DNA of 32,664 nucleotides from a bacterium (GTDB lineage Bacteria; Bacillota; Clostridia; Lachnospirales; Lachnospiraceae): positions 1-32,664 of the forward strand of contig JAQYCU010000019.1 of assembly GCA_028724545.1 (NCBI GenBank). Reading direction: 5' to 3'. Below, in pieces: positions 1-32,664 of the stretch; within the stretch, counting starts at the first letter, position 1, and every line of letters begins with the position of its first letter. The position numbers and the translations under genes are program-made. The notes beneath the pieces were generated by a model, which saw only the letters and a program-made list of their open reading frames with translations, searched no databases and was not told the DNA's origin.

Positions 1-695
1 TCACTAATCTGTGATGTTACGATTTCTGCCCCGTCCTCAATTTCGGCATTGGCATCAATTCCTGTTACTTCGATAACACCATCATTCATCAGTTTCAGAT
101 TACCACTGACAATACAATTCTCGGAATTTTTCAAAACAGTACCCGAAACATTGCTGTCATCATCTATAATCGAACGGACTTTGGCATAAGATTTGTTTAC
201 TTCCGTAATAATGCCTACAAGACCGTCGCCTGCCATAACATTCATATTCTTTTTCAGACCATCATCCGTACCTTTATCAATGATAAAGGTATTAAACCAA
301 TTGTCCTGGTCGCTTCCGATTACCCGGGCAGCTACTTTAGGATAACTGGCATATTGCTCATCCAAATCATATAATTTTCTGAAATTATTTAATTCATATT
401 TGTCCTGTTGCAATAATTTATTTTCAGCTGACAACTGAGCAATTTCTTCCTGCAGTTTTTTGTTTTCATCAACTGTCTTTTTCATTGTAGTAATATAATC
501 CAGATTAACGGCCAGTTTGCTTCCAATGGCATTTATCCCTTTCTGCATTGGTGTAATGACACCACCTACTGCAGAACGCACAGGTGTCATTTTATCTTCA
601 AAACGGAAAGAAATAATGCCTAATATAATACATAAACCGAAAATAACTATCAGAATATATTTAGGATCAATTGTGATTTTTGTCTTCTTACGCAT
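1..695 (-). CDS. mreC: Rod shape-determining protein MreC (3' end outside window)
   Basis: This gene encodes the N-terminal 231 or so residues of MreC, the bitopic scaffold that couples MreB filaments to the elongation peptidoglycan synthases. The ATG at 695-693 follows a GGAG five to six bases upstream. The protein starts with a basic cytoplasmic tail (MRKKTKITID), then one membrane segment (ILIVIFGLCIILGIISF, about residues 14-30). A coiled coil rich in K, E, L and Q follows (about residues 65-100), then the beta-barrel domain typical of MreC (ARVIGSDQDNWFNTFIIDKG, then MAGDGLVGII). The reading frame is still open at base 1, so the C-terminus and any mreD lie outside the window. It starts 37 bases after the mreB stop, so the two are very likely co-transcribed. 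Identification is by family pattern and by position next to mreB. Confidence 0.93.
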   Translation of the reverse strand, partial: MRKKTKITIDPKYILIVIFGLCIILGIISFRFEDKMTPVRSAVGGVITPMQKGINAIGSKLAVNLDYITTMKKTVDENKKLQEEIAQLSAENKLLQQDKYELNNFRKLYDLDEQYASYPKVAARVIGSDQDNWFNTFIIDKGTDDGLKKNMNVMAGDGLVGIITEVNKSYAKVRSIIDDDSNVSGTVLKNSENCIVSGNLKLMNDGVIEVTGIDANAEIEDGAEIVTSQIS

Positions 696-731
696 ATTTT
701 ACTCCATTTCCAGAAAAACTTTTTGCTACAA

Positions 732-1739
732 TTATAGTAACGGTACTGCATATTTTCCAGTCAGTTTGGAATGCTCTGCCAAATATCCAATACCGGAAAT
801 TACAGTTTTTTGTGCATTTTTTGTCGTATTGACTCTGACATTTACCTGATTTGCCAAAAACTGATCCAGACCATCAACAAAAGAAGTTCCACCTGTCAGG
901 AAAATACCGTTATGTAAAATCTCGGTAGAAATCTCAGGTGGTGTCCTTTCTAAAATGGATTTGATTTCTGCTGCAATTCCATAAAAAATATCCTGTGTCA
1001 AAGGGAAAATTTCATTTGCTGAAATTTCTAATTCGTCTGGAAGCCCCTTCATAACATTGCGTCCGACAACCGAAACAGACTGTTTGCTTCTTGTCGTGGA
1101 TACTAATTGTTTCTTGAGATTTTCAGCCGTTTTCAGACCTATGATGAAATTATATTCTTTACGGATATAATTCTGGATGCTTCTGTCAAAATCATTGCCA
1201 CCATATGGGATGAGCTTTGAAACCACAATTCCACCTAAAGACAAAACAGAAATCTCTGTCGTATCTGCCCCTAAATTAACAATCAGAATACCACGTGATT
1301 TTTCAACATCCAGTCCAAGACCATATGCATCTGCAATTGGTTTATCAATCAGGCAGACTTTCTGTGGTTTGCTGTCTGATTTTGTGATGATTTTAGAATA
1401 TGCATTTTTTTCTACTTCTGTAATATCTGCCGGAACGGCAATATAAAACTGGCAATGATTCATTTTCTTTTTGCCTGAAATTTTTTGTCCCATAAAATTC
1501 CAAAGTGCTACCATATCGTCCAAATGGGATACAACACCACGGTTAATAGGAAGTGAAACGTGAATGCTTGGTGGTGCTTTTTCATACATCTCGTACGCCT
1601 TTTCACCAATAGCAATCGGTTTCTTTTCCTTGCCCACGGTAGAAACTGCTGTTCGTTCCATCAGCAGAATGCCGTCCCCTTTTTTATATACCTTAATGGC
1701 ATTTGTTCCAAAATCAATGCCAAATATTTTTTTTGCCAT
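732..1739 (-). CDS. mreB: MreB/Mbl-family actin homologue with altered nucleotide-hydrolysis motifs
   Basis: This is a 335-aa actin-like cell-shape protein of normal MreB length. The phosphate-1 loop is present (IDFGTNAIKVY, residues 8-18), as are a SLGGIVVSK segment and a C-terminal adenosine-type motif (LTGGTSFVDGL). Two conserved positions differ from classical MreB. The segment usually read as EEPMAA is IDKPIADA, placing Lys133 where the catalytic Glu normally precedes Pro. The phosphate-2 loop, usually DIGGGT, is NLGADT with Asn155. ATP hydrolysis may therefore be weak or absent; this is inference. I chose the ATG at 1739 because AAGGGA lies about 10 bases upstream, whereas the in-frame ATG at 1748 is only 2 bases from it. 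The gene sits between radC and mreC in one transcription unit. Confidence 0.9.
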   Translation of the reverse strand: MAKKIFGIDFGTNAIKVYKKGDGILLMERTAVSTVGKEKKPIAIGEKAYEMYEKAPPSIHVSLPINRGVVSHLDDMVALWNFMGQKISGKKKMNHCQFYIAVPADITEVEKNAYSKIITKSDSKPQKVCLIDKPIADAYGLGLDVEKSRGILIVNLGADTTEISVLSLGGIVVSKLIPYGGNDFDRSIQNYIRKEYNFIIGLKTAENLKKQLVSTTRSKQSVSVVGRNVMKGLPDELEISANEIFPLTQDIFYGIAAEIKSILERTPPEISTEILHNGIFLTGGTSFVDGLDQFLANQVNVRVNTTKNAQKTVISGIGYLAEHSKLTGKYAVPLL

Positions 1740-1766
1740 AAAATTCATTTCCCTTCTTTTCTTGCG

Positions 1767-2465
1767 TTATGAAAGGTAACCACTTTCCCTCATACTGGAA
1801 TAACGGTTGTTGCCTATAATAATATGATCCAACAAAGGAATGCCTATGATTTTGCCTGTTTCTGCAATTCTTCGTGTCAGCATCATATCCTCTCTGCTTG
1901 GATTCGGGTCACCCGACGGATGATTATGCAGAACGATAATGGATACAGCCTTATGTTTTAGTGCATAATAAAAAATTTCCCGTGGCAGTGCCGGTGCAGA
2001 ATTAAACGAACCGGATGAAAGAACGAAATCTTTTACCAGCCTGTTTTTTCCGTTTAAAATCAGTAATCTGACCTGCTCTGTTTCTAAAAAGCGCATAGAT
2101 GGCATACAATAGGCTGCAATTTCCGACGGTTCACTGCATACAAACACATCTTTTTGCTGCTGCGACTGCATCAGCCTTTTTGCAATTTCTGTCAGGCAAA
2201 GTAACTGGATTGCTTTGACTTTTCCTATTCCCCTGATGTCACACAATTGTTCATAAGAAATCTGATACAGACCTGATAACGTCTGTCCCGGAAGATGGCA
2301 AAGTATTTCCTGTGCCAGTTCTGTAGAACGTTTTCCATGACTGCCGGTACGGATAATGACCGATAACAGTTCCCCGTCCGACAAATATTGTGGTCCGTAC
2401 TTTTCACACTTCTCATATGGCTGTTCAGATTCCGGTATTTCCTTCATTGTTATATTATTTTTCAT
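1767..2465 (-). CDS. radC: RadC-family JAMM/MPN protein
   Basis: This 232-aa protein has the RadC layout. An N-terminal helix-hairpin-helix part (LSDGELLSVIIRTG, then LCDIRGIGKVKAIQL) is followed by a JAB/MPN metalloprotease-like domain. The metal motif HNHPSGDPNPSREDM lies near residues 178-192, with the His-x-His pair, Ser and Asp intact. The family was named for a DNA repair role that is not established, and the true substrate is unknown. The start is the ATG at 2465, preceded by GGAGG at a 5-base spacing; an upstream in-frame ATG (2477) overlaps that GGAGG and is unlikely. It stops 27 bases before mreB, matching the widespread radC-mreB-mreC order. Confidence 0.95.
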   Translation of the reverse strand: MKNNITMKEIPESEQPYEKCEKYGPQYLSDGELLSVIIRTGSHGKRSTELAQEILCHLPGQTLSGLYQISYEQLCDIRGIGKVKAIQLLCLTEIAKRLMQSQQQKDVFVCSEPSEIAAYCMPSMRFLETEQVRLLILNGKNRLVKDFVLSSGSFNSAPALPREIFYYALKHKAVSIIVLHNHPSGDPNPSREDMMLTRRIAETGKIIGIPLLDHIIIGNNRYSSMRESGYLS

Positions 2466-2497
2466 ATTTCCCTCCATTTTGAAAGAGGGCTCCCCTG

Positions 2498-2522
2498 ATT
2501 ATGGCATAAAAAGAGCCATAAT
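2498..2522 (-). promoter_or_regulatory. Hairpin with embedded extended -10-like sequence upstream of radC
   Basis: An 8-bp perfect inverted repeat (ATTATGGC / GCCATAAT) with a 9-base loop lies between the PLP-lyase gene and radC. There is no T-run after it on the minus strand, so it is not a classic terminator for the upstream gene. On the minus strand its second arm reads TGCCATAAT, resembling an extended -10 element, but I see no good -35 seventeen bases upstream. It could be a weak terminator, an operator or a promoter element for the radC-mreB-mreC unit; the sequence does not decide. Confidence 0.35.
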
Positions 2523-2623
2523 GCATACAATACTAATCGTAACACAAAATGGCTTTTTTGTATAGAAGTTAATCTTGAAAATATTATGTATATTTTATGA
2601 AATCATGACGAAAAAGGGCGAAA

Positions 2624-3916
2624 TTACGGTAATGTCACTAAATTTGCATTTTTCATATACTGCAATGACATCGTGATTCCGTATCGTGCATGATACCATG
2701 TCAGGCCTCCCTGGAAATAAACAGCATATGGCGGTTCAATCGGACCGTCTGCACTTAATTCGATGGAAGAACCCTGTACAAAGGCACCGGCAGCCATAAT
2801 AACATCACTGTGATATCCCGGCATAGCATATGGTTCTGGTGCTACATGGCTGTCAACAGGCGATGCTGCCTGAATCCCCTGACAGAATGCAATGACTGCT
2901 TCCGGCGAACCAAGTGTTACTGCCTGAATAATATCGTGACGGGATTCTGACTTATCCGGAACAACAGAAAATCCCAATGTTTCATATACATTTGCAGCAA
3001 AAATTGCTCCTTTTAAAGCACCTGCCGTAACAGTCGGTGCCATAAAAAATCCCTGATAGAAAGACTGATTGACACCAAGGGTTGCACCAACTTCTTTTCC
3101 CAGTCCCGGCGCTGTCAGACGATAAGCGCAAAGGTCTATCAAATCTTCTCTTCCTACAATATATCCACCAATTGGTGCAAGTCCGCCCCCCGGATTTTTA
3201 ATCAGGGAACCGACACACATATCGGCACCAACCTGAGTCGGCTCAGTTCTTTCAACAAATTCTCCATAGCAATTGTCAACCATACAGATAACATCCGGCT
3301 TGATTGATTTGATGTATGAAATCAGCTGACCAATCCGTTCAACCGACAATGTTTTTCTTGGTGCATAACCTTTAGAACGCTGAATGGTAACAAGTTTTGT
3401 CTTATCATTGATTGCTTTTTTGATTCCATCCCAGTCAAATTCACCGTCTTCTTTTAAATCAACCTGACGGTATGACACACCAAACTCTTTTAAAGAACCC
3501 GGTGGGTTGTCTTCTTTTATGCCAATAACACCCTCTAAAGTATCGTAAGGTTTTCCTACCGGCGATAACAGTTCATCTCCCGGACGCAGAATTGCTGACA
3601 ATGCAATTGTCAAAGCATGTGTTCCACAGGTAATCTGTGGACGTACCAGTGCTGCCTGTGCACCAAACACTTCTGCATAAACGGCTTCCAGCGTTTCTCT
3701 TCCTAAATCATCATAACCATAACCGGTTGTCGATTCAAAACAGCCTGCACTTACTTTCTGATTTTCCATAGCACGAATTACTTTCATCTGATTGTATTCA
3801 GCTGTTTCGTCTATTCTTTCAAACCTCTCTTTTAACCCTTTTTGAATTTCATCGCAAAAATCATAAACTTCTTCGTCAATTCCTGCTGACAGATACATTT
3901 CTTTTAAACTTTCCAT
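2624..3916 (-). CDS. PLP-dependent lyase-like protein (methionine gamma-lyase / aluminium-resistance family)
   Basis: This 430-aa protein belongs to the Cys/Met-metabolism PLP family, in the branch often annotated as an aluminium-resistance or methionine gamma-lyase-like protein (YnbB in Bacillus). It has the N-terminal TTGYGYDDLGRETLE segment, a ligand loop (RPQITCGTHALTIAL), MVDNCYGEF in the cofactor-binding region, and LIKNPGGGLAP, whose Lys (about residue 239) is the likely Schiff-base residue. Substrate and physiological role are not known. The ATG at 3916 is preferred (AAGGAG about 10 bases upstream); a TTG at 3925 would overlap the miaA stop and sit one base from the ribosome binding site. 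The gene follows miaA with no gap, so it probably belongs to the mutS-mutL-miaA transcript. Confidence 0.85.
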   Translation of the reverse strand: MESLKEMYLSAGIDEEVYDFCDEIQKGLKERFERIDETAEYNQMKVIRAMENQKVSAGCFESTTGYGYDDLGRETLEAVYAEVFGAQAALVRPQITCGTHALTIALSAILRPGDELLSPVGKPYDTLEGVIGIKEDNPPGSLKEFGVSYRQVDLKEDGEFDWDGIKKAINDKTKLVTIQRSKGYAPRKTLSVERIGQLISYIKSIKPDVICMVDNCYGEFVERTEPTQVGADMCVGSLIKNPGGGLAPIGGYIVGREDLIDLCAYRLTAPGLGKEVGATLGVNQSFYQGFFMAPTVTAGALKGAIFAANVYETLGFSVVPDKSESRHDIIQAVTLGSPEAVIAFCQGIQAASPVDSHVAPEPYAMPGYHSDVIMAAGAFVQGSSIELSADGPIEPPYAVYFQGGLTWYHARYGITMSLQYMKNANLVTLP

Positions 3917-3921
3917 TGCTG

Positions 3922-4872
3922 TCAATCTCCTTCCTGTAATAAGTTTTTACAATCTGTAATGCAATATTGCAACAGTTCTTCCTGTGTCGCAAATTTATCT
4001 TTTTCTATCCAGGTCACATCACGTTCCCTGCGAAACCATGTAAACTGCCGTTTTGCAAAATGACGTGTTTCCTGTTTGATTTTTTCAAAAGCATGTTCTA
4101 ACGTATCACGGCCTTCTAAGGCATCAATAATTTCTTTATATCCGAGTCCCTGCATCGATACCATATCTTTTGTACAGCCCTGTCTTAAAAGTTCCTGCAC
4201 TTCCTCCACCAGTCCTTCCTGACGCATATTGTCAACACGTTCATTGATTCTCTGATAAAGAATTTCTCTGGGGAGGCTCAGGACGTAATACCGAAAATTA
4301 TAATTTGCTTCTTTCTGCTGCTGCATTTCATTATGCTCGGAAATTTTCTGCCCTGTCTGCTTATAATATTCTAATGCACGAATGACACGTTTTACATTAT
4401 TGGGATGGATTGCTTTTGCAGATGCTTCATCCACTTCCTGCAGTTTCTGATGCAGTGCTTCATTTCCGTTTTGTTTTGCAAACGCTGCTAATTCTTCCCG
4501 GTAAGCAGTATCTGCTTCTGTCTGCTCAAAATCAACAGCGTATAACACTGCCTGAATGTAAAAGCCTGTCCCGCCAACCAGAATTGGCACTTTTCCTTTG
4601 GCATAAATTTCATCGATATATTTCTGGCAACGTTCCTTAAAAACAGCAACATTAAATTCTTCCCACGGTTCTAATTCATCCACCAGATAATGCTTGACAC
4701 CCTGCATTTCTTCTGGTTTGATTTTTGCCGTGCCGATGTCCATTTTTCGGTACACCTGCATAGAATCAGCAGAAATAATTTCTCCATTAATTGCTTTTGC
4801 CAGCCCGATGGATAACTGTGTCTTTCCAACAGCAGTCGGACCTGTCAAAATAATAAGTGGTTTCTTTTTCAT
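3922..4872 (-). CDS. miaA: tRNA dimethylallyltransferase MiaA
   Basis: MiaA adds a dimethylallyl group to N6 of A37 in tRNAs that read codons starting with U. The 316-aa protein has the P-loop GPTAVGKT (residues 11-18) and the family motifs ISADSMQVYRKMDIGTAK and LVGGTGFYIQAVLY. Further motifs are the NNVKRVIRALEYY substrate segment and a C-terminal QETRHFAKRQFTWFR motif that contacts tRNA. Length is normal. The ATG at 4872 has a GGGAGAG site 4 bases upstream. It lies downstream of mutL with 86 bases between; a mutS-mutL-miaA order is common in bacteria, often followed by hfq. Here a PLP-enzyme gene takes the next position and no hfq is seen. Confidence 0.97.
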   Translation of the reverse strand: MKKKPLIILTGPTAVGKTQLSIGLAKAINGEIISADSMQVYRKMDIGTAKIKPEEMQGVKHYLVDELEPWEEFNVAVFKERCQKYIDEIYAKGKVPILVGGTGFYIQAVLYAVDFEQTEADTAYREELAAFAKQNGNEALHQKLQEVDEASAKAIHPNNVKRVIRALEYYKQTGQKISEHNEMQQQKEANYNFRYYVLSLPREILYQRINERVDNMRQEGLVEEVQELLRQGCTKDMVSMQGLGYKEIIDALEGRDTLEHAFEKIKQETRHFAKRQFTWFRRERDVTWIEKDKFATQEELLQYCITDCKNLLQEGD

Positions 4873-4958
4873 CGTTCTCTCCCAAATTACTCAGTTTCGA
4901 TAATACTCTGTCAATGTTTTTTTACTTTTACAGGAATTTCCTGTTTCATTGTCTGTTT

Positions 4959-7049
4959 TTAAACGATACGTTTGAATTTCTTTTCTAATTCTTTTTTTGT
5001 CATTCGTATCATTGTCGGACGTCCGTGTGGACAATGATATGGATTTTCCAATGTCATCAGTTCTTTTAACAGTTCCTGCATTTGCTCAAAAGGCAGACTC
5101 TGGTTTCCTTTTACTGCAGCTTTGCAGGACATAGAAGCTATTTTATCCAGCAGAAGTTCTGGCGTTTTGCGCAGATTCCGTTCTTCTGTCAGAGAATCAA
5201 TAATTTCAATGAGCAAATCCTGCGAGCCTACTTCTGGCAGATGCGCCGGAACACCGCTGACAGCATATTCCCTGCCACCGAAATTCTCAATCTGGTATCC
5301 CAGCTGCTCAAAAATCTGCATATTTTCTTCAACTGCCTGCTGCTGAATCATAGAAAGCGACAGGATAACCGGTGGCTGCAGCATCTGTGTCATCGGCTGT
5401 TTTTGTTTGATTTCTTGCATAAAGCGTTCATAAAGTACCTTTTCATGTGCAGCATGCTGGTCCACTAAATACATTGCATCTTCATATTGCAAAATCCAGT
5501 ATGTTGAAAAGACCTGACCGATAATTTTGACTTCTTTTTCTGCTTTGGAAGATAAAATTCCCTCCGAAAATAATGTTTCCTGTTTGACATCCGTTATCTG
5601 TGGCTGTTGTGACAAATACGGTGCACTTTCTTTTACATTACCATCTTCCGTTACTTCTGCTATTTCTTCTGACAGTTCTTTTCTTTTGTCTGGTATGCTT
5701 TCTTTCGCACATATTTTGGGATTGTCCGGTATATTTTCTTTCGCAGATATTTTTGACATTATTTCTGCTTCAGAAACGATACTATTTTTTTGTACTTCAG
5801 CATTTTCTGTGTTTCCATATTTTGTTTCGTTTGCATTGCTGAAGATATCTTTCTGAATTTTTACATCTTTTGACAACTCCTGCAGTACAGTCATACTCTC
5901 TTTTGGCGATAGGCCGTTTTCCTTGATTTGCCTGTTTATATGGCTTTCCGGTTTGTTTTTCATATTTTCCATACGTTTCTTCTCAAACGGCTCGATATGA
6001 GGCGTTTTTGCTTCTTTTGTTTTCGCAGGATGCGTCTGGAAAGTAACTTCCGGAATAAACTCTCTATGTTTTAGTGCCTCTGAAACGCCATGATAAACAC
6101 TCTGAAAAATTTCTTTTTCGTTGTTGAAACGGATTTCCATTTTTTGTGGATGCACATTCACATCAATATACTCAGGTGCAATCTGAAGATGTAATGCCGT
6201 AAACGGATAACGGTGCTGCATCGTATATGGTGCATAGGCTTCTTCAATTGCTTTCTGGATAACCGGACTTTTGATATAGCGTCCGTTAATAAAATAGTTC
6301 ATCATTGCACGGTTACCACGTGAAATAACCGGCTTTCCGATAAAACCTGTCATTTTACAAAAGACTTCATTTCTGTCTATTTCAATCAGATTCGCCGTGA
6401 TTTCCCGTCCGTAAATATGATAAATGACATCTTTTAAATTGCCATTCCCGGAAGTAGACAATTTTGTCTGCTTCTGGTTGATAAAGCGAAAGGCGATATC
6501 CGGATGTGACAAAGCCATTCGTTCCATCAGACCACTGATATAACCTGCCTCTGTCTGGGAAGTTTTTAAAAACTTTAAACGTGCCGGTGTATTATAAAAA
6601 AGATTACGGATTAAAAAAGTAGTTCCTTCGGGGCACCCCACGCTTTCCTGGGCTTTCTTCTGTCCACCGTCAATGCAGTAACGAGTTCCCATCAGGGCAT
6701 CTCTGGTTTTCGTTATCATTTCTAACTGCGATACGGAGGCAATGCTGGCAAGGGCCTCGCCACGAAATCCCAGGCTCGATACCATCAGCAAGTCAGTTAC
6801 TTCTTTGATTTTGCTGGTGGCATGAGGCGTAAAGGCAAGTTCAATATCATCCTGCTCAATTCCACTTCCATTGTCGGTAATACGGATAAGCCCTTTTCCA
6901 CCGTCACTTATTTCTACGGCAATCGAGTTGGCTTTTGCATCAATTGCATTTTCAATTAATTCCTTTACTACTGCCATTGGACGTTCAATTACTTCACCGG
7001 CAGCAATTTTGTTAATGGTATCCTGACTAAGCATATGTATATTTGCCAT
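4959..7049 (-). CDS. mutL: DNA mismatch repair protein MutL with endonuclease motif
   Basis: MutL links MutS mismatch recognition to strand removal. The 696-aa protein has an N-terminal GHKL ATPase (ELIENAIDA, DNGSGI, SLGFRGEALASI). Next come a transducer domain with the MNYFINGRYI and IDVNVHPQKMEIRF segments and a long charged linker (about residues 340-500). The C-terminal dimerisation domain carries the endonuclease motif DQHAAHEKVLYE (about residue 530), plus SCKAAVKGNQ and CPHGRPT. It should therefore be a nicking-type MutL, as in bacteria without MutH. The linker holds an in-frame 36-nt duplication. The ATG at 7049 has a GGAG site 6 bases upstream. It begins 24 bases after the mutS stop. 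Confidence 0.97.
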   Translation of the reverse strand: MANIHMLSQDTINKIAAGEVIERPMAVVKELIENAIDAKANSIAVEISDGGKGLIRITDNGSGIEQDDIELAFTPHATSKIKEVTDLLMVSSLGFRGEALASIASVSQLEMITKTRDALMGTRYCIDGGQKKAQESVGCPEGTTFLIRNLFYNTPARLKFLKTSQTEAGYISGLMERMALSHPDIAFRFINQKQTKLSTSGNGNLKDVIYHIYGREITANLIEIDRNEVFCKMTGFIGKPVISRGNRAMMNYFINGRYIKSPVIQKAIEEAYAPYTMQHRYPFTALHLQIAPEYIDVNVHPQKMEIRFNNEKEIFQSVYHGVSEALKHREFIPEVTFQTHPAKTKEAKTPHIEPFEKKRMENMKNKPESHINRQIKENGLSPKESMTVLQELSKDVKIQKDIFSNANETKYGNTENAEVQKNSIVSEAEIMSKISAKENIPDNPKICAKESIPDKRKELSEEIAEVTEDGNVKESAPYLSQQPQITDVKQETLFSEGILSSKAEKEVKIIGQVFSTYWILQYEDAMYLVDQHAAHEKVLYERFMQEIKQKQPMTQMLQPPVILSLSMIQQQAVEENMQIFEQLGYQIENFGGREYAVSGVPAHLPEVGSQDLLIEIIDSLTEERNLRKTPELLLDKIASMSCKAAVKGNQSLPFEQMQELLKELMTLENPYHCPHGRPTMIRMTKKELEKKFKRIV
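5688..5753 (-). repeat. In-frame 36-nt tandem duplication in the MutL linker
   Basis: Two similar 30-base segments (5688-5717 and 5724-5753, 4 mismatches as read by eye) are spaced 36 bases apart inside mutL. They encode AKENIPD and AKESIPD in the linker between the ATPase and dimerisation domains. The spacing is exactly 12 codons, so the frame is kept. Such low-constraint linkers tolerate expansion; I see no other function for it. Confidence 0.7.
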
Positions 7050-7073
7050 AAAATCTCCATTCCAGAATGATAA

Positions 7074-9776
7074 TTACATTCTTTCTTTTAACTTCGTCTG
7101 CATTTTATATAGCACATTTAACGCTTCGATTGGTGTTGTGGCAGACAAATCCAAATCATGCAGTTCCACAATGATATCATCCATTTTGATATTGGTATTG
7201 GTTGTATCAAACAAAGACAACTGTCCTAATTCTTCTGATTCAACTTCCGATGGTGTCTTTTTGCGCACTTTACGTTTTGTCTGTTGCTCAATTCCATAAT
7301 TGTAATCAGGAATTTCATAGGCAACATCAATTTCCTTTGCTTTTGACGCAATATCGTTATCGCTTAACTGCTCTACTATTTCATTGGCACGGCTGAGTAC
7401 ACTTTTTGGGACACCTGCCAATTTTGCCACCTGAATCCCGTAACTTTTATCAGCACCACCTTTTACGATTTTTCGCAAAAATACGATATCTTCTCCCTGC
7501 TCTTTGACAGCAATACAATAATTGTCAACACTGTCTAGTTTTCCCTCTAATTCTGTCAGTTCGTGATAATGTGTTGCAAACAGTGTCTTGGCTCCCAGCA
7601 GTTTTGGATTTGCAATATGCTCCACAACTGCCCAGGCAATGCTTAATCCGTCAAATGTACTGGTTCCACGTCCTATTTCATCCAGAATAATCAGACTGTT
7701 TCTGGTTGCATTGCGCAGAATATTTGCAACTTCTGTCATTTCCACCATAAACGTACTCTGCCCACTGGCTAAGTCATCGGAAGCCCCGACACGGGTAAAG
7801 ATACGGTCAACAATACCAATCGTGGCACTCTTTGCAGGTACAAAGGAACCAATTTGTGCCATCAGTACCAACAATGCAGTCTGGCGCATATAGGTTGATT
7901 TTCCTGCCATATTAGGACCGGTAATAATGGCAATCCTGTGATTATGGTCGTCCAGATACGTATCATTGGAAACAAACATATCATTTTGAATCATTTTTTC
8001 TACAACCGGATGACGCCCCTCTTTGATATCGATTTTTCCATCTTTTGTCATTTTAGGACGTACATAATTATTCTGTTCTGCTACCAGTGCAAGTGATGCA
8101 AACATATCAATGGCTGCAATCATTTTTGCTGTTTCCTGTACATCTGAAATTTTTTCATATATTTTTTCGCGCACCTGGCAGAAAAGGTCATATTCCAAAT
8201 TGTACAGTCTGTCTTCGGCACCTAATATGGTGTCTTCCAATTCTTTTAATTTTGGTGTTGTGTAACGCTCTGCATTGGCAAGCGTCTGTTTTCTTGTCCA
8301 GTCATCCGGTACCAAATCCTTGTAAGAGTTGGTTACTTCCAGATAGTAGCCAAATACTTTATTATATTTAATCTTCAAATTTTTAATTTCTGTTTTTTCT
8401 TTTTCTTCTTCCAATAACTCGGCCAGCCAGTTTTTGCCTTCTGTCTTGGCATGGCGAAGCTTGTCTACCTCTTCATTATATCCGTCTTTAATAATGCCAC
8501 CTTCTCTCACGGTCAAAGGTGGTTCTTCTACAATGGCAGCATCAATCAGCTGATAGATTTCCTGTAAATCCTTCATTTCTGTTCCGTATTTCTTCAGCAA
8601 TGTGCCTTCTTCATAGGTATTTAATATCATTTTAATGGCCGGCAGCATAGACAGCGACTGACGAAAAGCAATTAAATCTCTTGGGTTTGCACTACGGTAA
8701 CTGATTTTACTAATCAGACGCTCCAAATCATAGATAGGACCTAAATATTCACGAAGTTCTTCCCTGTTAATGGCATTATTGTTGAGTGCTTCTATCGTAT
8801 CCAGTCTTTGGTTAATTTCATCAATATTCAATAATGGCTGTTCAATGGTATGACGCAGCATTCTTGCGCCCATTGCCGTTTTTGTTTTATCCAGCACCCA
8901 GAATAAAGAACCACGTTTTGCTTTTTCGCGCATTGTTTCACAAAGTTCCAGATTTCGTCTGGTGGAACGGTCTAAAAGCATAAAACGTTCTGACACATAC
9001 GGATGCAGTTTTGTAATATGGTCTAATGAAATTTTCTGGGTTTCCTGCAGATATTGCATAACAGCACCGGCAGCAATTACGCCAATGCTGTAGCCATCCA
9101 GACCAAGACCTGAAAGAGATGACACTTTAAAATGCCTTTTCAGGGTATCGGTACACCGGCTTTCGTCAAAATACCAGGCATCGACTGCGGATACTGCCAT
9201 TCCCAGTCTGCCCTGTAAATCGGCCAAATCAACACCAGATACCAAAAAAGAATCATTACATATAATTTCGGATGGCATTACTTTGCCGATTTCATCCAGC
9301 AGAAGATTCTGGGTATCAAATTCTGCAAAATAATAATCGCCGGTTGTAACATCTACATAAGATACTCCATATGCATTCGTTGTATACACAATGCACATCA
9401 GGTAATTGTTCCGGGTTTCATCCAAAGCCTGTGTATTTAAATTAGTTCCCGGTGTAACAACACGGGTAACAGCTCTTTTTACCAGGCCTTTTGCTGTTTT
9501 AGGGTCTTCAATCTGCTCACAGATAGCGACTTTATATCCTTTTGTTACTAATTTATTCAGATAACCGTCTACTGCATGAAATGGAACTCCACACATAGGT
9601 GCCCGCTCTTCCAGACCACAACTTTTGCCTGTCAGCGTCAGTTCTAACTCTTTGGAACAGATTTTTGCGTCCTCAAAAAACATTTCGTAAAAATCCCCTA
9701 AACGATAAAAGAGAATACAATCTTTGTATTCTTCCTTTGTTTCCATATATTTCTGCATCATCGGTGTAAGTGGCAT
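7074..9776 (-). CDS. mutS: DNA mismatch repair protein MutS
   Basis: MutS recognises mismatches and small loops. The 900-aa protein has the mismatch-binding Phe-Tyr-Glu motif (residues 29-31 in LGDFYEMF). Lever and clamp domains follow, with NPRDLIAFRQSL and KIKYNKVFGYYLEVT. The C-terminal ABC-type ATPase has Walker A GPNMAGKST near residue 620, IILDEIGRGTSTFDG and FATHYHEL. The start is the ATG at 9776, with AGAGGT 8 bases upstream, and the protein then begins MPLTPMMQKYM as usual for the family. The frame stays open upstream to 9872, but that extension would be read from the 3' end of rnpB and is rejected. It lies 52 bases after rnpB with no obvious terminator between them. Confidence 0.97.
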   Translation of the reverse strand: MPLTPMMQKYMETKEEYKDCILFYRLGDFYEMFFEDAKICSKELELTLTGKSCGLEERAPMCGVPFHAVDGYLNKLVTKGYKVAICEQIEDPKTAKGLVKRAVTRVVTPGTNLNTQALDETRNNYLMCIVYTTNAYGVSYVDVTTGDYYFAEFDTQNLLLDEIGKVMPSEIICNDSFLVSGVDLADLQGRLGMAVSAVDAWYFDESRCTDTLKRHFKVSSLSGLGLDGYSIGVIAAGAVMQYLQETQKISLDHITKLHPYVSERFMLLDRSTRRNLELCETMREKAKRGSLFWVLDKTKTAMGARMLRHTIEQPLLNIDEINQRLDTIEALNNNAINREELREYLGPIYDLERLISKISYRSANPRDLIAFRQSLSMLPAIKMILNTYEEGTLLKKYGTEMKDLQEIYQLIDAAIVEEPPLTVREGGIIKDGYNEEVDKLRHAKTEGKNWLAELLEEEKEKTEIKNLKIKYNKVFGYYLEVTNSYKDLVPDDWTRKQTLANAERYTTPKLKELEDTILGAEDRLYNLEYDLFCQVREKIYEKISDVQETAKMIAAIDMFASLALVAEQNNYVRPKMTKDGKIDIKEGRHPVVEKMIQNDMFVSNDTYLDDHNHRIAIITGPNMAGKSTYMRQTALLVLMAQIGSFVPAKSATIGIVDRIFTRVGASDDLASGQSTFMVEMTEVANILRNATRNSLIILDEIGRGTSTFDGLSIAWAVVEHIANPKLLGAKTLFATHYHELTELEGKLDSVDNYCIAVKEQGEDIVFLRKIVKGGADKSYGIQVAKLAGVPKSVLSRANEIVEQLSDNDIASKAKEIDVAYEIPDYNYGIEQQTKRKVRKKTPSEVESEELGQLSLFDTTNTNIKMDDIIVELHDLDLSATTPIEALNVLYKMQTKLKERM

Positions 9777-9828
9777 ATTTTGTACCTCTTTTCTAAAGCC
9801 TTCGTTTTTCCTTTGATTTATTTTTAAT

Positions 9829-10180
9829 GAAATGAGTAACACGATAAGCCGAGTTCTGTATCTGACAATCATCTATCTAGACCTGATGTTACCACCAGGT
9901 TCAAGCAACCTACCCGGAACACGACGGGCCGCCGTATTATTCCTGTTCGGTCTTGCTTCGGATGGGGTTTACATATGCCGTCTTTGTTACCAAAAACGCG
10001 GTGAGCTCTTACCTCGCCTTTTCACCCTTACCGGCATATGCCGGCGGTTGTTTTCTGTTGCACTGGCCTGGGAGTCGCCTCCACCGGACGTTATCCGGCA
10101 TCCTGCCCTATGAAGCCCGGACTTTCCTCACCTGCGGCCTTTCGGCACTTGCAGCCGCGATTGTCTGTGTTACTCATTCC
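9829..10180 (-). ncRNA. rnpB: RNase P RNA
   Basis: On the minus strand this stretch carries the conserved RNase P RNA elements. They are the 5' P4 region (GAGGAAAGTCCGGGCT, about 10110-10133), a CAGTGCAACAGAAA stretch, GGTAAGAGCTCACCG, a GGGTAGGTTGC loop that matches the L15 element pairing with tRNA CCA, and the 3' ending ACAGAACTCGGCTTAT. The ends are set by a long P1 helix: GGAATGAGTAACAC at 10180-10167 pairs with GTGTTACTCATTTC at 9842-9829. The length of about 352 nt is normal. This RNA is the catalytic part of the enzyme that trims tRNA 5' leaders. Its presence explains why long open frames on both strands here are not genes. Confidence 0.95.
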
Positions 10181-10185
10181 GAAAC

Positions 10186-10214
10186 ATTTTAACACGTCAA
10201 AATCAAAAAGTAAA
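10186..10214 (-). promoter_or_regulatory. Sigma-A-type promoter of rnpB
   Basis: On the minus strand a TTTACT (10214-10209) and a TAAAAT (10191-10186) are separated by exactly 17 bases. Transcription would start about 6 bases further on, at or next to the first base of the P1 helix of RNase P RNA. The fit between promoter position and RNA end supports the call, although the -35 hexamer matches the consensus at only 4 of 6 positions. Confidence 0.6.
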
Positions 10215-10225
10215 TAGTTTCGCAA

Positions 10226-10507
10226 CTATATATCATCTTCTTCAATTACCTGGATTTCCAAATAATCAAAAGGAATTTCTTCGATAAAATTGTCCTTTGA
10301 AAACCTTGTTTTATCAACACTTTGAAATTCTCTGATATTCACATCCAGCCAGATTGGTTTGCCTAAGTCAAATGCATAGCAAACCTCATCCAGCGCATCA
10401 AACACCTTTTTGGTACGGTTCTTTTCAGAGGAAGGTGCGCTGTCACAAATTGTAATATCCTGAATCATTCGGTTTTCTTTCCACTCTTTTGCCCACAAAC
10501 GAAACAT
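10226..10507 (-). CDS. Conserved-looking hypothetical protein, 93 aa
   Basis: I do not recognise this protein. It is 93 residues, acidic at the C-terminus (IQVIEEDDI), with no signal peptide or membrane segment. It looks like a small mixed alpha/beta soluble protein: KKVFDALDEVCYAF suggests a helix, followed by beta-like PIWLDVNIREF and FDYLEIQVIE. The ATG at 10507 is preceded by AAGGGGA five bases upstream, a good ribosome binding site, and no better frame overlaps it. It ends 12 bases before the rnpB -35 element and follows the nucleoid-associated-family gene by about 117 bases. Function unknown. Confidence 0.7.
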   Translation of the reverse strand: MFRLWAKEWKENRMIQDITICDSAPSSEKNRTKKVFDALDEVCYAFDLGKPIWLDVNIREFQSVDKTRFSKDNFIEEIPFDYLEIQVIEEDDI

Positions 10508-10624
10508 GATATTCCCCTTTCTTTTCCTGTTTTTTGCGATATTTTTTATAATGATACTTTGTTCTATTTTGTTGTTTTGTTTTTCAGACTGTCATTTTTC
10601 TGACTATAGTGCCGTATGCAGAAA

Positions 10625-11635
10625 CTACCGTGTTGAAATCTTATTAATATTTTTTATTAAAACAGAAATCGTTCCGTCCACATTCGTAATAAATTCAACC
10701 TGGTCTGCATCCTGATACTGCTCCATCGGAATATTAATCTCAATTCCAGTATCTGTTTTTAAATATTGTTTTTCAAACTTCTTCGTTGTTTTTTCACTTT
10801 TTGGCGTTACCTGCGCCTTTTCCATATGATATTTTTCCATTTTTGCATCAAATTCTTCTTTGATTTCCGGTGCATTGCCGTAAATTTCTTCACTAATTTT
10901 TTCTACATCCAGAACGCCGTTCGTTTCAATTTCTTTTTTCATAATCCGTTTCGCTTCCATCTGCTTCAACGGCTCTTCCGCATAATGCTTTTTATTGACC
11001 TGCTCTACGGCTTTTGTCACAATAGAAAGTTTGGATTTGGAAGACATACTGGCGTGACACTTTAAAAACAGTTCTGATAAATAGTTCACTTTAGAACCGT
11101 TTACTTCGTATTTTTTCTCTACTATCTGTACGGAATAATCTTCCAGATTAATAAAAACAGCTTCTGAAAGTTTTGTGCCACCTGCCGGTAATGTTGACTG
11201 ATAACAGATTATCTGATTTACATTTTTGGCATCCTGGTTCTGCGTCATATGGACATAACTTTCTTTATAATTCATTTTTAATAAAGCAAGGTACTGTTTT
11301 GCCTGACATTGAAATGTAATGACGGCCAAATCACCAGAAGGAATAGCTACGTTGGCATTCATAATCTGGTATAATATGGCAGCAATTTTTTTACTCTGCT
11401 CTACTAAATCTGCTTCATCAAACTGCTTTACGAGTTCATATACTTCGGATTCTTCTTCTGAAAACACACATTTTTTTAAATCATCGCCTGACAACAGACG
11501 ATAGATATGATTTCTGAAAAAGTCATTAATATCCGGCGACAGCTCCAGTTCTTCTTCTGAATATACCGGATATCCTAACGTTCCGTCCATAATATGTACA
11601 ATTCCCTTGCGAATAATAATCTCATCCTGCTGCAT
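10625..11635 (-). CDS. Nucleoid-associated protein family (NA37/YejK-like)
   Basis: This 336-aa protein matches, from memory of the family, the 37-kDa nucleoid-associated protein group (YejK/NdpA, Pfam NA37). Supporting features are an N-terminal IIIRKGIVHIMDGTLGYPVYS segment type, a central GDLAVITFQC core, LSEAVFINLEDYSVQIVEKKY, and a helical region rich in Lys and Glu near 230-290. The C-terminus ends in a beta-rich IEINIPMEQYQDADQVEF segment. Its role would be DNA or nucleoid binding; a precise activity is not established. The ATG at 11635 has a GGAG seven bases upstream. It starts 27 bases after the RNase E/G stop, in a position where many Firmicutes have rplU and rpmA. The family call is moderate because it rests on pattern only. 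Confidence 0.68.
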   Translation of the reverse strand: MQQDEIIIRKGIVHIMDGTLGYPVYSEEELELSPDINDFFRNHIYRLLSGDDLKKCVFSEEESEVYELVKQFDEADLVEQSKKIAAILYQIMNANVAIPSGDLAVITFQCQAKQYLALLKMNYKESYVHMTQNQDAKNVNQIICYQSTLPAGGTKLSEAVFINLEDYSVQIVEKKYEVNGSKVNYLSELFLKCHASMSSKSKLSIVTKAVEQVNKKHYAEEPLKQMEAKRIMKKEIETNGVLDVEKISEEIYGNAPEIKEEFDAKMEKYHMEKAQVTPKSEKTTKKFEKQYLKTDTGIEINIPMEQYQDADQVEFITNVDGTISVLIKNINKISTR

Positions 11636-11662
11636 ATTGTTTCTCCATTCTTTTTTCGTATC

Positions 11663-12871
11663 TTACCTGCCGTGATTTCTTTGCATCTGCTCATATAATG
11701 GTTTGCGCACTTTTTTTCGTGTCACTTCAATCAGGCCTAATTTGGTCATATCAACTAATTCCGTTGGAACAGGGTCTTTTTTCAATTCTTTTTTAAAAAA
11801 TGCCATTAGCTCCTGATTTGCTTCCTGACTTGTCATATCAATAAAATCAACCAGTATCATTCCTGACAGATTTCGCAGTCTTAACTGGTGTGCTATTTCG
11901 GCTGCTGCTTCCATATTAACTTTCAGAAAATGTGTCTGCACTTCTTTCTTTTTGGAAATGGATTTGCCGGTATTGACATCTATTGATACCAGTGCTTCTG
12001 TCGGCTGGATAATTAAGTAACCACCATGCTTTAGCCAGACTTTTTCCTGCAAGGCTTTCTTCATCGTAGTCGAAATATTATAGACGGCATCTAACTTTCC
12101 GTTTTTTTCATCCCACAAAGAAACATCCGGCTGTGTTTCCCATTGCTGTTCTTCTAAATACTCTTTTATTTTGGCATAAACAGCATCCGAATCGGTAATG
12201 ACTTCGTGAATACGCTCCTGATACATATCTTTAATATTTGCCAGATAGGAAGCAGGTGCCTGATACAGACAGGTAAAAATGTTTCTGTGCATCCCCTGCT
12301 TTACAATCTTCCGATATTGTTCTTTTAACTGCTCCATTTCTGCTTTTATGTCTGATGCGCTGGCTGTCATACTATTGGTTCTTGCAATCCATCCGTATTC
12401 TTTTGTCACGCCAGACTCCTCTATCAGCTGATGCAGTTTCTTTCTGCTTTCTTTGCTTTTAATTTTTTTAGAAATGCTGATTTGTGATTTTCCTGCTGTC
12501 AGTATCATATATTTGCCGGTAAAATCCAGTCTTCCTGTCAGGGTTGGGGGTTTTGTTTTGACAGCTTCTTTTTCTACCTGCACTATGATTTCATCGCCAA
12601 TCAGAACCCTGTCTGTATTCTGACCGGTACCATTCGTATGAATAGGACAGCAATCGTCGCGCAGAGAAAGATATCCCATCTGCCCTTTTTGAAATTCAAC
12701 AAAAGCAGCATTAATATTTTTTACAATATTACGGACTTTTCCAACATAAATATTGCCTAAAATCTCTTCTTCTTCCAACGGCTGGGCCTGTATCTGCTGA
12801 ATCTGGTTTTCTTCTACCCAGACAGTTACGATATACCCTTCATTCTGTGTAATCAATAATTGATTTTTCAC
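11663..12871 (-). CDS. rng: Ribonuclease E/G family protein
   Basis: This 402-aa endoribonuclease of the RNase E/G family acts in RNA decay and rRNA or tRNA processing. It has the N-terminal S1-like fold (LGNIYVGKVRNIVKNINAAF, about residues 38-57) and the MGYLSLRDD segment. The catalytic DNase-I-like subdomain supplies two metal-binding aspartates, in SIDVNTGK (about residue 297) and LVDFIDM (about residue 342). The protein stops at KPLYEQMQRNHGR, before the zinc-link CPxC motif of E. coli RNase E and G, so that zinc-bridged dimer is not expected. The start is a GTG at 12871 with AGGGGG six bases upstream; no in-frame ATG fits. It follows the TIGR03936 gene by 27 bases. Confidence 0.92.
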   Translation of the reverse strand: MKNQLLITQNEGYIVTVWVEENQIQQIQAQPLEEEEILGNIYVGKVRNIVKNINAAFVEFQKGQMGYLSLRDDCCPIHTNGTGQNTDRVLIGDEIIVQVEKEAVKTKPPTLTGRLDFTGKYMILTAGKSQISISKKIKSKESRKKLHQLIEESGVTKEYGWIARTNSMTASASDIKAEMEQLKEQYRKIVKQGMHRNIFTCLYQAPASYLANIKDMYQERIHEVITDSDAVYAKIKEYLEEQQWETQPDVSLWDEKNGKLDAVYNISTTMKKALQEKVWLKHGGYLIIQPTEALVSIDVNTGKSISKKKEVQTHFLKVNMEAAAEIAHQLRLRNLSGMILVDFIDMTSQEANQELMAFFKKELKKDPVPTELVDMTKLGLIEVTRKKVRKPLYEQMQRNHGR

Positions 12872-12898
12872 AGTATGCCCCCTTTCTAAAAAGAACTA

Positions 12899-13711
12899 TC
12901 AGCCATTCTTTCTTTCGTATTCTGCTAAAGAAACTAATTTGCATGGAATTTCAGAATGTAATGTATGGATTTCGCCTTTCTTTGCATTGGCATCTGCATA
13001 CATTTCCAAACGGTGTATCTGATATGCAAACGGATTATATTCTTTCCCTTCCTGTTGACACAGTGCTTCTAACACCAGTTCCGGTTTAATGTTCACAATA
13101 CTGCCTGCTGTCAGCTGGCAATAGAGTAAAGGCGTATATTCTGTCGTATCCAATGCAAGTTTCTGATAATTTCTGCCTGTAAATGTTTCAAACGTTCTGC
13201 ATTCATCCGTAATACAATAAATATTTTCTCTGATATCTGTCAGTTTTTCAGAACGTTTTGTCTTTTTTAGGATTTCAACCGTATCTCTTGCCTGAAAACG
13301 TTCCAGTAACTGACTACGCTCCTTCGCATCAGTCAGAAAACTTTCTTTATCTGGTTTTAAGGCAATCAGATAATCACATCCGGCAAGCACGGCCATCGAA
13401 GGTTTTGCCTCTTCTGTCAGCACCGAAAAATCAGTTACCGTAATTTCTTCATTCATAACAGCATTGATTCTTGGCAGAAAATTCTCGGTATTTTCCGTAT
13501 CATCTAATACAATATCCAGATATTCTGCATCACTGCTCAGGCCAATTCCTAATGGAGAGGCGAATGACATTAACTGATGTGGCGAATATCCCTGACTATA
13601 ACTTACTGCAATATTGGCTCTGCGAAATGCTTTCTGAAAATAGCGCATCACATCCAGATGTCCAATAAAACGCATGGAACCAGTTTTGGAAAATTTTAAT
13701 CTTGCTTTCAT
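12899..13711 (-). CDS. TIGR03936/DUF2344 radical-SAM-associated protein
   Basis: This 270-aa protein matches the family that always sits next to, or is fused to, the TIGR03960 radical SAM protein. It starts MKARLKFSKTGSMRFIGHLD and continues with QKAFRRANIAVSYSQGYSPH and MSFASPLGIGLSSDAEYLDI, all typical of the family. I see no metal-binding cysteines or membrane segments. The function is unknown; its strict linkage suggests it serves as a partner or substrate adaptor for the radical SAM enzyme. The true start is the ATG at 13711, with GGAGGAGAG upstream, and it overlaps the preceding stop as ATGA, a sign of translational coupling. The open frame continues 20 codons upstream but that stretch lies inside the preceding gene. 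Confidence 0.88.
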   Translation of the reverse strand: MKARLKFSKTGSMRFIGHLDVMRYFQKAFRRANIAVSYSQGYSPHQLMSFASPLGIGLSSDAEYLDIVLDDTENTENFLPRINAVMNEEITVTDFSVLTEEAKPSMAVLAGCDYLIALKPDKESFLTDAKERSQLLERFQARDTVEILKKTKRSEKLTDIRENIYCITDECRTFETFTGRNYQKLALDTTEYTPLLYCQLTAGSIVNIKPELVLEALCQQEGKEYNPFAYQIHRLEMYADANAKKGEIHTLHSEIPCKLVSLAEYERKNG

Positions 13712-15576
13712 ATACTTCTCTCCTCCACACAGACACCACAGCCAAATTTTGCTGCTCCACATCCTGCACATTTTGCACGGCAGTTTGGAGTAACGGTTTC
13801 ATTTTTTGCCTGATGATATTCCCGTAATAAAAAGTCTTTTGAAACACCAATATCAATGAAATCCCACGGGAACTTTTCATCTTCACTGCGTTCTCTTTTG
13901 ATATAGAAATCCATATCCAGATTATGGTCTTTAAAAGCCTGTACCCATTTATCGTAATGGAAATATTCTGACCACGAATCGTAAATACAGCCACTCTGAT
14001 ATGCCTGCAGAATAACATCGCATAATCTTCTGTCACCACGTGCAAAGATTCCCTCTAACTCCGAAACATCAGCATCATGGCAATTATATTTGATGCTCTT
14101 TGCATTTAACTGCGATTTTACTTTGTCCAGCAGAAAATAACGTTTTTCCTGTGCTTCTTCTTTTGAAACCATTGGTGACCACTGGAATGGCGTAAACGGC
14201 TTTGGTACAAAAATAGAAGTGCTGGTTACAATATTTACCTTGCCATTTCGCTCTTCTTTTGGCAAAGTGTAATATTCCCTTGCAATCTTGTCCGACAAAA
14301 CAGCAATCTGTTCAATGTCATCATATGTTTCACCGGGAAGCCCCAGCATAAAATACAATTTCACACGGTTCCAACCACCGACAAAAGCATCCTTTGCACC
14401 TTTTAAAATGACTTCTTCTGTCAGCCCTTTGTTGATTACATTACGCATTCTCTGGGAACCGGCCTCTGGCGCAAATGTCAGACTGCTTTTACGGATATCC
14501 TGCACTTTTGACATAACATCCAGTGCGAAAGCATCAATTCGCAAAGAAGGAAGTGAAATATTTACCCCTTTGTCATGAAATTCGTCTATCAGCCAGTATA
14601 CCAGCTCCGGCAGTTCTTTATAGTCACTGGAACTTAATGAACTTAACGAAATCTCATCATGGCCGGTTGACTCTAACATCACTTTGGCACGCTGCTTGAG
14701 AAATTCAAGATTTCTTGGACGAATCGGTCGATACAGCATTCCTGCCTGGCAGAAACGACAGCCACGGATACAGCCTCTCTGGATTTCCAGAACAACACGG
14801 TCCTGCGTTACTTTAATATAAGGCACCAGCGGCTTTTCCGGATAAAAGGTATCGGACATATCTTTTTCCACCTGTTTTATTACGGTTTCCGGTGCTTCCG
14901 GTACCGTTGGATAAAACTTTGCCAAGGTACCGTCTTCATTATATTCTGCCTGATAAAACTGAGGCACATAAATTCCCGGTATCTGCGCTGCCATCTTTAA
15001 GAAATCCTGACGTGTGGTTTTGTTTTTCTTCCAGACTTTGTACGCATCCATCAGGTCATCATATACGGTTTCTCCTTCGCCTATATAGAACAAATCAAAG
15101 AAGTCTGCAATCGGCTCCGGATTGTATGAACAAGGGCCACCACCAATTACAAACGGGTCTTCTAATGTTCTTTCAACGGCTTTTAAAGGAATCCCGGATA
15201 AATCTAATATCTGCAAAATATTCGTATAACACATTTCATACTGTAATGTGATTCCTAAAAAGTCAAACGATTTGACAGGGTCTTGTGACTCCAGTGCAAA
15301 AAGAGGAATATTCTGCTCTCTCATAATTGCATCCAAATCTACCCACGGCGAGTATACACGCTCACAATAAATATCATCCCTTAAATTGAACATATCATAT
15401 AAAATCTGGATTCCTAAATGGGACATTCCAATTTCATATACATCCGGGAAACACATACAAAAACGAATATCAACCTCAGACGGATTCTTTTTTACCATAT
15501 TAATTTCGCCACCGATATAGCGCGCCGGCTTTTCTATCGACAGCAGTATTTCATCACTTAATGCAAGTTTTCTCAT
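13708..15576 (-). CDS. Radical SAM protein of the TIGR03960 family
   Basis: This 622-aa protein has a Rossmann-like N-terminal part (FCMCFPDVYEIGMSHLG and SFDFLGITLQYEM). The radical SAM cluster motif CIRGCRFCQ (three cysteines, about residues 268-275) follows, then the barrel segments EISLSSLSSSDYKELPEL, LTFAPEAGSQRMR and LYFMLGLPGE. The C-terminus is rich in cysteine (NCRAKCAGCGAA then FGCGVC; five Cys in about 17 residues) and may bind a second cluster or zinc. The reaction is unknown. The ATG at 15576 has a GAGG site 5-6 bases upstream. It overlaps the TIGR03936 gene by 4 bases, and lies next to RNase G, suggesting a role in RNA or ribosome modification; this last point is inference only. 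Confidence 0.93.
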   Translation of the reverse strand: MRKLALSDEILLSIEKPARYIGGEINMVKKNPSEVDIRFCMCFPDVYEIGMSHLGIQILYDMFNLRDDIYCERVYSPWVDLDAIMREQNIPLFALESQDPVKSFDFLGITLQYEMCYTNILQILDLSGIPLKAVERTLEDPFVIGGGPCSYNPEPIADFFDLFYIGEGETVYDDLMDAYKVWKKNKTTRQDFLKMAAQIPGIYVPQFYQAEYNEDGTLAKFYPTVPEAPETVIKQVEKDMSDTFYPEKPLVPYIKVTQDRVVLEIQRGCIRGCRFCQAGMLYRPIRPRNLEFLKQRAKVMLESTGHDEISLSSLSSSDYKELPELVYWLIDEFHDKGVNISLPSLRIDAFALDVMSKVQDIRKSSLTFAPEAGSQRMRNVINKGLTEEVILKGAKDAFVGGWNRVKLYFMLGLPGETYDDIEQIAVLSDKIAREYYTLPKEERNGKVNIVTSTSIFVPKPFTPFQWSPMVSKEEAQEKRYFLLDKVKSQLNAKSIKYNCHDADVSELEGIFARGDRRLCDVILQAYQSGCIYDSWSEYFHYDKWVQAFKDHNLDMDFYIKRERSEDEKFPWDFIDIGVSKDFLLREYHQAKNETVTPNCRAKCAGCGAAKFGCGVCVEERSI

Positions 15577-15594
15577 AATTACCTCATTGGATTT

Positions 15595-15921
15595 TTATTT
15601 TGCTTGTTTCATCACTTCAGTTACCTGATTTACTAATTTTTCCCATTTGCTATCATCTGCCAGAAGTTCTTTTACATATTCCCTGTCAAATTTCTGATAT
15701 GAAATATCGAAATGAAATGCTGTTAATAATAGCAAAAAAAGCATTCCAGCCACCAGCATCCGAAGCAGGCCAAAAGAATGCTTTTTCTTCTCTGCATGTG
15801 TATTTTGTGTCCTCCGGGCGTGACTTGCCTGTGCGCCCGGCAGAAATGCAGTTTTTGCCTGCATTACTTTATCTGCACGGCTCATTTTATTTTCTTCTGT
15901 CATATTTTCTGACTGATACAT
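15595..15921 (-). CDS. Small single-pass membrane protein, unknown function
   Basis: This 108-aa protein is not one I recognise. It has a basic, soluble N-terminal part (about residues 1-48, many Lys and Arg), one membrane segment (LLRMLVAGMLFLLLLTAFHF, about residues 52-71) and a charged C-terminal part of about 37 residues. By the positive-inside rule the N-terminus should be cytoplasmic and the C-terminus outside. The ATG at 15921 has CAGGAG five bases upstream. It lies between gpsA (61 bases upstream) and the radical SAM gene (18 bases downstream). An antisense frame of almost equal length exists but lacks a ribosome binding site. Confidence 0.75.
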   Translation of the reverse strand: MYQSENMTEENKMSRADKVMQAKTAFLPGAQASHARRTQNTHAEKKKHSFGLLRMLVAGMLFLLLLTAFHFDISYQKFDREYVKELLADDSKWEKLVNQVTEVMKQAK

Positions 15922-15982
15922 AAAAACTCCTGCCAGGACATCTCTTTGAAGATACTATATGCAAAGAAATTTATTTTATGTC

Positions 15983-16996
15983 TTAATCTTCCCAGCTAAT
16001 ATCAGGATATTCTGCACGACGTTCTCTCGTCAGCAGACGTTTTACTGCTTCACTGGCTGATGCACCTTCAAACAGCACAGAACAGATTTCTTCTACAATT
16101 GGCATAGACACCTGATATTTTGCAGCAAGTTTACGAACAGCTTTTGCCGAATAAACACCTTCCACAACCTGCTTTACTTCTTTTAATGCTGCATCAGCTG
16201 TATATCCCTGTCCGATTAAATAACCGGCATTATAATTTCTGCTGTGCTTGCTGGTACAGGTTACAATCAAATCACCAATTCCGGACAAACCGGCAAGTGT
16301 TTCTACTTTTGCACCCATTGCAACGCCAAGACGCGAAATCTCAGCAATTCCACGTGTAATCAGTGCTGCTTTTGTATTATCGCCATACCCTAAACCATCA
16401 CATGCTCCGGCTGCAAGGGCGATAACATTTTTTACAGAGCCACCCAGTTCGATACCTATGATATCCGGACTAGTATAAACACGAAATCTTTCATTCATAA
16501 AAATTTCCTGAATGAAAACAGCTGTTTCTTTGCTGGTCGCGCCAACGACTACCGTGGTAGGCATACCAATGGCTACTTCTTCTGCATGGCTTGGACCGGA
16601 TAATACCGAAACATCAGCCTGAGGAATTTCTTCCATCAGAATGTCGCGTAAAGTATCCAGAGAACTCTCTTCGATTCCTTTTGCCACATTTACGATTTTC
16701 TGTCCCTCTGGAATCAGGCTGCAGGCTTCCTGTGCTACACTTCGCACAAAAGGTGATGCAACAGAAAATACAATCAGCTCCATGCCCGTGCAGGCAGCCT
16801 CCAAATCATTTGTGACAACAATAGAATCCGGCAGTTTTACTCCCGGAAGACGGTTTTTATGCTCTCTGTTTTCCTGAAGCATCGTTACCTCTGCTTCTAC
16901 TTTTGACCAAAGTGTCACTTCGTGACCTTGTTTTGCCAGCATAATTGACAATGCCGTTCCCCAGCTTCCGGCACCCAGAAAACTAACTTTGCTCAC
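15983..16996 (-). CDS. gpsA: NAD(P)H-dependent glycerol-3-phosphate dehydrogenase GpsA
   Basis: GpsA reduces dihydroxyacetone phosphate to sn-glycerol 3-phosphate, the acceptor used by PlsY in phospholipid synthesis. The 337-aa protein has the N-terminal nucleotide-binding loop LGAGSWGTAL (residues 7-16), VNVAKGIE, SGPSHAEEV, the catalytic Lys in GGSVKNVIALAAG (about residue 190), and GLSGIGDLIVTCTS. Length is normal. The start is a GTG at 16996 with GGAGG nine bases upstream. The plsY reading frame, if carried through its amber codon, ends inside gpsA (stop at 16985-16983), overlapping by 14 bases. This is the arrangement expected for a translationally coupled plsY-gpsA pair. Confidence 0.97.
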   Translation of the reverse strand: MSKVSFLGAGSWGTALSIMLAKQGHEVTLWSKVEAEVTMLQENREHKNRLPGVKLPDSIVVTNDLEAACTGMELIVFSVASPFVRSVAQEACSLIPEGQKIVNVAKGIEESSLDTLRDILMEEIPQADVSVLSGPSHAEEVAIGMPTTVVVGATSKETAVFIQEIFMNERFRVYTSPDIIGIELGGSVKNVIALAAGACDGLGYGDNTKAALITRGIAEISRLGVAMGAKVETLAGLSGIGDLIVTCTSKHSRNYNAGYLIGQGYTADAALKEVKQVVEGVYSAKAVRKLAAKYQVSMPIVEEICSVLFEGASASEAVKRLLTRERRAEYPDISWED

Positions 16997-17174
16997 TTTC
17001 GTCTGCCTCCTTCTCCTTTTTCTGTCCTAATTTATTTTCATTTCCATGAATCAATCTTACTATATTTTCACGATGTTGAAAATAGGCAAATATTGTAAAC
17101 AGTAAACTAATTACCATCATATGTACAAAAGCATCATCTCCCCGATGGAAAACTAATGTATTTGCCGGAATATA
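16983..17174 (-). other. Continuation of plsY frame after the in-frame amber codon
   Basis: Directly after the TAG at 17177-17175 the same frame stays open for 63 codons. The translation runs YIPANTLVFHRGDDAF, a hydrophobic segment (MMVISLLFTIFAYF), then HRENIVRLIHGNENKLG and a charged tail. The HRxNIxRLxxGxExK pattern is the usual C-terminal signature of PlsY, so this is the missing part of that gene. There is no ribosome binding site or suitable start for separate translation of the piece. It ends with TAG at 16985-16983, inside gpsA. Confidence 0.85.
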
Positions 17175-17630
17175 CTAGGCTACAAAAAGGGAACCAACGG
17201 AAACATAACGTGTCAGCGCAACAGCTGCCACGAAAATAGCAAGACCTATCGGAATCATAATCGGATTTGCGCAGGCCATAACAATTGCTGCCGTAACGGC
17301 AATTCCTTTTCCACCTTTGAATCCAAGATAAAAAGGATAGTTGTGCCCTAATACCACACCAAGACCACAATACAGACATAATAAATACCAGTCTGTCTGC
17401 GTGTCAAAACAGAAACGAATCAGCATCAGTGGAACAATTGCTTTCAAAACATCCCCTAAAAAGGTAATAATGGCAGGTATAATACCAAAATTACGAAGTA
17501 CATTTGTTGTTCCGGCATTTCCACTTCCTAATGTTCTGATATCCTTGTGATAAAACTTTCCAACAAAATAACCACTGGAAATACATCCAAAACAATATCC
17601 AACTAACAGACAAATTACTATTTCAATCAT
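17175..17630 (-). CDS. plsY: Acyl-phosphate:glycerol-3-phosphate acyltransferase PlsY, interrupted by an amber codon
   Basis: PlsY transfers an acyl group from acyl-phosphate to glycerol 3-phosphate, the first step of phospholipid synthesis, in the membrane. The encoded 151-aa protein has motif 1 (GSGNAGTTN, residues 35-43), motif 2 (GHNYPFYLGFKGGKG, residues 95-109) and a third motif RYVSVGSL near the end. It stops at TAG right after SLFVA, while the family is about 190-220 aa. The same frame continues to 16983 with a typical PlsY C-terminus, giving a 215-residue product if the amber codon is read. As it stands the last membrane helix is lost. Causes could be nonsense mutation, read-through or sequence error. 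The ATG at 17630 has GGAGG five bases upstream; a TTG at 17648 is unlikely. Confidence 0.9.
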   Translation of the reverse strand: MIEIVICLLVGYCFGCISSGYFVGKFYHKDIRTLGSGNAGTTNVLRNFGIIPAIITFLGDVLKAIVPLMLIRFCFDTQTDWYLLCLYCGLGVVLGHNYPFYLGFKGGKGIAVTAAIVMACANPIMIPIGLAIFVAAVALTRYVSVGSLFVA

Positions 17631-17648
17631 TTCAGCCTCCAAAATCAA

Positions 17649-18968
17649 CTATTTTTCTTTTCTTTCACGAATCAGGAATTTCAACGGAGTTCCGGCAAAA
17701 CCAAACGCTTCGCGAATTTTGTTTTCTAAGTATCTGGTGTACGAAAAATGCATCAGACGTTTATCATTAACAAAGATAACAAACGTTGGTGGTTTTACGC
17801 TGACCTGTGTCATATAATAAATTTTCAAGCGACGTCCCTTGTCAGATGGTGGCTGCTGCATCGCTACTGCTTCTGCCAGAATATCATTCAGGACACCTGT
17901 TGCAATACGAAGCTGGTGATTCTGAATAACAACATCCAGCACATCAAATAACTTTGGAAGTCTTTGTCCTGTTTTTGCTGATAAAAAGATAATTTCGGCA
18001 TATGGCAAAAAGGACAAAACCATACGGATTTTATTTGTATATTCCTTTACGGACTGATTATTCTTTTCAATGGCATCCCATTTGTTAACGGCAATAATCA
18101 TACCACGTCCACGGTCATGTGTAATACCGGCAATTTTTGCATCCTGCTCTGTCACGCCCTCTGTTGCATCAATTACAAGTACGACAACATCGGCACGTTC
18201 TACTGCTGAAACGGTACGCAGAATACTATATCGTTCAATTTCTTCTTTGATTTTATTTTTCCGTCGAAGTCCTGCTGTGTCAATAAAAACATATTCTTTA
18301 TCATTCCAGGTAATGGAAGTATCGATGGCATCACGTGTTGTTCCTGCAACATCTGATACAATGACACGGTTTTCACCCAGCAATTTATTAATAATGGATG
18401 ATTTGCCGACATTTGGTTTGCCGACAATGGCCACACGTGGTCTTTCATCCTCTTCCTGCTCTAAATCTTCCGGGAACATAGCAACAACTTCATCCAGCAT
18501 GTCACCAATTCCTAATTTTGCAATGGAAGATACCGGATGTGGTTCTCCGATTCCAAGATTATAAAATTCGTAAACGTCAGGCATCATTTTATCAAAGTTG
18601 TCTACTTTGTTAACAACCAAAACAACCTTTTTCTGTGCCTTGCGTAACATATCAGCTACTTTAAAATCTGCATCAACAAGTCCCTGCTTGACATCAACAA
18701 CAAACATAACAACATCTGCCATTTCAATTGCCATTTCTGCCTGTTCACGCATATTGCGAAGCATCTGGTTATTTGTTTCCGGCTCGATTCCACCGGTATC
18801 CATTATTGTAAAATTGTATTTCAGCCAGGATACATCAGCATAGATTCTATCTCGCGTAACACCCGGCGTATCTTTTACAATCGCAATTCTCTCTCCTGCC
18901 ATCATATTGAAAATAGTAGACTTTCCCACATTTGGACGGCCTACGATGGCTACTATCGGTTTACTCAC
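17649..18968 (-). CDS. der: Ribosome assembly GTPase Der (EngA)
   Basis: Der is an essential tandem GTPase that acts in 50S subunit assembly. The 439-aa protein has two G domains: the first with GRPNVGKS (residues 10-17), DTGG and NKVD, the second with GKPNVGKS (about residues 182-189), DTAGLRRKN and NKWD. A C-terminal KH-like domain follows (MTQVSVKPPTFVIFVNDKRL). Length is typical. The start is a GTG at 18968 with AGGAGG five bases upstream; the overlapping ATG at 18970 is followed at once by a stop. It lies 9 bases after the FKBP-like lipoprotein gene and 18 bases before plsY, in one unit. Confidence 0.98.
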   Translation of the reverse strand: MSKPIVAIVGRPNVGKSTIFNMMAGERIAIVKDTPGVTRDRIYADVSWLKYNFTIMDTGGIEPETNNQMLRNMREQAEMAIEMADVVMFVVDVKQGLVDADFKVADMLRKAQKKVVLVVNKVDNFDKMMPDVYEFYNLGIGEPHPVSSIAKLGIGDMLDEVVAMFPEDLEQEEDERPRVAIVGKPNVGKSSIINKLLGENRVIVSDVAGTTRDAIDTSITWNDKEYVFIDTAGLRRKNKIKEEIERYSILRTVSAVERADVVVLVIDATEGVTEQDAKIAGITHDRGRGMIIAVNKWDAIEKNNQSVKEYTNKIRMVLSFLPYAEIIFLSAKTGQRLPKLFDVLDVVIQNHQLRIATGVLNDILAEAVAMQQPPSDKGRRLKIYYMTQVSVKPPTFVIFVNDKRLMHFSYTRYLENKIREAFGFAGTPLKFLIRERKEK

Positions 18969-18977
18969 ATTTACCTC

Positions 18978-20069
18978 CTATGATTCTTTCACATTCTTAA
19001 CTAAATAATCTGCTACTTTCTGATACAGCAAATCATTGTAAATAATCTGCTTTGCTGTTGTTCCATATGTTTCCTTAAACTGCTTATTTAAGTCCGATTC
19101 TTTTTCACAATTATAATTTGTTAAATATGTTTTCAGTTCTTCTTTGTATTCGTCATCACTGATTGTAATATTCTCAGCCTGGGCAATCGCATTGTAAACC
19201 AACTGATTACCGACATCTTCCTGCGCAGTTTCTTTCACCTGCTTTTCATAATCTTCTTTGCTTGTATTTAAGTTTGTCAGATAATCATCTAATGTCATAC
19301 TATTTTGTGCCAGATATGCTTCAATGGAAGTCTTTAACTGTGTTTCCATTTCTTTTACTTTATCCTCAGGATATTTTTTTATCTTGGTATCATTACATAC
19401 TTTGGCAACTGCTTTGGACTGAATAATTGTTGCACGGTTCTGTGTCATATAATCCTCTACAGAAGTATAAGTCGTCAGATTCTTTTTCACGAAATCATCC
19501 GTAAATTCCTGCTTTACTTTTTTACCCTGCTTATAATTTATTGTCACGGTAAATACTGCTTTTTTGCCGGATAATTCCTCATTTGCAGAATAATTGTCTG
19601 GGAAAGTTACATCAATATCATATGTTTTTCCTATTTTTTTGCCAATCAGTCCTTCCTCAAAACCATCAATAAAGGTATTAGAACCAATTTCCAAATCATA
19701 ACCGTCCGGCGTATTCTCTTTTGTGCAGGAACCACCATCAAATGCAACGCCATCTATTTTACCAACATAGAAAATATTTACGGTATCGCCATCTTTTACG
19801 GTTCCTTTTTTCACATGTTTGTATGTTGCGTACTCATCTAGCGTCTGGTCAATTCCTTCCTGCAATTCTTTGTCAATTTCATCCTTGTCCAGTTCAATAA
19901 CAGAATAGTCTGCCAGTTCAATATAAGATTTTGCATTCTGAATAAGAGGTGTACTCTCTTTTTCCATATTCACTGTTTTCTTTGCCTTGTCTGCTGCACC
20001 ACATCCTGTCATAGAAGCAACTGCCAGACAGCTGCACAAAGAAAGCATAAGCCATTTTTTCTTCATCAC
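18978..20069 (-). CDS. FKBP-type / trigger-factor-like peptidyl-prolyl isomerase lipoprotein
   Basis: This 363-aa protein has a lipoprotein signal: basic start, hydrophobic segment, then SMTGC with the lipidated Cys at residue 23. An FKBP-type isomerase domain follows (about residues 90-185: DGDTVNIFYVGKIDGVAFDGG, then IDGFEEGLIGKKIG and TFPDNY). The helical C-terminal part (about residues 190-360) resembles the trigger factor chaperone C-domain. It is likely an extracytoplasmic foldase anchored on the outer face of the membrane, comparable in role to PrsA though from a different isomerase family; this is inference. The start is either GTG at 20069 (GGAGG 9 bases upstream) or ATG at 20066 (12 bases); the signal peptide is the same. 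It leads the der-plsY-gpsA unit. Confidence 0.88.
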   Translation of the reverse strand: MMKKKWLMLSLCSCLAVASMTGCGAADKAKKTVNMEKESTPLIQNAKSYIELADYSVIELDKDEIDKELQEGIDQTLDEYATYKHVKKGTVKDGDTVNIFYVGKIDGVAFDGGSCTKENTPDGYDLEIGSNTFIDGFEEGLIGKKIGKTYDIDVTFPDNYSANEELSGKKAVFTVTINYKQGKKVKQEFTDDFVKKNLTTYTSVEDYMTQNRATIIQSKAVAKVCNDTKIKKYPEDKVKEMETQLKTSIEAYLAQNSMTLDDYLTNLNTSKEDYEKQVKETAQEDVGNQLVYNAIAQAENITISDDEYKEELKTYLTNYNCEKESDLNKQFKETYGTTAKQIIYNDLLYQKVADYLVKNVKES

Positions 20070-20113
20070 AATATATTTCCTCCATCCATATTAATTTCTA
20101 TATAACCTTTTAT

Positions 20114-20122
20114 TTTATACCA
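20114..20122 (-). promoter_or_regulatory. Possible extended -10 promoter element of the FKBP-like lipoprotein-der-plsY-gpsA unit
   Basis: On the minus strand TGGTATAAA (20122-20114) resembles an extended -10 element. The sequence 17 bases upstream (TTTATT) is a poor -35. The distance to the start codon is about 45 bases. Weak evidence, from position and sequence only. Confidence 0.4.
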
Positions 20123-20240
20123 TAAAAAGCAATAAAAATAAAGTCATTTCCAAAAATCTTCAATATTTTTTCGCATTTTACATAAAATACCTGTTAAAAA
20201 AGAAAAACGATAACAACAATAGCGCAGAAGCATTTTGTCA

Positions 20241-20269
20241 TTGACGCAAAATCCAAAAAGCGATATATT
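20241..20269 (+). promoter_or_regulatory. Sigma-A-type promoter of the PRPP synthetase gene
   Basis: TTGACG (20241-20246) and TATATT (20264-20269) are separated by 17 bases, close to the sigma-A consensus. Transcription should start near 20276, leaving a leader of about 115 bases before the ATG at 20390. Confidence 0.75.
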
Positions 20270-20278
20270 TTAAGAAGA

Positions 20279-20309
20279 ATTTTCATTCTTTTTATCGAAA
20301 AAATGAAAA
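20279..20309 (+). promoter_or_regulatory. A/T-rich hairpin at the 5' end of the prs leader
   Basis: TTTTCATT pairs with AATGAAAA, with an inner run of T opposite a run of A around an ATCG loop. The hairpin begins only a few bases after the predicted transcription start. It might protect the mRNA 5' end; there is no T-run directly after it, so I do not call it a terminator or riboswitch. Confidence 0.45.
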
Positions 20310-20389
20310 GAAGTCTAAAATAACAAAACATACTGTAAAAAATAGGTCATATGGCAGATTTTTTACACGTCTGGGATTGGAGAAATACT

Positions 20390-21562
20390 ATGTCTAGCAG
20401 AAAATTTCAGGATGCAATGCCAATAGCACCATTAAAAATTGTTGCATTGGGTAACTGTGAAGAAATCGGTGAGAAAATCAATCAGATTATTATCAGCCGA
20501 CGCCAAAAAGCATTGGCAGACACACCGAATCCTACCTTTAAAATGACCGGATATGATACGGAAAATTATCTGGTCGATTTTGATTGTCCAAGATTTGGTA
20601 CAGGAGAAGGACGCGCTGTTATTAACGAGTCCATTCGTGGCAGTGATTTATTTATCATCGCAGATACTGTCAATTATAGTGAAACTTATAAAATGTGTGG
20701 TCAGAATACAAATATGTCACCTGATGACCATTTTATGGATTTAAAACGTATCATTATGGCCTGCAGTGGACAGCCAAAACGTATTACGGTCATTATGCCA
20801 TATCTGTATGAAGGCAGACAGCATATCCGTATGATTAATGAATCATTAGACTGTGCCCTTGCCTTGCAGGAACTGATTGCTATGGGTGTTGAAACCATTA
20901 TCACATTTGATGCACATGATAACCGTGTACAGAATGCCATTCCTAATAATGGCTTTGACAATTTTTATACTTCGTATCAGTTTATCAGTGAAATACTGCA
21001 CACAAATCCGGACATCAAAGTCGATAATGACCATTTAATGATTGTCAGTCCTGATGAAGGTGGTATGCGCCGTGCCGTTTATTATGCCGGACAGCTCAGT
21101 GTTGATATGGGTATGTTCTATCGCAGAAGAGATTATTCCCGTATGGTTAATGGCGAACATCCTGTTGTTTCTGTTGAATTTTTAGGAAATGACGTAGAAG
21201 GAAAAGATATTATCATCGTGGATGATATGGTTGCTTCCGGCAACACCGTATTAAATGTTGCCAGAGAACTCAAAAAGCGAAAAGCCAGAAAAGTATTGAT
21301 TTGTGCTACCTTCGGTCTTTTCTCAAACGGTCTTGATAATCTGGACAAAGCTTATGAAGAACAGTTATTTGATTATATTTACACAACCAACCTTTGCTAC
21401 TGCCCAGAAGAACTGCTGGAAAAGCCATATTATCATAATGTCGATTTAAGCCGTTATATTGCACTGATTATTGATACGCTCAATCATGATACTTCTGTAA
21501 ATGATATTCTCGATGCCACGAAACGCATTCAGGAGCTGGTATCCATACGCAATGAGCAATAA
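20390..21562 (+). CDS. prs: Ribose-phosphate pyrophosphokinase, divergent 390-aa type
   Basis: PRPP synthetase makes 5-phosphoribosyl 1-diphosphate from ribose 5-phosphate and ATP for nucleotide, His and Trp synthesis. The 390-aa protein keeps the PRPP-binding loop (IIIVDDMVASGNT, about residues 274-286), SPDEGGMRRA where the usual enzyme has SPDHGG, and IMPYLYEGRQ where SARQDR-like sequence is usual. It is about 75 residues longer than the classical 315-aa enzyme. The region normally reading DLHAxQIQGFF is DAHDNRVQNAI followed by GFDNFY. This divergence suggests different allosteric control; that is inference. The ATG at 20390 has GGAG seven bases upstream, better than the ATG at 20351. It is the only plus-strand gene here and is monocistronic. 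Confidence 0.88.
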   Translation: MSSRKFQDAMPIAPLKIVALGNCEEIGEKINQIIISRRQKALADTPNPTFKMTGYDTENYLVDFDCPRFGTGEGRAVINESIRGSDLFIIADTVNYSETYKMCGQNTNMSPDDHFMDLKRIIMACSGQPKRITVIMPYLYEGRQHIRMINESLDCALALQELIAMGVETIITFDAHDNRVQNAIPNNGFDNFYTSYQFISEILHTNPDIKVDNDHLMIVSPDEGGMRRAVYYAGQLSVDMGMFYRRRDYSRMVNGEHPVVSVEFLGNDVEGKDIIIVDDMVASGNTVLNVARELKKRKARKVLICATFGLFSNGLDNLDKAYEEQLFDYIYTTNLCYCPEELLEKPYYHNVDLSRYIALIIDTLNHDTSVNDILDATKRIQELVSIRNEQ

Positions 21563-21605
21563 ATACATTCATTACTAAATAAAACAAATACATTCATTAC
21601 TAAAT
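21561..21605 (+). repeat. Perfect 20-base direct repeat just after prs
   Basis: AAATACATTCATTACTAAAT occurs at 21561-21580 and again at 21586-21605, 25 bases apart. The first copy begins inside the prs stop codon. The second copy, together with the following bases, can form an imperfect hairpin (TTCATT ACTA AATGAA, flanked by ATACA / TGTAT). It looks like a recent short tandem duplication; function unknown. Confidence 0.8.
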
Positions 21606-21616
21606 GAATTGATGTA

Positions 21617-22576
21617 TCAGCATAATGAGAGGAAACCGTTCAGGTTTCCTCTTTTTCCATGTGAAGCACGGTGTGAGAAAAAGAGTTCCTGATTGCAGCA
21701 TGTACAGATACCGGATACGTGAATATTTTTCGGCAAAAGTCCTGCTTCTTCAAACTGAATATAGTTAGCAGCCCACAAATCCAGCTGATATTTTTCTTCT
21801 TCACGATTGGAGCAATATGCAATCTGCTTCATTTGCTCTGCTGTATATGCCTCTGCAAATAAATCGATAACATCCCTGCTTACTTCATAACATTCCTGAC
21901 AGATAGACGGTCCAATCACGGCTATGATATCTTTTCTGTCGGATTGAAATGTTTCTTCTAATGTCTGTATTGTCTTCTGTCCTATTTTGCCAACCGTGCC
22001 TTTCCATCCGGAATGTGATGAGGCGATTACTTTTTTCACGGGGTCCACGAAAAACAAAGGAACACAATCAGCATAGGATGTTGCAAGACAAATATTCTTC
22101 TGGTCTGTATAAATGCCGTCAATTCCTTTTAATTTTTTCTGTATCGTGCCATTACAGGCATCTTCCTGTGTCACATATTGCAATTTTGTATCATGTACCT
22201 GGTCTGACAAAACCAGATTTTCAGGACTAACACCGATACTGTTGCAAAAAAGAGTATAGTTTCGTGCTACTGTTTTATCATCGTCTCCACGCTGGAATCC
22301 TAAGTTTAACTGTGATAAAAAACCTTTGCTGATTCCACCAAAACGAGTCGAAAAAGCTGCATTTACAAAGGAAAATTCATCAAATGCACAAAAACGCACA
22401 GCCGGAACGGACTCTGTATTTGCAAGATAACATTCTTCTTTTTCTGTATCATAAATTTTGCCCATTATTTTCCTTCTTTTTTGTAATGCATTTTTCCATA
22501 ACTGTTCTATCGTTTCTTTTTGAACTGATTTGTTCTGGTCTGCTTTTTCCATATTATTTTGAACTATTTTTTCCAT
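21617..22576 (-). CDS. pgeF: Multicopper-oxidase-fold protein PgeF/YfiH (peptidoglycan editing factor)
   Basis: This 319-aa protein belongs to the YfiH/DUF152 family. Members act as purine nucleoside phosphorylase-like enzymes in some reports and as PgeF, an enzyme that removes misincorporated residues from peptidoglycan precursors, in E. coli. The three metal ligands are visible: His in LSDQVHDT (about residue 125), Cys in SYADCVPLF (about 168) and His in ASSHSGWKGT (about 184). A C-terminal CTCCNQELFFSHRASHGKRG follows, as in the family. The first 37 residues are Lys/Gln-rich and not part of the fold. A start at 22465 (AAGGA five bases upstream) would give a more usual 282-aa protein; the ATG at 22576 is also possible, with AAGGG ten bases away. 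Confidence 0.88.
   Translation of the reverse strand: MEKIVQNNMEKADQNKSVQKETIEQLWKNALQKRRKIMGKIYDTEKEECYLANTESVPAVRFCAFDEFSFVNAAFSTRFGGISKGFLSQLNLGFQRGDDDKTVARNYTLFCNSIGVSPENLVLSDQVHDTKLQYVTQEDACNGTIQKKLKGIDGIYTDQKNICLATSYADCVPLFFVDPVKKVIASSHSGWKGTVGKIGQKTIQTLEETFQSDRKDIIAVIGPSICQECYEVSRDVIDLFAEAYTAEQMKQIAYCSNREEEKYQLDLWAANYIQFEEAGLLPKNIHVSGICTCCNQELFFSHRASHGKRGNLNGFLSLC
21627..21656 (+). terminator. Rho-independent terminator of prs, inside the pgeF coding end
   Basis: GAGGAAACC (21629-21637) and GGTTTCCTC (21643-21651) form a perfect 9-bp stem with a GTTCA loop, followed by TTTTT (21652-21656). This is a classic terminator for plus-strand transcription from prs. It lies within the last codons of the convergent gene pgeF, where it encodes the RGNLNGFL segment. 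On the minus strand no T-run follows, so it should act one way. Confidence 0.85.
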
Positions 22577-22597
22577 ACAATACCATCCCTTTTCTTT

Positions 22598-22963
22598 TTA
22601 TTCCACTTCAAATGCATTTTCCAGATGCCTGATGGTCTGATTTTCAAATGCAATGACATCAAACCGGCATGGTGTCTCATAATATTCTGCATGACAATAC
22701 AGATAATATTGGGCTGTTTTAATCAGTCTTTGCTGTTTTTGCTTTGTCACTGCTTCTACAGCAGTTCCGTTTTTCGTATTGCTGCGAAACTTTACTTCCA
22801 CAAATACTACGGTTTCTTTCTCTTTTGCAATAATATCAATTTCTCCATAATGCGAATAGAAATTGTTTTCTAAAATCTGATAGCCTTTCTTTTCCAGAAA
22901 GGCTACTGCTCTTTGTTCATATTGTTTTCCATTTTCTCTAAAATTTTTGTTGTTTCTTCCCAC
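22598..22963 (-). CDS. YraN/UPF0102 family nuclease-fold protein
   Basis: This 121-aa protein matches the YraN family: GKQYEQRAVAFLEKKGYQIL at the start, then YGEIDIIAKEKETVVFVEVKFR, which is the PD-(D/E)xK-like nuclease core (Glu, Asp and the ExK motif EVK). A FDVIAFENQ strand lies near the end. Activity is not known for the family. The start is a GTG at 22963 with AAGGA eight bases upstream; there is no in-frame ATG near. It stands next to rnhB and the FlhB-like gene, an order also found in Bacillus and many Clostridia (rnhB-ylqG-ylqH region). Confidence 0.92.
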   Translation of the reverse strand: MGRNNKNFRENGKQYEQRAVAFLEKKGYQILENNFYSHYGEIDIIAKEKETVVFVEVKFRSNTKNGTAVEAVTKQKQQRLIKTAQYYLYCHAEYYETPCRFDVIAFENQTIRHLENAFEVE

Positions 22964-23045
22964 TATGTTCTTCCTTTTCCTTTGTTTTTTATGTTTCTTT
23001 TAGCGTTATATTCTTTGTTTCCTTTTTGTAATTCTTTTATGATAA

Positions 23046-23396
23046 CTATTTTTCTTTTTCCTTTACCTTATCCATCACTTTTCCTTTGATTTTATCCATG
23101 GCATCCACATATACTAATACTTCAGCTACAACCTGATACAATTCCTTTGGAATATACTCGCCAATTTCCAGTTTTTCCAAACTTTTTGCCAGTTTTTCGT
23201 CTTTATGAACCGGAATCTTATGTTCATCTGCTTTCTGAATAATTTTTTCTGCAACATAACCTTTTCCACTTGCAATAACCTTCGGTGCAACATCTCCTTC
23301 GTCATATTCCAGTGCAATCGCAGATTTCTGGCTGATATCGCCTACAATATCTTTTCCATATATTATATTTTGCCGTTTTTGCTTGTCATTTTCCAT
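23046..23396 (-). CDS. FlhB C-terminal-domain-like protein (YlqH family)
   Basis: This 116-aa protein resembles only the cytoplasmic C-terminal domain of the type III export protein FlhB. It has SAIALEYDEGDVAPKVIASG, then YVAEKIIQKADEHKIPVHKD and LAKSLEKLEIGEYIPKELYQVV, all matching that domain. The membrane part is missing and there is no NPTH autocleavage motif, so it cannot be a full export gate component. Such orphans occur beside rnhB in many Firmicutes (ylqH in Bacillus); their role is unclear. A strong AAGGAGG lies six bases before the ATG at 23396. No other flagellar gene is in the window. Confidence 0.9.
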   Translation of the reverse strand: MENDKQKRQNIIYGKDIVGDISQKSAIALEYDEGDVAPKVIASGKGYVAEKIIQKADEHKIPVHKDEKLAKSLEKLEIGEYIPKELYQVVAEVLVYVDAMDKIKGKVMDKVKEKEK

Positions 23397-23435
23397 AAGA
23401 TTCCTCCTTTCACCATATTTAAAAGAAAAAATAAC

Positions 23436-24197
23436 TTACTTTAATATATTTTTAATAAAAGTTCTCCGGTGAATCGGGCACGGACCATACTTGCGCAATG
23501 CAGCAATATGCTCTGCTGAACCATATCCTTTGTGTTTTGCAAAACCATATTCCGGATAAAGAATATCCATTTCTTCCATCATTTTGTCCCTTGTTACTTT
23601 TGCAAGAATGCTGGCTGCTGCAATGGAAACGCTTTTTGCATCTCCTTTGATAATTCCTACCTGACGGATTGTAATATCCGGAATGGTAACAGCATCTACC
23701 AGTGCCAGCTTCGGAGAAACCTCCAGCTTATCAATTGCCTGACGCATAGCTTCGTAGGTAGCCTGCAAAATATTGATTTCATCGATTCTGCCCTGTGACA
23801 CAATACCGATTCCATAAGCCACTGCTTTTTCACAAATTTCTTCATATAACAGTTCACGCTTTTTTGCTGATAACTTTTTAGAATCATTAATATATAAAAT
23901 ATCCTCGTCTTTTGGCAAAATACAGGCAGCAGCTACTACCGGTCCTGCCAATGGCCCTCTTCCTGCTTCATCAATGCCACAAATCACGTCATATTCCTGA
24001 CCATATTGCATTTCATATGATTTCATTTGCTGCAGACGCTTCATTTCTTTTTCCAGTGCTGCATCTTCTTTTTTATATCGGAGCAGCAGATTCTGGACAC
24101 CCTTTCGTTCGTCTGCTTCATATTTCTGATATAAAAATGCTCTGTTTTTTCCCTCTGCTTTTGCAAACTCCTCTTTAATATGTGCAATCGTTTCCAT
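23436..24197 (-). CDS. rnhB: Ribonuclease HII
   Basis: RNase HII cuts RNA in RNA-DNA hybrids and removes single ribonucleotides from DNA. The 253-aa protein has an N-terminal helical extension of about 70 residues, common in Firmicutes. The catalytic motif CGIDEAGRGPLAGPVV follows (Asp and Glu near residues 75-76), with INDSKKLSAKKRELLYEEI, the substrate-sensing ALVDAV segment and KGDAKSVSIAAASILAKVTRD. Length is normal. The ATG at 24197 has GAGGG four bases upstream. It lies between lepB and the FlhB-like gene, all on the same strand. Confidence 0.97.
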   Translation of the reverse strand: METIAHIKEEFAKAEGKNRAFLYQKYEADERKGVQNLLLRYKKEDAALEKEMKRLQQMKSYEMQYGQEYDVICGIDEAGRGPLAGPVVAAACILPKDEDILYINDSKKLSAKKRELLYEEICEKAVAYGIGIVSQGRIDEINILQATYEAMRQAIDKLEVSPKLALVDAVTIPDITIRQVGIIKGDAKSVSIAAASILAKVTRDKMMEEMDILYPEYGFAKHKGYGSAEHIAALRKYGPCPIHRRTFIKNILK

Positions 24198-24204
24198 GAT
24201 ACCC

Positions 24205-24240
24205 TCACTTCTTTGCTTTTTTCTTTGCTTTATTCTTTGC
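24205..24240 (-). repeat. Three imperfect 12-base tandem repeats between lepB and rnhB
   Basis: On the minus strand the unit GCAAAGAA plus four variable bases occurs three times in a row (tails TAAA, AAAA, GTGA). It sits just upstream of the rnhB ribosome binding site. Slippage here could change spacing between lepB and rnhB without touching either coding frame. No function is evident. Confidence 0.6.
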
Positions 24241-24260
24241 CTATTTATATAGCAGGCGAA

Positions 24261-25034
24261 TTACTGGGGAATCAGCCCGATATGGGACAATGGCCAGATA
24301 CACATCAGTACCTCTCCTACAATATCCTTCCGGTGAATCGTTCCGACATAATCACTACGGCTGTCTGTACTCCGGTTTCTATTATCTCCAAGAACAAAGT
24401 ACTCATCATTTCCTAATGTTATCGGATTTGCTGCATTTCCTGCATCTAAAATATCAGAAAGGCAATACGTGTCCCCTTTTAATTCTTTGCCGTCAATATA
24501 TACTTTGCCATCTAAAATCTGAACAGTTTCATTGGGAAGCCCGATAACCCTTTTGACATAATAATTTTTCGTTTTACTGTCTGTATTTTCCTGCTGTACC
24601 GGAAATACTACTACATCAAACCGTTCTGGCTCACCCAGATAATAACTGACTTTTTGAATAATAATAGAATCTCCGTCTGTCAGGGAAGGCTCCATAGACT
24701 CTCCTTCCACTTTGGTTTCATGTGCAATATAATGTGTAACAAAAGAAGCCAGCAAATAGGCAAGCAGAATACAGACTCCCAATACAAGCAAATTATTGAC
24801 AAAACGAATCACTGCACTGTCTTTTGCAGATTCGTTTTTCTGAATTGGTTCATTTGATAATTCATCTAATGTATGTTTCCCGACATATCGGTTATGATTG
24901 TCCATTTTTTCATCCCGGCAAAACGTTTCCGGATATTCTAAAGACGCTGTTTTCTGCTTTTTTTCTGCATCCTGATAAAATTGTATTTGTCTGCAAAATT
25001 CCAGACTGTCCTCGATTTCGTCTTCTTTATACAT
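24261..25034 (-). CDS. lepB: Signal peptidase I (catalytically intact)
   Basis: This 257-aa type I signal peptidase cleaves signal peptides from exported proteins at the outer membrane face. The catalytic Ser113 is in VEGESMEPSL and the general-base Lys161 in YYVKRVIGLP; the GDNRNRSTDSR box follows. One membrane segment (NNLLVLGVCILLAYLLASFV, about residues 80-99) is preceded by an unusually long charged cytoplasmic part of about 75 residues. The start is the ATG at 25034, with GAGGAGG seven bases upstream; a TTG at 25040 is too close. It sits 26 bases after rbgA. The related gene on the other side of rbgA lacks both catalytic residues, so this copy must supply the activity for this locus. 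Confidence 0.96.
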   Translation of the reverse strand: MYKEDEIEDSLEFCRQIQFYQDAEKKQKTASLEYPETFCRDEKMDNHNRYVGKHTLDELSNEPIQKNESAKDSAVIRFVNNLLVLGVCILLAYLLASFVTHYIAHETKVEGESMEPSLTDGDSIIIQKVSYYLGEPERFDVVVFPVQQENTDSKTKNYYVKRVIGLPNETVQILDGKVYIDGKELKGDTYCLSDILDAGNAANPITLGNDEYFVLGDNRNRSTDSRSDYVGTIHRKDIVGEVLMCIWPLSHIGLIPQ

Positions 25035-25060
25035 GAACAATCCTCCTCATTCAGGATTTT

Positions 25061-25906
25061 TTACTGATTGACTTGTTCCAGACTAATTGCGCCTAATTTT
25101 CCGGCACGAAAATCGTCTACGAAACATTTGGCTGCCTTGTCAACATCCAGCATGCCACCGGACTTCACACATCCACGACGCTTGGCAATTGCCTCTAACT
25201 GGCTGGAAGGCACTTGTTCTGATGTAATCTGGTAAAACGAAGACACACTATCGGGATAGTGCTCGTTTAGATATTCCAGTAATAATATACTTAATTCATA
25301 AATATTATATAACTCGTCCTTAATTGAACCAATAAATGCCAGACGAAGTCCTATTGCCTGGTCTTCAAATTTGGGCCACAAAATTCCGGGAGTATCCAGA
25401 AGTTCTACATTTTTATTCAGGCGAATCCATTGTTTTCCCTTTGTAACGCCCGGCTTATTTCCCGTTTTTGTACAGGCTTTTTTCGCAAAACTGTTGATAA
25501 AAGTAGATTTTCCTACGTTAGGGATTCCTACAATCATAGCGCGAATCGGACGGTTTAAGATGCCTCTTTTCCGGTCTCTTTCAATTTTTTCCTGACACGC
25601 TTTCTGAATGACATCATTAACAGCCTTAACACCTGCTCCACTTTTCGCATTTACTTTGGTAACAAAATATCCTTTTTCTTCATAATATTTCATCCAACTG
25701 CTTGTACATTCAGCATCTGCCAAATCATATTTATTCAGAATAATAATTCGTGACTTTCCATTTGCCAACTGGTCAATATCTGGGTTTTTGCTGCTAAACG
25801 GCACTCTTGCATCAACCAATTCAATAATTACATCGATTAATTTCAAATCTTCCTGCATTGCACGTTTTGCTTTTGTCATATGACCGGGATACCATTGAAA
25901 TTGCAT
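25061..25906 (-). CDS. rbgA: Ribosome biogenesis GTPase RbgA (YlqF)
   Basis: RbgA is a circularly permuted GTPase that acts late in 50S assembly. The 281-aa protein shows the permuted order: G4 (LNKYDLAD, about residues 57-64) comes first, then G5-like NAKSGAGVKAV, then G1 GIPNVGKST (about residues 126-134), G2 PGVTKGKQWI and G3 DTPGILWP. A C-terminal RNA-binding helical domain ends near FVDDFRAGKLG. The start YPGHMTKAKR is typical. The ATG at 25906 follows AGAGGTG. It is flanked by the two signal-peptidase homologues, a conserved neighbourhood apart from the second copy. Confidence 0.97.
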   Translation of the reverse strand: MQFQWYPGHMTKAKRAMQEDLKLIDVIIELVDARVPFSSKNPDIDQLANGKSRIIILNKYDLADAECTSSWMKYYEEKGYFVTKVNAKSGAGVKAVNDVIQKACQEKIERDRKRGILNRPIRAMIVGIPNVGKSTFINSFAKKACTKTGNKPGVTKGKQWIRLNKNVELLDTPGILWPKFEDQAIGLRLAFIGSIKDELYNIYELSILLLEYLNEHYPDSVSSFYQITSEQVPSSQLEAIAKRRGCVKSGGMLDVDKAAKCFVDDFRAGKLGAISLEQVNQ

Positions 25907-25957
25907 AATTCACCTCTTACTTTTTCGCATTGCGAATTGTCTTTCTCATTTTTAACA

Positions 25958-26575
25958 TTATTTGTCTGTCTTCTCGGAAGATGTTTCTTTTTCCTTTGAA
26001 AATTCATCCAGATGGCTGATTAATTCTATCGTATTCATACGAATCCATGCTTTTCCTACAATATTTTCTTTTACAATATTGCCTATATTAGCATTTCTGC
26101 TGTCTTCACCACTATTTCGATTATCGCAAAGCACAAAATATTCATCTTCGTCCAAAATAATTTCTTCCAGAGCCAGACCACCATTTTCCATCAGAGGAAA
26201 ATCGTATTTTTCCTTTAACATCTCGCCATTAACATACACACTGCCTTCTTTAATCTGAATTTTTTCTCCCGGCAGTCCAATGACACGCTCTGCAGAATAA
26301 TAATTATGTTCTGCACCACTCTGCTCTACGACAACAACGTCATTTCGCTTGATAGAATGAATTCGATAAGACATTTTATTAATCAATATCTTATCGCCCT
26401 CTTTCAGTGTCGGATTCATATCCTGTCCGGAAACCGTATATGTTTCCATTCCAAAATGCGTAATCGCATAAGCAGCAAATATTACCAGAATAACCTCTGC
26501 CACCGTAATCAGTATTTTTATAGTCAACTGTTTTCTGGCTTCTTTTTTGTTTTCCAGGTCAAAATCATACTTCAT
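25958..26575 (-). CDS. Signal peptidase I-like pseudoenzyme lacking the Ser/Lys dyad
   Basis: This 205-aa protein has the type I signal peptidase fold. It has one N-terminal membrane segment (IKILITVAEVILVIFAAYAI, about residues 19-38), the box VSGQDMNPTL, GDKILINKM, YSAERVIGLPGEKIQI and LCDNRNSGEDSR. Both catalytic residues are changed: the Ser of the SM motif is Asp52 (codon GAT) and the Lys of the KRVIG motif is Glu96 (codon GAG). The GDNR box has Cys for Gly. The frame is intact with a normal length, so the protein is probably made but cannot cleave by the usual mechanism. It may be a chaperone-like or regulatory partner; a comparable inactive SipA acts in streptococcal pilus assembly. 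It lies 13 bases after the MecA-like gene and 51 before rbgA. Confidence 0.9.
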   Translation of the reverse strand: MKYDFDLENKKEARKQLTIKILITVAEVILVIFAAYAITHFGMETYTVSGQDMNPTLKEGDKILINKMSYRIHSIKRNDVVVVEQSGAEHNYYSAERVIGLPGEKIQIKEGSVYVNGEMLKEKYDFPLMENGGLALEEIILDEDEYFVLCDNRNSGEDSRNANIGNIVKENIVGKAWIRMNTIELISHLDEFSKEKETSSEKTDK

Positions 26576-26588
26576 AACGGAAGTTCCC

Positions 26589-27374
26589 CTAACTGATATA
26601 ATTCTTAATCGTCTTTAATGCCTGCTTGCCAATGATACAATCATAATGCTCCTTGCAATACTGCTCAACATATGGCTGCGCTGAACAAAGCACGCCATAT
26701 TCCTGTAACAACTGGCACACATCCTGATACTCTTCCAGTTTTAATTTTCCTTTTTTTATAAGAAGATACCACATATCCGTATCCTTGTCTTTGTACAAAC
26801 GGCTTGGTATACTCTTTTCTATTGCTAAAGAAGACACAAAATCTTCTATAATATTCAAACTGTTAAAACGGAATACTCTGGCAGCAGTCTGTTTCTTTCT
26901 TAATTTTTCTTTTTGTTTTTGTTCTACTTCTTTAATATGATTCAGATATTCTTCATCAGCAGGTTTGTTTTTCAAATTGTTTTCAAACTCTTTCATATTT
27001 TCCTTCTGATGGCTGCTTTCTTCCATTGACGCACCTATCTCCTGAAAAACATCTTCCTCTTCCTGACTTTCTGTATCCATCTGTCCGGCAAGATTCTGAA
27101 TCTGATTTAACATACTGTTGATACTTTCCTCTGCCCTGTCGGAAAATGTGATTACCAGCGAATCATCCGGCATACGCATTAACTGCATCGAAACCATACC
27201 ACTTTCTACTTCATAACCAATTTCTTCTTCTGCACGTTCTACTAACTGCTCCAAAAAATCACGGGATTTCTCCTGATTTGTAAAAAAGTCTTCTATTCTT
27301 AAACCATACTCATTCATTTCTTCTACCGTCATACGGCATTGAACAGTATTTTTGCCAATTCTTTCAAATTCCAT
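26589..27374 (-). CDS. MecA-family adaptor protein (negative regulator of competence type)
   Basis: MecA adaptors bind unfolded or specific proteins and deliver them to the ClpC protease. The 261-aa protein has the family N-terminal substrate domain (MEFERIGKNTVQCRMTVEEM, then LRIEDFFTN). A long acidic and Lys/Glu-rich linker follows (about residues 95-165), then the C-terminal Clp-binding part (FRFNSLNIIEDFVSSLA, then SRLYKDKDTDMWYLLIKK, and YGVLC near the end). The ATG at 27374 follows AAGGAGG. It is the first gene behind a TTGACA promoter and leads the unit with the two signal-peptidase homologues. Target proteins cannot be told from sequence. Confidence 0.88.
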   Translation of the reverse strand: MEFERIGKNTVQCRMTVEEMNEYGLRIEDFFTNQEKSRDFLEQLVERAEEEIGYEVESGMVSMQLMRMPDDSLVITFSDRAEESINSMLNQIQNLAGQMDTESQEEEDVFQEIGASMEESSHQKENMKEFENNLKNKPADEEYLNHIKEVEQKQKEKLRKKQTAARVFRFNSLNIIEDFVSSLAIEKSIPSRLYKDKDTDMWYLLIKKGKLKLEEYQDVCQLLQEYGVLCSAQPYVEQYCKEHYDCIIGKQALKTIKNYIS

Positions 27375-27398
27375 AGGATTTCCTCCTTTACCATACTT

Positions 27399-27427
27399 AT
27401 CTTAATCCCAAGCAGAAATTCTGTCAA
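27399..27427 (-). promoter_or_regulatory. Sigma-A-type promoter of the mecA-like/lepB/rnhB unit
   Basis: On the minus strand TTGACA (27427-27422), a perfect -35, is followed after 17 bases by TAAGAT (27404-27399). The start of transcription would lie near 27392, only about 18 bases before the ATG of the MecA-like gene, so the leader holds little more than the ribosome binding site. It sits just downstream of the uppP terminator. Confidence 0.75.
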
Positions 27428-27463
27428 CCGTTGCCATCGTTTGTTTTTCTGCTTCTTCTTGAT

Positions 27464-27535
27464 AAAAAAGGCGGCATCCTGTCTGCTGTCTTTCTCTTTG
27501 CTGCATTTCGGGCAAAGCAGATACATAAGGATGCC
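27464..27535 (-). terminator. Composite stem-loop terminator of uppP
   Basis: On the minus strand GGCATCC (27535-27529) pairs with GGATGCC (27479-27473); the pairing extends to 8 bp. Between the arms a second pairing (CTTTGC / GCAAAG) can form, giving a large branched or elongated stem. A run of six T (27469-27464) follows. This fits a terminator for uppP transcription and separates it from the next promoter. The large loop is unusual for a simple intrinsic terminator. Confidence 0.65.
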
Positions 27536-27580
27536 TGACACTTATTTTTTAATTTTTCTATACTACCGGGATAGCTGCTT

Positions 27581-28402
27581 TTATGAAAATACGAGAAAAT
27601 AAAGCAATACTACGATTCCCAAAACAATTCGATACCAGCCAAACACTTTGAAATCATGTTTTTTGATATAACTCATCAAAAATTTGATAACAAAGACAGA
27701 TACCACAAAAGCTGTTATCATACCGACTGCCAGAACTTCCATTTCCAGTACTGAAAAATGGATTCCAAACTTTAGTATTTTAATGAAACTGGCTCCAAAC
27801 ATAACAGGAATGGCCAGATAAAATGTAAATTCAGCGGCAACCGTTCTGGACAGTCCTAACGCAAGACCACCTAAAATTGTCGCACCGGAGCGTGAAGTTC
27901 CCGGAAAAACAGCTGCAACCAGCTGAAAAATTCCAATCAGAAACGCATTTTTATAAGTAATTTCCTCAATACCGGTAACGGATGCCTGTCTGTTTTTATT
28001 CCAGTTTTCTAATAGAATAAACAGAATTCCGACAACAATCAGCATAATAGCCACTGTCTGATAATTATAAAATATCTCTTCAATCTTATCCCCAAATCCT
28101 AATTCCAAAACAGCTGCCGGAATGCAGGCAACAACAATCTTTAGCCACATAGAAATTTTATCTGGTTTTACGAACCCTTTTTTGGGTGCCGTAAATGGCC
28201 AGATTTCTTTCCAGAACAATATGACAACTGCCAAAATAGCACCTAACTGGATAACAACCAGAAACATTTCTTTAAAAGCATCCGACAATGACAATTTGAC
28301 AAATTCATCAAATAAAATCATATGACCGGTGCTGCTGATAGGAAGCCATTCTGTAATACCTTCAATGATACCAAAGAAGAATGCTTTGATTAACTCTATC
28401 AT
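27581..28402 (-). CDS. uppP: Undecaprenyl-diphosphatase UppP (BacA)
   Basis: UppP dephosphorylates undecaprenyl diphosphate, recycling the lipid carrier for peptidoglycan and other wall polymers, and gives low-level bacitracin tolerance. The 273-aa integral membrane protein has the two family motifs: EGITEWLPISSTGHM (residues 14-28, with the Glu pair and His) and FPGTSRSGATILGGL (about residue 160 onward, with the catalytic Arg and Ser). Several hydrophobic segments span the membrane. The ATG at 28402 fits the usual start; an AGGAGG lies 12 bases upstream and an AGAGG directly upstream. It has its own downstream terminator and so may be a single-gene unit. Confidence 0.95.
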   Translation of the reverse strand: MIELIKAFFFGIIEGITEWLPISSTGHMILFDEFVKLSLSDAFKEMFLVVIQLGAILAVVILFWKEIWPFTAPKKGFVKPDKISMWLKIVVACIPAAVLELGFGDKIEEIFYNYQTVAIMLIVVGILFILLENWNKNRQASVTGIEEITYKNAFLIGIFQLVAAVFPGTSRSGATILGGLALGLSRTVAAEFTFYLAIPVMFGASFIKILKFGIHFSVLEMEVLAVGMITAFVVSVFVIKFLMSYIKKHDFKVFGWYRIVLGIVVLLYFLVFS

Positions 28403-28469
28403 ACCTCTCTATCCCCTCCTGTTTTCTTTCTGAATAGATACGCAGGTCAAATAAATCTTTCTCTATAAC

Positions 28470-28509
28470 AGTTTAACCGGCTTATTTTTTTATATATGCC
28501 GGTTAAACT
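28470..28509 (-). terminator. Perfect 12-bp hairpin between the hydrogenase gene and uppP
   Basis: AGTTTAACCGGC and GCCGGTTAAACT form a perfect 12-bp stem with a 16-base A/T-only loop. On the minus strand it lies just after the hydrogenase stop and is followed by GTTATAGAG rather than a T-run, so it is not a textbook terminator. It may still stop or stabilise the hydrogenase mRNA end. A repeat-family element is another option; only one copy is in this window. Confidence 0.55.
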
Positions 28510-28533
28510 CATTTTATTTTGAATATATGCAGA

Positions 28534-30036
28534 TTAATCTAATTCAATTTCCAATAAATCTTTTGGTGGAATCTTTTCGGTCGATTCCTTAACAGATTTT
28601 GCAACAGCTGCTTTTGCCTTGTTGATTGGAAGAATCGTACCAACACCGGCAACACATCCACCAGGGCATCCCATTCCTTCAATCATACAGCCATCTTTCT
28701 TTCCTGCTTTTGCAAGAAGAAGCATTTTTTTACATTCATCCAGTCCCTCTGCATGTTCAATTTTTACATTTGTTCCAGGATAATATTCATTAATACACTG
28801 CTCAATAGCATGGGAAACGCCTCCGGCAACGGCATAACCACGTCCTGCACCGGTAGCATCATGCATCGCACGTCCTGGTTCATATTTACTAAAGTCAATA
28901 TCTTTTGCTCTGAATATTGCATTTAATTCTTCAAATGTAATAACAAAATCTACATCGCTTCGTACAGTTCTACGGGAAGCTTCCAGTTTTTTCGCTGCAC
29001 AAGGTCCGATAAAGACTACTTTTGCATTTGGACTTTTCTTCTTAATGCTGCGTGCTGTAGCAACCATTGGAGTTAATTCCTGTGAAATACTGTCAATCGT
29101 TTCTGGGAAATACTTCTTAGCAAGCATTGACCATGCCGGACAGCAGGAAGTTAATAAAAATGGTAAATCACCATTTACAACTTCATTTACATAATGATGT
29201 GCTTCTGCAACAGCTCCGATATCTGCACCTAATGCTACTTCATATACTTCGGAAAAACCGACTTCTTTTAATGCAGCTTTTATCTGTGCCGGCGAAATAT
29301 CCTGACCAAACTGTCCTTCAAAAGCAGGTGCAATTTCAGCAATTACTTCATCACCCTGTGTAATCGAACGAACTAACTGGAATATCTGCGATTTATCAGC
29401 AATGGCACCAAATGGACAACTTGCCATACACTGTCCACAGGATACACACTTATCATTATTAATCATAGCGCGTCCCTGCTCGTCGCTTTCAATTGCATTA
29501 ATTCCACATGCTTCTGCACACGGACGAACTTTCTTTGCAATTGCATGATATGGGCAGATTGCAATACATTTACCACATTTAATACATTTTTCCTGGTCGA
29601 TAACGGCATGACCGTCTACCATCGAAATAGCTTCCTTCGGGCAGACTTCCATACAAGGATGTGCTACACAGCCATGACATAAATTGGTAACTTCTACTTT
29701 ATTGTCTTCACATTTATCACATGCTGAAGGAATTACCTGCATCAATGGTGGCTCATAATATTTTTCTGTAATATTACTATCTTCATATCCTTCTGTAACA
29801 TGTACCGGTCTGTCCAGTGGACGAAGGGAAAGTCCCATCGCAAGACGTACTCTTTCTGATGCGATTGCACGTTCTCTCCAAATACTGTCACGGTAAAGTG
29901 GTACATCAGAAGGTGTGATTCGATATGGAATCTCTTCTAATTCATGACTAACATCACCAGGCATAAAGGCAGCACGGGCAACTTCTTCAAAAACTTTTTC
30001 TCTGATTTTACTTGTCTGTGTGTCTATTCCACGCAT
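28534..30036 (-). CDS. Monomeric [FeFe]-hydrogenase with N-terminal ferredoxin clusters
   Basis: This 500-aa protein should form or oxidise H2. The N-terminal half has several Cys-rich 4Fe-4S segments (NLCHGCVAHPCMEVCPKEA, CIKCGKCIAICPYHAI, CVSCGQCMASCPFGAI). The H-cluster domain shows all three motifs in variant form: TSCCPAW (about residue 296), GPCAAKKLE (about 343) and EGMGCPGGC (about 454). The Cys ligands and the proton-relay Cys of TSCC are kept, but the Met before PC in the second motif is Gly. This pattern resembles the group B enzymes rather than CpI-like ones; that grouping is from memory. The ATG at 30036 has AGGAGG. It has its own promoter and stands next to the electron-bifurcating bcd-etf genes, which should supply reduced ferredoxin. 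Confidence 0.92.
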   Translation of the reverse strand: MRGIDTQTSKIREKVFEEVARAAFMPGDVSHELEEIPYRITPSDVPLYRDSIWRERAIASERVRLAMGLSLRPLDRPVHVTEGYEDSNITEKYYEPPLMQVIPSACDKCEDNKVEVTNLCHGCVAHPCMEVCPKEAISMVDGHAVIDQEKCIKCGKCIAICPYHAIAKKVRPCAEACGINAIESDEQGRAMINNDKCVSCGQCMASCPFGAIADKSQIFQLVRSITQGDEVIAEIAPAFEGQFGQDISPAQIKAALKEVGFSEVYEVALGADIGAVAEAHHYVNEVVNGDLPFLLTSCCPAWSMLAKKYFPETIDSISQELTPMVATARSIKKKSPNAKVVFIGPCAAKKLEASRRTVRSDVDFVITFEELNAIFRAKDIDFSKYEPGRAMHDATGAGRGYAVAGGVSHAIEQCINEYYPGTNVKIEHAEGLDECKKMLLLAKAGKKDGCMIEGMGCPGGCVAGVGTILPINKAKAAVAKSVKESTEKIPPKDLLEIELD

Positions 30037-30091
30037 AACAATTCCTCCTATAATGATTCTTTAACTTGTTTCCTTCCCACACCCAAAGCAT

Positions 30092-30120
30092 AGTATATAT
30101 GAATTAATAGAAAATCTCAA
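30092..30120 (-). promoter_or_regulatory. Sigma-A-type promoter of the hydrogenase gene
   Basis: On the minus strand TTGAGA (30120-30115) and TATACT (30097-30092) are spaced by 17 bases. A leader of about 50 bases, with AGGAGG before the ATG, would result. A 9-bp inverted repeat (TTTGAAAGT at 30129-30137 and its complement at 30179-30187) lies upstream of the -35 and might be a regulator site. Confidence 0.72.
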
Positions 30121-30212
30121 TCATTTTCTTTGAAAGTTTCTAATTTTTTACAATTATTTACCATTTGTACACATTTTCACTTTCAAAAATCAAAAAGAAA
30201 TTGCTAAATACC

Positions 30213-30253
30213 AAAAAGATTGTATCGGAATTTCTTCTGATACAATCTTTTTT
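30213..30253 (-). terminator. Terminator after etfA
   Basis: On the minus strand AAAGATTGTATC and GATACAATCTTT make a perfect stem of at least 12 bp with a 12-base loop, followed by a T-run (30217-30213). It lies about 40 bases after the etfA stop and should end the bcd-etfB-etfA transcript. The plus strand also has a T-run on the other side, so it could act in both directions. Confidence 0.88.
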
Positions 30254-30294
30254 AGAATACAATATTCGATTTTAAAGAAAATCAATATTCTATA

Positions 30295-31341
30295 TTATTT
30301 TACAACAGCTTTTAATTCTTCTGTTAACTTTGGTACAATCTTATTTAAGTCACCAACAATACCATAATCAGCAACATCAAAGATTGGAGCAGAACTGTCT
30401 TTATTGATAGCAATAATGATGTCTGACTCTTCCATACCTGCTGTATGCTGAATAGCACCGGAAATACCAATTGCGAAGTAAACATTAGGACGAACTGTTT
30501 TACCTGTCTGTCCAACCTGTAACTCTTTAGGCATCCAGCCATTATCAACTACGGCACGGGAACAGCTTACTGTACCACCGATAGCATCTGCTAAATCCTG
30601 AAGCATCTTGAAGTTCTCAGCACTTCCAACACCACGTCCACCAGATACAAGAATCTTAGCATCCATAATATCTACTGTGTCAGAAAGTTCTTTTACGATA
30701 TCTACGATTTCTACATATTTGTTGTTTGGAGTAAATCCAGGATTATACTCAATAACTTCTGCTTTTGCACCTTTAACTGGCTCAATCTTCTGCATAACAC
30801 CAGGACGAACTGTAGCCATCTGAGGACGGTTATCAGGACATGCAATTGTTGCAATTGTGTTACCACCAAATGCAGGACGAGTCATTAATAACTGGTTGTG
30901 CTTCTGCTCCTGTCCAGGAACTGGATTAAGAGGGAAGTCACCAATTTCAAGTACTGTACAGTCAGCAGTAAGTCCTGTAGCTACTCTGGCAGATACGCGA
31001 GGACCTAAATCTCTACCAATTGCTGTAGCACCTACCAGTACGATTTCTGGCTTGTACTCATTAATAACAGAACTTAATGCGTGAGCATATGGCTCTGTTC
31101 TGTACTCTTTTAATTCTGGGTCATCTACAACGATAACCTTATCAGCACCATATTCTGCTAACTGATCACAAAGACCTTTCACACCAGAACCAATAAGGAC
31201 TGCTGTTACATCAGTATTTAAGTCAGCTGCAAGTTCTTTTGCTTTTCCAAGCAATTCAAAAGCAATTCCGCTTAATTCGTTGTCTACCTGCTGTGCAAAG
31301 ACATAGACACCCTTATATTCTTCTAAACCCATTTTAGTCAC
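30295..31341 (-). CDS. etfA: Electron transfer flavoprotein alpha subunit
   Basis: EtfA forms a heterodimer with EtfB. With butyryl-CoA dehydrogenase, this complex couples crotonyl-CoA reduction by NADH to ferredoxin reduction (flavin-based electron bifurcation). The 348-aa protein has the N-terminal ETF domain (VYVFAQQVDNELSGIAFELL, LVGATAIGRDLGPRVSARV) and the C-terminal FAD domain with ILVSGGRGVGSAENF, GWMPKELQVGQTGKTVRP and FAIGISGAIQHTAGM. The start is a GTG, at 31341 (AAGGA six bases upstream) or 31344. It begins 18 bases after the etfB stop and is followed by a terminator. Confidence 0.96.
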   Translation of the reverse strand: MTKMGLEEYKGVYVFAQQVDNELSGIAFELLGKAKELAADLNTDVTAVLIGSGVKGLCDQLAEYGADKVIVVDDPELKEYRTEPYAHALSSVINEYKPEIVLVGATAIGRDLGPRVSARVATGLTADCTVLEIGDFPLNPVPGQEQKHNQLLMTRPAFGGNTIATIACPDNRPQMATVRPGVMQKIEPVKGAKAEVIEYNPGFTPNNKYVEIVDIVKELSDTVDIMDAKILVSGGRGVGSAENFKMLQDLADAIGGTVSCSRAVVDNGWMPKELQVGQTGKTVRPNVYFAIGISGAIQHTAGMEESDIIIAINKDSSAPIFDVADYGIVGDLNKIVPKLTEELKAVVK

Positions 31342-31359
31342 CACTTTTCCTTTTATTCA

Positions 31360-32142
31360 CTAGATTACGTGTTTCTCTTTTAATTTGCCCATGATGTATG
31401 CAACTGACTCATCAGCGTCAAGTTCCACTTTCTCGCCAGCACCTTTTCTGACTTTATCAGAAGCTTTAGCGATTTTTGTAGGAGAACCTTTCAAACCAAG
31501 ATTTGCATCATCAACATCCTTTAAGTCATTTCTGCCCCATACTGTAATATCAGCATCGAAAGCATCAAAAACTCCACCAGGAGTCATATAACGAGGCTCA
31601 TTTAACTCAGAAAGAGCTGTAACCAGGCAAGGCATTTTAGCCTTTAATACATGGTATCTGTCATCGTACTGACGTTCAACAACTACGCTGTCGCCTTCAA
31701 TCTTGATATCCTTTGCATAAGAGATAACCGGAATATCAAGATGCTCAGAAATCTGAGGACCAACCTGTGCTGTATCACCATCAATAGCCTGACGGCCTGT
31801 GATAATTAAATCATAATCAATATTTCTTAATGCACCTGCAAGTGTTGTAGAAGTTGCCCAAGTATCAGCACCACCTAACACTCTGTCAGTTACAAGAATA
31901 CCTTTGTCAGCACCCATAGCGATTGCTTCACGAAGTACTTCTTCTGCTTTTGGAAGTCCCATTGTAAGAACAGTAACTTCTGCACCACATTCATCTTTTA
32001 TTCTAAGTGCTGCTTCCAAACCTGCTTTATCATCAGGGTTCATAATGGCAAGCATAGCACCTCTGTCCAAAGTACCATCCGGATTAAACTTAACTCCGCC
32101 CTTGGTATCTGGAACCTGCTTTACACATACTACTATTTTCAC
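31360..32142 (-). CDS. etfB: Electron transfer flavoprotein beta subunit
   Basis: This is the 260-aa beta subunit of the electron transfer flavoprotein, partner of EtfA. It begins MKIVVCVKQVPDTKGGVKF, followed by MNPDDKAGLEAALRIKDECG, TMGLPKAEEVLREAIAMGAD and the family signature LIITGRQAIDGDTAQVGPQI with MPCLVTALSELNEPRYMT. In bifurcating Etf proteins EtfB carries the FAD that reacts with NADH. The GTG start at 32142 has AAGGAG ten bases upstream. It follows the bcd gene by about 40 bases, giving the usual bcd-etfB-etfA order of butyrate-forming Clostridia. Confidence 0.96.
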   Translation of the reverse strand: MKIVVCVKQVPDTKGGVKFNPDGTLDRGAMLAIMNPDDKAGLEAALRIKDECGAEVTVLTMGLPKAEEVLREAIAMGADKGILVTDRVLGGADTWATSTTLAGALRNIDYDLIITGRQAIDGDTAQVGPQISEHLDIPVISYAKDIKIEGDSVVVERQYDDRYHVLKAKMPCLVTALSELNEPRYMTPGGVFDAFDADITVWGRNDLKDVDDANLGLKGSPTKIAKASDKVRKGAGEKVELDADESVAYIMGKLKEKHVI

Positions 32143-32181
32143 GGCTTTGTCACTCCTTATCTAAATTTTAATGTTTAAGGC

Positions 32182-32664
32182 TTATTTTAATAAGCTACCA
32201 GAGATAACCATACGCTGAACTTCTGAAGTTCCTTCGTAAATCTCAGTAATCTTAGCATCACGCATCATACGCTCTACTTCGTACTCTTTGATATAACCAT
32301 AACCACCATGTAACTGTACAGCCTTTGTGGTAACCTCCATAGCAACTTCTGCCGCATATAACTTAGCCATAGCAGCCTCTACAGAGTAAGAAACCTTTGC
32401 TCCATCGGCAAATTCCTGCTTCTTTAATGCAGCCTTGTATACTAATGCCTTAGCAGCCTCAATCTGTGTAGCCATGTTAGCTAACTGGAACTGAGTATTC
32501 TGCTGTGCAGCGATAGCACGGCCAAACTGCTTTCTTTCTTTTGTATAAGCGATTGTCTTCTCAAGAGCTCCCTCAGCAATACCAAGTGCCTGAGCAGCGA
32601 TACCAATACGTCCACCGTCAAGAGTGTGCATAGCGATAGGGAATCCCTTTCCCTCTACTCCAAG
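32182..32664 (-). CDS. bcd: Butyryl-CoA (acyl-CoA) dehydrogenase, C-terminal part
   Basis: This is the last 160 residues of an acyl-CoA dehydrogenase whose 5' part is beyond the right end of the window. The frame is open to base 32664, with [20 protein letters not shown] before the region beginning at 32631, so the gene continues rightwards. The C-terminal helical domain has the FAD-contacting [19 protein letters not shown], the [23 protein letters not shown] segment and [13 protein letters not shown], with the catalytic Glu of the YEGTSE motif. With etfB and etfA just downstream, it is most likely Bcd, which reduces crotonyl-CoA to butyryl-CoA. Confidence 0.93.

Follow-up and report, generated by a model that had tools for sequence, protein, structure and literature searches.

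The plsY gene of a Lachnospiraceae bacterium (GenBank assembly GCA_028724545.1) carries one in-frame TAG in its assembled form, and on balance we lean towards the view that the TAG is peculiar to this assembly and comes from one changed base, either a mistake of the consensus or a variant that is not fixed in the population, the living cells carrying an intact plsY. An otherwise ordinary plsY under purifying selection would have had a single base changed in the assembly, TGG to TAG; the source would be an error of the consensus, or a variant found in part of the population and chosen by the assembler, and living cells would make full-length PlsY from the sense codon. An intact plsY in living cells is the simplest explanation, since the gene is single-copy and expected to be essential, the truncation removes active-site residues, the sequence behind the stop has not decayed, and no suppressor is visible. 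An annotation pipeline would take this gene for a pseudogene and conclude, probably wrongly, that the organism lacks a lipid pathway.

The stretch of DNA analysed, referred to as the window (32,664 nucleotides), is the entire contig 19 of a 2.27-Mb genome that is distributed over 75 contigs and has an estimated completeness of 99.64%. No 16S match was obtained in this genome (G000), and tRNAs for Ala, Asn, Ile, Phe and Tyr were absent among its 33 typed tRNAs. Together with the number of contigs, these gaps weakly suggest a short-read draft or a metagenome bin, weakly because the same 16S search also missed the gene in five of 14 known control genomes.

A plsY frame with one internal stop

The plsY frame lies on the minus strand at 16983..17630, with an ATG at 17630 and a GGAGG just 5' of it. 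The in-frame TAG (17175..17177, minus strand) divides it into an upstream part of 151 codons (17178..17630, minus strand) and a downstream part of 63 codons (16986..17174, minus strand), after which a second TAG at 16985-16983 terminates the frame. The frame overlaps by 14 bases with gpsA (NAD(P)H-dependent glycerol-3-phosphate dehydrogenase; 15983..16996, minus strand; full-length family match). Since the GTG start of gpsA, at 16996, is located inside the plsY frame, a shorter plsY translation might lower the translation of gpsA. The gene der (ribosome biogenesis GTPase; 17649..18968, minus strand) is also a full-length family match, and its terminator is TAG.

In all six frames of the window, 153 of 2940 stops are followed by at least 63 open codons, and openness of this length is by itself weak evidence for a real gene. 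The upstream piece matched positions 5-146 of the PlsY family TIGR00023 with 106.5 bits, and the 63-residue downstream piece matched positions 164-196 of 196 with 24 bits (E 2.9e-5); neither reaches the curated cut-off (137.2) by itself, which is expected of halves. In the whole-genome profile search, PF02660 was aligned from 1 to 164 of its 164 positions across the one TAG, with 168 bits against a cut-off of 24.1. Homology of both pieces therefore identifies the downstream frame as a real PlsY C-terminus, and the locus is, judged from these profile matches, one PlsY gene by descent that carries one stop. An earlier note on this DNA, made from the letters alone, had placed the TAG, the 63 open codons, the PlsY ending and the gpsA overlap exactly where the coordinates and the TIGR00023 and PF02660 matches now put them.

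The other genes of the window appeared ordinary in this respect. When 29 other frames of the window were searched against NCBIfam, with differing thresholds, 24 had a family match and five had none, and no stop-cut gene was apparent among them. A trigger-factor-like gene (18978-20069) matched only positions 105-410 of 410 of its family, below the cut-off, and an acyl-CoA dehydrogenase is interrupted by the contig end. MutS and MutL, both encoded in the window, matched their own families at full length, which speaks against hypermutation through broken mismatch repair.

The aligned codon in relatives

Thirty relative loci were aligned with the gene, 23 of them from the 27 same-genus genomes and seven from named contigs, four of which duplicate genus genomes, making 26 distinct copies. 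The same-genus genomes without a plsY match (G013, G016, G020 and G025) are 63-88% complete, and second, weaker PlsY-like matches of some relatives were left out of the alignment. The codon aligned with the TAG is TGG (tryptophan) in all 26 distinct copies, which come from the genus and near relatives, none of the same species; TGG and TAG are separated by one transition. The comparison with close relatives that the earlier note had suggested thus returned a sense codon throughout. The nearest copies are only 77-82% identical in amino acids, and a second strain of this species is therefore not among the relatives. In the listed matches of 61 genomes (G000 and 60 relatives), an internal stop was seen in G000 only. 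A wider alignment comprised 53 loci, and the 52 besides that of G000 all lack a stop in the TAG column, which outside the genus is occupied mainly by small or hydrophobic residues. Of the family genomes drawn, 388 of 397 had a PF02660 match, and no internal stop occurred among the matches listed for them. Because a change of one base would turn any of 63 of the 214 plsY codons into a stop, one wrong base easily yields one. The conserved TGG, the stop in G000 only among the matches listed, and this proportion of near-stop codons support an error or an unfixed variant as the most likely origin of the TAG.

In one relative (G026, locus L145), the plsY frame hits a stop well past HRENI, within the variable tail at the C-terminus, and then continues with a tail resembling that of its relatives. 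A second, more diverged PF02660 match was seen in, for example, G017, G021, G030, G042, G043, G046, G049 and G054; duplicated PlsY-like genes, as these matches indicate, exist in the order, and the search of G000 gave none.

Constraint after the stop

On the 3' side of the stop, the dN comparison covered the 42 codons that precede the variable tail; it was made against 21 other copies, synonymous sites being mostly saturated. The mean dN ratio of the C-part to the N-part was 1.04, the third lowest of the 22 copies (0.96-1.37 in the others), and the identity after the stop to the three nearest copies was 81-88% over the 42 codons. Against three less close copies (L019, L034 and L023), identity was 69-71% after the stop and 75% before it, a pattern common to most of the genus. 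Decay was not detected, i.e., constraint was not relaxed over these 42 codons and the gene has only one stop; with a C/N dN ratio of 1.04 and no further stop, a decayed pseudogene was rejected. It follows that the gene was still in use a very short time ago, continues to be read through, or has no such stop in the living population.

Other interrupted genes in the assembly

The window and a further 388 kb in 20 stretches (L092-L111), altogether 421,065 bases or about 19% of the genome, were scanned for coding sequence flanking a stop in the same frame. A stricter codon-usage scan yielded 18 same-frame pairs and missed plsY itself; a looser scan yielded 34 pairs, plsY included, of which seven besides plsY were without a start and Shine-Dalgarno-like site near the stop. 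All seven doubtful pairs were read by translation, and for six of them the downstream piece, for one also the upstream piece, was searched against Pfam. No split family was found among the pieces searched, five of the six downstream pieces being without a match; the plsY C-terminal piece, used as yardstick, itself matched PF02660 only with E 0.032, below the cut-off, and the search is accordingly weak for pieces this short. The seventh pair (L097:6069, minus strand) was judged by eye only. When 335 reference frames were run as tblastn queries, 148 matches were usable, distributed over about 60 places; at the plsY TAG, 28 stop-bearing rows were in the reading frame of plsY itself. The stop-bearing matches at L093 and L111 are antisense shadows of intact genes, and the remaining stop-bearing rows of the window, judged as a group and not singly, are plus frames opposite minus-strand genes. 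A second interrupted gene was thus not confirmed in the 421 kb, at the modest sensitivity of about 60 tblastn places and of a stricter scan that missed plsY. On scans of this sensitivity the assembly is not obviously error-rich, which counts against an error as the source of the TAG.

A possible recent nonsense mutation

From its list of options the earlier note had chosen none, and two of them remain, namely, a sequence error and a very recent nonsense mutation, whereas a second plsY, a suppressor and recoding are disfavoured. The main rival to a change private to the assembly, possible but doubtful, is a genuine nonsense mutation of very recent date that has become fixed in the strain sequenced, the cell surviving on a little full-length PlsY from basal misreading of UAG. 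It would agree with the single transition from the conserved TGG and with the undecayed downstream sequence, and also with the account of Belinky et al. (2021, PMC7918605), in the part of that paper available here, that in-frame stops are widespread in bacterial genes, are mostly short-lived, have dN/dS below 1 and can be inferred to be read through. That such young stops are common is, by the same account, already known. Like them, the plsY stop is one step from a sense codon, is flanked by sequence under purifying selection and is apparently young; unlike them, it is found in one genome only, whereas the study in its available part focuses on stops common to two or more species and warns of artefacts.

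The GCC codon that precedes the conserved TGG would create a CCWGG site, and CCWGG with its second C methylated is a classic deamination hotspot; the genome also has one C5-methyltransferase over the cut-off, which may fit such a mutation. In the window and L092-L111 (421 kb), CCWGG is the second most depleted motif, with 317 sites against 697 expected (0.45); in 100 kb each of two relatives there were 51 against 79 expected (0.65; G014) and 72 against 122 (0.59; G012). Nonetheless, the sequences that deamination of CCWGG would produce show no enrichment, CCTAG being at 0.85 and CCAAG at 0.97 of expectation, and for this reason the origin of the TAG at a deamination hotspot is unsupported. Codons ending in CC before TGG number 42 of 775, against 3.3% overall, i.e., they are not rarer there. 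A fixed mutation is further opposed by the expected essentiality of plsY, by an intact RF1 and a tRNA-Trp of the genus type, and by the base after the TAG, which is U, UAG followed by U being a strong stop context.

It is improbable, in our estimate, that this is a natural strain in which the only plsY is interrupted by a fixed amber codon and the need for phospholipid is met by low-level, unprogrammed read-through of a standard-code UAG. If true, leaky termination would here be providing, in nature, an enzyme that the cell cannot do without. A stop fixed in living cells would show how little PlsY suffices, and to what extent an essential gene can depend on leaky termination.

Decoding of the TAG

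Programmed read-through or recoding is unlikely, and there is very little probability that the TAG is a selected regulatory stop with a dedicated signal or suppressor tRNA. The intact downstream frame is what such a mechanism would require, and the RNA 3' of the stop has a fold of -21.8 kcal/mol; however, 32 of 200 shuffles folded equally well (z -1.09), i.e., no stimulatory structure better than the shuffles was found there, and the U that follows the TAG offers no stimulatory context either. The absence of the stop from all 26 distinct relatives, none of the same species, and the use of TAG as the frame's own terminator also speak against it.

The genome gave 35 tRNA matches, 33 of which were typed by ARAGORN and two of which were partial and untyped. 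A CUA anticodon was not seen in the 33 typed tRNAs, a set that is incomplete in this assembly for the five amino acids named above; a suppressor tRNA could be among the unassembled ones or the untyped two. PylS had three weak matches, none over the cut-off, in a search whose control exceeded the cut-off in one of 14 genomes, and pyrrolysine was rejected on this result. The search for tRNA-Trp gave a match in 24 of 28 genomes, G000 among them, and its tRNA-Trp is of the genus type, with 100% identity to those of G001, G012, G013, G014, G016, G021 and G023 across the 71 or 72 bases aligned. Base 24 and the mismatched 27-43 pair, as counted by eye, are what we take to be the sites at which misreading of stops would be suspected; a mutant tRNA-Trp that misreads stops was rejected, the gene being identical in these seven same-genus genomes.

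Neither sign of amber reassignment was observed, namely, loss of RF1 or disuse of TAG as a terminator: RF1 is present (553 bits) without an internal stop, and TAG terminates 65 of 240 long open frames in the 421 kb. The judgement of the earlier note that general amber recoding is unlikely is borne out by the intact RF1 and by the seven other window frames that were counted to end in TAG, as it had said; its option of a suppressor or pyrrolysine tRNA loses ground with the lack of a typed CUA anticodon and of a PylS match over the cut-off. The plsY gene resembles the genes of pyrrolysine or suppressor-tRNA systems in that a conserved reading frame continues past an in-frame TAG, and differs from them in that here PylS over the cut-off and a typed CUA tRNA were not found, RF1 is present and TAG is an ordinary terminator.

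Need for PlsY

That PlsY is dispensable because another enzyme supplies lysophosphatidic acid is hardly credible. In its favour, six of 320 good-quality family genomes had no PF02660 match, a number for which gaps could account. In B. subtilis, however, plsB is absent and both PlsX and PlsY are essential, according to the available text of PMC1950310, in which the wording "nonsense mutation" refers to a cat gene. In the present genome plsX is single and intact, and plsY is the single PF02660 match of the whole genome, and on this result a second plsY, another of the options proposed earlier, was rejected. The check for a plsB- or plsC-type enzyme gave just two PF01553 acyltransferases in the genome search, with open frames of 257 and 252 codons, which is the size of PlsC; none was of plsB size, and a plsB-like enzyme was likewise rejected. 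The undecayed downstream part of plsY also argues against dispensability.

Residues beyond the stop

In the available part of PMC5700162, the glycerol-3-phosphate pocket of Aquifex PlsY is formed by Ser35, Arg45, Lys104, Ser142, His177 and Asn180, Motif 3 spans residues 177-189, and His177 is described as irreplaceable or indispensable. The upstream piece and an intact relative were aligned with the structure 5xj5, the chain index of which was judged, from the contexts of Lys104 and Ser142, to be the numbering of the paper plus one. The upstream part retains four of the six pocket residues, aligned with Ser35, Arg45, Lys104 and Ser142, the last being five codons 5' of the stop; the counterparts of His177 and Asn180 come only after the stop, in the HRENI of HRENIVRL. 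The stop is therefore not directly after the third conserved motif, as had been thought, since the published Motif 3 corresponds to HRENIVRL and lies downstream. The last membrane helix would also be in the downstream part. The gene is like known PlsY (TIGR00023, PF02660; acyl-phosphate:glycerol-3-phosphate acyltransferase; 5xj5) in that the whole of PF02660 is aligned and all six pocket residues are in the DNA, but it is unlike it in the in-frame TAG that separates the Ser142-aligned residue from the last two, and under the standard code a normal PlsY product is not encoded. Because these two residues are beyond the stop, the 151-residue product should be inactive, and the puzzle that the earlier note saw in a truncated copy of an essential gene becomes sharper. 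Despite the four pocket residues in the upstream part, the least credible explanation is that the truncated protein functions, either by itself or together with a C-terminal piece made by separate translation, as it has lost the counterparts of His177 and Asn180 and no Shine-Dalgarno-like start was found near the stop, the first possible start being 18 codons downstream.

Methyltransferase frame and depleted motifs

The putative C5-cytosine methyltransferase frame (L152, 1114-2469, plus strand; 451 aa) is found on a 3.1-kb contig (L154), and its N-terminus appeared helix-turn-helix-like by eye. The most depleted of the 1024 pentamers was GAGAC/GTCTC, seen 38 times against 287 expected in the 421 kb of the genome. 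In 100 kb of each of two relatives it was hardly or not avoided, with 87 against 112 expected in G014 and 97 against 95 in G012, and its avoidance here may mark a restriction system specific to this genome.
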